Below, in pieces: positions 1 through 64,000 of a DNA stretch of 64,000 bases. Position numbers and translations under genes: made by a program. The notes below the pieces were generated by a model. It searched no databases, was not told where the DNA came from, and saw only the letters and a list, made by a program, of their open reading frames with translations. Each line of letters opens with the position of its first letter. Position 1 is the first letter of the stretch. This stretch comes from Cylicocyclus nassatus (Eukaryota; Nematoda; Chromadorea; Rhabditida; Strongylidae): NCBI GenBank assembly GCA_958299035.1, contig CATQJL010000001.1, positions 19,699,433-19,763,432 on the forward strand, given 5' to 3'.

Positions 1-84
1 TGCACAACTTTGACGTTTATATTTCTAAGATACTACTCATTTATTAGTCAGCTGCGAAACTTTACAATTTACAATGACCGATTG

Positions 85-470
85 CGATTGGAGCGCGCTT
101 TCCGAGGCCGATCATGACGCTGTGAACCCTATTTGGGGCTGTATCGAAGCGGTGCCTTGGTGGTTTTGGAAGCGGATTTGAACATATAGTAATAATCTCG
201 ACCGAGTCCACATATATGTAAAGAAATCCGGGAAATTATGTGAAGGGAAGCAGGGAGCCACCCCAGGTTGCTCCCAGGTGGCACGGGAGCCACCTGATTT
301 CGAAAAACACTTACCATTTTTAAAATTCACATAAGTTTCTCATAATTCTTCATACTTTTTTGTGCTCATGGTCCTCCAACTATACAGCAAATTTGGTGCC
401 ATATCGTTACTTGTGCATTGAAAACGAGCCTATTTTGTTATTTTCCTCTTACAAGAATTGCGATTTGAAG
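85..470. repeat. Interspersed repeat, copy 1 (partner at 15395-15930)
   Basis: This stretch shares ordered blocks with 15395-15930: GGAGCGCGCTTTCC near the left, a segment around 'attatgtgaa', a short GC-rich palindromic block (gggagccacc...ggtggc) and 'cacataagttt.tcat' followed by an 'acgagcc' block. Blocks match imperfectly, so both are old copies of one unidentified non-coding family. No terminal inverted repeats or target duplication were found. The small ORFs here have no recognisable product. Confidence 0.5.
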
Positions 471-3400
471 GCAGGCTAGCGGTCGGAGCACAGAATCTTC
501 ACATTGCTGGAATCTAAGTTTATAGGACAGTAGCATCAACAAGGAATGATGAAAGAATGATATGTGGGCCCTGGTAAGGCTACGGTGGCATTACAGTGAA
601 TTTTCGTGAAAGTCAAAAAACTTGTTGTAAGAAGGCAACATCAGAACTTGCTAACATTTTCGTAATTATGTTACGGCATCTGTACATGGAAGATTTCAGC
701 TTTCTGGGAAGAACAATGCAAAAAGTCGATAAAGTCAATGAAATCGACATTTTTGATGGGCTAACATCAGCCTCTCACCCGCCCCGTTTTTCTCGTGCAC
801 CTACACTTGGATGTTCAAAAACAGCATTATCCTGCAAAGAATTTGAGCTAAAGTCTGTGTCTTATGTCTGTCTACGGCATACCTACCGTAAAATTACATT
901 ACATCATCCCGAGCCCTGACCATTTGGCTGGGCTTCGCCTAGATGTCTCCAGCCATTGCCAGAACCTCACAGATAGATCCGTCGTAGAATGGCAAAGCCA
1001 AAGTTTCAGGAATCTTTTGACCCACCGGTGGGTCGTATTGTCCAAAATGGCAGAACACATACGGCCCAGCGGTGGGTTGGGTCGTATGTGATATGGTACG
1101 TGGTCGTATTGTGAACGTGTTACGAAAATGTACAAGTGATCCTAGCGTCTGCATCTACCAGCACCACATATAGTCATAAGTGCAAGTTTTGCAAGACTTG
1201 CACAGCTCACTATTTATAAAAGCATTTATTGAATAAAAAGCTGCCGAGATATGCATAGACTAACAAAAGAATTCAGTCATTATATTCAATAGGTTCAATT
1301 TTCCAATGGCATGGAGATCTACTGTTGGAAACTACAATGGTATCTGGCAAAAGTATACAGTACTTGAAAAGACTGCAAATATCTTTTTTATTGCCTCATG
1401 GCAAGTGTCTGAAGCAGTAGGAACTTTGGCAGATTTTGTCGACAGTGTAATTTGATTGAAGGCAGAGCCTGCACAGCTCATTAGTATGTGCAAAAGCACT
1501 TTTCGGGCAAGAGCAGATATTGTGTGCATGGACAATGCATGTCTGTTCAATAGATGAAATTTTGATACACAAGAAGCCCTGAATATCGCACAATTCAGCT
1601 CATTGGGATCAACAAAGCTAGTTGTGCGGTAATGGTAGGTTATAGATCTCCAAACTTTTAGGGGACCATGCGAATCAAGAGCACTTTTTTGTAAATCATC
1701 TAATCTGATTAACAAGATGAGAGAAGACAATATCGGGCATAGCTTAAACAAGATACGGGAGGAAGTTAGAGACACAAATTAATTTTTGGTAACATCAATA
1801 TAGGCACTTTTTGACTACGTCCATCTCATAGAAAAAAAGGTAAAAAGGACAATGGGAACTAGGGTCGATTCAAGTTTAGATTCGTGATCACAAAAAATTT
1901 TTTCTGCTGCTTTCAGTTGCTTATTTTGCGGTATTTAAGCATGTTATAAAAACTGTGATCACTCGGAATTGAATGAGCAGTTAGAATGGTGCGTGTAAAC
2001 CAGTACAGTAATTATTGGCTGAAGTTCGGACGCATCTATCCCAATACTGGAATGTGTATCGCTAAAACGAGGTAAAGTATGGCAATACTGATTTTTTCTT
2101 AGTTTCTGGTTGGCCCTCTTTAACGAATTTTGGGGTCCTAGAAAATCTTGCTGAAAATAGATTTAGAAACAGCTCATTTCTTCGTGGCATGATGAGAGCA
2201 CAAAAGAGCAGTTAATGCGAAGATTACGACGAAAAAGAGTAAATTTCTACTTAAGAACGTCTGTAGAGTAAATCAAGACACAGCTTTACCATCTTCAAGA
2301 TACGTACGTGAGATTGAATGGTGACTTCCATCTGCATGCCTTAATTCAACTTGAATCTAGATCTTTTTTTTAGAAAATTTGAGGCATGTTTCACATACGT
2401 CGTTTGATTAGAATTTGCTGCGATGTTCTTGTTACGTTCAAAAACTAAACATGCTCTTGTCATCGATCTTTCTCTTACAGCATACAATAGCCAGGGTTCG
2501 GCGCAGCTGCACCGGGTCATGCTGAATATCGTTTAGGGACAAAAAGCAAAGAGGATCTCGTTTTTGTGGCCGAAAAGACACATTGCGAAGTTTTTTTAGT
2601 TTCGTTGTTGAGGGTTTTTTCTTCCAGGGTTTAGGGTCAAAGGGGACTTCGTACGAACTTTTCAAGATCAAAGAGGACTTCGATTTGAAATTTTCCTACT
2701 GCCAGCTCGTGCCGAGATCTGACAATAGCTTTCACATTCATTAATCCTCTTCAACTCCAATAGGCAAACTGGACAAAGCGTTGCTTTTAACAATGAATCA
2801 TTAAGAGTGCACATGTTGCTTACTTCTGTACATTGAACACAATCATTATCTCGCTCAAAGTATGAGCAAACTTCAACTCGTTCTTGTAAAGTGCAAGATA
2901 CGCTTTCAATTACGCTTTAACAGCGGTACAAAAATTAGCGAACAATACCTCATAAACTTCGTAAGGCACACGTATACATGCTTGATTACAATCAACAGCA
3001 GTGCAAAATTTTCCAAACAATAGAATATTAGTTTTGTGAGCCACAGGAAGTGTGCTATTACATGAATGAGAAAAGTATTAATGTAACATGGTCCCGAAAT
3101 TGAGACCATTGTTTGCTTGCACAAAGCCCAGTTGACACAGCGATAGTTACTGTGGGTTTCTTTTTTGTTTTTTGGAATGAGAATCGCTGAATTTTATGAG
3201 TGTGAAGTCGTTGCATGAAGATCTTCCATTTCGGTTGTGATGATAGTCAGCGGCCACTCGCGTGGGAAAATGATCACAGCCGAAATGCAAAATTATTGGC
3301 CCGCAGTGGACTCATAACAGTTGTCTTATCAAGAGAATCTTGAAGAGATATGTATCATCCCCTCCACAGACGCAGACCAAGGGTAGCAGCAACTGTGGAG

Positions 3401-4125
3401 GAGATGATATATTCGGATCTCAAGTCTGCTACTGTCTAGATTTCATATAATCATGTAGGTATTCTTACAATGTGCATTTTACCGCTCTCATCCTATTTGG
3501 TCGCGAAAGCAAAAGGGACCGACTGATTTTTACTGCTTATACTAGGTGTCCCCAGAAGTTATGCCTACTTTAATTGTCAATAACTCCCTTGTCATGAGAT
3601 CTTTGGAGAAGCCTTCCACTCATTTTGCAGACCTGGCAGGGGAATCAAACAAGCCAAAACTCTCAGTCACGGTCGCTGATTTCAAATATGGGATTTGCAC
3701 GTCATAACCACGCTTTCTCCTCAAATTTTTCCTAGTAAACTGTAAGAGCTACTTTTCCAATGTTTTCAAGAATGTGATTACACCACTAAAAAACTCACAA
3801 ATTTTCTAAAGAGCTGTGTTATAAATTCAGTATGTCTGAAAACAATGCTATGCAAGTTTCCATTTTTTTTGAATTCAAACGGCCTAACAATGGCGCTTGT
3901 GCTAAAACTCCCTACCGTAATCCTACAGCAGAAATGAGTAAGCGGTGACTCGCTCTACTCTGTAGATCTAGGCTAAAGCTAGCTCTACAAGATGGTCCCA
4001 AACTCCTGCCTTAAAAAACCTTGAGCTTTTAACATCGATTTTGTAAACAAAATGCTAAGTCATACTATCCCTCAAACGAAAAGTTTTACTGTTTTTTGAA
4101 CAAGTGCAATACGATTCATAATTAC
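471..4125. other. No supported gene; AT-rich intergenic or intronic DNA
   Basis: Several ORFs of 60-150 codons occur (for example 596-919 plus, 1332-1775 minus) but none has a recognisable domain or convincing splice context. A short imperfect palindrome lies around 1020-1095 (CCCACCGGTGGG and its surroundings). Nothing else is supported. Confidence 0.4.
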
Positions 4126-4314
4126 TCAAAAAAGTCGCCGCACTTCAGCGGAGTGCGCTACAGTGCGCTGCAGTGCGCCGGAGTGCGCTAGATCGCGCGA
4201 GAAAGCAGCGGAGTTCGTCGCACTCCATGAGAGTGCGCCGCGATCCGAGTGGCTTCGCTATATCTTAGTTCAGAATGGTCGTATACTGAACCCGCTCACA
4301 GAACGTGCAATACT

Positions 4315-4790
4315 TCCGTGGACGTCGCGAAATTCCAGGAATACCGCGACATTCAGGGAATTTCGCAGAATTAGGGGAATCACGGCAAATACGCAGTGCC
4401 ATAACTTCCTTCGGAAAGGCTATACTGAATCCAAAAGAAGCACTGTGTTCAGCTCCTAAAACGAATCTTCTGATGTACAGGAAGCCCTCGATCCGTTTCT
4501 AACTTCCACAAATTCTTCTGCGGAGGTTATTTTGCAAGGATGTAACGCAGCGCCTATCCGACGAAATAGATTCTAGTAAGTACTCCTCGATACTACTGTT
4601 CTTGTAGACTATCGTGCGCCAAAAATAGCCGCTGGCTTCTTTCCAAAGGAGATAGAAGGCTGGTGAAGTTTGTTAAAATCTTGTCCTCGCAAATTCTACC
4701 CGTCATAATCCTAGAATACGAAGCTATCTTGCTAAGCAATATGAGTTTCATAATCAGGAGGTCAGATAGCCCTCTATGAGCAAATTTTCA
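4315..4790 (+). repeat. Repeat segment shared with 41935-42715
   Basis: Matching blocks in the same order in both places include 'gaaattccagg', 'ccataactcc/cttc', 'ttcttctgcggaggt', 'gatgtaacgcagcgcctatc', 'gagatagaagg' and 'agaatacg.agctatcttg'. The copy at 41935 is inside a TA-flanked fold-back element, so this is probably interior sequence of the same broad family. No coding potential is recognised. Confidence 0.55.
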
Positions 4791-4858
4791 AAGAACTTCC
4801 GATTTTTTGATTTCTCGAAAACTATCTGTCGACCGTATATTCACTGTATCCCGACATA

Positions 4859-6771
4859 CAGTGCCTACCAAAACTTTAGATCCATCCTGGAAACTGCCTT
4901 AGCTCATCTGCTTCTCAATGAATTGGCCTGAAACTTGGTACAGCTACGTGTTTAGCAACAATTACCAGAACGGATCCCGCTTTCGCTTGATTATTCAGGG
5001 AAAATCAAAATTTTTGAGAAAAGCAGGCTTGAAGGCTGGCCAAAATTATAGATCCAACTAAAGTTTCTATCCATTAAAGTAATTCTCGGCTTCCATAATT
5101 TTTTTTGCACATATATAATCAAAAGTCAAAACAGTCTCTTCAGTCTAGCCGTGTTATATCTTTATAAGAAGCTCCTAAGCTTTTTTTCATTTAAAAATAC
5201 TTTCACGCGAAATTTTTCATTGAGAATGTGTTTATGTGGGTGATATCGCAGTTTTTCAATTGGTTCGGAAGCGGTAGCGCTCCATCTATCTTATAGTGCT
5301 TGGCGAATCGATCACTAGAAAAATTTGAGTTTTTATATTTGAACCGCACCTGACATAGACCTAACCGCAGACCCGCGCTCCATCTTATGCCTTCAAAATT
5401 GGTTTCTGCTATTTTTTGTTAGCTCATAATAATGTGATAGTATTGTTCATATAAAAAGAAGTTTGTACACTATACTTATGATTGTTCGCCAAGTCGCATT
5501 TTGCTTCGTTTTCAAAGCATAAGCCTTGCGGTTCAATGATAATGTTAGGCCCAAAATACTTACCAAGTGATATTTTTCCTGATACTATTAAAGGCAGTGG
5601 CTCGGCAAGATCGTACATCTTGAAATTTTTACATAAAAGGTTGCTTGCACCCCAAACACGAGAACGGAACAAGTGCGAGAGCACAGCATGCAACCCCTGA
5701 CTAGGAAGTTGCCCCTAAGCCTGTGCGCGCAGGCCATTCTTGCACGCGCTTGGACAAGCTTGCGATATCCCTCAGCCGTCAGAGGCGGCATGCCGCAATG
5801 CTATAAACATGAAGGTCCCACAACAACTCTGCGTATCTAAGAATGGCGAAGAACGTTCCACTCGTCCAAATTCAAAATGAGAAATGCTGGTTTTCACCAT
5901 TTTCGCGCTCTAAAAAATGGATTTGCGGGATCAGCGCTTCCTACCCCAGGTAAGCGAAAAATCCAAAGGTCGAGGATTTGTCGAGCCACTACCCCTGAAT
6001 TGCTAGATAGTGAAAACACCCTGTACTGTAATTACCTCATGACTCACATAGCATTAGGGTCAGAACCAAAAATGACTTCAAAGCTTGTTGAAAATCAGTT
6101 TTTGCAGGATGAATTCCTCAATTAGCCAGCATGCTAGAACCTGCGAAAATCTGCTATTTCTGCATACGGACTCTCATACGTACAAACAATGTCATTACTT
6201 GACTCTATCCTCATGAGAGCATTGCAGAGAGAGTCTGAAGGCATGAAATGAAGCACGGGTCTGCGGTTAGGTCTATGTCAGGTGCGGTTCAAATATAAAA
6301 ACTCAAATTTTTCTAATGATCAATTCGCCAAGCACTATAAGATAGATGGAGCGCTACCGCCTCCAAACCTGTTAAAAACTGCGGAATCACCCACAAAGAC
6401 ACATTCTCGGTAAGAAATTACGCGTGAAAGTATTATTGAAAAAAGGGAGCTTCTTATGAAGGTGTGACATAGCTGGACTAAAGAAACTGCTTTGACTTTT
6501 GATTATACTATATATGTGCACAAAAGATTTTGGAAGCCGAGAGTTACTTGTGGACAGAAACTTTAGGTGGATCTATAATTTTGGCCAGCTTTCAAGCCTG
6601 CTTTTCTCAAAAGTTCTGATTTTTTCCTGAATAATCAAACGAAAGCGGATTTCCTTCTGGTGCTGATGGTAGCCTGCTAAACACGTAGCTGTACCAAATT
6701 TCAGGTCAGTTCATTGAGGTAGACGAGCTAAGGCAATTTTTAGGATGGATCTAAAGTTATGGCCAGCACTG
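4859..6771. mobile_element. Tc1-like fold-back element with about 530-bp inverted arms
   Basis: Both ends begin CAGTGC and are flanked by TA (4857-4858 and 6772-6773), the target duplication of Tc1/mariner elements. The right end read inward is CAGTGCTGGCCA followed by TAACTTTAGATCC, closely resembling the Tc1 terminus; the left end is a diverged version. The arms (about 4859-5396 and 6240-6771) are inverted copies with scattered mismatches. The interior (5397-6239) has only short ORFs and no transposase motif, so this is a non-autonomous fold-back relative. Confidence 0.75.
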
Positions 6772-6928
6772 TATTGTGGCACTTCTATTATATTTACTAC
6801 ATGATGCGTCTCTCCGCTGAATCGAACTTTGTCATTGGATTCAGAATGCGACCATTCTGAAGCGAGATATGGCGAGACGGCGCGGTCAACCACACTCCAG
6901 TGGAGTGCGGCGCATAGGCGATAGGGGG

Positions 6929-6943
6929 GGGGGGGGTGATGGC
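6929..6943 (+). repeat. Poly-G tract
   Basis: An uninterrupted run of Gs lies next to the GTGCG-rich repeat. Similar G or C runs recur in other repeats of the window (9224-9245, 11093-11105, 17886-17897, 23161-23178, 39000-39012, 47632-47661). Confidence 0.8.
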
Positions 6944-7062
6944 TCTTACCCCCTTCACTTTGAGACCAAACTCCGGATGACCCCTTCACCTGGGCTGAGA
7001 TTGGTATTCTAATCTGAGAATTTAAAATAAAAATCGTTATTAAAAGTTTTTGCAGGCTAAGT

Positions 7063-7840
7063 ACCTCAAACAACAAGTACACTCATGAATCTTCAAAAGA
7101 AACGGTATTTGTGTTCATTCATATCATTTATCTACCAAAAAGCATCTACAGAAGCACAAGCTCTTTAGCATTCATAAATACGTTTCCAAGTGTTACAGTT
7201 CCATGAAAATCAATCAGTTTTATTTTAGTAATATAATCAACACCTCTTTGTATCAAAGCGAAGTACATAAAATCCCTCATATCTCACGACGTAGAGGACC
7301 TAGAAAGAAGTCGACGTTCTACGTCGATTCTCCATGATCTCACTTTCGAACGATGTAAAGCATGTTAGGGCTTCTTTGCTTTTCGGCTCTAAGAAGCACT
7401 TGCTCGGGTGACCCATGAAAGAAAACACATTGTAAGAGCGAGGTGGTGCAAGCTAACAGTAAGAAATGCGCTGTGGATTGACATCGTTATCAACACTAAT
7501 GGGAACGCGAGCGAACGCGTCTATTTAAGCGTGCTTATCGCTGTTATATGTTTATGTTTTTTTTAGTAAAAAATGCGCTTTTGATTGACAGTTATGCCAT
7601 CATTGTCAGCACACACTCAAAAAACTATGGGAGATTGGTGAATTTCACACCTTCACACAAAAACCCGCCCATTTCTGTTATCTATTAAACCTAATGCTGA
7701 AGAAGGTTACTTTCGTGAAAACGCTTTAGACTCACATCACCTAATTTGTAGAAAATGGTTGGTTTCAATGAATCAAAAACTTTAAGACATTCAGAAGAAC
7801 AACATGTTATTAAAATATCCTTCAATGTTTTGGAAAGGTT
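7063..7840. other. No supported gene between repeat and host exon
   Basis: AT-rich sequence. A small imperfect palindrome lies at about 7308-7330 (GTCGACGTTCTACGTCGAT). If the exon at 7845 is real, this is probably intron; no upstream exon could be assigned. Confidence 0.35.
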
Positions 7841-7844
7841 GACA

Positions 7845-8115
7845 GTTTGAAGAGAAAACGGCAGGCAGAATACTTTACAAAATCGCAGATGACTCGCATG
7901 TGTTCCAGTTCAACAGCGAGGCAGAAGGAGAACCTTACGCCGACGAAAATGTTGTCGACATTGATACAGAGTTGACAATTGAGCGAAACTCTCTGATTTC
8001 CTACATAAGGAATCCAAGCAGATTGCCTAGTTTTAACAAGGAAATGTCCAGGAAGTCCATTGCTGATCTGCAGGTTGCTGAAAATTTTAAGGCTGCTAAA
8101 TTCACGAACATGGAT
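7845..8115 (+). CDS. Putative host gene, internal exon, unknown product
   Basis: An open frame runs from an AG acceptor-like site (TTGACAG, 7838-7844) to the Penelope insertion. The peptide has ordinary coding composition, rich in D, E, K and N, with segments such as NVVDIDTELTIERNSL and YIRNPSRLPSFNKEMS. It is interrupted after ...FTNMD by the element at 8116. The same MD codons, in the same phase, resume at 10011-10016 inside the target duplication, so the frame on the other side (10004-10235) is the direct continuation before insertion. No domain was recognised. The evidence for a host gene is frame continuity across the insertion, not homology. The minus-strand ORF at 7822-8163 is treated as a shadow. 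Confidence 0.5.
8103..8115 (+). repeat. Target site duplication of the Penelope-like element, left copy
   Basis: CACGAACATGGAT occurs here and again at 10004-10016, immediately outside the inserted sequence. This 13-bp direct repeat defines the insertion boundaries and its phase shows that the target was an open reading frame. Confidence 0.8.
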
Positions 8116-8181
8116 TGTCACTTGATAGAGGTGTGGTTTGAGCGGATGACCAAGATGGTACACAGTTTATTATTGTGCAAT

Positions 8182-8217
8182 GGCCTACGTTTCGGCGCTG
8201 TCGCCTTCGTCAGAGCC
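8182..8217 (-). ncRNA. Hammerhead-like ribozyme core, left inverted arm
   Basis: This is the reverse complement of the core at 9863-9898: read on the minus strand it shows GGCT, CTGACGA, a GGCG/CGCC stem, GAAAC and GTA. It lies antisense to the Penelope coding strand because it belongs to the inverted copy of the 3' end. See the entry at 9863 for the structural argument. Confidence 0.5.
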
Positions 8218-8558
8218 TGGAAGTCGAACTCATCAGAATCTACTCCCTCAGACGTCAACAAAGGACACAGAGTACTATTCGAGAAAAGGCAAATGAAAAC
8301 CCAGTCAGAGCAACAAGAGCAATACTAACCTTAGCCAGAAGCAAAACGGAAGTCGAAAGACCGCCATGTATGCAAGACTATGCCTCAGCTCTATATATGC
8401 CGTTGTGACCTGACCTCAAATTCAAATCCGCATAGGGATTGATATGGCGCCAGTTCTTTAGTGATAGCGATACACTCCTCCTTTATATTCATTTTTGGAT
8501 TTCTGGCGTCCAAAACGCTTCCAACGTTTTGCGCGCAAAGATCTCGGGTTCGAACGAC

Positions 8559-9208
8559 AGGTAGACACTTGCTTTAGCATACTGAATCAACAGTCGCCAA
8601 ACATCGTATTCACTGGGAAAAAGTCCTCCGGGGAATGGCTAGCGTTTCTAAACGTGCAAATTCAGCTTGCAGGCGGAGGATACAAAACAAAGTGGTATCG
8701 CAAACCCAGTAACAAAAACATCCTTATACATTCTTCATCCGCGCATCCAAATAGGATGAAAAGGGCTATTGTGGGTAACATGTAGAAAACAGCTGTTCAA
8801 GTGTCCTCCGCCAGCGAAAAACGCTCATGGTCCATCGCCGTCGCTCGGAGAATTGCGGCCTCCAACGGCTATGCTGCTCGGGGGCACACAGCCTAGGAGC
8901 ACATTGGTGCTCTCAGAGCAGAGCCCGCAACTCGAGCAGTACCGCGGAAATTCCGTTCTGCCTGCCATTCATTTCTGATGAGCTGAGCAGTGCAGTGCGG
9001 CGGTGCGTATATCAGGCGGGTCTGCAAGGCGTTGTTAGGGTAGTCGATATTCCCCCCGCAAATCTCAAACAGCGATTGGTTCGAAACCGTGCTTACGATC
9101 GCTTCTGTCCAACTCCTAACTGCGTGGTGTGCCCATTTGGTAGGGAGGGTAATTGCATGCTATCCGGTATTGTATATCTTATCACATGTTTAGCATGCGG
9201 CGATACAT
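8559..9208 (+). pseudogene. Penelope-like polyprotein fragment: RT C-terminus and Cys linker
   Basis: The frame up to about 8785 encodes the end of a Penelope-type RT, including FLNVQIQLAGGGYKTKWYRK and ILIHSSSAHPNRMKRAIV, a well-known pattern near the RT C-terminus. It then breaks and resumes in another frame (about 8827-9208) with AYDRFCPTPNCVVCPFG and GIVYLITCLACGD: paired cysteines of the linker and the first strand of the GIY-YIG nuclease, whose GIY is here GIVYLI. The second half of the nuclease motif is missing because a MITE begins at 9209. The ORF starting at 8495 includes antisense arm sequence before 8559, so its first 20 or so residues are not part of the protein. Non-functional fragment. 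Confidence 0.8.
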
Positions 9209-9457
9209 CAGTGGCGTACCGAGGGGGGGGCGGGGGGGGGGGGGGGCGCGCGCCCCCTCCCCGAGAATGGGTCGCGAAATTTTTGAAAGTTACTTATTTG
9301 GGTTATAAAAATGCGTAGGTGACTTGTTTATTTTTGTAAATAATTAAAATAATTTTTAAAAATTTTTAAAAATTCAAATTAGCCCTGTAAAAAAATTTTT
9401 TTCGGGGGCGTGGCTGACGCCACGCCCCCTTTTTCCAGATTTTGGGGGTGCCACTCC
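9209..9457. mobile_element. MITE with CAGTGGCGTACC terminus, inside the Penelope element
   Basis: The left end is CAGTGGCGTACC followed by a long G run; the right end is GGGGGTGCCACTC, giving short imperfect terminal inverted repeats. It contains the block 'gaatgggtcgcgaaattttt' and the inverted pair GGGGGCGTGGCTGACGCCACGCCCCC, both also present in opposite orientation in 38974-39360, so the two are one family. It interrupts the GIY-YIG domain between ...LACGD and GKHRIVRHDK, and about 25 family-typical residues (including YIG) are lost. Confidence 0.65.
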
Positions 9458-9458
9458 A

Positions 9459-9689
9459 TTGGGCAAGCATCGTATAGTGCGCCATGATAAAGCTGGAATT
9501 CAAATTGCGGTGCAAATTTTGTCGTTCGAACCCGAGATCCTTGCGCGCAAAACGTTGGAAGCGTTTTGGATAAACGCCAGAACCAAAAATAGAAAGGAGG
9601 AGTGTATCGCTACACTAAAGAACTGGCGCCATACCAATCCCTATGCGGATTTGAATATGAGGTCAGGTCACAAAGGCATATATAAGTAG
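9459..9689 (+). pseudogene. Penelope GIY-YIG endonuclease, C-terminal fragment
   Basis: The frame encodes GKHRIVRHDKAGIQIAVQIL, then FEPEILARKTLEAFWINART and a short tail, matching the C-terminal part of Penelope GIY-YIG nucleases, in which a conserved Glu (in ARKTLEAFWI) completes the active site. The N-terminal GIY part is at about 9163-9208, separated by the MITE. The visible 'start' is not a real start. An inverted copy of this coding sequence is in the left arm at 8460-8558. Confidence 0.75.
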
Positions 9690-9862
9690 AGCTGAGGCAT
9701 AGTCTTGCATACACGGCGGTCTTTTGACTTCCGTTTTGCTTTTGGCTAAGGTTAGTATTGCTCTTGTTGCTCTGACTGGGTTTTCATTTGCCTTTTCTCG
9801 AATAGTACTCTGTGTCCTTTGTTGACGTCTGAGGGAGTAGATTCTGATGAGTTCGACTTCCA

Positions 9863-9898
9863 GGCTCTGACGAAGGCGACAGCGCCGAAACGTAGGCC
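9863..9898 (+). ncRNA. Hammerhead-like ribozyme core in Penelope 3' terminal region
   Basis: The order is GGCT (9863-9866, stem I), CTGACGA (9867-9873, the CUGANGA core), one A, stem II GGCG-ACAG-CGCC (9875-9886), GAAAC (9887-9891), then GTA (9892-9894) and GGCC (9895-9898), which pairs with GGCT through one G.U pair. Stem III would be only AC/GU with no loop and is self-complementary, which fits a dimeric ribozyme using A as the cleavage-site base. Hammerheads in Penelope-like elements are established knowledge. The extra A before stem II deviates from the minimal consensus, so self-cleavage is inferred, not shown. Confidence 0.55.
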
Positions 9899-10003
9899 AT
9901 TGCACAATAATAAACTGTGTACCATCTTGGTCATCCGCTTAAACCACACCTCTATCAAGTGACAAGGCATGCCAAGGTTCAAAGATAGCCGAACATGGAC
10001 AAT

Positions 10004-10235
10004 CACGAACATGGATATGAACAAAAAGAAGGTGTTAGTACAATGCATAGCTACTGCTCCTAGATCCCGACTGGAGTACGAACCCGACTCTGTGCTTTAT
10101 GCTTTTGAAAGTTATTCGCCTTGTGACATTATGACCTATGATATTGGTAAAACCAACGCGCAGCATAGCATCTACTTTTCGGCTATTCCGCGGATGTTGT
10201 TAAAGAAGAAGTTGAGCAGCTTTCTCATCAGCTAA
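10004..10235 (+). pseudogene. Putative host gene, continuation after Penelope insertion
   Basis: Starting in the right copy of the target duplication, the frame continues from ...TNMD into NKKKVLVQCIATAPRSRLEY, SVLYAFESYSPCDIMTYDIG and QHSIYFS, then runs to a stop at 10233. After about 10185 another frame (VVKEEVEQLSHQLTRRCQRR) looks equally coding, and downstream to 10380 a further frame (QYFLRVAKAYRSGSFPITYR) is open, so either short introns or frameshifts are present. I do not recognise the product. With a 1.9-kb element in the coding sequence and frame changes after it, this allele is probably a pseudogene. Confidence 0.45.
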
Positions 10236-10410
10236 CAAGACGATGTCAGAGGAGGTGAAGCCAGAGTTCGACAAGGCCAAAAAAGTATGCAATATTTCCT
10301 TCGTGTTGCGAAAGCATATAGATCTGGCTCTTTCCCCATTACTTACCGCAAAAATCTGCTGGACTTACTAGCAAAGCTAGTTTTGATTTTTCTATCTACT
10401 CTGTTATCAG

Positions 10411-10876
10411 AACACAACGCAGAAGCCGCACAACCGTGGAGCATCTAAGCAATTACTCAAGGTTTGTCAACCTTCTACTGAGCATATTGTCATCTAAAAA
10501 CTTCATTCAAAGGATTGCCATAAGTGATCCAGACAGGCTGTCACCGTATGACTTTTTCAAATATCCTAAAAGATGGTATGAAGAAACTTACCTACCTGCT
10601 GACTTTCCTAGTGTTACCAAAGGGCCAGAAAAATTACAAAAGCGCTTAGAAGGAGAAAAACGTTTCAAATCCATTTTCGACTCAGAACGCTTTTTCACGC
10701 AATTCTACTTCTACCCCGATGACCTTTTGGAGGAAGAAAAAGATCTCTCAGGCAGCGAACTTGCTGTCTCCGACGTTAGCGATAGTGATATTATTTATGA
10801 TGATGTGCAGGAATTTAAGTTGTTCCTAACTTGTACATCTTTTCGGATAAACCTTATTGCTTTCGTTTTTTGTTGA
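10411..10876 (+). CDS. Putative host gene, terminal exon with poly(A) signal, unknown product
   Basis: An acceptor-like CTGTTATCAG ends at 10410. The frame then runs to TGA at 10874-10876. The peptide contains DRLSPYDFFKYPKRWYEETY, KRLEGEKRFKSIFDSERFFT and an acidic stretch (LLEEEKDLSGSELAVSDVSD), followed by a more hydrophobic tail LFLTCTSFRINLIAFVFC. AATAAA follows directly at 10880-10885, consistent with a 3'-terminal exon. The annotated GTG start at 10436 is not used as a start: the frame is open upstream to the acceptor. No domain is recognised. It lies downstream of the Penelope-interrupted exon in the same orientation and may belong to the same gene. Confidence 0.45.
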
Positions 10877-10879
10877 TGC

Positions 10880-10885
10880 AATAAA
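10880..10885 (+). terminator. Poly(A) signal AATAAA of the putative host gene
   Basis: A canonical AATAAA lies 3 nt after the stop codon of the terminal frame. Nematode 3' UTRs are often very short, so this placement is plausible. Confidence 0.45.
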
Positions 10886-12770
10886 ACAGGAGCACAGATC
10901 TTCATAAAATTACAATATTCAAACTTCAATTATGTAAGACACATTGGCGCAACATATTTGCTAACACATGACAAATTTTGTTCAGATAAACTTGTAACGC
11001 GTCCTCCTTATTCTGCTCCATCGCAAGCATGACCTAAATAAGTTACAAATTAGAACTCTTCATACCACGCTTTTTTATCTTTTCTCTCTCTCCCCCCCCC
11101 CCCCCAGGCTCACATAACCCCTTCAACTGGAAGGTGGGTAACAGCCGAGGCCCCCTTCATCTGGGGAGAGTCCGGCTCCCCCTATTGCACCTATGGTGCG
11201 GCGTACTTCATGGCTCTTTGGCGCACTCTATCGCACTCCGGTGCACTGCCGCGCATTGTAGCGCAATTGACTAGAGTGCGGCGATTTTTTTGACGAATTG
11301 TGAGCGGTATCGTACACCCAGGCGCAGCATTAGAAAACGCTACTTTAATTGTGGTCTCTTCTTGAAAATTCGATTTTATAGCACCTTTTAACTTTACGCA
11401 GCAGCTTTTTTGCCAACAAAGAAAAAAGATATTTGCTCACGTCACTTAAGGAATTTTCGAAAGAACTGCTTTGTACCATTGTTGTAAAAAACAGAATCTT
11501 CACATACTCTGTTGCAGAGGCCCCGGGTGTACGCCATTCTGCACCGCTAGGTCCTGGCGCTAACTACTCTGCACCAGGGGGCGGCGCTAAATACTCCGCC
11601 TGCCTTATAATTCAGCAGAGGTTTTCCAATACTATCTCGAAGCAAGCGAGCGGAATTTGAGAGAGTTGAGTTCTAACTTTCCTCCCTCCCAGTTCTCCCC
11701 AACTCTCAAAACCACGTAAATTCTGCACGCGTAACTTCAAAAAGCTGTTCCAGCTAACACGTAGATAAAATTTCTGATCGTGTAAAAGTCCAACTCTTTG
11801 TTTTTTTCTTTGGGGAGTGCTTTCGCGTAATTCGTCCGACTAGGAGCGCCTGGCCTCTAGACAGGCTCTCTCTCTCGCGGTAGCACCGACCAATCAAAAA
11901 CGCGCAGAATTTAGACTTCCAAGGGCAGAGGTGCAGAAGGGCCGTCTCCCAAACCCCTCCCCTCAATAGCCCATTGAGTCCAACTCGATTTTGCCCCCTC
12001 TACCTTGTATCAATTGCGCTCAAGGTGGCCGGCCCCTAGAGGACGATATTATGGCACACTATACCGGGAACTTCTGGGGTGCAAGAGATCAACTTAGAGC
12101 GCTCTATTAGCATAGTGATGGGAAATTTGAGTCTGCGTAAAGTTTAAAACGCATTTTGCAGTAAGTCTCGAACTAGCATAACATCAGAACAGAAATTATC
12201 TATGAAGAAATGTAGAACGAATGCATAAATAATGTAATGGTTTAGCACTGGATGGTACTAATATAGGTTAGAGACTTCACAAGTTTTTTTTTACAATATT
12301 CAGCTACTGAAGCAAGAGTATATTGTACTCATCATCGACATGCCTAAGATCTTAATTGCAACTTTTTGGAGTTGTTTTCGTGTCCATTTCAATAAGCGCG
12401 TCCGTCTAGATCAGCAAGTCAGATGTCAAAGTCCGATGCACTATTCGCTTTTGGCGAATACATTTCCATGCTCTAGTTCATGTTTGTATCTCTCAATTGG
12501 TTGAATGACTAGTTTGACTAAATCACTTGCTCACTTTTGCTGTGCAAAATTGGGGGAGCAAATATTCATATCCAAACATAAATAGTCTAGGTGAGTTACG
12601 ACTGTTGGCTGAATCATTCTCATTGTTAATACTCTGGGACTGTCCATACTTGTTTCTCTTGAGATGGTACTGCTCCAAATTCTCTACTCAAGGCTAGATG
12701 CGTTATGAAATCAAAGATGACTGCAATTTGTAATGAAAGTTCCTGGAAAAGGATTGATTTTTAACTAATA
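10886..12770. other. No supported gene; contains GTGCG-rich repeat remnants
   Basis: A C-run at 11093-11105 is followed by 'accccttcaactgg' and, at 11205-11290, GCACTC/GTGCGG-rich sequence, which together are an inverted relative of 6880-6990 and 4130-4260. A GC-rich block with internal repetition ('gcaccgctaggtcctggcgctaac', '...gggggcggcgctaaatac') is at 11515-11605. The remainder is AT-rich without recognisable genes. Confidence 0.4.
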
Positions 12771-13621
12771 TTAGGTTGTCCGGTAAATAATGTCGCATGG
12801 CATCCTACCGCGACAGAATGACCACAGAAAACAGTCAATGGGGTATCATTTGATGGAGCAAAGCAAGCTCTACAAAGTAGTTTACAAACATCCTCGGAAA
12901 TCTTGCTCCATCTGAAGTTCGAGTCCAAAACATAAAAAATTTCTAGATACCCGAAAAATTGTATCTCCGTTCATAGACGTCTTAGGTGCGTCTATGACGT
13001 CTTTGCGCAGGTGCGTGCTCCCCACACTAAACATTTACCTATATATAGGCTGCTGCATGACGAAGGCGCATTATCTTCGGGCGCGAACGCGGCTTTATTA
13101 GCCGCATGAAGTGCGGGTTCTACAAAGGTGAGGATACGCGCGCGTCGCGTTCGCGCTCGCTCAACTGATATCGCCATTGCGCCTTCGTCATGCAGCAGCT
13201 CTTAGTTTATGGTATTTTCCCACGGCTACAGTGGGACAAACAAAAATAGGACAAAAGTGCGAGCATGTCACGTTTTTCGGGTATTTTGCCAACAATTTGA
13301 TTATTTTCGAAAACTAGAGCTAAAAATTCATGATTAGCTTGAAGGTTCATACTACAGAATGTGCCATGTGAGAGAATCTCAGGATTGCTTTGGCAAGAAT
13401 ATGTTGAATTTTATTTTGTCAACTTTCAGTTATGGAAGAACCGCGAAAATGTGCATACGAGTGTCTCGTATAGAAAGTGAGTCCATGCGTGAGCAAGCGA
13501 GCTTATTTTGCAGAGCTTTTTTGATCTACCCGTTGATATCCCACTTACTTACTTTCGTCCGCGCCCTGCTGCGATAATGCATGATGAAACACGATGCGAC
13601 ATTATTTTCCGGACAACCTAA
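12771..13621. mobile_element. Mariner-type MITE, TA duplication, ends TTAGGTTGTCCGG
   Basis: The terminal inverted repeats are TTAGGTTGTCCGG followed by TAAATAATGTCGCAT, matched at the right end with one difference. TA flanks both sides (12769-12770 and 13622-13623). The block 'gagcaaagcaagctctacaa' near the left end is shared with the elements at 16873 and 55984, so this is a diverged relative. Unlike those, the arms are not fully palindromic. It carries a nested GC-rich palindromic insertion at 13045-13201. Confidence 0.75.
13045..13201. mobile_element. Small nested MITE with 24-bp terminal inverted repeats
   Basis: GGCTGCTGCATGACGAAGGC at the left end is repeated inverted at the right end (GCCTTCGTCATGCAGCAGCT). 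The interior is GC-rich with many CGCG steps, unlike the AT-rich host. No target duplication was resolved. Confidence 0.6.
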
Positions 13622-14640
13622 TACTTTTGGTTTGCAATGAACTTTGAATGCAATAAATGAACAATTCGCTTGTGAGTCAGGAACTTGGCCCTTTCAGCTC
13701 ACATGCATTCAAGATCAAATGCATTCTACTTCTTTATTATTCAAACATGCACTTTTGAGGAATACACTAACGTTCATTGCAAAAAACGTAACAGATAAGT
13801 GGTTTCAGCTCATCTAAAGATATAGTAGATTGGTAGTAGAAATTGGAGTCTGACAACTAAAAACTAGTCTTTTAGTTAGAGAAAAATGAAATGAACAAAA
13901 CTAAATATCCTTTTCGTTTTTACCCTTAGGAATATAAGAACTATTGATTGCCCTCCCGGAACTCCTCAGTAAGGAAGAAGGCTGACCAGCAATGATGTTA
14001 GGCCGTTCCGAAAGGATTGTGCTTTTTTTTCAAATGAACGCCACATTTCGTGGAACCAAGATTTTGAAGAGATTTTAAAACAATTTTATACAACATTTCA
14101 TCCTTTTTAATGGATATAACTTCATTGCATATCTTCAGTGAGCTCTTGAGAAATTATGAAAATCTGCGACCCTTGGTTTTTGGAATGGTCAACATGCTTC
14201 GCCTAATTTTCTAATGATCCTCGGAAGGCGTCTAAGTAATGATTGGATAAAGCAAACCCTACATAGATTTTTCCATAGCACGTCATGAATTTTCGATAGA
14301 AATTTATTTGATGCTGCCAATTTCCATACTTCTTGATCAACTCAAACCTCATAGAACATCAGAGGGCGAACAGCGCGGGTGTCATTTGACGCAGCTTTTT
14401 CTCCTCATTCTAAAGGATGTTTTTTGTTTTTGAATCGTGGAGTCTTCGAAGAAAAAATTATCATAATTGATTTCGAAATCTATATTTCGAATCGGTAACG
14501 CTTATTCAAGGCTCGGCACGAGGTGGGCAAATGGGGTGTTCCGAAACATTCCCCTTCGATCCCGAAATTTTTTACGAACACCCCCTTGAACCCAAAAACG
14601 ATGTTTTGTGCTTGCGCAACGAGAGCACCGACCACACTTC
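13622..14640. other. No supported gene
   Basis: AT-rich sequence without recognisable coding or repeat structure up to about 14480, then a C-rich segment that leads into the piggyBac-type MITE. Confidence 0.35.
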
Positions 14641-14646
14641 GCTTAA

Positions 14647-15232
14647 CACGTTGACGACGAGCCATTTTTTGAAGGTCTGTCCCTGTGGACGAACCGTTTT
14701 CCGGCACTTTCACAGCTGGCTGCATGTATGTATGCATGCATCTATGCGTGAGATACAAAAATGCAGGTGGGCGGGGCGGCTCCGCCCAGTTTTGGCAAGC
14801 CCCGCCCACTTTTCAAAAATGCTGGAAATTGCCCAGAATCAATGAATTCGTGCAAATTCCGGCATTTTTGAAAAGTGGGCGGGGCTTGCCACTCAGGGGG
14901 CGGAGCTTGCCACTTCGGGGGCGGAGCTTGCCTGAAGGTGCGCGGGGCCTGGCTGAAAGTTGCTTGAGGTCTTTGCGTTCATTCACGGCCTCATCCATGC
15001 TTTTTATGAACAAAAATGGCTCTTGTGGGAGGCATAGGAGTGGGCGGAGTTTGCCAAAAGGGGCGGAGCTGATATATGAAGTATATCTGAGCCTATGTTG
15101 ATTATGTGAACAAAAACTGAGAGGATTGGACAGATAGTATTGAAATTAAGGCCGCCGCGCACCATTGCGCGGCGTCGTCCACAGGGACAGACTGCCTGCC
15201 GCGCACCATTGCGCGGCACTGTCGTCAACGTG
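14647..15232. mobile_element. piggyBac-type MITE with TTAA target duplication
   Basis: The ends are CACGTTGACGAC and its inverse GTCGTCAACGTG, each abutting TTAA (14643-14646 and 15233-15236), the signature of piggyBac-like insertion. A subterminal GTCTGTCCCTGTGGACGA (14675-14692) is also present inverted near the right end, which additionally has two palindromes of the form GCCGCGCACCATTGCGCGGC. Internal tandem units of about 22 bp built on 'gggggcggagcttgcc' lie at 14870-14945. Overlapping ORFs have no transposase motifs. Confidence 0.8.
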
Positions 15233-15394
15233 TTAAAAGCGCTCAGAAGCGCGCAAAAATGCTCAGATTTTTTAAATTATTCCTCACCTTTATCAAGATA
15301 GAAAACAGGAACAATAGGCAAGAAAAATGATGAAGGAATGGAGAAACGTCAAAGTAACGCATTATATCAGTGAGAGATGCCTTTCCCGCGTATC

Positions 15395-15930
15395 GAGTGA
15401 CTGGAGCGCGCTTTCCTCCTTAGAAATAGGCTGCTGATGCGATTTTGGACTTTAACAAAGACAAGAGGAGGAGTTTCGGAACCAAAATCTCACCATATAG
15501 TAAACGTTAGATGTGCAACACATTTATGTAAAAAATTTTGAAGAACTTATGTGAGTTGAAAGTTTTGCCTACCTCACGGGGCATTAGGTGGGCAATTGCC
15601 CACTTAATTCGGAAAAAAAGTTGGGTAGGCTCTTCATTCACATAAGTTTTTCATGAATTTTCACACTTTGTTCCCTAGCCCTATGCGCGTTACACACCAA
15701 ATCTCGCGCGATTTCGTCATCTGGAGTTGCAAACGAGCCATTTTTCCATTTTTTAGTAGTGCTAAATTTTCAAAAAAAGCTTGTCTCAATCTTCAGTCAC
15801 ATGATTTTCCAGTGAAACTTCCATTAACTCCTGCAGGGCCGTGCCCATGTAACTGTCAAGTTTCATGCCATATCGTCGCCTGTGCTTCGCAAACGAGCCA
15901 TTCGAATTCACAACTACATTTACCAGTTAT
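15395..15930. repeat. Interspersed repeat, copy 2 (partner at 85-470)
   Basis: It shares ordered blocks with 85-470 (see that entry). It also holds an internal palindromic block around 15585-15605 (gtgggcaattgcccac) and two 'gcaaacgagcca' repeats (15728, 15889) about 160 bp apart, suggesting an internal duplication. Non-coding. Confidence 0.5.
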
Positions 15931-16199
15931 GGGAAATTTTTGGAGAAAATGTATAATACATCTTCCATTCACATAAGTTTTTCATATTTTTTTATACTTC
16001 GTTTCCGCCAGCCTCTATTCGTCCGCTTACGAGATTTGGTACCAATAAATGTGCATGCACTGAGAACTAGTCATGTATGTTTTTTCGAAGGGCATCGGTC
16101 AAGTGACGTCGCGCGCCAGTCAGCGGCGGCGCTATTTGACGCGCGCGAACTGCACTGCGCGGCTGTTGAGGCACGTATTATCATGTTAAGATAAGCAGA

Positions 16200-16870
16200 G
16201 AGCACAAACTACCATTTTTATCAACAACAAATTACCATAAATAGTAGTTTTTGGCCCCCGCATGAACGATTACCCCTTTCCTTTTTTCTTTCAGAACGAT
16301 TTTCAGTCTGTCATTTGCCCAGCTCGTGACGGGCCCTGAGCTCTCTTTGTAAAAATACTATCAAATAATAATCCTTTTTTGGAAGTGCCAAATTCTGAAG
16401 ATTTTGTGACGACTGCGTTTGTGTCTGACGTAGGCCAAAATCCAGCGCTTTAAATCAACAAAATTATAGCAAGCTGTGGAAAGGGAAAAAGGTGCACTGC
16501 TTCCTGTAAGGATTTGCTCTATCTATCTATTACTTGGACTTCTTACGAGGTTTATTACGAAAATTTGGAAAAGTTGAAACTTGACCATCTTAAAAAGCAT
16601 GGGTCGGAGAATTTGGTAATTTTTCAAGTGCTTACTGAATACTATGCAATGAAATTATAACCGCCAGAAAAAGGATAAAATGCTGCATCAAATACTTCTA
16701 AGATCTCTCAAAAAATTTGGTTTCGGGCAATATGGCGTTTGTTCAGAAATAGCGACATTCTTTTCAAGATGACCTGATAGATGCTTTTATTCAGAATGTG
16801 CGTGTATGTGGGCATGCACGTGTATATTTGTGCAGTTATATGGTATGTCCTAGTTTTATGATATACTATA
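16200..16870. other. No supported gene
   Basis: AT-rich, with small alternating purine-pyrimidine stretches (16795-16870). No coding or repeat call is made. Confidence 0.35.
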
Positions 16871-16872
16871 TA

Positions 16873-17802
16873 TTAGGTTGTCAAGAAAATAATGTCCGTT
16901 TTTATTTGCTTGCTTTAACAAAGCAACCAGACTGAACCCAACAAAGGGTAAGGGGTACTGTTCGATAGAGCAAAGCAAGCTCTACAAGATGGCACTCATG
17001 TCTTTGCGCCAAGCTCGATCCACTGAGAGTTCGAACTCAAAATCTAAAGATTTCCAAATGCCCAAAAAATCGAAAAAAATCAGATATTCGTCCAGATAAT
17101 TTATACGGACCTCCCACTCGCTCATATCAATACTATCGATATCAGATATCCATATGTGCGATTGGCGTATTTTTTCCTTGACTAGAAACTGAGAAAACGA
17201 AAATTTCCCTGATTTTCTCAAAGCAATGCTGAGCCGTTTCACTACAAGCCTAGGTAAGCATAACTGTAGGTTTTCAGCCTATTTCGAGCGGTACTTTTCG
17301 AGAAATGTCGATTTTAGCGCTGAAACTGAAACGAAAAAATCCGAATTCGTTATTTTTCGAAAACTACCGCTTGGAATGGGCTGAAAATCTACAGTTATAC
17401 TTACCTAGGCTTATAGTATAGAACCACACTTGCAGAAACGGCTCAGCATTGCTTTGAGAAAATCAGGGAAATTTTCGTTTTCTCAGTTTCTAGTCAAGGA
17501 AAAAATACGCCAATCGCACATATGGATATCTGATATCGATAGTATTGATATGAGCGAGTGGGAGGTCCGTAGAAATTATCTGGACGAAGTTCTGATTTTT
17601 TTCGATTTTTTGGGCATTTGGAAATCTTTAGATTTTGAGTTCGAACTCTCAGTGGATCGAGATTGGCGCAAAGACATGAGTGCCATCTTGTAGAGCTTGC
17701 TTTGCTCTATCGAACAGTACCCCTTACCCTTTGTTGGGTTCAGTCTGGTTGCTTTGTTAAAGCAAGCAAATAAAAACGGACATTATTTTCTTGACAACCT
17801 AA
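16873..17802. mobile_element. Mariner-type giant palindrome, 930 bp, TA duplication
   Basis: TTAGGTTGTCAAG begins the element and its inverse ends it; TA flanks both sides (16871-16872, 17803-17804). The two arms (about 16873-17330 and 17345-17802) are almost perfect inverted repeats meeting at a short centre near 17335, so a transcript would fold into a hairpin of about 450 bp. Each arm has an 85-codon ORF in opposite orientation (16982-17242 minus, 17430-17693 plus) with the same peptide apart from a few changes; it has no transposase signature. A related copy is at 55984-56922 and a diverged one at 12771-13621. Confidence 0.85.
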
Positions 17803-17804
17803 TA

Positions 17805-18640
17805 ATAACACATACAACCGCAAAGATATCGTTTTTCGTCTTTCGTTCCAAGAAGGAAAAACATATGGTGATAGTGCATCTCAACCCCCCCCCCCCGGCT
17901 GCTTCCCGAGAACATAGAACGTAAAAGCTTTAGATGTTTCTTAAGTTTTCTATCCTCTCGTGTGTTCCGCTTATACAGGGTCTGCTTTTTTCTTGTCAGA
18001 TGTCTTTATTTATTTATTTATTATTTATTCATACGCTCTATGGCGTTCCTTACAAAAAGAGCAAGAAGAAAAAAAATACACACACAGTAAATCGAACAAC
18101 CCTAGTCAAGGTCCACCGTGCCGTTGGGTCCATACCTTTAAATTGGTTAAGAAGTATGTTTGATAGAGCTTGCATGTGACTGCTTTGGAACAATTGTCAT
18201 AAAGATGTGATCATGGAGATGGTACCCATGCCCCCTTGATACCACTGCTTACGTCCCTGAGATAAAGTATCAAACTCAGGATTGCATGGTGAATATACTC
18301 CCACCGCATGAGGCTAATAGGAAGAGTCAGTTACTCGAGAATACTTGATTAATAAGAAGTGTTGTAATGGAACATTGTAATCGAGAAGATAAATAGGTTG
18401 TTGCAAGTTGTGGAGGTGGTGATCCTTCATACTCGTACGCTAGCAAAGTGCTCTCGAAATACCAAAGTAAGCAAAGCGGGCTTGGTCAGTAGAGTAGCAG
18501 AAAAACCTTGCCCAAAAGAATTCCGCAGAGAGACCAATGCTCCGAGAGAAAATCAACAAAATTCCGCGTTAATAACTCAACTAGAGCAAGTCAGCAAGCA
18601 TTAAAGGTTGGGAAAAGGAAGATTGTTGTTCAGGCCTGCA
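17805..18640. other. No supported gene; C-run and TTTA repeat
   Basis: A C-run lies at 17886-17897. A short (TTTA)n tract followed by 'ttcatacgctctatggcgttcc' at about 18005-18045 resembles the 3' tail of a retroposon on the minus strand, but no body was identified. Confidence 0.35.
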
Positions 18641-18778
18641 CTAACATGGTGGCTTGATATGGGTTATAAGGCCTTGGCCATACCCTGCCGGTGTCGTCGA
18701 CACTGCCAGTGCCACCCACGTCACCGCGCCGCCACCAGTGCCACCCACGCCACCCATGCCCCCAGCGCCACCGCCTTT

Positions 18779-19012
18779 GAGCGGTAGCACTGGGAACACG
18801 AGCAACACGAGCAACACCAGCAACATCGGCAACACCGGCAACACGAGCAACACCGGCAACATAGGCAACACCAGCAACATGAGCAACACCACCGGCAACA
18901 TCGGCAACATGAGCAACACCGGCAACATGGCAACACCGGCAACACGAGAAACAAAAGCAACATCAGCAACATCGGCAACAAGAGAACACAGGCAACATGG
19001 GCAACACAGGCA
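18779..19012. repeat. Minisatellite of 9/12-bp units (GGCAACANN/AGCAACACC)
   Basis: Units such as AGCAACACC, GGCAACATC and GGCAACACG are repeated about 25 times with small variations. Because units are multiples of three, all frames stay open; the plus ORF (18654-19031) reads as Asn/Thr/Ser/Gly repeats and the minus ORFs as Leu- or Cys-rich repeats. The ORFs are a by-product of periodicity rather than evidence of a gene. Confidence 0.75.
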
Positions 19013-19294
19013 AAGTATGGCCAAAGCCTAAGAAATGCAGAAAGAAATAGTATATGTAGAAAGACGAATCTCAGTGGCTGTGTTCGCTCGAATATGGCAA
19101 AACAGATGTCGGACTACATCGCACGTATGAGAATGTTGATGTTGATGCTGATACAGTTGATGCCGCATAAGGAAATAGAGTTGCAGTTGCAGTCCAGACG
19201 GTAGATGGAGCATAAAATATCAGCCATAATTCATACAGCAGAAAATAGTCACCAGACAAGAAAGCGCTCATGAGCCAGATCTGAAAAAGAAACA

Positions 19295-19753
19295 TTAGAA
19301 CGAACTCAAAACAGAGAAAAGACAGAGGTTATAAAAAAAGGCTATATAAAAAAAACCACATCGTAGACTTCTTAGTTCAGACAGGCTATGGCTATGGCTT
19401 CTACCTGAAGATTGCCTAGGTACTTGTAGATGTTGTTTTAGCTCTTCACATTCAATGCTTATGATCGGAGTTTGTTTCCCCACTTCCATATATTCTGTCT
19501 CTCTGGTGTTGAGCTTCAAGCCATACAACTCTGGCCTTTTTTCCCAATTTTCTACCACGTCTCGTAGATCCTTTCTGGTACTCGCTAATAAGACTACATC
19601 ATCTATGTAGAGAAGTGCGCACAGAGGTTTGTCTGAGCGGTTTTCCATCACGGCGTTCATCACAATTATGAAGAGCAAGGGACAGAAAGCTGAACCTTGG
19701 TGTACTCCGACCTTGATTTGGAATTTTTCAATTTCATGTAGCTGTTTGCACAT
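19295..19753 (-). pseudogene. Reverse transcriptase palm fragment of a decayed non-LTR element
   Basis: The peptide contains KVGVHQGSAFCPLLFIIVMN (motif with QGS), LLYIDDVVLLAST (active-site YxDD, here YIDD) and YGLKLNTRETEYMEVG, which match the RT palm and thumb of RTE/CR1-like retrotransposons common in hookworms. The end (about residues 110-152) drifts into unrelated sequence, indicating a frameshift. The rest of RT and the endonuclease lie upstream on this strand in several frames up to 22560. Confidence 0.8.
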
Positions 19754-21095
19754 GGCTTGAAGCGTTGTGACAGATCAACTTTATTCATTAAAGGTACTCC
19801 TCTGGCACCCTCTGTTTCCGTAAGGCTCACCATATGACTTCATGGGGCACCCTATCGAAGGTTTGCTCCTGGTCCAGTAAGGCCATGATCCGAGCGTAAT
19901 GGATTGCGTCAGTTATACCTGACTCTTGACTCTTTCACAAATTCGCACTGATTTGGTGACAACTCTATGATATCTCGAAAGACGCATTTCGATTATGCTC
20001 AAAGATTTTTGAAATGTGGCTTATTCGGACTGGTCGGTAGAATGCGCAATCTGCTATGTCTCCTTTACTCTTCCATATCGGGATCGTCTTGCTGGCGTGC
20101 CATTCGCGAGGCATACTCTTGCTCCTTATAATTTGATTGAAGAGACTGGTTAACCGTGTGGCTCCGGGTCCTCCACATATTTTCCAGAACTCGCTTGATA
20201 TGTCGTCTGGATCAGTCGCTTCGCATTTCTTTGTTCTTCTTAAGGCTAGCCATACTTCCTCTTCTGTGACTGCTTGTACTAGTCTTTGTATGGAACTGGC
20301 TTCTGAGATGGAGTTGATGGTGGTGCGGTCTGTGGTGGACGTTTCTTCGAGGCAGGTTCCCCATCTTTTGGTGAGGTCCTCTGGTTTTCTTTACTTTCTA
20401 CCAAGTTTGTCTCTAATTTGAAGAAGTGTTTCATATTTCTTGTGGATTCCACTCTTCTTTTCGCTATCCGGTATACCTCACGCTCTCCCTCGCGAGATTC
20501 TAGCTGATCTTAAAGCTCTTTCAAGTACACTTGTTTTGCCTTTTTTACGGGAGCCTTCGCAGCGTGTTGGGCTTGTTGGTATGTCTGGCGATCGTCATCC
20601 GATCTCATCTTATGCCATCGCTTGCACGCTTCTCTCTCCTCCTTTACGGCTTTTTGCACTTCGTCATTCCATCGCCACGTTTCTCAATTAATCCTCCTTT
20701 TTCCTGACTGTGTACTTCCCAGGATCATGTGCGCCACTTCGTGTGTGCCACTTCGACCTTTCAAGCTCGCCCAGGATCGCTCGGATTCCTCTTGCGAACT
20801 CGATAGAGTTGTTACCAGTGCTTGTTTTGTCGTTTGTTAAAATTCCACCATTTAATGGGTGTCCTGCTTTCTGTGGCTCTTCTGATGTTCCTATCCGTTG
20901 TTATTTTGATGTCGACAAGCAGTGGTTTACGTTGAAATATGCCGCTTTCATGGGATGACTTTGTAATCCTTTACTTTTTTTGAGGTCATGCTATCGGATA
21001 GCCTAGAAATCTATCTCTGTTTGTCACTCACCAGCTTCATATGTTATACGTAATCATCCTTCTTGATTTAGTATGCTTTCGCTAAAATTAGATAA

Positions 21096-21949
21096 TGGCC
21101 CGTAGTAAACCCCGCTTCAGGGGATCTGCCCTGAGACGGATCTGAGTTGATCGTATGGCGCCTCGGTCTAGCATCCCGCGAGCTATTGATCTAGATGCGG
21201 ATCGCTTTTCAGGCATAAAAATCTTGCGCGCTATCAAAGAGGAAACACCTACACCTCTTGTGCAGGTTGGTCAAACAGGTATGTGACTGGTACTCAGCCA
21301 GCACGACCGTGGTTCGGCGCCGGACAATGGCGAATTGTTGTGCATCACTGAGCAATCTTTGATAGCGGCCACTATCGAAGAAAATCGATGACGGCTGCTA
21401 TCAAGAAATCCACAAACCAAATGAATGCACAAAACAAGACTGCGTTATTTTAACCAGAAACTCAACAAAAAGAAGTAGGGACAAAATCGAATGGAAATAA
21501 ATAAAGAGATTGTCGCCCTGAGTAGCCTTTGTAGAAAAAACCTAAGCAAACTCTGTAAAAAGGGAAAAACCTATTCTTCTGTTTTTTGCCGAAATCAGCT
21601 GTTCGTTGACCCTTTCCTTTTTGGGCACCGGTATTGTGCAGTTTTGCGCGTGCTTGTACTGCAATAATACGTCAAGTACGATGTCCCGTAAGTTACTCAC
21701 GAGCAACTTACGGGATTCTTCTCCGCGTCTCCTCCCTTGCACACTATTTTGGTCAATTCATCTCAAAATCGAGGCTGCTCTTACGGATTTCAGGTGAATT
21801 CATCGCGGCACATGCCCTGACGCTAACCCTTCAGATCAGACCGCATTCTTAAGCATGTGAGAGTGACCGCTAGTTAGTTTATCATAAATACCTCAACTCA
21901 GCCCCTCAGTTGAGATCATCTGAAGTGAAGTGGGGTCTACTACGGGCCA
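21096..21949. mobile_element. Inverted-repeat insertion within the RTE relic
   Basis: The ends read TGGCCCGTAGTA-AACCCC and, inverted, GGGGTCTACTACGGGCCA, i.e. about 24-bp terminal repeats with two mismatches (21096-21119 and 21926-21949). An internal hairpin lies at 21683-21717 (CCCGTAAGTT...AACTTACGGG). No target duplication or transposase was recognised; the superfamily is unknown. Confidence 0.55.
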
Positions 21950-22599
21950 ATATCTGAGGAGAATTCCAGAGTGCGCTTACCTTCTTCACTGCATGTCCGT
22001 ATCCATAGCTTCCGTAATATCTCCTGGCTTCTTCTCGACTTTATCCCACATGTCCAGTGAGGTTCGCTTCAAGCAGGAGTGTCTCTTCTAGTGGAATTGA
22101 ACTGATTTGGCCATCAAGCACCTGCCAGAATGCGCCCCTTTCGTCATCCTTACGTTCCGTCTTGTGGGCGGTGATTACTCGTAGGACTTGTTTCCCCGTA
22201 TACTTTATACTCATTAGACGGTCATTTATGCGCTCAACGTCAACTATATTGCTTTCCAGGGTCTTCGAGGACAGCTATATCAACCCCGTTTCTGGTGCAG
22301 GTGGCACCGTTAAAGAAGCTTATATCCTCTTTGATGTCGCGTGACTTTGCCCGCTTCACTTCCTATCCTGTATGCAGGCTACATCGACTCGCCGTTTTTT
22401 CAGAAGACCTACTAACTTTCAAGAACGAGAAGTGAGTGTACCCATGTTGATGGTAGTTAGACAGAGAATCTGCGATGCCTTCGATCGTTGCCTCTGTTGA
22501 ACTAGCCGCTTTAGTCCTCCCCGTTCACTTTGCTAAGACGGTAACCCTTGCCCATTATTCGCTTCCGTCGGCTCAAATGCGCGTCATTTCCGAGGGACG

Positions 22600-24860
22600 C
22601 CCTAGCTTTTAACATTACTGTATGAGACATGTTTGCATTTTTGATGCGCCGGGGTGTTTCTTAACAGGCTTGTTGCATGGCCGTTCCTTGGAAGGCAGCC
22701 TGACGCTGAGTAGAATTTTGCCGCAGAAATCAGGCTCAGAATGGAATCAGCCCATTTCTTCAACACGGCAATGCTGGTAATGCTACGTAGAGCTCTTTGA
22801 AATCTTTTATCATAGTCTTGTGTATTATTGAAGCTGAGTGGTTGTTTGTTCTTACGCCATTGGGTGTGTCTGTCTGCATGTACGTATGCTCCGAATGAAA
22901 ATTTTTATGACTGAACCGTTCCGTACCAAACTTGGCACATACACACTTCGGAGGCGGGTGTCAGGCTATTTTTCATTATCACCGAAACCGATTTTATCAC
23001 TTCTATAGTTATTTGCAGAGTTGAAGCGCGGGCTTGAGATTTGGCACAGGGGGTAAACATGCTGATTACAAATACAATTTATTTTCGGAAATATTGGATT
23101 ACTCTTGTCGATTTTCGACTTTCGGAGCTCGACCCCCCACGGTGCTGGGAGTTGCCACGGGGGGGGAGGGGGGGGGGGTAGAAATGCATGCTTACGAAAA
23201 CATAATGGGGAGTGAGGTCAAGGGTCAGGGAAATTGTAAAAAATAGGAAATGGCAATTATCATAGTGTATTGACAATAGAGCCGATCGGAGCCGTGTGTG
23301 CCACCTAGTAAGTCTATAAACATCGGCGTCACAATGCCATGCACAACAACTTTTCGAACTCGAAGATTTTCCTTTGCATCCCTTTTCAAAGCGAAACACA
23401 AGGAATCCGAAAGCAAGCTTACTATGCTATAGAGCTTATCAAAAGCTGTAACCTTGTTATGGTTCTTCCCACAAAAAACAAGCTTGATTTCACTTTGGGA
23501 TATTGAGTCATTTCATAGGTTTGTAGAGTTTTTATTTTAATAGCCATTTTTTTGATAAAGCGGTTGGCTTACGGCAAAGCACCTATACCTCGAAAGAGCT
23601 AATCCTGCTTTTCAAGAACTGCTGTTCGTTTCCGGGGCAAACCCGAATCCCCTTCTTTGACGACTTTCAAAGCAAAATTTTTTGAGAGGCGAAATTTGGA
23701 AATCTCGGCATCTGCAATTTTCAATCCATATACGGGGTCGTAAATGGGAAATTTCGTCTGAAATTGTTATAAGTGATGAGGAACAGTGTTTACGGAACTA
23801 TCATGCTTATAAAATTAGTCTCCTTATTTAAAGAGATGCTATAAAAAAGAGTAAAGCGCACTTCTACCATGTGCGCAAATGTTTCTCTTTTGATACGATT
23901 TACAGAATTTTCCCACTTCAGAAAACTTTAGAAAAGCGTAAAATGTTCACAAAAGCTTGTACTCATATATCTACACCACTTAGAAGAACCCATAGATTTG
24001 TGAAGGTAGGAAGACCAGCACATTCTGTCGCCAAAAAGCACGCAAATCTCAAGCGGTAGCAGTGAAAGACAGCAATCACTGAGACCTTGTTACAGCTCTT
24101 AGCATACTGGCGAGCTGCAAACTTGGTAGTATGCCAATCTTGCTTGCTGTAGCCTTCCGTCTACATATGAGGATAAACTTTGCGAGAATACGGATCAAAT
24201 ACGGGGACTGCAATTGCCGAAATCGTCAGTTTTTGCCCCTCAAGAAATTTTGCTTCGAGGAGATATATGACAAGGAGATTTAGATTTTTCTGAAAACAAA
24301 CAACAGTTCTTGTAAAGCAAGATCAGCTTCGAATGATGCAGGTGCCTTGCACGCGTATCTTCTCTACTAAAAATGTTTTTTAGCAATGCTTACACATGAC
24401 CTCACCTCACCGCTTTGCAGGCTTGGAGCTGGACTAACGATCATTGTACAAACTTGCTAATAGCCCCATTCTAGAAAAGCAAGATTAAAGAAAATCTACA
24501 TCATCACATCATCCAGCATTTATCATACAAAAATAGCTATATTCAAACTCACTATGAAAAATAGGAAAATGGTACTGCAATTCTTCATGACCTTACGTTT
24601 ATGAACGTGTAAGGTCATGGTTTCGAACAAAGTATGCTGGCCCAACGCCAAGAAAATAAAAGGTTTTTTTTGCCATTGGACCGCGATTACGAAGTGCAAA
24701 GAGGGGAAAGAAAAACTAGACAAAGTTCAAGCAATTTTGACATGCTTGACGCCGTAACTATTAGTTTGTAATATAAGTTATGTTACATTCTAATTTTTTA
24801 CTGCGACAAGTCCTATACTTCATCCAACTTGCTCGTACACCTCCAGCACCTCGACGTGGT
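22600..24860. other. No supported gene; Helitron-like relic and poly-G
   Basis: Apart from the relic at 22860-23090 and a G tract at 23161-23178, this is AT-rich DNA with only short ORFs lacking recognisable motifs. Confidence 0.35.
22860..23090 (+). mobile_element. Degenerate Helitron-like relic (family of 36938/38206/57762)
   Basis: It shares 'tgtctgtctg.atgtacgtatg.tccgaat', 'ccgt(a)ccaaacttggcacatacacacttcgg', 'gggtgtcaggcta' and 'ggcacaggggg' with the better-preserved copies, in the same order. Both termini are lost. Confidence 0.6.
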
Positions 24861-24992
24861 AGGGGCACGTCAAGATGCCGGCAGCTCCCTCTCTCAAAAG
24901 AGCATGCTATTTCCCGTGCTCTCTGACCTGCCGGCAGCTGCCATCTCGCGGATTTCGGTGAGCTGCCGGCAGGTTGCCGGCAACTGACCCAC

Positions 24993-25060
24993 TATCTGGA
25001 ATCGCAGGAGGAGTTGCCGGCAACTGACGTTGCCGGCAGCTCCTCCTGCGATTCCAGATA
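24993..25060. repeat. Hairpin with perfect 21-bp arms and GCCGGC-rich loop
   Basis: TATCTGGAATCGCAGGAGGA(G) at 24993-25013 is exactly inverted at 25040-25060. The 26-nt loop contains TTGCCGGCAACTGAC, and related TGCCGGCA palindromes recur from 24873 to 25040, so this is the core of a small GC-rich repeat rather than a chance hairpin. Confidence 0.75.
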
Positions 25061-25357
25061 TTTTACTCAAGGAGGAGTTCTGGAGCCGCAGACTTTTATG
25101 AAGTTTTCTACAGAGTCGAGGTGGCATCTTCATCGAGAAAATTTTTTGGAAAAAGGCCTAGGACGGCCTAAATTTGGGGTCTCTCTTCCTGGCCACCTCA
25201 CGGAAAAGGTGCCAGCGAGCTGCCAACCAGACCTGCCGCCAGGTCGGGGGGATTACTACCGGCCCTGAAGCAGATTATTGGTAGCACCACCAGCACGAAT
25301 ATCTGTAACTAAATAGTTTGTTTTTTCAGCGGAGTAAACACCATTTTTCATTATTAG

Positions 25358-25809
25358 CAGGGTCAAGCGTGAGGTGTGGCACGCCACACCTGGGGGGTTG
25401 TATTGAGGAGTCAAAAGGGGAGGGGGTCGTAGATGGGTTATCTGATAATAGTGATGACATGATATTCGTATCATATCCATGGTTAGCATGTCAATTAACC
25501 TCTGTAGACAAAGTTTGAGCGAATTCTGAAGATTCAAGATATTAGGCTACCTAAGTGAAATGGTCATATTCCAACATGGTGTATCCGTTTCTGCACTCAA
25601 GACAAAGCACTACTCTTCATTGTCCATCCCAGAAATCTCGCTTCAAAAGACCTCCAAATTGTAGGATTAGAAGCCAATCAAAATCTCATTTTTCCCATTT
25701 TTCGCTTCAAATGGCTGTGCTTTCACCAAATATTACTCAGAGCTAAGAAGACGAATTAGGCTTAAAACATTCCCATAAAATCTACGGTTACACCCCTTGC
25801 CTGACCCTT
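25358..25809. mobile_element. hAT-like MITE, CAGGGTCAAGCG family, short copy
   Basis: The left end CAGGGTCAAGCGTGAGGTGT and the right end CACCCCTTGCCTGACCCTT are the family termini. Its interior (25395-25745) is nearly the same as 46675-47055, including 'gatgacatgatatt', 'tagcatgtcaatta' and 'tcaccaaatattactcagag'. It lacks the central hairpin of the longer copies. Confidence 0.65.
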
Positions 25810-25929
25810 TGTTTGTTCTAATCCTGCTGAAAAATCATGGATGTGTTCTTTCTATATTTGGTACAAATTCAACGGTGTGGATGATATTCAAACTTATATG
25901 AGTTGAAAGTCGCGTTGTTGTCCCAGAGC

Positions 25930-26222
25930 TTGTTCGATTCATGGCAAAATTGAAACACACATATTGCTTTGATGAGAGCCGTATGATTCTCATCATCGTG
26001 GTAGCTTTAGCACCACCAACATGTGATCTGAAGTTTTCTACAATGCTTTTGGAACCTTCAAATTCACATTTTGCAAGGAAGTCAGAAATTAAAGGTGTAG
26101 CTACGAAATATATATATAGCAAATAACGTTGAGGGCAACCGATACGTTCAGCTGGCTCATGTTGGACCAAACGTACTGCTACCATTTTTTTCTCTTAAAA
26201 AGAAGTCCTAGGTAGACAATTA
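25930..26222 (+). repeat. Direct repeat, copy 1 (copy 2 at 26810-27100)
   Basis: About 290 bp starting 'catggcaaaattgaaacacac' is repeated 880 bp downstream with small differences, through 'gctttagcaccaccaacatgtgatct', 'agctggctcatg' and 'aggtagacaattat'. Between the copies is an unrelated GC-rich stretch at 26230-26470. This is a local segmental duplication or two insertions of one element. Confidence 0.7.
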
Positions 26223-26809
26223 TTGCTGAGTTAGGTCTGTGCTTGAAAAGTCAGAAAAGGGCTTTTCTGGCGTTTTCCGACCTTGGAGATCGCTGAAAAG
26301 GCGGGGGGAGGGATTCGCGTCAACCGTATCGTATTCATTGCCTAGGTAGCGAGGTAGCGCGCAGCGCGCGGTGACGCAGACGAGCAGCGGAGACAGACCA
26401 GAGCCGACGGGGCATTTGGCTCTGGTCGCAGATCTCCGCGGGGTCTCAACGAAACCCTGCAACATTATATATCATTCTGATCGTCATGACACGACGAAGA
26501 GAACTGACAACGTCCCAAGCTTTGAAAATCACTCACTAACGAAAAAGACCAGCATTTTCGTGCGCGAGCCTCTGCGCAAGATTTAAGCGTAAAAAAGGCT
26601 ATAAAAACGCAAATTCTCGGTTTCGCTGAGATAATCTAAAGATATTATTCCCTATATTTGATCCATTAACATACGGTCCGATATAGTCAGGATAACAACA
26701 TCCAGGGCGAAGCCCCGGTGATTTCAGTTTTTTCCAGGAGAAGGTTGTGTCCCCTCATAGCCCTCAAAGTGAAGGTTACCAGAGTACGTGGCTCTGGGTA
26801 TCGAGGGTA

Positions 26810-27100
26810 TAATTTCATAGCAAAATTGAAGCACACATTTTGCTTTGATGAGAGCAGTATGATTTCTCATCATCGTTGTAGCTTTAGCACCACCAACATG
26901 TGATCTAAAGTTTTCTGCAATGCTTTGGAACCTTCGAACACATCTTACCAGGAAGTTAGAAATTAAAAGTGTAGCTGCAAAATATATTTGTACCAAATAT
27001 TGAGGACAATCGATAGGTTCAGCTAGCTCATGCTAGACCAAATGTAATGCTACCATTTCTTTTCTCCCAAAAAGAAGTCATTTTCTAGGTAGGCAATTAT
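26810..27100 (+). repeat. Direct repeat, copy 2 (copy 1 at 25930-26222)
   Basis: Same sequence as 25930-26222 with scattered substitutions and a few small indels; see that entry. No coding function is recognised. Confidence 0.7.
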
Positions 27101-28295
27101 AGTGTACTCTCAATCACTGATACTTCAATAGCAGAGCAGGTTAAACTAACTACCGAAGTAATGTATGCTTGTGCCTCAATTACAACATCAAGGGGAGAGT
27201 GGTTGGATTGGAAACCAGAAAAGGGTGCATGCTTTCCAAAGTCGACTAGGCTGAATGAACTGTTTTGTTTAACAAGGTATTGGTGCGCAATACTAACATT
27301 TATTCCTCAGAAAGAATGTGGCACACAAGTCTATTTCCTTTTGTAAGTTGTAAACACTTGTGATTGGAGTCTCAAAGCTTTTATTTAGAGTGCCTTACTG
27401 GGCATTATGTTCTCTTAATAAGAACGTCACCATTTGTAAGACCGTCTAGCGCAAATCTTGTACTTCCCGCAATGTAAAAGGCGTCCGACGCTCCAACTAT
27501 GCCTTCATTCTTATCGTTTAAAAATCTTGATAGCTCGACCAATACCCGCGCTAGTTCAACAACTTGTTGACAACCTCGCGTTTGTCGCCCCAACATCCTA
27601 ACACATTCACGGCTGTATGAACTTGCTTCGTAGCCCATCTACATCAAATAGTTTAGGAAATAAATTATAAAAAATTTTACGCCAAAGTCGAACACATTTT
27701 TTCGTCATAAGATATACAGACGCTCAAAATCAGAACATTCTTAGAAGATCTTGCCAAAATTTTTACTGGAATGGAAGCAGGATTTATAAGAAGAGTACGC
27801 TAATTAGCACTTAGCATATATTCAGATTATAAAGCAATAGTGAATAAGTACAAGACGATATATTCTTTATTGCTTCAGTACATAGCACTTCGCAATACTC
27901 ATCATTCAAACAAGAGCGACTTTAATAACTTTTTTGTGAGAGAGCTTACAAAATTTGAGTTATCATTTAAAAGGCAAAGTCAGAGCGAACTTGAGTTGTG
28001 GGGCTTTTGAGGTGAAGCTTTGAGGCACTATCCAAGCGGCAGCGCAAATGATTTATCCACTACCTAGAGATTTATCTACCTGTCCCGCTACCGTATTTCT
28101 AAAACGATTAGCATCGACTTGCACACTTTTGAGTGGAACCCTCACCCTTCTGGTAATGCATCCCCACACAAGAGCATGCTAGCCGACGCAAGTCGTTCTT
28201 CAAAATTACGGTACCACCTTCGGAGAAATCTTTTTGCCGTGGAAGAATCATTTGCTCTGCCGCTTAAATAGAGTCTAATTCAGAGCCCAACAATC
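27101..28295. other. No supported gene
   Basis: AT-rich DNA. The 27405-27638 minus ORF has reasonable composition (VELARVLVELSRFLNDKNEG) but no recognisable domain, and neither splice sites nor start context support it clearly. Confidence 0.35.
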
Positions 28296-28301
28296 AGTTG
28301 T

Positions 28302-28447
28302 CACATAAAAGCCACACCTGACAGTCAAGGCTGAGTTCAACTCACCCGGAATTTCGTTCCAGCACGGTTATTACATTGTGCTGGAATTATCTCGAAGTTC
28401 TGGATGAGTTGAACCCATCCTAAACTGTCAAGTGTGGCTTTTATGTG
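28302..28447. repeat. Long hairpin, about 65-bp arms
   Basis: CACATAAAAGCCACACCTGA at the left edge is inverted at the right edge (TCAAGTGTGGCTTTTATGTG), and 'gagttcaactca...ttccagcac' pairs with 'gtgctggaa...tgagttgaac', leaving a loop of about 12 nt. It is followed by 'cgctgcagccgc.cgcatgcggttttgag', which recurs inverted at about 29130-29160, and by a second smaller hairpin (29183-29224, 'gttccagcac...gtgttggaac'). The whole 28302-29224 region may be one fold-back MITE with hairpin ends. Confidence 0.6.
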
Positions 28448-29229
28448 AGTTGCATGCGCTGCAGCCGCCCGCATGCGGTTTTGAGCTGCGCGAAACAGCA
28501 GTTTTTGACTCTTCTGAACGATTTCGACAATAGATTTTACCCATTTCCATCTCATACTTCCACTTTGCTTCTTTTTGTAATGAAGAGAATTCCGAAATCA
28601 AAGTGAGGTTCGAGAATGAAGCTTTTCCATGTCTTATCGTGCATAAAGATGTATTTTCCCGTGCATTTCTCCTTCGTGAGTTTTCTGTAAAACATTTTTT
28701 GTATTTCAGAATAGAATGTCGCTGCGTCCTCAATATCACGAGCTGCCTTCAGAGAAAACTGATATTACTACCTTCACGATTGCAAAGATGGCGAATTTTC
28801 TACTTTTTTAGATGAGATTTGACTTGATCATTTCAGCCACATTTCTTCACACAATTCATACTGCTTGCTCGCTCGTTGTTGATTACCGTCCGCTTTCGAT
28901 GAAACAACTCCGAATTCAAATAAACTTGGAGAAATGTACACGGATGAAAACGGTATCAGTTAGTAGCAGCTTCCAGCCTAATGTACATATGAATTAGTGC
29001 TCATTTTTGTACCTTCCAAACTTGGAACTTTTCCATTACGAGAGAAAGCTGGATACAAGAACGAGGCGAAAAGGAGCAGATTATAGCATGAAAACCGTTG
29101 AAGAAAATCAAAACTTGCAACTACGTCGCTCGAAACCGCATGCGAGCGGCTGCAGCGCCTACGGTTTTGGAATTTGCCGAATAACAGTTCCAGCACGGTG
29201 CGAGAACTGTGTTGGAACTGTTCCGAAAC

Positions 29230-29925
29230 ATTCGGATTGTGTTTCCAGCTTAAAAAGTCTTTTTAGGAAGCCGCGGGGGCAAAATATTGTACTTCTCCTA
29301 TGCTTGCTCGTAAGCTTAACTCTCGGACATCTCTGCTGACAATGAAAAAAGCGTAGAAGGAGGCCAAAATGAGCTCAAAGTCCTAACCCATCAGGGCACC
29401 CGTCTTCTCATAATTTGAGTAAGTTTATTTTCTTGATTTGGATCTGATCCCAAAAATACGGTTACTTTCAATTTCGACCAAAGCGACTATGATAAATAGA
29501 GGTGCCACGGTTTCTTTGAAGTGTTGCATTTTCACAAAAACGGTTCTAAATAAATTTTAGAGCTGCATCGATACCGGTTGCAGTTTTAGATTGTCGGAGT
29601 AAACTTTTTAAGCAGACTAAGAATGTAGCAGTAAAGCACGGAGCTGAGTGTATAAAGGATTAATCAAAAGCTTCTTGTTAAAAAGCACGCGCGAGTGTCT
29701 GTAGAAATAAAAATCCTGCTACCAAGAAGAAGAAAAGTTTTCAGAGACCGTAGAAGATCTCGATCCTGAAAGTTTAGTAAAAAATTATGCTTTGATAGTA
29801 TGCATATTTTATTGTAACAAGTGGCTCATTCCTCAATTGATAAAATTCTCTAGGCAAATTATGTAGTTTTTTAATTACCTAAACTATTAGGCCTCACGAG
29901 TAAGCATTCGTCTGATGTCTGACGT
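29230..29925. other. No supported gene upstream of the BEL/Pao element
   Basis: AT-rich sequence with no recognisable ORF, LTR or primer binding site. The 5' part of the BEL/Pao element (5' LTR, gag, protease, most of RT) is absent here. Confidence 0.45.
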
Positions 29926-29936
29926 CAAACGCAGGG

Positions 29937-30803
29937 GTGCTCATCAATAACAGACTTAGGGAGATTCAAAAGATCGTTTTGGCACTCAAAGAGAAAGGCG
30001 CAGTAACCATATTCAAATATGTAAACTCGAAGGATAATCCTGCGGACGCGGGAACCAGAGGTCTGACGAAAATACAGCTTGAAAACCACTTCTGGTGGCA
30101 TGGCCCAGAATTTTTGCGCGAACCAATAGAAACATGGGCACTTCCAACATACGAAGTAGAACTGCAAGGCGACGAAACTCAGTGTTTCAAAATAACGACA
30201 ACACCTGAAGCCGAAATTCAAAATCAGCAAAGTGATCTACTAGACTTGAACAGATTTAGCTCGCTGAAAAAAGCGAAACGAATTGCTGCGCATGTTCTAG
30301 TGTTTGTTTACAAATTAATGCGCACATTTTCATTTTCGCAAAAGAAGAAAATCATGGAAAACATCCCCGAGCTAAACTCAGTTCTCCCGGAATTGCCTTT
30401 GAATGGTACCACAATTAAAGCAGCGCGATTAGCCCTGGTCAGAAATCATCAGCAACAAATCTTGTCTGAATCTTTGCGCAAGTCCCTGGAAAACTCACTG
30501 AGACTCTTTGAAGATGACCAAAAAATCTGGCGATCTAAGGGACGGTTAGGCAACTCCCCCATAAACGAAAGCGCAAAAAATCCAATCTATATAGGGCCGA
30601 ATACGCCATTAGCAAAGCTTATAATCCACGAAGCGCATGGCAATTACCATAGAGGAATCGACAACACAATAGCTACAGTGCGCACGCGTTATTGGATCCC
30701 CAAGCTACGGCAACAAGTAAGGAAAGAGGTTTCTCGGTGCGCGAATTGTAAAAGATTCAACGGTCGGCCATACGCATATCCTTACACGACTGACCTCCCA
30801 TAA
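29937..30803 (+). pseudogene. BEL/Pao Pol fragment: RNase H end and integrase zinc domain
   Basis: The frame opens inside NNRLREIQKI and includes YVNSKDNPADAGTRGL and HFWWHGPEFL, a hallmark of the region after the RT/RNase H of BEL/Pao Pol. Near the end, HEAHGNYHRGIDNTIATVRT leads to CANCKRF, giving the H-H-C-C zinc-binding domain of integrase. It stops at TAA 30801-30803; the next ORF (30810) is in the same frame and begins seven codons into the integrase core, so the stop is a nonsense change within one protein and the first Met is not a real start. Truncated at its N-terminus by the element's 5' deletion. Confidence 0.85.
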
Positions 30804-30809
30804 AGAAGA

Positions 30810-33800
30810 GTGCAAATAAGTCGTCCATTTCAACACGTAGGATTAGACTTTTTCGACCTACCAATTTCCAAAGAAAATAACGAGCAAAGAGAAACCTACG
30901 GTTGCATTTTTACATGCACTGTAACGCGCCTAGTACATCTGGAATTAGTGCAAAGCATGGCTATAATAGACTTCCTGAATGCGCTAAGGAGATTCATCGC
31001 AAGGAGGGGAATACCAACATCCATCACTTGTGATAACGCGCCCACTTTCCTTTTATGCGAAGTGATCCTAAGCGCCGAAAAAGGGATATCACACTTAAAT
31101 GAAGAACTAGCGCGAACTTTCGCAGACCAGGAAATTCACTGGTATCATATCACGCCGTATGCCCCTTGGCAAGGGGGGTTCTATGAGCGCTTAATAAAGT
31201 CAGTCAAACACGCCTTGTACAAAGCACTGCGCTGCATGCCAATGCCAACCGTAGACCAACTCGCTACCTTTCTGACGGAAATAGAAGCCTGCTTAAATTC
31301 TAGACCATTGACGTATCAAAGCGCGGACTTGGAAGAATTTAGTGCACTGCGTCCTATTGATTTTCTACAAAAAGAGATAGTTCTGACCCTCCCGCAAGCG
31401 CATACGAGATCTCAAAATCAAGATCCCGATTATCTGCTTCCTCAAGAAATCCAAGCGCTAAAGACGCGGAGAGAAGCCGAAGAAGCGCTAGAAAAATCTC
31501 AAAAATACGTAGAAAGATTCTGGAAAATTTGGAAGCATCAATACCTCACTAGTTTGGGCGAAAAGCACAAAAAATGCGTAGCTTCGAAACGATCGGGGCA
31601 ACAGACGCCAAAAGTGGGAAATGTGGTTTTAATCACGGATCCAGTGCTCCCGCGCAACGAATGGAGATTAGGACGCATTACAAAACTTTTACCCGGCGCG
31701 GATAACCAAGTACGCGAAGTGGAACTAGTGACATCCACTAAAAGAAAAATTCACCGTCCTGTAAACTTACTGGTTCCTCTTGAACTAGATGATGAAGAAC
31801 CCAAGAATGTTACATTACAAGAGCAAGAAACAGCTCAAGAGCCGATCCAAAACGTTCCATCAGAGCGCGAGAACTCCAGATACGAATTACGCGCTAGAAA
31901 ACCCATACAGTATACAGAAACCGTCACGACAAAGGCACCAACCACAGCCAAACCCTCAAAACACTGGTTTCTGTTCCACCTCATGATCCTGCTCATGCAA
32001 TTCAACTTGAAGCGCACCGAGATAACAAAGATTTCTTGCGCACAAAACGGTGTTACAGTAACATCTTTTGCAAAAACCAGTTTCGAAATCTGCGCAGAAA
32101 CACTTTGCGAAGTGCGTAAAAACGATCAGAATAACACACACTTCGTAAGACCCCCAGCGGAAATTACATTGCACGACTATCTGGTAACGGTTAAATGGAT
32201 CGATAATGGACGCATTACTACCATCTCAACTTGTTGCTCCGCTCTTGATTTCTGTAGGAATATTGACTGCATGATTTGCGACAAGCTACTGTTCAACCCT
32301 GAGTGTTGGCCAAAAGGAGCTATCTTCCTCATAGCCTTCATTTTATACATTGGCAGTACAGTGTTATATACACTTCTGTGGATAACAGCGCTAACGGTAA
32401 AGTCCCTAAAATTTTCAATCAACGCATTAAGAACAATCTGCACTATCACTTTGCGAATTATGGGCAGATGCGTCATTTACACAGTTCGCAAGCTGCGCAG
32501 ACGCCGATATTCAAGAGCGCAAAAGATAGCTGCGGCATTAGCGCTATTTACGATAGTCATAGAGCAAAAACACTTTGGAGTACTCTCCTGTCAAGAAATT
32601 AATGTTCTCGAACATCAATCCACCAATTGTATCGTTTCAAAGGAAAAAGAGACTTGCAAAACTAGTATAACAGAAGTTTTGAAGATCAACTCGTTTATGC
32701 AGGAGGCATTTTTGCGCCTAGTCAAAAACACATCGCTCGTCGCTAACGTAAAAATACGGTGGCACGGTCTAAGACTGACATGCGCAAAAGAAAGCGTGTT
32801 CTTCACACGAGCAACTAAGTTGAACGTTATTGACAGCAAGCGGTGCGCACATATGGGCTCGTGTGTTGGGTCGAAATGCGCAGCAGTAAATGAATCCGCC
32901 TTATTGCCAGAGTTGAGCGAAGGGAATCAGTATCCAGGCAGAACTGGATGCTTAGAATCATGCGGGGGCATAGGCTGCGATTGTTTCTATCCAAACGCAG
33001 GATGTCTTTTTTATCGAATTTACGCCACCCCACAAAATTCCGAAATCTTCGAAATTTTTCGCTGTGCGCAGTGGAAAGAAGTAGTAAAGGTGGAAGTAAT
33101 CGTAGAAGAGCTAAAACTGGGTAAAAGAAGCTATATCATTGCAGCCACTCCAAATATACCCATATCGCTTCCGATGTTGAAGATTACGCTCACTGTTTGC
33201 GCTGTTCCACCAATACCGTTCACAACCCAAAAATTCATCACAAACGGCATAGACACCGCCTTATGGTCAAGCGACATCGAGCCAAATTTGCGCTGTGAAA
33301 ACAAAGAGAAAGCTATAGAGTTTAACTGCTCGTTTAGCGACAACTGCAGGTGCGAAGGCGCAGAAAACAAAGTCAATTGCCAATGCTTACAACCACAAAT
33401 TCAAGAAGAGTTTGACAAAATACAACGCAAACTGCCGCTGAAAACTCCATTTTGGGAACTGTCACTTCGGAAAAACCAACTCACTGCGCACATTCCGCAT
33501 ATGGTTTCCGCAGAGTTCACAGCAAATTTTGAGAAAACTTTCGAAACAGCACTAGTGGAGATTGACAACAATATTTGCATTGTTAATGACTCTCACCTCA
33601 GCGGATGCTATAACTGCGCAAAAGGTGCAGAAGCGCGCATAGACTGCAAGTCAGAAGCAACAACAATAGGAGAAGTCCTCTGCCAGGGAAACGCATTCGT
33701 AATACCATGCGCCCCCTCGTCACCGCATTCAACGTTGCGCTTTCACTTCAGCAGCGCTAGACAAAATCTGAACTGCACCATAAAATGCGGGACAAAATCG

Positions 33801-34166
33801 CAAACATTCACGATTTCAGGCATTCTGAAATACGTAGGACCGCTACATCACGTTGCGCTAACTAAACTGAAAGGAAATAGCGCAATATATAATGAAATAG
33901 CATGGCCTGATTTCGCACATATCGCAGAACTTTTATTTAGTTGGTACAAAACCGTCGTCATAGCGCTCATAGCAGTCGCGGGCGCTCTTCTAGCTACGTA
34001 TCTTTGTCTGCAAACATTGGGTTGGAAAATACTCGGTTCCGTGCTAAAAATGGTTTTTGCGCTCACATTGCTTCCATTACGATTAGGATGCTACGCTCTG
34101 CGCATGATTGGTAAACAAAAGGCCAGAACGGGAAAGAAAACGGAACATCACATCAAAAATCTCTAA
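30810..34166 (+). CDS. Integrase core, DUF5641-like domain and phlebovirus-like Gn/Gc envelope, fused
   Basis: The DDE integrase core has Asp near residue 13 (VGLDFFDLP), Asp near 75 (TCDNAPTF) and Glu near 126 (GGFYERLIKSV). A DUF5641-like segment (WRLGRITKLLPGADNQVREV) lies at about 285-330. From about 380 the sequence becomes an envelope: a hydrophobic segment (384-398), Cys-rich ectodomain, transmembrane stretch (500-530), a second signal-like segment (about 565-590) and a larger Cys-rich ectodomain with CLESCGGIGCDCFYP near 713, the signature of phlebovirus-type class II fusion glycoproteins (Gc) found in nematode BEL/Pao elements. A C-terminal membrane anchor is at about 1045-1068. The ectodomain frame is intact. 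In infectious relatives such proteins mediate membrane fusion; function here is unknown. Confidence 0.85.
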   Translation: MQISRPFQHVGLDFFDLPISKENNEQRETYGCIFTCTVTRLVHLELVQSMAIIDFLNALRRFIARRGIPTSITCDNAPTFLLCEVILSAEKGISHLNEELARTFADQEIHWYHITPYAPWQGGFYERLIKSVKHALYKALRCMPMPTVDQLATFLTEIEACLNSRPLTYQSADLEEFSALRPIDFLQKEIVLTLPQAHTRSQNQDPDYLLPQEIQALKTRREAEEALEKSQKYVERFWKIWKHQYLTSLGEKHKKCVASKRSGQQTPKVGNVVLITDPVLPRNEWRLGRITKLLPGADNQVREVELVTSTKRKIHRPVNLLVPLELDDEEPKNVTLQEQETAQEPIQNVPSERENSRYELRARKPIQYTETVTTKAPTTAKPSKHWFLFHLMILLMQFNLKRTEITKISCAQNGVTVTSFAKTSFEICAETLCEVRKNDQNNTHFVRPPAEITLHDYLVTVKWIDNGRITTISTCCSALDFCRNIDCMICDKLLFNPECWPKGAIFLIAFILYIGSTVLYTLLWITALTVKSLKFSINALRTICTITLRIMGRCVIYTVRKLRRRRYSRAQKIAAALALFTIVIEQKHFGVLSCQEINVLEHQSTNCIVSKEKETCKTSITEVLKINSFMQEAFLRLVKNTSLVANVKIRWHGLRLTCAKESVFFTRATKLNVIDSKRCAHMGSCVGSKCAAVNESALLPELSEGNQYPGRTGCLESCGGIGCDCFYPNAGCLFYRIYATPQNSEIFEIFRCAQWKEVVKVEVIVEELKLGKRSYIIAATPNIPISLPMLKITLTVCAVPPIPFTTQKFITNGIDTALWSSDIEPNLRCENKEKAIEFNCSFSDNCRCEGAENKVNCQCLQPQIQEEFDKIQRKLPLKTPFWELSLRKNQLTAHIPHMVSAEFTANFEKTFETALVEIDNNICIVNDSHLSGCYNCAKGAEARIDCKSEATTIGEVLCQGNAFVIPCAPSSPHSTLRFHFSSARQNLNCTIKCGTKSQTFTISGILKYVGPLHHVALTKLKGNSAIYNEIAWPDFAHIAELLFSWYKTVVIALIAVAGALLATYLCLQTLGWKILGSVLKMVFALTLLPLRLGCYALRMIGKQKARTGKKTEHHIKNL

Positions 34167-34181
34167 CAGATAAAAGCGCCA

Positions 34182-34212
34182 CAGTTATATGTAGCAACTG
34201 TACATATAACTG
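34182..34212 (+). repeat. Perfect 12-bp hairpin between envelope and ORF3
   Basis: CAGTTATATGTA and TACATATAACTG flank a 7-nt loop, 16 nt after the envelope stop codon. It is followed by a poly-A-rich, purine-rich tract up to 34280. It could be an RNA structure between the two coding units; its role is inferred. Confidence 0.6.
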
Positions 34213-34278
34213 AACTTTAGAAAAAACAAAAAAAAATTTTGAAAAATAAGAAAACCAAAAAAATGTTAGGAAAAATAT

Positions 34279-34292
34279 AATTTTCAGACCAA
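34279..34292 (+). promoter_or_regulatory. Strong 3' splice site (AATTTTCAG) just upstream of ORF3
   Basis: The sequence AATTTTCAG/ACCAA places the splice junction after 34287 and the ORF3 ATG at 34293, only 5 nt downstream. This matches the nematode consensus TTTTCAG and the very short 5' UTRs of spliced-leader mRNAs. It is therefore a likely acceptor for cis- or trans-splicing of an ORF3 mRNA. Confidence 0.7.
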
Positions 34293-35417
34293 ATGAAGAG
34301 ACTCGAACAAATACAAAGTGAAGTCCGCACGATACATTGCGCTCTCCAGCACCAGCAAGAGACCATAGACTACCTCTCAAAGATCCTCGAAGCAGTGCGC
34401 GACGAAATTGAAGAGGAAGAAACAGTTGCGCAGAACGAGGCGCGCAAGCTACGAAAAGCAATAAACAACTTGACAACCGCGATCGAAGCAGCGCTGAAGA
34501 ATCTAAGCTTGGATGTACAGTCAAACGCCGAACTCCTCAGCGAAGAGGGGGAGGGCGCAGACGCTGCAGCTGTCAAGGAGGAAACTCACCCAGAAGACAT
34601 CGGAGTGGAATCGATGGAAAAAGGAGATGACGACGTGCACATGGGTCAGCGTGAAGCCGAAGCCATTCGGAACAATCAGGAATATGTCGAAAAACTTGTG
34701 ATAGAGATGGAGGAGGCAGCGCCGTTCGAAGAACCGCAAGTAGAGGAAGTCCAAATGGAAGAACCGAAAATGGGAGAAAATGAAGCGCACGCCGACGAAC
34801 CTCCAAGGAATGAGGAAGCGATGGAAAGACCAGAAGCCCGCTTGCGCAATGAGGATTTGTTGTCAGCGCTACAAGTGGAGAAGAAGCAAACCCTGCAGGC
34901 GATACACGACTTGAACCTGTTGATCGACGCCCTGGAAAAGGAAAAAACTTGCGGGCCGCGTAGATACCACAAAGGCGAGATTCGTAAGGACACGGAAAGG
35001 AACATGTCATGCGCATTCTGTAGCGCTGTCGGATATCATTATTCCGACTCTTGCCCGGAGGTACCAACGGGCAGGGAAAGACGAGAACTTCTCGAAGCGA
35101 GCAACAGATGCGAAACCTGTCTCGAATACTGCGCTGGGGGAAATCGAAAATTTTACACCAAGTGTTTCCATTGCCCGAGACAGGGCATCATTCCGCCCTA
35201 TGCGAGCTACCCGACAGAAGTCAGGAGATTTTCGATCAAATTGAAGAAGCAGAGCGATCGAAGCAAGGAAACTTCCAGCGCCTCAAGCAAATCGACATGG
35301 AAATTCAGGAGTACCGCCAGGACCCATCGCACTAGCCCCGGGGGAGTATCGCCGCGATCGGATACGGTATCGTTATCGCCGCGATCGGATACGGTATCAT
35401 CGCATGATATGTTTTGA
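34293..35417 (+). CDS. BEL/Pao ORF3: coiled coils, acidic region and zinc knuckle-like C-terminus
   Basis: The 374-residue protein begins MKRLEQIQSEVRTIH and has a predicted coiled coil at about 1-70, a very acidic Glu-rich middle (about 75-185), a second heptad region (about 190-220) and Cys/His motifs: CAFCSAVGYHYSDSC (CX2CX5HX4C, about 237-251), CETCLEYC and KCFHC. The zinc part resembles knuckles of BEL/Pao Gag proteins. It ends with two 9-residue repeats (SPRSDTVS.). Its location after the envelope, with its own splice acceptor, is unlike the standard order, where Gag is first. It may be a nucleic-acid-binding accessory protein or a captured Gag-like gene; function unknown. Start chosen because the ATG follows the acceptor by 5 nt. 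Confidence 0.75.
   Translation: MKRLEQIQSEVRTIHCALQHQQETIDYLSKILEAVRDEIEEEETVAQNEARKLRKAINNLTTAIEAALKNLSLDVQSNAELLSEEGEGADAAAVKEETHPEDIGVESMEKGDDDVHMGQREAEAIRNNQEYVEKLVIEMEEAAPFEEPQVEEVQMEEPKMGENEAHADEPPRNEEAMERPEARLRNEDLLSALQVEKKQTLQAIHDLNLLIDALEKEKTCGPRRYHKGEIRKDTERNMSCAFCSAVGYHYSDSCPEVPTGRERRELLEASNRCETCLEYCAGGNRKFYTKCFHCPRQGIIPPYASYPTEVRRFSIKLKKQSDRSKETSSASSKSTWKFRSTARTHRTSPGGVSPRSDTVSLSPRSDTVSSHDMF
35347..35398 (+). repeat. 27-bp tandem repeat at the end of ORF3
   Basis: TATCGCCGCGATCGGATACG and the following few bases occur twice with a 27-bp period (35347 and 35374). In frame it gives the repeated peptide SPRSDTVS. Confidence 0.8.
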
Positions 35418-35841
35418 GAATTTGAACTTTTTATTGTAATGTTTCTGTTATGTTAACAGCTTGTGCGGCAGTTCTTGAGATGCAAGCGGCAGCGGCCGCT
35501 CGTGTTCAATCAGTCGTTTTTCTCCTCTTTTTGTCAACATTGCTTTCAAGTTATGCCTCTCATCTGCTGTCCATTTGGAATGCGCGCCAAAAAGAACTCT
35601 AAAGACAATTTCTGCTCAACGCACCTTTCAACAGTTTTCTTGTGGTCAATTGCGCTGAAAAATGCCTATGCACTTCCTTGCAAACTCACTTCCTATTTTT
35701 GGTAGCTTAACAAGAAAGTGCGCTTGTATCATTCATTTGCGTCATATTTTGGTATTTTCTGTGCCTAAATTGCCATATCACATTGCTTTATCTTTGTCAT
35801 AGATTTATTCGTATTTGTTGCATTCAAGTATTTTGTATGAG

Positions 35842-35869
35842 GGTTTAATTACCCAAGTTTGAGGTAAAC
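35842..35869 (+). promoter_or_regulatory. SL1 spliced-leader sequence plus GTAAAC donor in the BEL/Pao 3' region
   Basis: Positions 35842-35863 are identical to all 22 nt of nematode SL1 (GGTTTAATTACCCAAG and the remaining TTTGAG), followed by GTAAAC (35864-35869), the donor that follows the leader in SL RNA. The match ends there: the flanking sequence does not resemble SL RNA (no Sm-site-like AATTTTTGG at the proper distance). It lies upstream of an AATAAA at 36057, where the LTR R region is expected. In a full provirus the same sequence in the 5' LTR could start transcripts with SL1 and splice to the acceptor at 34287. Confidence 0.85.
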
Positions 35870-35950
35870 GTGCGCAAAGTGGTGTTGTGTGTGTTCTTCC
35901 TGGTTGTCAGTGTAACAATACCGCGTGGCATTTGCGAGCACAAACCGATT

Positions 35951-35962
35951 CACAAGGTAAGA
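35951..35962 (+). promoter_or_regulatory. Second splice-donor-like site CACAAG/GTAAGA
   Basis: The sequence AAG/GTAAGA at 35954-35962 is a strong 5' splice site consensus 93 nt after the SL1-type donor. It ends an open frame with a hydrophobic, signal-like start but without ATG. Use of the site is inferred. Confidence 0.35.
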
Positions 35963-36056
35963 AAATTTCGAAAGATTCGTGGCCCATTCACTGGCAGGGG
36001 GGTTCCCCCTCGCCCTCCCCCTTTCGGTCCGCCGCTGGCACATATGCCAAGTATAC

Positions 36057-36062
36057 AATAAA
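36057..36062 (+). terminator. Poly(A) signal AATAAA of the BEL/Pao element
   Basis: A canonical AATAAA lies 215 nt after the SL1 start. If transcription starts at SL1 in the 5' LTR and ends here in the 3' LTR, the R region would be about 230 nt. Confidence 0.55.
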
Positions 36063-36139
36063 ACTGTATTCTCCATCTTCCCAGAAAGATGTGATTACGC
36101 CATTTCAAAAGCCTAAAAACTTGCAGCAAGTTAAGTAGT

Positions 36140-36937
36140 AGTCAGAATAAAAAAAATCGAGGATTTCTTCACATTCTTTGAAAAGGTCGATTAAGAGTGC
36201 TAAAGTGAAGTAACCGTGAACTAATTTTGTAATGTTTGAATGGCTGCGAAAGGGCGGCCGCCCAGGAGTTCCCAAAGCCTCACCGCCTTTCCTTGAAGGG
36301 GTACTTAGCACTTCTAAGGCGTCCTCGCACTTTTGAAAAGGCTCCGCCAATTTGTTCCGCCTACTGGCGAATCTCATCACGAGTGTGCAGGTTTGGAGGA
36401 TAGTTCAATTACTCTGGATGAGTAATGAAGGATGGAACATGACATACTAGGATTTGGAGACCCTACCATGTTGCGTCTGCAATATAGAAAAGAGAAATTT
36501 ATTATTAGAGATCTTTTGACCATTAGGCGTTACTGTGGGCATCGCTTCGTCTGAAGGAAAATTCCGTTTTCCGACTTTAAAGGACAGGTGTACATATGTA
36601 TGTTTGGTTGAAATCTGTTGAGCAAGTTGCAGGTGTCCTAGATCATTTCTAAAGGACTTCCCACTTTTTCTGATTTTTCGGGCAATTTATTTTTTCCAGT
36701 TTTGTTACAACTTTGCTTAGTTTATGGATGCAAATTAAAACACAGAATTACAGAATTTTTATGGAGTATGGAAATACGACTTGATGCGATATTGACCTGT
36801 TTTGGAGCAAAACGTGTGTTACAACCAAAGAATTGAGCTTCCCATCATTTCCAACAATTTTTTCAAAGAATTTGAATAGGTGCTCAACACTAAAAGTCAC
36901 TGAAATTGTGTTAACCGTCTTCAAGTGTCCATGATAA
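36140..36937. other. No supported gene
   Basis: AT-rich DNA between the BEL/Pao element and the first Helitron-like element. No coding or repeat structure recognised. Confidence 0.35.
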
Positions 36938-37793
36938 TCTTATATATAAAGCTGAATGTCTGTTTATCTGTCTGTATGTCTGTATGTCTGTATGTCTGTA
37001 TGTCTGTACGTATGTTCCGAATAGAAAATTCCATTTCTGAACCGATCCGGACCAAACTTGGCACACATACGCTACGGGCCCCGGCGGGTGTCATAGGCTA
37101 CTTTTCGTCATCGATCGATATCGATTTTATCGATTTTTATCGATTTTTTTTGCTGAGTTCACCTACGGGGCTGGAAGTTGGCACAGGGGGGTAATCGAGC
37201 ATGGGGATTCCGAATACAATATTGGTTTTCAGGATTATCGATTACTTTTATCGATTTCATCGTTTTTTTGCAAAGTTTGAGCTACGGGGCTGGGAGTTGG
37301 CACAGGGGTGTAATCGAGCATGGGGATTCCGAATACAATATTGGTTTTCAGGATTATCGATTACTTTTATCGATTTTATCGTTTTTTTGCAAAGTTTGAG
37401 CTACGGGGCTGGGAGTTGGCACAGGGGTGTAATCGAGCATGGGGATTCCGAATACAATATTGGTTTTCAGGATTATCGATTACTTTTATCGATTTTATCG
37501 ATTTTTTGCAAAGTTTGAGCTACGGGGCTGGGAGTTGGCACAGGAGGGTAATCGAGCATGCTGATCACCCCCACGGGGGTGCTCAGCATGCTCGATTACC
37601 CCCCTGTGCCAAATCCCAGTCCCCCAGCTCAAATTTTGCAAAAAATCGATAAAATCGATATCGATCGATGACGAAAAGTAGCCTATGACACCCGCCGGGG
37701 CCCGTAGTGTATGTGTGCCAAGTTTGGTTCGGATCGGTTAAGAAATGGATTTTTCTATTCGGAACATACGGCGGAGCCGGGTATGCCAGCTAG
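36938..37793 (+). mobile_element. Non-autonomous Helitron-like element with internal tandem repeats
   Basis: It begins TCTTATATATAAAGC after an A and ends with GGCGGAGCCGGGTATGCCAG and CTAG before a T. TC at the 5' end, a hairpin-forming GC-rich segment followed by CTAG at the 3' end, and insertion between A and T are Helitron features. Near the 5' end is a TGTC/TGTA microsatellite. Three 119-bp units (37168-37530) follow, then a palindromic junction (about 37553-37594) after which the 5' region is repeated in inverted orientation (37600-37768). No Rep/helicase ORF is present; ORFs across the tandem units reflect periodicity. Confidence 0.65.
37168..37530 (+). repeat. 119-bp tandem repeat, three units
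   Basis: Each unit runs from 'ctacggggctgg.agttggcacaggg' through 'aatcgagcatggggattccgaatacaatattggttttcaggattatcgattac' to a T-rich end; 'ggggattccgaat' recurs at 37203, 37322 and 37441. Units are over 95% identical, indicating recent unequal exchange. Two similar units are in 38350-38590. Confidence 0.85.
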
Positions 37794-38205
37794 TTAATGA
37801 TAAGAAATCCTTTTTTTGGAATGGCTATTTTTCAAAAAATTGAGCTAAATATGCGCTGAAATTCTGTAAATTCTGTTTGCAGGCCAAAAGATTCTATCCA
37901 ACCTACTATACTTATTAGATCGATACACAAGTTCCACAAACTTGTGGAACTTGTGCACAATACACATTCCATAACTTACAATGTGAGCCTAATTTATAGC
38001 TTGTCCGAAAAAAGTTGGTTTTGGCTTCAAGATAGTTACCCCAATCAATTTTCCTGGCTTTCCTCGAATAAACAGACTTCCAATGATTGCATTTCAAAGT
38101 TTTGATGATTTCACATCAAAGTGCCGACAGTATAATCATGAAATCTATGGGACATTCATAGCAATGCTCCGTACGTCAACGTGACAAGCTTCAATCTATT
38201 ACCTA

Positions 38206-38898
38206 CTAGCTGGCTTCCCGGCTCCGCCGTATCCGGACCAAACTTGGCACACATACACTTCGGGCCCCGGCAAGTGTCACAGTCCACTTTTCGTTATCGA
38301 TCGATGTCGATTTTACCGATTTTTAACGATTTTTTTGCAGAGTTCACCTACAGGGCTAGGAGTTGGCACAGGGGGGGAAGTGAGCATGGGGATTCCGAAT
38401 ACAACATTAGTTTTCAGGATTATCGATTACTTTTATCGATTTTATCGATTTTTTTGCAAAGTTTGAGCTACGGAGCTGGGAGTTGGCACAGGGGGGTAAT
38501 CGAGCATGGGGATTCCGAATACAATATTGGTTTTCAGGATTATCGATTACTTTTATCGATTTTATCGATTTTTTTTGTAAAGTTTGACCTGCGGGGCTGG
38601 GAGTTTGCACAGGGGGGTAATCGAGCATGCAGATTAATCCCCATGCTCGACTACCCCCCTGTGCCAACTCCCAGCCCCGTAGGTGAACTCAGCAAAAAAA
38701 TCGATAAAAATCGATAAAATCGATATCGATCGATGACGAAAAGTAGCCTATGACACCCGCCGGGGCCCGTAGTGTATGTGTGCCAAGTTTGGTCCGGATC
38801 GGTTCAGAAATGGAATTTTCTATTCGGAACATACGTACACATAGACAGACAGACAGACAGACATACAGACAAACAGACATTCAGCTTTATATATAAGA
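38206..38898 (-). mobile_element. Non-autonomous Helitron-like element, minus strand
   Basis: On the minus strand it begins TCTTATATATAAAGCTGAAT (ending at 38898) preceded by A, and ends CCGGGAAGCCAG-CTAG (38206) followed by T. The interior repeats the 'aatcgagcatggggattccg' unit twice and has an inverted junction near 38625-38655. It belongs to the same family as 36938-37793 and lies 410 bp away in opposite orientation. Confidence 0.65.
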
Positions 38899-38973
38899 TG
38901 TAGAGACAAAAACTCTGAAAAATATTTCTTTGCAAAGAAAATTACCTTCTTTGTACCATATATCACTCAGTAC

Positions 38974-39360
38974 CAGTGGCGTACCCAGGATTTCGGCTCG
39001 GGGGGGGGGGGGCGCGACAAAAAAAATTTTTTAATGAAGGTGCGTGGCGTCAGCCACGCACTCCGAAAAAATTTTAGGGGTGCTTCTCAAATTTTTTGCG
39101 TTTCCCCAACCCCTAAAATTTGGAAAAAGGGGGTGTGGCGTCAGCCACGCCCCCGAAAAAAATTTTTTTACAAGGCTAATTTGAATTTTAAAAAAATTTT
39201 AAAAAATATTTTAATTATTTACAAGTATAAGCAAGTCATTTGCACATTTTTATATCCCGTTTAAGTAAATTTCAAAAATTTCGCGACCCATTCTCGGGGG
39301 GGAGGGCGCCCCCCCCCGAAAATGGGTCGCGAAATTTTTGAAATTTACTTAAACGGGATG
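38974..39360. mobile_element. MITE of the CAGTGGCGTACC family with terminal fold-back
   Basis: The left end CAGTGGCGTACCCAGG plus G-run matches the element at 9209. It contains two GTGGCGTCAGCCAC palindromes. Its right part is a near-perfect hairpin (about 39253-39360) with 50-bp arms 'cccgtttaagtaaatttcaaaaatttcgcgaccc'; the centre is a run of G then C. The right boundary is uncertain, as no inverse of the left end is found after the hairpin. Confidence 0.55.
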
Positions 39361-40969
39361 CAAAAATTGATGCTCTGTAAGAGCCTTTTCGGGGATGTCA
39401 AAGTGTCTTTGCTTCTAAAATCAATAATGAGGGTATTTGCCTTGTGAAGGCATTTTTCAGGAATTTTCGCTTTTGCATGTGTACGCTATTCACGCAGCCC
39501 GCAGGCTCCGAATGAGATTAGTAAAGGAATAGAGCGATGGGCGGGTTTGATGTCTGCGCGAATGTGCTAGGAGCCTTCTGGAGTGTGAATGCTGGTGCGA
39601 ATAAAGGTGCTAGGAGCTCCTGCGTCCCTTTCTTGCGGAAGCTTTTTGTAGAAGCAAGTAATCAAAGGTCAAAGGTTCGATACATTTTGAGGCACTGACA
39701 TGTAGCAATTCTGACGTTTTTGTAAGATAGAAATTTTCAGCTTTTCTTTCAAGTACAAAAGCTGAAAATTTCTATCTTACATCTCCCTCCGCCAAACAGA
39801 ATTTCTTGGACCGCTGCTCTCAGCATACAGTTAACACTTCTCACTTATGAAATTGCACTATAGATCACGCTTCCGTAGGAGTCCAACCATGGCTTAGTTT
39901 CTAGCGATTGAGCGACCATTGAAGACCTCCGAACACAAACATTATCGCTTGAAAGAGAAATATTTTCTGCATTGATTTAGAACATCGCCTAACATTACTC
40001 TGAAAACGATTGGAAGATACTGGGAAAATGCACAAACTTTCGGACCGACCTAGTCATTGGTTTGATCTACTAAGTCGTAACAAGGCCTAAGGCGGCGGAT
40101 CCAGTGCAAGTAATCGCTCTACATACTAGCTTTTCTTCATGGTCGCATCGTATTACAGCTTCTTGCAGCCTTTTAGACGCTGGCTAAAAGCCCAGAATTC
40201 TCTGGATGAGACGCGCCAGACAACGCAAAGGCCAGGAGAGGGTATAAAAAAGAGAAAAAGCATAAGAGTAAGTGCAGAGAAAAAATAGAGAGGAAAATTC
40301 AAAAATTTGTGGGTGTTCACAAAAGTGCCGTAAACTTTTTGGTCATCTGTGCTTTTGCGACATCGATATTGCTGGTGCTCAGATAATCTCCAGGGGCAGT
40401 TGGCCATGCGATATATGGGCAGGCGGGCACAGGAAAAAATTGTTCGCTGATTTCTTGCAGCCCGCTTGCAGATATTCGGGAGAATTTTGGCAAAATTTGT
40501 GCGAGTAATCGGAGAACGATTGGGCTTTTTCATAAATTAGCTGCGGCGCAACGCATTCTCGAGGACCTTTCGCGAAAATATTCAAAGTTATTGAGGGCCG
40601 TACGGTTCTTTATAAAGGACCGCACAGCCAGTAGGTACCTTCTGCTGGGAGAAAACCCGTACGATGACACTCTGTCATACAGAGTGTTACCTCTTGCTCG
40701 GCGTATTCCCGAAACTGCCTAAAAAGAGTCCGAGCGCTTGCTGAAAGTTTGGCCAGCGTTGAAAGAAATTATTCGACGAGCGCTTGCAGAAAATAGAGTA
40801 TTGCTGCCCGTTGGCAGGCTCTGCGACAGTAAAGGAAGTACCGCCCGCTGGAGGTTTGGGCACGCCCCAAAATTCTGCCGACCGCTTGCAGAAAAGCGCG
40901 AGTTTGCGGTCCGCCTGCCCTGGCGATTATCTGAATGGGTTGACCCTGCCATGTCTTAAGGAATTGCTA
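39361..40969. other. No supported gene; small hairpin and CGCTTGCAGAAAA-type repeats
   Basis: Besides the hairpin at 39722-39780, the segment 40370-40945 has dispersed repeats of 'cgcttgcaga' and an inverted pair 'cagataatc.ccaggg' / 'ccctgg.gattatctg' (40380 and 40918), perhaps an old MITE. A short palindrome lies at 40656-40690 (ACACTCTGT...ACAGAGTGT). ORFs such as 40153-40533 minus have no recognised domain. Confidence 0.35.
39722..39780. repeat. Perfect 24-bp-arm hairpin with 11-nt loop
   Basis: GTAAGATAGAAATTTTCAGC plus TTTT (39722-39745) is exactly inverted at 39757-39780 around CTTTCAAGTAC. It is isolated from the surrounding repeats. The size is like a short hairpin precursor, but perfect pairing without bulges is more like a recent inverted duplication. 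Confidence 0.75.
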
Positions 40970-43900
40970 CAGTTGCAGCGGTAGAATTTGTCCAAGATTG
41001 CGGGATTGTCGGGATTCGCGGGATTGTCGGGATCCGCGGGATTTGCGGGATAAGCGGGATTTAGCCATATCTTCTTTTAAAACAGCTTTATTTGTAATCT
41101 GCGTGAAGATTTGGCTTCAGCTTGATGAGACGAATCTTCTGGTATACAATATGTTCGTAATTCATAGTGACACGGTAGACATATGGTGATACCTTGTTAT
41201 TTTCTATGTTAAGGCTTTTGTGAACATCTATCACCGTGTAAATCGCGAATAGGAGGTTCTGGTACGAAGTTCCCATTATCGAAAACTATCGCGAAAAAAT
41301 GGGCAGTTTTTATTTACCCTTATCACTGATATAAGCTTTTATCATTTATCACTGATCGGGAGCCTGGGCTGAAATTCTGCACCTATATGGAGGATGACGT
41401 GGGAATTGACCGCGTGAATTTAAGCCATTCTTATCTGTCGTTATCATTGATATCACCATTTTATCATTTATCACTGATGATATCACAAAACTGGATCATT
41501 TTTGACTTACAGTAAAGAATGTACTTTAGGAAACGCTGTGCGAGTCTTTACCGCTCTATCTCTTATAGAATGTGATCTACAGGCTTTTTGGGTTCAATTG
41601 CGCGTTCGGTGCAGTAAATAGATGCTCTTTCAAAAAATTCACCGCTCTATTGTGAATGAACGGAGTCGCCTGTCAACAGGAGTTTCAAAGATGAGCTGAA
41701 CACTTCTGTTTTCTGCGTATGACATACAAATCCAGATCCACAAAGTTGATCGATCTAAGGTGCGAAACGGCGCAAACTGCTCGAGCATCTTTCCATCAGA
41801 GTCCACACGCCCGCAAACGATGCGCGTACATAGGCTGTTGCCTCCCTATCGAAGTCTTTTTGAATTCTTTCATGCTCTACTCTATTTCTTGCTATCTACA
41901 ACAGCTCACAAAAATGCAAATTTTCTTTGTATGTCGTGAAATTCCAGGGGTTTTGCGAAAGTCCGCAACGTTCTGGGAGTTTTGCGACATTCCGGGATTT
42001 CCGCGGAATCACGCAAATCACGCAAACTACACAACGCCATAACTCCATTCAGAATGAATAAATTCTGAATCCGATTCCGTTTCCAGTTTTCTCAAGTTCT
42101 TCTGCGGAGGTCTGTTTGCGAGGATGTAACGCAGCGCCTATCTAACATAAAGGATACTGATAAGTAATATTCGATAGTACGGTTCTTGTAAATTATAGTG
42201 CACTAAAGTATAGCTGCGGATTTCTTTCCAGAAGAAACATAAGCTGATAAGCATAAGCTAGTTGGTGAATTCTGGAAAAATCACGCGTTTTTAAGTTCTA
42301 TTTGTCATAACTTCCTTCGGAATGAATGTATTCTGAATCCGAAAAAAGCATCGTGCTCAGCTCGTCAAGGCGAACCTTTCGATGTGCAGCATGCCCTTGA
42401 TATTCCTATTTCAGTATTCGTGAATCTTTCTGCGACGTCACTTTGCAAAGATGTAAAGTAGCGCGCATTACCCTTAGTAGACTATTTTAAGGGCGATTCG
42501 GTAGTACCTCCCTTGCAGTTTAGTGATCGCTAAATAGTCTCCGCAAACTTCTTTCGAAGGGAGATAGAAGGACTGGTGAATTGGGAAAAATAATCTTGTC
42601 GCAGGAACTTCTACTTGCCACAGCCCTAGAATACGTAGCTATCTTGTTAAGCAGATGTGAATTTCGAAATCAGCAGGCCAGATAACCTCTATGAGCAAGT
42701 TTCCCGGATGTTCGGGTTATTTCATTTTTTCTCGATTCACGCTGTGGAAGCTCTCCGATGGATATTGGTCAAAATGCTGATGCTCTTGAATTGTAAGAAA
42801 ACTTCGCTTATAGAGGTTTTCGAACACGCTCTTTACGAAAATGTGGTCTTTGAAGAAGACAGGGTCTTTTTGTAGAGATATTATGAGGTGACTTTAACTG
42901 AGTCATGAAAGTTCGTAAATTTGCCTGCACTTTTCGCGAATTTGTCAGAAAACTTGCCTGCTTGCTTTTCTAAGTCAAAATCACTAGAAACTGTGCTATC
43001 AAAACGTGCATGCCCAGGCTCCAGTCTATAAAGTTCCCCGAGCTACGAACCTACGAAAACACGTCCTCATGAATTTCGCTCAAAGTGTAAAAATCGCGTA
43101 TTTCGTCGAAATTCCACCCTGAGTGGTTGTATGACATACTGATCAAATCTGTTCACATTGGTCAATGGTCATACTGTGCTGGATTTGGAAGTTAGGTAGA
43201 TCTGAGCTCAGGCTACGAAGCTGCTTGGATATTCAATTGAGCAGCTGAAGAACGCGCGACCACCACATTTAATTCAATGGGATCCCTTAGGCGAAGTGAA
43301 CATAATATTTGCAACCAGAATGTCATACAAAGAAAATTTGCATTTTTGTGAGCTGTTGTAGATAGCAAGAAATAGAGTAGAGCATGAAAGAATTCAAAAA
43401 GACTTCGATAGGGAGGCAACAGCCTATGTACGCGCATCGTTTGCGGGCGTGTGGACTTTGATGGAAAGATGCTCGAGCAGTTTGCGCCGTTTCGCACCTT
43501 AGATCGATCAACTTTGTGGATCTGGATTTGTATGTCATACGCAGAAAACAGAAGTGTTCAGCTCATCTTTGAAACTCCTGTTGACAGGCGACTCCGTTCA
43601 TTCACAATAGAGCGGTGAATTTTTTGAAAGAGCATCTATTTACTGCACCGAACGCGCAATTGAACCCAAAAACCTGTAGATCACATTCTATAAGAGATAG
43701 AGCGGTAAAGACTCGCACAGCGTTTAAAGTACATTCCTTACTGTAAGTCAAAAATGATCCAGTTTTGTGATATCATCAGTGATAAATGATAAAATGGTGA
43801 TATCAATGATAACGACAGATAAGAATGGCTTAAATTCACGCGGTCAATTCCCACGTTCATCCTCCATATAGGTGCAGAATTTCAGCTAAGGCTCCCGATC

Positions 43901-44055
43901 AGTGATAAATGATAAAATGCTTATATCAGTGATAAGGGTAAATTTTAAAAGAAGTTATGGCTAAATCCCGCTTATCCCGCAAGTCCCGCGGATCCCGACA
44001 ATCCCGCGAATCCCGACAATCCCGCAATTTTGGACGAATTCTACCGCTGCAACTG
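40970..44055. mobile_element. TA-flanked fold-back element, 3.1 kb (Tc1/mariner-like)
   Basis: The ends are CAGTTGCAGCGGTAGAATT and the inverse, with TA on both sides (40968-40969, 44056-44057). The arms (40970-41935 and about 43320-44055) are near-identical inverted repeats that begin with stacked 'GCGGGATTGTCGGGATTCGC' units. The left arm has about 215 extra bp at 41080-41295 (absent from the right arm). The 1.4-kb interior (41936-43319) includes sequence shared with 4315-4790. The ORF at 41719-42042 and its inverted twin 43323-43538 come from the arms. No transposase motif was found. Confidence 0.75.
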
Positions 44056-44188
44056 TAGTGTGGGATTTTTAAAAAGCTCCTCGAATTTTGAGAAAAAATA
44101 GAAAAAAAGTGTTACAGTAACTATCTGAAAACTTCTTATCACAACCTAGACTAAGGTCTCGATCTAAAACGCGCAAATTCGACCACGT

Positions 44189-45578
44189 CAGGGTCAAGCG
44201 TGTGGTGTGCCACTTCTGGAGGGCGTAAAGAGGTTAGGAAGAGAGGGGAAGGGTCGATATCGAGGTAACAGTGATGTTAGCGACATGATGTCAGTTAACA
44301 ATGTCTGATAGGCCCACTGTGCAAGATACCGGCACTGATGCTTTGGCCTACCGTCGTCCACGCACAGTTAGCATATTGAAAGGTCCTTAGAAGCATAAGA
44401 GCATTATTTTTTATTAGCATGTCAAATAATCTCTGCGGGCCAAGTTTCAGCGAATTTTGAGATTCTTTGCGGGCCAAGTTTCAGGGAATTTTGAGATTTC
44501 CAAATTTGGCGGACTCAAGTGAGGTGGTCATTTTCGAACATGCTAACTCTCTTCCAGAAGTGAGTAAACTACTTCTTTTTGCACTCATTATAAGGTACTA
44601 CTACTTTTTTACTCGCATTAATCTCAGTTCAGTTAACCTGCAAATGGAATTAAGAGCAAGCCAAAATCTCGTTTGTCCTTTTTTTCCGCTTTCAAATTCT
44701 CGGACTAGAGAAGAACAATCAGGCTCTAATCCCTTTCCTGAAAGTATGAGAATCAAGCTATCGAATATACTTGTTCTTGCCGCCTCCCCTTGCCATTCAG
44801 GTAGTAGCGCAGACTTAGCACATTACCGTAATCCAATATTTTCGCGGTGTGTTCGATTAACTTAGCTGAGAAGAAACGACTATGTTTTTCCCTAGGAAAG
44901 CAATTTTGAACGAAATTCCTGCTATATGGAGAAGAAGGTTTAGCAGTAACAATTATTTAAAAAAGACAAAGATTCGAATGCTTTGAAGGTGAGTCAATGG
45001 GGTGTGGCACAACACCTAAAAAGCTGTGGCTGTTACAGCTTTTTAAGGCTTGTGCCACACCCCGTTAACTTGCCTCCAAAATAATTTTAGCAAACAAAAC
45101 ACAAATAGTTCGGTAGCCTTAGTTTCGTAGTTTTCGTAGGAGTAATTTGAGACTGATTCATCTTCCTCGCTCTGAGTAAAAGCTGGTGAATCGCAGCCAT
45201 TAAAAGCAAAAATGAGAAACAAACGAAATTTTGGCCTGTTTCAATTCCATAGTTTGGTGATTATTTTGAGCAAGATTCATGTCAGAGGTAAATATGGAGT
45301 AGTGCTTTGTATTGAGTACAAAAAGAGTTAGCTATTTCGCTTTTGAAACATAGTCAATCATGTTTGAGAAACACCACTTCACTTGGGAGGTCTAATATGG
45401 GAACTCTCAGAATTTGCTAAAACTTGACCCATGGGGGTTATTCGACATGATAATATGTAACTAATTGTGCATAGTAGCGCCTTTAAGTCATGCCTATGGA
45501 AGGCAAATGTAATAATGCTGGTGGGAAGGGGGGGGGTCGTATACGGCGCTTGTGTGCCACACCTCTTGCTCGACCCTA
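44189..45578. mobile_element. hAT-like element, CAGGGTCAAGCG family, 1.39 kb
   Basis: The left end is CAGGGTCAAGCGTGTGGTGT, the right end GTGCCACACCTCTTGCTCGA followed by CCCTA. Flanks share ACCAC, compatible with an eroded 8-bp duplication. It has a central hairpin at 44999-45067 built on GGGGTGTGGCAC and its inverse. The interior has no recognised transposase. Confidence 0.6.
44999..45067. repeat. Central hairpin of hAT-like element
   Basis: GGGGTGTGGCAC...AAAAAGCTGTGGC pairs with ...AGCTTTTTAAG...GTGCCACACCCC. An equivalent, more perfect hairpin is at 47155-47231. Confidence 0.7.
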
Positions 45579-45599
45579 ACCACAGCCCCTCCAAAAGGA

Positions 45600-46440
45600 G
45601 GAAGTGGCGCGCTAAACCCCAGAGCCACCTAAACTCCGCCCACTCACTTGCGATGGCAATATCCTTGAACGAAGTCTTCTTGCCCTTGTGCTTCCACAAG
45701 GGTCTAACAAAACATGAGGATTACGCTTTTAAGTGCTACGACCTACATAGATAAGACAAAAATATAGAAGAAATTGCGTGGGCTGCCCTTATTGAGTGTT
45801 ATGTTTGGTCTTACTACTTTGTTTCTGAGTAATCGCACTCGATCCAAAACAGTTGCATTTTGTGTAATAATAGATTGCACCTGATTATCAACCACTCGAA
45901 GATGTCTACATCAGAACTCAATAATATTGCTGGTTGCTTTGCTTGCATTGATTTGAGTAACATTCCAAATATCACGTAGATTCTGAAGTGCGAAATATCT
46001 CCTGCGAATGGTCTTGTTGGAAAAACAAGTAGTCGAATTTTGGGAAAAAAGCTGCTGCGCTTTGCAGACTGCAACCGTTTGCCAAGCTTTCGATCTTATT
46101 ACTGCCGTAAGTTGGAACAGTATGTCTAGTGGCGGAAGTTCATAGATTATTTTATTTATCACATTAATCTGTTCCATTTGAGCACTTGCGGAATGTTGTC
46201 ACCAAACCATCATCGGATTTACAAAATGTGCTCGCATATGTATGCCAGATTTTCGTGATATCAAATTAATCCAAAAGTCTTTCACAAACAATTTTGAAAA
46301 GTGTAGTCTCCTCTACTTCAATAGATTCAACTGATACAGATAAGGGAGTAGTTTATGCTCAAATTTTGACTGCTTGAAGAAAAAGAAAACCGGTGTCGGT
46401 ATACTGCTTTCGCCACAAGCTGGCGAGCTCAGAGTGCATA
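45600..46440. other. No confidently supported gene
   Basis: The minus ORF 45911-46177 (MEQINVINKIIYELPPLDIL...) has ordinary protein-like composition but no recognised domain or clear splice sites; it could be an exon or chance. Confidence 0.3.
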
Positions 46441-46640
46441 TTGACTCAGACAGTCGAAGGGATACCTCTGGCGGGCATATGGCGCGAGCCTGCCACTTCG
46501 CCTCTGGAGCCCTGCCACTTCACGCATTTTTGTGCTCCAGGGCTCTCCCAAAAGTGGCGCACCTCCGGAGCAGAGATTTGCGCGTCGCGGGGAGGGGTCC
46601 CATTCATTCACCGTGACGTCACAAGCAGGACGAATGGGAC

Positions 46641-47706
46641 CAGGGTCAAGCGTCGGGTGCGGCACGCAACACCTGGGGGGTCGTATTGAGGAGTCAAAAA
46701 AGGAGGGGGTTGTAGTTGGGTAATCTGATAATAGTGATAGCATGATATTTGTATCATATCCATAATTAGCATGTCAATTAACCCTTGTAGACAAAGTGTG
46801 AGCGAATTCTGAAGATTCAAGATACTACGCTACCCAAATGAAACGGTCAAATTCCAACATGGTTAACTTTGTTTCAAAGGTGAATTAGCTATCCGTTTTT
46901 GCACTCAAGACAAAGCACTACTCCTTCTTTGTCCACCTCAGGAACCCCGCTTCAGAATACCTGCAAGCTGTGGAATTAGAAGCCAACAAAATCTCGTTTT
47001 TCTCACTTTTCGCTTTTGATCGCTGTGCTTTCACCAAATATTACTCAGAGCTAAGAAGACGAATCAGGCTCCAAACAATCCTATGGAATCTACAACGTTT
47101 AGGCTATCGATTCATATAAATACTGTCCGCTAAAAATGTTTTTTTTTTGATATAGTTAATGGGGTGCGGCACACCCCCTTAAAAGCTGCGGCTGCCGCAG
47201 CTTTAAAGGGGGTGTGCCGCACCCCCTTAACTTACCTTCAAAATCCAAAAAGTGCTCCATTGCTGGTATGAGTATTGAGCACATAACTTCTTCTTGCTAC
47301 ACTGAGAATTTGGAGCCGAACGCCCCACCCATAAGAAAATTATGGCCCTTTCAATATGCCCATTCAGATCAAAATCAGCCGTCAAATTACGTGTGATTGT
47401 AAAGTGCAGTCACAGAAAATCGGGCGTACAGCTCTCAGAAATCTGAAAACTCTCTAGAAAAAGCTGGTGTCCTCCAGAATGTCACACTTTGAGGTCCAGA
47501 GGTTAAAAGGAGGAAGAAGGGGTCGTTTGAGGGCTTCCATGGGAGGGAGGGGGGTGTTTTCGAAAGACTTGTGCCTGACCTCTTTCTCAACTCTGGTAAT
47601 GCTATCTTAGGTATATAGTTCAGGGGGGGGGGGTCTTATTAAGACAGCAATCAGGGGGGGGGGGTCGTAACCAGCGATCATGTGCCACACCCCTTGCTTG
47701 ACCCTG
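46641..47706. mobile_element. hAT-like element with 8-bp target duplication AATGGGAC
   Basis: The ends are CAGGGTCAAGCGTCGGGTGC and GTGCCACACCCCTTGCTTGA followed by CCCTG. AATGGGAC is present immediately outside both ends (46633-46640, 47707-47714). The 8-bp duplication together with CAGGG termini supports hAT. It holds the perfect central hairpin at 47155-47231 and two G tracts (47621-47661). No transposase; non-autonomous. Confidence 0.8.
47155..47231. repeat. Central hairpin of hAT-like element, nearly perfect
   Basis: GTTAATGGGGTGCGGCACAC...AAAAGCTGCGGC pairs with GCCGCAGCTTTAAAG...GTGTGCCGCACCCCCTTAAC, arms of about 37 nt with almost no loop. Confidence 0.8.
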
Positions 47707-47889
47707 AATGGGACCCCTCTCCGCGACGCGCAAATCTCTGCTCCGGAGGTGCGCCACTTTTGGGAGAGCCCCGGAGCACAAAAATGCGTGAAATGGCAGG
47801 GCTCCGGAGCGCGAAGTGGCAATCCTCCGCTGGAGAAAGCCCGCGGCTCTGCCATTTCTGCTCCGGAGGTATGCCGTCGACTGTCTGAG

Positions 47890-50800
47890 GATGTTCCTTG
47901 CCAGAAGTAGTCAAGAATTTAGTAGAGCCCTGTTCTATTTTCCGCTGTGTAGCTTAGTTTTTCTGGAAAAACTGTGCGGTAGGATGTCTTTGCAAGTACT
48001 TACTCAATCTTTCATTTGTATTTTCAATATTGTTCCATAATTCTCTGATATCCTAATGGCGTATTTACTTAGACTTGCTCATTGATAACACATATTTTCT
48101 ATCAACCTTTTTTCCATGCAATAGAAAGTACGACATACAACAAAATGGTATAATTGCAGCCTTTGCGAGAAAGAAATTTAGCCGAAATCGAACGCTCACT
48201 GTACCGCCTATGGTCACTTGCAATGGCATAAAGAAATTGATTTTACTATGATAATCTACGAGGAAATTTTACATAAGTCCGAAACTGCCCACTTTTTTTC
48301 TGCATTCTAAAGAAGGCCAAGAACTGTCTTTTCTAGAATTTCTATTTTTTTGTTAAAGCACAAAGAAGCCTTTCAGTCTTTCTATATTCAGTTGTACAAA
48401 AGTGCACTCTAGCTGCACAGAAAGAAGTTACCTTTTCGATTGATAGTTTTATACAACATAGAATGGCTCCAGCGCTACGCCAAGTTTGATTCTAAACTTG
48501 TGTGTTCAAAATTTCAAAAATGTAAACTTGAAGATATTTTGTAACAAATGACTTTGCGAGTGTCATGCAAGTTTGTGGAAACAACCGAGCATCTCTGTAG
48601 GTGAGAAACAGGGGAATGGAAATTCGGAAATTCAATATTATTGAATTATGGAATTCCGGTATGACAGAGATTTGAGAAAAGCGAAAGCATAAACAATAGT
48701 TAGGAAGGGGAGGGCTTTCAGACCCCATAAAAGGTTTCTAAAAGAAAAAAAAGGTTTTACTCCAAAAACTAAGGCTTGGGGAAAATGGTATCAAAAACTT
48801 GCATTAATTATAAATTAATCTAATCTTTATTTGAGTTGTCCCGAAAATTTGCTCGCACCAACTTTAACCAATCATTACTTCTGATTTTTCCACCAAGTTG
48901 CTCGCTTTTATCCACCTGTTCTCTCTAAGTGAACGAAGTTTGTGCTGATTGAATATCTCTATCAAGAGTTATGATTTGCCTGTTTTGCACGGTTTTTTTA
49001 AGGCCATAACATTTGATAGGGACGTCTAAGCAACAGAGATTCTTTTTAATCAAAAACAACAGCTAATGGAACCTATGATAACCTAACCTATCGGGTTGTC
49101 ATTATAAGCTTCAGATTTTTTATGCCTTTTGAAAACTCAAAATTTGAGGAAAATTTTCCTACTATCCCACCTACCAGTCTATGACCATCAAAAGCGTTGA
49201 GTTATCATTATAGAACATGATTTACCCTTTCAAACGAAAATATAAATCAATGATTGAAAATATCACAAGTTATGAATTTTTCTAAGTGGTTCAAACCAAC
49301 TCTCGTAGCTACTTAAAATATTGAGTCGGTGCTAAAATTCTTTCGTTTTTAGACCATATCGCATTTTCTTAGAGTAGCGGTCGCAAATTGCTTCTTTTTT
49401 GCAGCTGTCATGTTTCCTACGCGACTTTTCGATGAGCGCTAACACAGTCGCCAAAGCCAGCAACCCTTTCTTTACCAGGTCTAATTTTCGCTAAATTTCA
49501 GCTTTCAAGTTCCCTCTTCTTTGAACCTGGGCATCTTGATGTACTCGAAATATGTTATCTGTGCCAGATCCAGGTTAGTACGGTGGTATCATTTATTGAC
49601 TTTATGTTTCGACAAAGTCGTCGTCTTCGGAGGTTTGAAGTAGATTGCAGCTATTCATCAGTCAGGATTTCATCCCAAGGGGAACGTGCAGAATCACACG
49701 CTAATGTGGTAAAAGCTGACCTATGTTCCACCGCGGTGTCAGTGAGTTAGTCGGTAGCCGCGCAAAGTAGACGGGCGACATTGAGCATTGCTCAGTATTT
49801 TCATGCGTTACTTTTGAAGGTGCTTTGATAATTACCTGATAGTGCAAACCCCTTACAAGTCAATGCAATTTTTTATATTAACTCAGCTTTGTTTTGAAGT
49901 TTGCTGATTACGTCCGAGATTCCTGAATTCCGCAAAAAACGAATAACACATAACTGCACTAAATACTAAACACAAAATCTTAAATTTCGAGGCGACAAAA
50001 CTCAATTATTGATATCACTAGCCTTACGGAATGAGCGATCGCTTCAAAACTAGTGGATTATGAGTTTGAGGTACATCAATGCACCCTGAAGTTGTTGAAT
50101 ACGGCGATATATTGGAAAGTCGCAACTATAGCAAAAAAAGATAGCGTTAGAAAGAAGAGAAAGAGTTTCAGCGAATGCTACTTGAGTTTTTCACCATTTT
50201 ATGGGTTTAGAATTCACAGGAAACCGAATTAAAAATTGGTCAATTTAGAAAATATACTTAGCCGGTGCGTCACCTCTGCTTCGTTGAGGCTCGCACTGGT
50301 CCTAGTATCTGTACTTCTTACTCATTCCCGCACGATAATCACACTGAAACTCACCGCGCAATGCAAACTATCACTTCAGGAATGATTAGTAACCAACTAT
50401 TCATTCCTGAAGCTTTTTCAAATAAGATCGGTAAATTCGCGTGGAGGAAACTTTTCCTTGAAAACAAATGCAGTTTTGAATCAGGTTTTGAGCTTTCTAT
50501 GGTTTGGTAGTTGCCGTAAGGGCAATAATAACTGTGTGTGAGCTACATCTCCGTGCAAAAATCTTCTAAATGATATTAGGTAAAATTTAGGCAAATTTAA
50601 GCAGTTGATTTTTTTGGTGCCACTTTCGTAGAGTAATAAACTTTTGGTCACTATTTTGGGCTGAAGTCCCTGGCATGCACATAAGCTTGTCAAACATATT
50701 CATGATTTTGCAAAAAGTGGTGCTACAGGCACGTTTTTGCTGGCTAGAATTCAAACGAATTCGTTTGACTCATTTTTTGAGGGTTTCACTCAACGAATCC

Positions 50801-51690
50801 GCTCGCTTTTGCGTAGCGGACTTTTATACTGGTAGCATACAGTGTGTGAAATTTGAGCTTAGGATGTTGGCTGCAACATGCTGTACGAATTTCGTAACAC
50901 ACACACAACAACAACAACAACAAAAGAGTAAACATCCTTAGCCGGCTGTTATATTATTTGATTGTAAAAACATGCAGAAGATGTACAAAACATCGCATCG
51001 GTTTGCAAAAGGGTTGCCCAACCTGCAGGCTAACAAAGCACCTTTAAAAGCCTTGATAAAAATTCTGAAATTAGCGAATTAGACGAAGTAAAAACTAAGG
51101 GCTGCAACTTTGGCGAATATCTTAATGTCAGCGCTTATTGAAAAGAGTATGGAAAACATAACATTAGAAAAAGGGAAAAATTTTGCATCGAATACTCCTT
51201 GAACTGTTGTTATCTTTACTCTGCAAGATTTGCTGGTTAATTTAAGAAACGGAAAGAAGTTTTGCACCAACCCAATACATGTACATAAAGTGGAAAGTCT
51301 TTATTACGTGTGCGCAGTTACTGTATGTTTGTATAGAATCCTTTCCGCGATTGTGCTAAAACTTTGCACACAAATGTTTTCGACATCTGTTTGATCTATT
51401 TCGCTGGGCCGTTATGTCGATTTTATTGATTTACGGTACTTTGTTTTGAATACAAACTTATCAAGCACTAACAAGTCACATCCATGGCTGTAAGGAAATA
51501 ACAGCAGAAGCTCGTCTCAATATCGAAGTAGAAAAAATGAGGAGAATCTAAGCCATAGCAGCATATGCTGGTAATGCTGGCACCAATGCTCTTGCGGTGC
51601 AGCATGTTCGTCAGGATGTGGAGACTGAGGATAGGGGAAGAGGCCGGAGTAGGGCGGGTAGAGATGCTGTTTTCTTCATGCTCCAAAACC
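47890..51690. other. No supported gene in 3.8 kb
   Basis: AT-rich sequence with only short ORFs. A segment at about 49588-49640 reads on the minus strand CTCCGAAGACGACGACTTTG-TCGAAACATA, reminiscent of a decayed Penelope terminal region. A (CAA)n microsatellite lies at 50908-50922. The ORF at 50265-50510 has no recognised domain. Confidence 0.35.
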
Positions 51691-51699
51691 AGCATGATT

Positions 51700-53930
51700 A
51701 TGCCGGATGTATTGATACCGTGACAGGGAACTAGAAATATCTCCTAGTATATAAAGACGATCTCCACGTCAGAAGACCACCAGCATCATCAACTGCTACT
51801 CATCAACATCAGCATCTGATTACTCAAAACTGGATGCTTTCTACGAAAACGTGGAGGAGGTCGTCCTCAACGAGAACTCCTTTTAAAAGTTTTTTCACAA
51901 GTTTGTTGTGGGCGACTTCAATGCGAAAATCGGGATGTCACTAGAAAAGGAATATAGGGTTGGGAAGTTTGGATATGGGATTCGGCACAAAAACTGCAAC
52001 TGTCTTGTTGGCTCCTCTCTGCCGCGCGACGTTTCCACGAAAATTCCATCTTTATGAAGAAATGCCATCGCTGGTGGATATCTGAATTGCTTAACGGAAC
52101 GACTCATGCGGTGATCGACCACATTCTGACCAACCGAAGGTGGGCCTTGCTCGATGTCTCAATAGTTCCATCCTTCTGCAGTGGCTCTGACCACCGCCTC
52201 CTTCGAGCGAAGATACGAATCTGCTGGAAAAGCTGAAAAAGAAAGTCTGTCACAGTCTGCAAGAAGGAAAAAAGTTGTTTATGACGGTAACAGGCTAAAA
52301 GAGCTCATATGAAGTTGTGACTGCCCCATCGAGGAGGACCTAACATAAGATTACGACCGGTTTCTGAAAGGATTGCGAGCTTATGGAAAGTGCACCTCAG
52401 TGAGAAGAACTTGGAATGTATTTCGCTGAAGTGCGCACTGAAGGGCGATTAGACCATGAAGACATCTATGGCTCCAGGACAAGGCCATCTTTCCCTTGAA
52501 TTCTTGCGAGCCGAAGGACAACGTCTACACGAGATTCTCGCATTGCACCTAACATCTTAACTTCAAGAGGAGAAAATTTCCGACCAGTGCAAAACGTTAA
52601 AAACCGTTCTTCTCTTCAAGAAGGGTGAACGGGAAAATTTTTCGAACTATCGTATGATGCCTGCTAAGTGCGCTGTACAAGTTTTTCAGAAGGTTATCCT
52701 CCTTGCATATCTAGGGAACTGAAGCCCAACCCCAGGAACAAGCTGGATTTTGCAAAGAATTTGAGCTGCGTGGACCACATCCAGACCGTTTCGAGGGTTA
52801 TAAATTGCCGGGAGTACGGACTACCTCTTGTCCTAACCTTCGCCGATTACGAGAGAGCCTTTGACAGCCTTTGATAGCGACGCCATCCTGTTTGCGCTAA
52901 TCGATCAAGGAATGAGGACGTTAGCCGATTGCTACAAGACTGTACAATGGCGATGCAGCTGTTCCATCGCTCCTGACCATCCCATTTGGGAAGAAGGTCC
53001 GACAAGGCGAACTAATTGCCGTTTACCGCGGCTTGCAGTGGGTGATAAAGTCACTACTGAGACGAGAGAGGCATACGAGTTTATGAGAGATTCCTGTCAA
53101 ACCTTCGTTTCGCGGACGACATCATTCTCTTTTTGAATATTATTACTGAAGCAGAGACGATGCTGAAGGAACTGAACGAATTAGGGAAGAAGATCGGATT
53201 GCGAGTAAATCGGAAGAAGGTTAAGTTCATGAAGAACGCTTTTTGCGAAGATGCAGGAATGGAATTGGAAGGCGCCTTTATCATGAAGACGTCTTCCTAC
53301 GTGTATCTCGGACGTACGATGATAAAGAAGACAGGAGAAAAAAAGCATCCGCCTTCGCCCTTTGAAGGAAGCACCGACCAACTGACGGACCCGGAGGTTC
53401 GCGCTTACCTGTTCGACTCAACCAACCTTCCGGCGATCTGTTACGCAGCTGAGACTGGGCCGACACCGTAGCCACCGAAAGCTCTAGGCACCGCCCACAG
53501 AGCGTTAGAGCGCAGTCTTCTGAAGATGACTCGACACAAACAACATCTTGTCGCACTTCGCAGCACGGATATTAGAAGAATGTCCCGTTTTCGTGACCAG
53601 CTGAATACGACCGATAGGCCGGTCATATCATGAGAGTAACAGACGACAGATGTACACTAAGAACATCTAAGTGAAATCCTCGCAAACCCAAACGTTTCCA
53701 AGGAAGACCACCGACGAGATGGGCAGACGAGTTCGTGGAACGAATGGGCCAGCTGAGAAATTAGCTGGATATGATTTTCGCACCTGGAACTCGTGGACGC
53801 AGCCACTGGCGACGATTAGGAAGATCGTGGATGTCTGGAGCGAGGGACAGGGATCAATGGCAACCTATGTACTGAGGCTCGCACGTCACGTGAGGACGGC
53901 CATCTAATTATCTTTATCCTTACTAGTAAG
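51700..53930 (+). pseudogene. Broken RTE-like retrotransposon (endonuclease plus RT)
   Basis: Pieces in order: DYSKLDAFYENVEEVVLNE (about 51815-51870) and FVVGDFNAKIG (about 51900-51935, endonuclease), IVPSFCSGSDHRLLRAKIRI (end of endonuclease, 52165-52224), SCVDHIQTVSRVINCREYGL and LTFADYERAFDSL (RT fingers, 52765-52872), LRFADDIILF (palm with intact FADD, about 53107-53135), LRVNRKKVKFMKN (thumb) and MATYVLRLARHV (C-terminus). The frame changes at least six times and stops interrupt it. 3' tail: 'tctttatccttactagtaagtaagtataaagata'. The N-terminal endonuclease is missing. This family is widespread in strongylid nematodes. Confidence 0.8.
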
Positions 53931-53939
53931 TAAGTATAA

Positions 53940-55370
53940 AGATAAAACGCCTAGGTTTCTTTATTTTTTCTTACAATTAATTCAATTTCCTTAGTGAAAT
54001 GAAAGTTGATAAAGTGCGCATCCCAATTATCTCAAAAAAAAGCCTGCCAATTTCCTGAAACTCAGCCGTCATCTTATAAATTTGTGTTTTTCGAAAGTAA
54101 CAGGGAATTAAAGGTGATTTCATAATGCATCTGGGCGAGCTGCACTGAATTAGACATGTTTTTCTGGAGACAGTAATCTATAAGGTTGCAAGGTTACAAG
54201 GGAGGAAATTAGTGAGTGTTTCACTTGTGAAAAAATTTTCGCACTGACTTCATTGAGTATTATTCTCGGGGAAAAATTTATTATTGAAAGTAACAGAAAC
54301 CCTTAAAATTTGAAATTTGCTCAAAATACATGCCCTCATTCTGATGTTTAACTGTTAGTTTCGTAGTATTCTAACACAAAACCAGAATGAAATATGATCG
54401 AAAGGACAAGTGTAGGTCTTTGGAGTTAATTGAGCTCTAATTAATGGCTGTTTTCAAACTTATTCATTAGGAAGAAACAATGCTGCATCAAGTGTCTTGC
54501 ATCAGAACTAATGTCCTTTTTATTCGCTTTTATAAAAGATTCCATGCTCGCTCACGTTTTGTAAAAATGAGGAGAATACTTTTGGAGTGGCCCCAATACA
54601 TATCGTAGTCATGCGTCTTATTTTACTAATGAAAAAAGTATGGAACTTATTGTTAGTGTGAATATTTTGAGATATAACATTGTTATTTGGATATAAAAAA
54701 GGGACTTACATTTTGAGCGGTAGAGAAGAATGGCTTTGTACGACGATCACTTTAATACATATGGTTGAAAGCTAGATTCGGCTTAGCTTGTTTCCTGTCA
54801 AAACATTATGATGAATTTACCATTTCACCTGCATGAATTCGGGCAGCCAAAGCTGCAGAAAATGAAAAAAATTGATAGAGGGAAAAATAATTGGAAGACT
54901 GTTGTTTTATATGCTATCAGCACTCACTTATTCCATCTTACTCTCCCCTTTCAATTTTTAAGTAACTCAGTTCGCTGAAAAACTATCAAATCGTTTGATC
55001 GATAACGAAAAATAGTGAAACCATTTTTCCTCAAAACATGAGTCCGCAATTTTTGAAAGACAGGTACAGCCAGACATCCAGTTTTAAGGTTGCGTAACTT
55101 TTGAAAATCTTCAAAAATCAAAATTAGTCTTTAACGGTTTTTTTGCGAGCGTGGTTTCCACAAACACTCCTGTCAAAAAAATCTTAAAGCTGTAAGCAGG
55201 GTCAAACGTAGGCGCGACCGACGTAGAGGGTCGTAAGTAACAAGGGATAGTTGAAGGGGAGGGTCATATTATCACCTTTTGCTAAAAAATCAATGATTTG
55301 CTATGATTGTGTAATGTGGGAAAAGCACTGGATATTCATCGAGGCTTACGTAACTATAACTTCATGTAAT
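53940..55370. other. No supported gene
   Basis: AT-rich. At 55198 'cagggtcaaacgtaggcg' resembles the left terminus of the hAT-like family, but no matching right end was identified, so no element is called. Confidence 0.35.
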
Positions 55371-55603
55371 CTTAATGTGATGAGACATTATAAAAGTTTA
55401 CGCAATAAGATGTGTGCTTTGTATGCTCTTTATAGCAGCGCAAACTTTCATGTTTTATTTGAGATTTGATCGATTTTATATATGTCAGCAAAAACTTGAA
55501 AAATGTATCGCATATGTATTGTCTAAATTTAACAAAATCGATGAAAACCTCTTTGCTTCCATCGCCGTACAGCGCAACAACTTCTCTTACCATTAAGAAA
55601 AAC

Positions 55604-55960
55604 TCAGGTTTTCCGTTGCGGCTGCAGTAGTAAAAAATTTTTGGCTCCAGAATCCCGGATTTTAACTTTTTGGACTGCGTCTTCATCGTATATCTCGTCT
55701 TCTATCGTGCCATCTGCAAAAATGCGATTATTAAATATTTGAAGGATGTGGTCTTCCTTATCGGTGCTCCCATTTAGATAATCCCAGAGTTGGAATCCCA
55801 ATTCCATGTGCTCCATCTTCAGGGTGTTCAACTCAAAACCATGTTGTTACAGCTGAGTTCCACATCTGCATGTTCATCAGCTCCTTCCTGCTTCTTGCCA
55901 TCAACAGAACATCATCAACGTACATGAATGCTCATGGGGGCTGATGTATAAAACTCCCAA
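55604..55960 (-). pseudogene. RT palm/thumb fragment of a non-LTR retrotransposon
   Basis: On the minus strand from about 55945, MYVDDVLLMARSRKELMN shows the YVDD active-site motif and the following helix, and after a frame change LNTLKMEHMELGFQLWDYL (within 55604-55831) corresponds to the RT thumb motif (GLxLNxxKTEYM in relatives). Further downstream a peptide with VREVVALYGDGSKE (55372-55686 minus) could be the RT C-terminal VALYG motif or unrelated. Fragmentary and dead. Confidence 0.6.
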
Positions 55961-55983
55961 CTATTTCCCTCTTCAGTTAATTA

Positions 55984-56922
55984 TTAGGTTGTCAAGAAAA
56001 TAATGTCGTTTTTTATTTGCTTGTTTCAACAAAGGAACTAGACTCAACCCAACAAAGAGTAATGGGTATTGTTCGATAGAGCAAAACAAGCTCTACAAGA
56101 TGGAGTTCACGATTTTGTGCCAAGCTGGATCCACAGAAAGCTCGAACTCAAAATCTGGAGATTTCCAAATTCCCAAAAAATCGAAAAAAATCAGATCTTC
56201 GTCCAAATAATTTCTACGGACCTCCCACTCGCACACGTCAATACTTCCGATATGTAATGCCCATATGTGCAGTTGCTGTACTTTTCGTTAACTAGAAACT
56301 GAGAAAACGAAAATTTTTGTGTTTTTCTAAAAGCAATGCTGAGCCGTTCTTGCATATGTGATTCTATACTAAGCCTAGCTAAGTTTAAGTGTAGATTTTC
56401 AGCCCATTCAGAGCAGTAGTTTTCGAGAAATGTCGCTTTTAGCACTGAAATTGAAAATAGGATAGCTGATTTCGATATTTCTTGAAAACTACTGCTCGGA
56501 ATGGGAAAACCTACAATTATACTTATCTAGGCTTGTAGTATGGAATCAAATATGCAAGAACGGCTCAGCATTGCTTTTAGAAAAACACAAAAATTTTTGT
56601 TTTCTCAGTTTCTAGTCAACGAAAAGTACAGCAACTGCACATATGGGTATTACCTATTGGAAGTATTGACGTGTGCGAGTGGGAGGTCCGTAGAAATTAT
56701 TTGGACGAAGATCTGATTTTTTCGATTTTTGGGGCATTTGGAAATCTCCAGATTTTGAGTTCGAACTTTTCGTGGATCGAGCTTGGCACAAAATCGTAAA
56801 CTCCTTCTTGTAGAGCTAGCTTTGCTCTATCGAACAATACCCCTTATCCTTTGTTGGGTTGAGTCTGGTTGCTTTGTTAAAGCAAGCAAATAAAAAACGA
56901 CATTATTTTCTTAACAACTCAA
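55984..56922. mobile_element. Mariner-type giant palindrome, second copy
   Basis: TTAGGTTGTCAAG starts it and the inverse (with TTAACAACTCAA at the very end) closes it; TA flanks both sides (55982-55983, 56923-56924). It is colinear with 16873-17802 (blocks 'gagcaaaacaagctctacaaga', 'ctcccactcgc', 'gagaaacgaaaattt') but diverged by about 10-15%. The arms are themselves imperfect inverted repeats, slightly less perfect than in the other copy. Confidence 0.8.
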
Positions 56923-57197
56923 TAAAATCTGAGCTCTTATGCGCATACGTAATTTGAATGACGAAAAATCTGTATAGAACTCCCACTGAGTTCTTTTGCT
57001 GTCTAACGGGAAGGATGGTCGGTCGAATTGGCCATTTGGAATGAGCTGTATATTAGAAAACCGTCCTCGGTAAGACAAACTCAAAACTACTTTTGCTAGG
57101 GGCCGAGCGGTTTTGTGGGGGCAGTTCCAAGGCCATTTTCCTCCGGCGCAGCCGGCGCACCCAGTGATGAGCGAGACGTTAGAACAACGCAGCAGTG

Positions 57198-57270
57198 TGT
57201 GCGGTGGCGCAGTGGCAAGACAGCGGACGACAAAGCAGATGGTCGAGGGTTCGAGTCCTTTTGCTGCTAC
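57198..57270 (+). ncRNA. tRNA-like SINE head (A and B boxes), left arm
   Basis: TGGCGCAGTGGCAAGA (57205-57220) fits the A box and GGTTCGAGTCC (57248-57258) is a perfect B box. The acceptor stem does not pair and the T stem is imperfect, so it is a tRNA-derived RNA polymerase III promoter rather than a working tRNA. Confidence 0.6.
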
Positions 57271-57761
57271 TTTGTTTTGCAGTTCTGTAAAAATTCTATT
57301 GGGTGACAATAAACGAAAAATAATCATTTCTAGGCAATTGAAACAAGCTGTTTACTGCAAAAAAGTCACTATTTCTATAATAAGCTATAATCTTCTACAA
57401 TATAGAAATCTGTGGAGGTTATGACGTCACAACAAGGGATTCAAATGATAAATTAACATGTATGGAATACAACCACAAAGCAGAAGAGCTTCTCGTAGCG
57501 CGCGCACTTGCAAAATTGCAATCGATTCACATCTCATGTATTGGCTTTTAATCTGAACTTTACCTTGCATCATAGGGATTCCATCCTTAAGAACTTATCG
57601 CTCATTTACGCAAAGTTTTACTCGCCGAGATTCAAAAATTTCCTTTCATACCCATGGCATGCAGCAGGATACATTGATAACAACCCCGACGAATTCGAGT
57701 CTCCTGTTCAGTACTGTTTTTCAGCGACTTTGATAGGCAATTGTGAAGCTGCTGATTGTCA

Positions 57762-58058
57762 TCTTATATATAAAGCTGAATGTCTGTCTGTCTGTATGTC
57801 TGTCTGTCTGTCTGTCTGTACGTATGTGCGGAATAGAAATTTTTATTTCTGAACCGATTTGGACCAAACTTGGCACACATATACTTCGGGGCAGGGAGCG
57901 TGTCATAGGCTACTTTTCGTTATCGATCGATATCGATTTTATCGATTTTTTGCAAAATTTGAGCTACGGGGCTGGGAGTTGGCACAAGGGGGTAATCGAG
58001 CATGCTGATTATGAATATAATAATGACAGGGCCGGGCGGAGCCGGGTTTGCCAGCTAG
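57762..58058 (+). mobile_element. Short Helitron-like element
   Basis: It begins TCTTATATATAAAGCTGAAT after A and ends GGAGCCGGGTTTGCCAG-CTAG before T. It includes the TGTC microsatellite and one copy of the 'gctacggggctgggagttggcaca' segment. Without the internal tandem repeats or inverted region, this 297-bp copy is probably closest to the basic family structure. Confidence 0.7.
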
Positions 58059-58324
58059 TCGTTTATATTTTATCCGATCTGCGCGCTGCGAGAAGCTCTT
58101 TTGCTTTGAGCATTTTGTGGTTGTATTCCATACATGTTAATTTATCATTTGAATCCCTTGTTGTGACGTCATAACCTCCACAGATTTATATATTGTAGAA
58201 GATTATAGCTTACTATAGAAATAGTAATTTTTTTGCAGTAAATAGCTTGTTTCAACTGCTTGGGAATGAGTATTTTTCGTTTACTGTGCCCAATAGAATT
58301 TTTACAGAACTGAGAACAAAGTAG

Positions 58325-58392
58325 CAGCAACAGGACTCGAACCCTGGACCATCTGCTTAGCAGTTCGCTGTCTTGCCACTGCGCCACCGCCA
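58325..58392 (-). ncRNA. tRNA-like SINE head (A and B boxes), right arm
   Basis: On the minus strand TGGCGCAGTGGCAAGA is the A box and GGTTCGAGTCC (58333-58343) the B box; a CTGCTAAGCAG hairpin lies between them. Same family as 57198-57270, opposite strand. Confidence 0.6.
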
Positions 58393-58589
58393 CACTGCAG
58401 CGTTGTTCTAGCGCCTCGCTCATCACTGGGTGCTCCTACTGCGACGGAGGAAAATGGCCTTGTAACTGCCCCCACAAAACCGCTCGGCATCTAGCGAAAG
58501 TAGTTTTGAGTATGCCTTACCGAGGACGGTTTCCTAATATACAGTTCATTCCAAATGGCCACTTCGACCAATCATCCTTCCCTTGTAGG

Positions 58590-59585
58590 CTCATATCATT
58601 TACGTCACCTCCATCCTAGGGTGTCATCCTTACGACCGAGAGTGCATTAGGTTTTAGAAAACACATCTGTAAATATTTAGCCTATTCATTTTGAAGAATT
58701 CGTAGGCCATGTGCGCCAGTCATTGAATGAGAACGAGCTCAGATAGGCTGCCCTGCCCTAACAGCTAATATTAAGTTTTCCATTAGACAAGAACTGCTGG
58801 AACGAGTAAGAGGCGTGGGCCAACGTGCACCCGCTAAGTCAGATGCGAAAAGCTTCGCATGTGACTTTTTACTTATCGTTCGCCTTTCCCTTTCATTTCC
58901 CACTAAGAAAATCTGTTTCACTATTTAAAATCTTCAATGTTTTCCAACAAGGAAAGGTTGTAGTGTCAAACAACTCAAAGTATTGCAAAATTAATCGTGA
59001 TGCATGGGCATACTGACACATGATCCCTCAAACTGCAAAAATTTGCGATGCTGGTTGCGATACTATTGTTCATAAGCAATAGCTCCGAAAGGGCACGACA
59101 ACTTTATGTGCAAATTCCAATTTGGAATACCAATTGTTAGTGATAGATAAGTTGCAGAAATCAAGAAAGTTGAGTTTTTTTGTTGAAACGTGACTAAATG
59201 CCATCGTTGTAGTGAAACTGTGACACATAGCTTCGCGTATTGTTCCGGACAAGTCTAAAGAGATGAAAATTTTAAAAATTTGCGATTTGTAACTCTTGAG
59301 TTGCAGCAATGCATGAACTGGTTCTCGGCGTCTGTGAGGCAAATATGTAAAACTTGAATCGTCTTCTTAGCAAATTATGAGCTCTTAAATTTACTCCGCT
59401 TGCTGTAATGGTTACGCCGTATGGAATGAAAACAGGTTGTAAGATTACGTGATAGAGAACGTGATGAAAATGATTGTGGCCCGATATTTGTCGCTGTTTT
59501 TTGTGGATTTTGGAGATGCTTTTTCATTTTGGCTTTCTCTCAACGTGGAGAAGTGGGAGCATCAAAATGCAGTTCTTTCTCGCAG
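58590..59585. other. No supported gene
   Basis: AT-rich DNA between the SINE-like pair and the possible exon at 59590; no motif recognised. Confidence 0.35.
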
Positions 59586-59589
59586 CAAC

Positions 59590-59814
59590 AGCTAGGCAGC
59601 AATGCTTTACGATAGAAACTTTCACAAATTTTTCAGCATAAAGAAAAGCCTACGATGTCTTGATTATTTAAGAAAAAAGGACGCTGTTGTCAATAAAACG
59701 GACTTTATTTCAAAGCGTTTTGATTACTTACCAAGGCGCTGTCAAGACCTAGTTTTGCTAATCACCCAATTAACGCCGGCATATGCATCTAAAGCAAAGT
59801 TTGGGCTGTTTGAA
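59590..59814 (+). CDS. Possible host exon, unknown product, abutting an RTE insertion
   Basis: The frame encodes MLYDRNFHKFFSIKKSLRCL, DYLRKKDAVVNKTDFISKRF and LPRRCQDLVLLITQLTPAYA, with protein-like composition unlike the surrounding sequence. An acceptor-like TTTTTCAG occurs inside (ends 59636) and GAAG/GTATTA (59813) could be a donor. The RTE on the minus strand ends at about 59818, so the frame is either an exon with the element in the following intron or an exon cut by the element. No domain recognised. Confidence 0.35.
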
Positions 59815-60272
59815 GGTATTACCTGTATCCCCGTTGATCATCGTGTTGCACGAGCGGGTACCAGTGATGCCTCCATTCGTCCCTGTCTCGGGCGATTGTT
59901 AACCAGTGTTTACGTATCGCACCAGTAACACGTGAAACGTTCTGAAGGACTTCATTAAAGGACTGTGAACATATCTGACCATCGCGTCGGCGGTCTTCCT
60001 CGTTCGCGTTCCACGTCTAGTGGTATCCTATCCTATCTGTTACAGCTCTCGTCCACGGTTGTCGTCGAAATGCATTACGTGCCCGGCCCATCTTGTTTTG
60101 CTTGGCGTACGCGGCAGCGTCCCTGATCTTCGATCGTTGACGTAGGGTAGAACTTCGTAATCCTTGCCTCACTTGCGTGAGTCGATTCACTCCTAGCATC
60201 ACTCTCTCAATAGCTCGTTCGATGACGCGTGTTCATGCTGCTTTCTCATTGTCCATGTTTCTGAAGCATCCG

Positions 60273-61727
60273 TCAAAGCAGGAAGAACCGTCGAGCGAAA
60301 AGGTGGGCGCGGAGCCGGATGTTCTTGGTCTTCTTCACTACGTCCTCAATTGTCTTATATGCTCCCCATGCTGCACGTTTCCTCCTGCTCAGTTCCGGAG
60401 CTAGATCGTTCATCATATTGAGTTCACGACCTAGGTAGGTGTAGCTTGAGCATTCGGTGATGTTCGTCCCGTTGAGCATGAAAGGAGCATTAGGCACTCT
60501 TCCGTTCCGCATGAACATCGTCTTCGTTGAATTCAGCCGTAGACTGATCTTTCCACACACTTCGTCGAACTGGGCCAGCATTTGTCCCGCCTGCGTGATG
60601 CTTGATGTTACCAATACGACTTCATCAGCAAAGCGAAGGTGGTGTAGCTGCCGCCCGTCGACTTTCACTCCCATGTTGTCCCATTCCAACTTTCGCATGA
60701 CGTTCTCCAGAGCGGCACTGAATAGCTTCGGCGATATAGTATCGCCTTGTCGCACGCCTCTCTTCACGTCGATGATGATATCCTTGTAGAATGGTGTTAT
60801 GGTGGTTGTGAAGTCGTTATACAGCTCACGAATTATCTTGATGTAATGAGTCGGAATACTTTGATTGCTCAAGGCATCGATGACGGCTTCAGTCTCAACC
60901 GAGTCAAAGGCCTTCTTTAAATCGATGAAGGTGAGACAGAGCGGCATCTTATACTCTCGTGACACCTCAATGAGCCTTGACACGGTGTGTATGTGGTCTA
61001 TCGTGCTGAATCCTCTTCGAAACCCAGCTTGCTCGCATGGTTGTCCTTCGTCTAACTCTCTTGCGATCCTGTTGAGAATAACTCGCGTAAAGAGTTTGTA
61101 GACTACAGACAACAAGCAGATAGGGCGATAATTTCCGATGTCGCAGGGATCTCCCATCTTGTACAGCAGCACGGTTTTGCTGGTCTTCCATTGTCTTGGA
61201 ACCTTGCCTTCCGTCAGGTGCCGCGTGAAGAGCCTTGCCAAAGTCTTGATGAGAAATGGCGAAAGATTCTTCAGAAGTTCTGGCTTAATCCTGTCGGGAC
61301 CGGGTGCTGTACGGTTCTTCATCATGATAGCATGACGAATTTCGGAAGAAAGAACAGACGGTGCGACATACTCGTCCTCTTTGAGATGGCATGGTGAAAG
61401 GTGGACGTGGCCCGCAACAAGATCCGTGTAGAAGTCGAGGATGACTTTCTCCATTGATCTTCGGGAAGCAGTTATGGTCCCGTCAGGACGACGAAGTGCG
61501 GTCGTCTTTGTCTTGAAGTTGACGAAGCTTCGGCGGGCGTTGCGTATACTTCTTCCAGCCTCCGCGGCTTCAACCATCACCGCTACTCTTCTCTCCTTGA
61601 GGTCTTCTCTTATCGCTTCTCTGCATCGCTTCGCAAGCTCGGACGTCAGTCGGTAGTTGCCTGTGGCTCGTGCGCATCCACGTTGGCGTATCAGCTCCAA
61701 AGTCTCCGTGGTGAGACGCCTTCTCAT
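60273..61727 (-). pseudogene. RTE reverse transcriptase, long open frame with FADE active site
   Basis: The 484-residue frame covers the linker after the endonuclease and the whole RT: HLTEGKVPRQWKTSKTVLLY, NYRPICLLSVVYKLFTRVIL (fingers), EQAGFRRGFSTIDHIHTVSR, LTFIDLKKAFDSVE (palm A), VKRGVRQGDTISPKLFSAAL (motif B), LRFADEVVLVTSS (motif C) and SLRLNSTKTMFMRNG (thumb). Motif C is normally FADD or YADD; the GAT GAA codons here (about 60620-60635) replace the second catalytic Asp by Glu. The last residues (ARRFFLL) are out of frame: the family continuation STVLPALTDASETW is found in the next frame. The start is arbitrary, since relatives are fused to the endonuclease. Confidence 0.85.
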
Positions 61728-62134
61728 TTCTTAGACTCTGAGCTTCCTTGGCACAATCGTGGAGATGTTGTACTAACCGTTCGCATTCTTCGCCGATGTT
61801 GTCCATCACGGTATCTCGCCATGAGCCGGATATCGAAGAAAACAGATCCCAGTTGGTGGTATTCATGGGACGATGTTTCCTAAACTTGACGGCTTTCTTT
61901 CCATTCCGCGAAGTAGAATTTGGCGCGTAGGAGACGATGGTCTGATCCCGTGTAGAACTTCGGAACAACAGCGACGTCCGTCAGGCAGTACCTTCTGTTG
62001 ACGATGTTGTGGTCAATCTCGTTATGGTACTCTCCACCGGGCGATTCCCAGGTCCAGCGTCGGGAAGAGGGCTTTTGGAACTGTGAGCTTCCATGGATAG
62101 TCCTCGTCATAGCTGGATGTTGGGGCATACGCAA
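61570..62134 (-). pseudogene. RTE endonuclease C-terminal part, two frames
   Basis: The 62134-61880 frame contains EIDHNIVNRRYCLTDVAVVP and FYTGSDHRLLRAKFYF, the conserved end of the endonuclease with the SDH catalytic motif. A frameshift leads into 61968-61570 with RKHRPMNTTNWDLFSSISGS and the following linker, which then enters the RT frame. Confidence 0.75.
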
Positions 62135-62143
62135 TGAAGACGG

Positions 62144-62446
62144 TCAAGGCAGGGATTGATCCACATCTTGATATTCGCAAATTCCGATTCGAGTTGTAAG
62201 TTGTTCGAACGAATCGATGTTCATGGCCAAGCTCGTGACAAGGACTCCCACTCCACCTACTCCTCGACTGTCGCATGTTCCTAGGAACAGTTCTTCTCCA
62301 GTCTCAAATGTAACGTTCAGCGGGTGGTGCCTCCTTGTCTCGGTCAGTCCGATGACGTCGTACTTGATCTTCCTTGCTTGCATCATGAGGTCTTCGATAG
62401 ATGCGTCCGATGCCAGCGTCCTCGCGTTGTAAGTACAGATTGTCAT
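62144..62446 (-). pseudogene. RTE endonuclease N-terminal part
   Basis: The frame begins MTICTYNARTLASDASIEDL, then DVIGLTETRRHH (catalytic Glu in LTET) and GVGGVGVLVTSL, matching the N-terminal strand and E-motif of AP-type endonucleases of RTE elements. A frameshift near 62200 moves the continuation (LTVFIAYAPTSSYDEDYP) to the 62276-62022 frame. Confidence 0.8.
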
Positions 62447-62479
62447 AATAGTCCGTCTCGTTTTCGGCAGCCTAGATCG

Positions 62480-62880
62480 CCTTTCAAACCTTGTCCCACT
62501 GGCGCTGCCTTACCAGTGGCTCTTCCAAGATTAAAGGAGCTTTCCATATTACCACTGTGTCGAACAAGATTTTACTCGCAGGGATAACTTGTTGGGCTCA
62601 AAACCCCCGCGAGGGACGATCGGAGCTTGTTTGTTGGAGGCGACTCCAAACTCGCCTCCTCACACACCTACCCGGGAAATCAGAGTGCAACTTTTGGTGG
62701 AGGCAGGGAGTCCGTTTCCCGGCTCCGCTTGCTTATCAGAGCAGGCGCGGGGTCGCTTTTGGTCGGCGATTAACCCCCTATCCGCCACCTGGGGACGCCC
62801 CACGTAGCCTCGCGACTAACCGGCTGTGATCCCTCTATGAGGGAGATCCGTGGTCTATGAGGGAGATCCGTGGTAGTTCG
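62480..62880 (-). other. GC-rich structured 5' UTR of the RTE element
   Basis: This is much more GC-rich than its surroundings. On the minus strand it has the hairpins TAGTC-GCGA-GGCTA and TGGGG-CG-TCCCCA close together (about 62795-62815) and other short stems (CGGGTAGG..., GCGGGGGTTTTGAGCC). It lies just upstream of the endonuclease frame, so it is assigned as 5' UTR. A structured, possibly ribozyme-type leader is an inference. Two copies of CTATGAGGGAGATCCGTGGT (62834-62878) mark its outer edge. Confidence 0.5.
62834..62878. repeat. Two tandem copies of CTATGAGGGAGATCCGTGGT
   Basis: The 20-bp unit is repeated with no mismatches at the outer edge of the RTE 5' UTR, possibly variable 5'-end monomers of the element. 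Confidence 0.75.
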
Positions 62881-63318
62881 TACCCAAGTGAGAAAATGCC
62901 GCTGAATGATACAGTACATAGGGACTCGCTTCTAAAAAGAGGTGAATAAAAGTTGTCTATTGACCGCACTTTTGGACAGGGATTTCAACCATCTTGAGTC
63001 AGCAGTGATCGACCTTGATGAATTCTACGCATGACTTGCATCACAAACAATCTTCCTATATTTTAGAGCGTAAAGAAACCGCAGATACAAATGCACTCTT
63101 TGGAGCGATTAAATTTGAGTTCGTTTTCAGAAAAGTGCCAAAAGAGATTTTGGTGGATAAGGAAATACCTCATTCACAGGGTTTTTCAAAAGTTTGAGAT
63201 TTAATTTTCAGCATTCTACAGCTCATCTCTGGTTTCGACAGATCGAAGAAAAAAGGCTTCAAGGCAGTGTCTCCAAAATCGGAGTAGTGCTTCTTCACTT
63301 TTGTTAGAGAACGAATCT
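62881..63318. other. No confidently supported gene
   Basis: The plus ORF 63015-63197 (HDLHHKQSSYILERKETADT...) has no recognised domain or clear splice context. Confidence 0.3.
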
Positions 63319-63822
63319 CCTGAATAGGCGATCGCCCGATGCCGAATTGTAACGGTTCTAAAAAGTCTATCCGCTTACCTAGTAATTCTCCTTATCGCGT
63401 TTTAACGTGGCATGCACAAATGGCACGTAGGTAATATATTGTGTAGCGATTATGCTTGCCACGTCAAGGCGCGTCCTACGTTGCTCAGAGGATGCATTTC
63501 GTCGGGTAAAGTGTAGGGCGATTCGCACGACCGTTATGCTTTCTACATAGGATCACCTCCGCGCTCGGCACATCCTGCAGCGGCTTCCCTAAGCAAAGCA
63601 AGGGGAGGAAAGCTTTGCGACGTACGTGACCTGTTCAGACAAGTCAAAATCAAAATGGCGCTTGAGACCGCTCGTGCGGAAGGGCCGTCTCCCAGGAATT
63701 TATTCTCGGATTTGAACTTCGACCACTTAGAATGGAGTTATGGCGTTTGGAACGGAAAGATCGGATAGACTTTTTGAGAGTGTTGCATTTCGGCATCGGG
63801 CGGTCGCCTATCCAGGTGTAAA
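63319..63822. mobile_element. Fold-back MITE with about 50-bp inverted arms
   Basis: 'gaataggcgatcgcccgatgccg...aaaaagtctatccg' at 63325-63372 is inverted at about 63763-63812 ('cggatagactttttgag...cggcatcgggcggtcgcctatcc'). Ends and target duplication are not resolved. The interior includes a GC-rich stretch around 63555-63610. Confidence 0.55.
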
Positions 63823-64000
63823 AAACTTTGCGTTCCAGCGGCAAATGCGCCGGCAGCCGTTATCTTTTTTCAGTTATTGTATGCGCACTTAACGATATTC
63901 CATTGAGTATGTCTCATGCTCTTCAATTTCAAAAGATAAAATCAGATATGCCTAACAATCATTTCCCATTCAGGCTCAATCACTGTTTACTTCAGTGTTG

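Follow-up and report, generated by a model that had tools for sequence, protein, structure and literature searches.

SL1 spliced-leader sequence at a constant site in long terminal repeats of BEL/Pao-type retroelements of Cylicocyclus nassatus, a candidate R region and first exon

The retroelement in the window and its coding content

The window, a stretch of 64,000 nucleotides (C1:19699433–19763432) from the DNA of Cylicocyclus nassatus, a gut worm of horses, contains on its plus strand a retroelement that is truncated at the 5' end. Its coding part begins with a pol remnant carrying the integrase zinc-binding domain (29916–30803; PF17921, 1.3e-14) and goes on with a frame for the C-terminal part of the integrase and a phlebovirus Gc-like envelope (30804–34166; PF18701 (DUF5641), 1.4e-17, and PF07245, 4.3e-91); the earlier part of pol, with the Peptidase_A17 part, was not seen in the window. 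PF17921 and PF18701 are domains that mark BEL/Pao elements, and both of them were found here. The match to PF07245, a phlebovirus G2-like fusion protein, gives the element an envelope of the kind seen in Atlas-type belpaoviruses, and the best sequence match of this envelope among PDB chains is 7a4a (8.2e-36), which we take to be the structure of the Atlas Gc. No relative of the envelope frame was found in IMG/VR. Behind the envelope lies ORF3 (34293–35417, plus strand), which has CCHC-like Cys/His motifs. It has no match in Pfam, its relatives occur in C. nassatus (the closest one) and in Cylicostephanus goldi, and its end diverges from them as if frame-shifted. The motif TTTTCAG (34281–34287, plus strand), which fits the nematode splice-acceptor consensus, stands 5 nt before the ATG of ORF3 and is a putative acceptor. 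In addition, three further fragments of RVT_1 reverse transcriptase are present in the window, at 60276–61730 and 19298–19774 on the minus strand and at 53061–53468 on the plus strand.

Limits and copies of the LTR

The 3' LTR occupies 35347–35952 (plus strand, 606 nt), begins with TATCGCC and ends with CCGATTCA, and the purine-rich GGGGGAG directly before it (35340–35346, plus strand) is probably the polypurine tract. A second LTR was not found in the window, and the window copy has one LTR. When the 514.7-Mb assembly was searched with window positions 35300–36200, 41 matches were obtained, and at least 19 LTR copies besides the window were recognized at 92–97% identity, a lower bound since 40 of 46 candidates were scored. 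Fifteen of these copies run from about query position 1 or 48 to about 653 and four are partial, and it is their extent that places the LTR at 35347–35952. The ends were confirmed at six of the seven copies with borders checked, where identical 5-bp target duplications are present, the seventh being a 5' LTR. Five copies (L077, L078, L079, L082 and L083) run on into TGGTGCATCG, and L080, a 5' LTR by its place, does not have TGGTGCA. Behind the LTR of the window, complex inverted and tandem repeats with a spacing of 119 nt and arms of 94% identity were observed at 36937–38899.

An exact SL1, GGTTTAATTACCCAAGTTTGAG, lies within this LTR at 35842–35863 (plus strand, 22 nt) and is followed by the splice-donor-like GTAAAC at 35864–35869. 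It is the sole SL1 match in the window at up to three mismatches, and no match was obtained across 100 shuffles; an earlier note on this DNA had thus read the 28 nucleotides correctly, and it was also right in placing them in the LTR of an envelope-bearing BEL/Pao-type element, as the LTR copies and the domain matches show. The AATAAA that it had listed 215 nt downstream is indeed present at 36057, but this is outside the LTR. Immediately before SL1, where TTGTATGAG is found, no AATAAA occurs in the window family. From the position of SL1, the U3 region is proposed to extend over 35347–35841 and the U5 region over 35864–35952 (both on the plus strand), the end of the latter being taken from the copies and the alignment. 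The proposed U5 contains CCGCGTGGCA (35921–35930, plus strand), which is complementary to the anticodon arm of tRNA-Gly(GCC).

In all 20 aligned LTR copies, the window included, SL1 stands at the same position, and it is exact in 14 of them. Moreover, GTAAAC is unchanged throughout (0 changes in 114 cells), while SL1 itself shows 10 changes in 415 cells as against 64 in 1367 upstream and 53 in 1559 downstream, which is weakly lower than in the flanks. In copy L076, the first SL1 bases are repeated at the border with U3. The earlier note had proposed as a check that SL1 should recur at one LTR position in independent insertions, and so it does, six of the copies having their own 5-bp target duplications.

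These copies bear on two explanations that treat the site as something accidental. The first is that an SL RNA pseudogene was inserted here by chance, for which the donor-like GTAAAC behind SL1 would speak, and the earlier note had accordingly taken GTAAAC to be the donor of SL RNA and the site to descend from SL RNA itself. However, the donor is a different one, since the units of the SL RNA arrays (L028–L030) read GTATTTTCTAG at this place, and the Rfam SL1 model RF00198 gives 16.5 bits at the window site as against 37.5 bits at an array unit of the same genome, both being below the Rfam cut-off of 75 bits. Furthermore, the sequence behind SL1 is specific to each family apart from the GT. 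Descent from SL RNA is therefore unsupported, a full SL RNA gene with donor stem, Sm site and 3' hairpin was not found at the window site, and no Rfam family reached its cut-off anywhere in the window. We consider the chance insertion of a pseudogene hardly credible, and for the window site it is refuted by the constant LTR position. The array units themselves are arranged in tandem about 680 nt apart (G000:C1:30.138–30.173 Mb), and in L028 no 5S rRNA was found at the Rfam cut-off. The second explanation is that the site is the retrocopy of a trans-spliced host mRNA, in which SL1 would be joined to an exon resembling a signal peptide, with a GT-AG intron between this and a second exon running to 36138. 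At 35870–36138 it is in fact possible to draw an open frame that has a phase-0 intron, but the LTR ends within it at 35952, the flank beyond varies between the copies, and the frame is shifted in 15 of the 20 by an extra T, which refutes such a retrocopy. The 46-aa peptide of the drawn frame gave no candidate in the protein search. A two-exon gene for a small secreted protein headed by SL1 (35842–36138), attractive when the window is viewed by itself, was likewise dropped in view of the LTR end and the 19 other copies. No match to SL1 was found in IMG/VR, and none to window positions 35400–36900 in the phage collection.

SL1 in LTRs of divergent families

The exact 22-mer of SL1 occurs 582 times in the genome, SL RNA arrays included, and its reversed control does not occur at all. 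From the first approximately 100 places listed, 30 loci were cut out, 27 of which, including the window, are scattered over the first 28.4 Mb of C1. Four LTR pairs with 98.8–99.7% identity within the pair were found among the cut-out loci, and the partners L040 and L052 were added from neighbouring pieces. In the resulting six pairs, which represent five families, SL1 occupies a matching position in the two LTRs and is exact in 10 of the 12, the others being L040 with one mismatch and L052 with a 3-nt deletion. All four pairs examined for coding pieces have Peptidase_A17 (E ≤ 1e-36) and hence belong to BEL/Pao. The earlier note had not noticed that the leader is common to several divergent BEL/Pao families. 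A polyadenylation-like hexamer stands just before SL1 in many families. In 20 of the 27 loci, SL1 is directly followed by GT, and in 4 others a repeated TTGAG stands between the two; the exceptions are L011, L012 and L017. Among 12 hand-chosen family representatives, from which L011 and L012 were left out as not LTR-like, GT comes after SL1 in 11, whereas its frequency in these sequences is 0.05. At 14 further places picked up by a short match, exact SL1 and then GT were present in 14 of 14, these having been found via that very stretch.

It could be supposed that SL1 is a relic, captured once long ago, inherited by related elements and without present function. The four tested pairs are all BEL/Pao elements with a primer site of the tRNA-Gly type (one of them with a mismatch), which speaks for a relic. 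But their Peptidase_A17 sequences are only 41–51% identical, and the sequence around SL1 can no longer be aligned (in about 470 nt around the masked SL1 of the 12 representatives, no similarity at E ≤ 1e-3 was found except in one pair), and yet 21–22 nt with their exact boundary and the GT are kept. We therefore disfavour the relic and regard it as improbable.

The most telling natural experiment is offered by L017 and its partner L052, which are 97.3% identical. Behind SL1, which in L052 has the 3-nt deletion, stands TGTTCACGCCCC; this sequence aligns ungapped with the 12 nt behind the TTCATTCAG acceptor in the relative L013 (9 of 12 identical), and about 84 nt of U5 are absent. The junction in L017 is good to about one base, since MAFFT aligned the first base with the final G of CAG; in L009, there is one base fewer than in L013 behind the acceptor. 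This junction of SL1 with acceptor-like sequence was probably produced when an element RNA underwent splicing at the border of SL1 and was afterwards reverse transcribed into a provirus.

LTRs collected independently of the SL1 sequence

The primer site behind three of the 5' LTRs is TGGTGCATCGG, with one mismatch behind a fourth. Its complement is the 3' end of tRNA-Gly(GCC), the tRNA sequence used being classed by ARAGORN as Gly-GCC. Moreover, U5 contains 10–13 nt complementary to the anticodon arm of this tRNA in 15 of the 27 loci, and a complement of the D arm instead in L020 and L022. These complements to the primer tRNA may provide an extended primer contact. In the genome there are 107 places where the primer-site motif comes after the U5 core motif, and the reversed control gave none. 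The set does not depend on the letters of SL1, but it is no random draw of LTRs, since SL1-bearing LTRs had supplied the motif. Of the 107 places, the first 60 were analysed, with SL1 sought within 200 nt upstream. No row was dropped, so that the odd ones remain in the counts: L129 and L133 look derived from tRNA and not like LTRs, in L154 the match and the motif are 176 nt apart, and L108 duplicates the LTR of L003.

SL1 within two edits is present at 31 of the 60 places, exact at 11, with one difference at 19 and with two at one, while none of the reversed strings came within six edits at any of the 60. GT is kept at 30 of the 31, directly or after TTGAG, and TAA stands just before SL1 at 28. 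The claim of the earlier note that a donor had been retained is thus borne out in so far as GT behind SL1 belongs to the pattern, both in the family representatives and in this set. At 11 places, all within two edits, the first SL1 base is A instead of G. Of the other 29 places, 14 have four to six differences and 15 have nothing within six, which means that SL1 is not essential for such elements; the trait is common among them and not universal. With SL1 masked, the 60 places fall into 22 similarity groups (E ≤ 1e-6), a count in which pieces as short as these may split related groups, and members of 11 of the 22 have SL1 within two edits. A diverged SL1-like leader is common to one group of six places (L114, L123, L131, L139, L140 and L163), and another diverged leader is shared by a second group (L112, L130 and L166).

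SL1 as a possible R region and leader exon

Considering these results together, we propose that SL1 is the R region of these LTRs and the 5' end of the element RNA, that it doubles as first exon with its splice donor, and that it is held in place by a leader function; the probability of this reading is put at roughly 0.6. We infer all its parts from DNA sequence, namely the RNA 5' end, the assignment of R, the use of splicing, the leader function and the encoded state of SL1. The window site would be the U3/R boundary of a BEL/Pao-type 3' LTR. The element RNA would most likely start with SL1, a start of transcription in the LTR at SL1 being plausible, and the repeat used in first-strand transfer would be SL1 or most of it. 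This assignment is suggested by the hexamer just before SL1, the donor just after it and its position between U3-like and U5-like sequence, and it is supported by the repeat of the first SL1 bases in L076, which is what a slip of strand transfer at the end of the RNA would produce. At the close of SL1, GAG|GT may be retained as a 5' splice site, from which cis-splicing to acceptors such as the TTTTCAG before ORF3 would yield subgenomic mRNAs. Such mRNAs would have exactly SL1 at their 5' end, the same product as that of host trans-splicing. The constant LTR position, the paired LTRs, the divergent families, the kept GT and the L017/L052 junction count for SL1 as R. The lack of AATAAA before SL1 in the window family, the 29 of 60 places without SL1, the A at base 1 at 11 of the 60, the fact that SL1 is only slightly less changed than its flanks, and an L017 junction that is perhaps one base off count against it.

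GAG makes a poor splice acceptor, and this counts against the main rival, which is renewal by trans-splicing. According to it, the transcript starts upstream and gains SL1 from SL RNA, and reverse transcription then copies SL1 into both LTRs as R, so that the LTRs would track the host leader. Renewal would account for 21–22 nt being kept across families that are otherwise unalignable around SL1, and the L017/L052 junction lies at a good acceptor. Besides, the spliced mRNA of Cer1 in C. elegans is known with and without SL1, as described in passages of PMC3315495. On the other hand, the conserved GT right behind SL1 is the mark of a donor and not of an acceptor, and both the diverged leaders shared within two groups and the A at base 1 depart from the host leader. 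We rate renewal as rather unlikely. The conserved GT, the LTRs with A at base 1 and the diverged leaders common to a group speak instead for a leader that is encoded, so that SL1 would usually be encoded by the LTR and kept by selection for its leader function, in translation or in passing as host mRNA. The LTR-borne leader probably serves to let the element RNA begin like a host message. The broader statement, that a set of nematode BEL/Pao families may use the host SL1 as R, perform strand transfer on it and have in the LTR a cis-encoded leader exon, appears to us evenly balanced.

If the proposed role of SL1 is right, spliced-leader trans-splicing and LTR replication, which are usually treated apart, become linked, and deeply diverged retroelements would have retained a 5' exon identical to that of the host, a sign that the identity of SL1 itself brings an advantage. 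The element RNA would then carry the universal 5' end of host mRNAs and its splicing products would be indistinguishable from trans-spliced host mRNAs, and SL1-containing reads alone would be no proof of trans-splicing. Furthermore, the natural variants (A at base 1, diverged leaders and no leader) could be used to test the role of the leader in translation or self-recognition.

Comparison with known systems

The Tas element of Ascaris is a nematode BEL/Pao element with LTRs. Atlas virus and other hookworm belpaoviruses are BEL/Pao elements with a phlebovirus-like Gc (main text of PMC9094657), and the window element resembles Atlas as a nematode BEL/Pao-type element with a Gc-like envelope. 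However, Atlas has LTRs of 271 nt and one Gag-Pol-Env frame according to that text, whereas the window element has SL1 in an LTR of 606 nt and an additional ORF after env. Neither SL1 nor the words splice and spliced occur in the main text on Atlas. In the case of Cer1, a Ty3/Gypsy element of C. elegans, SL1 is trans-spliced onto a spliced mRNA of 2.4 kb (PMC3315495, passages on Cer1). The likeness is that a retroelement mRNA is able to carry SL1, as is proposed for the C. nassatus elements, and the difference is that these passages mention no SL1 in the LTR DNA of Cer1, while in the C. nassatus elements SL1 lies within it. In the available text of the BEL/Pao survey PMC3118150 there is no word beginning with splic, and a term search of the available text of PMC10309623 did not return SL1. 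Among the titles and abstract beginnings searched, a scope that leaves most subscription papers and the original Tas papers outside, no earlier report of SL1 inside LTRs was found. Spliced-leader sequence can also reach genomic DNA by reverse transcription, as in the retrogenes of dinoflagellates marked by DinoSL (PMC6050394, in the parts available), but those are retroposed host mRNAs, whereas the SL1 of C. nassatus is a fixed part of retroelement LTRs.

Other arrangements of SL1

A few SL1 occurrences differ from those in LTRs. At L012 (1501–1801), SL1 is joined directly to a stretch coding for the CAP C-terminal domain (PF08603, 1.3e-28), and this locus is perhaps the retrocopy of a trans-spliced host mRNA. 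At L011 (1501–1522), a dispersed and exact SL1 is not followed by GT, and the LTR features sought there were not found. In L035 (G000:C1:31164500–31167200), eight exact SL1s form two groups of four, 65–91 nt apart within the group; three of the eight are on the minus strand, and all are set among repeats with TGACGTCAC-like motifs.
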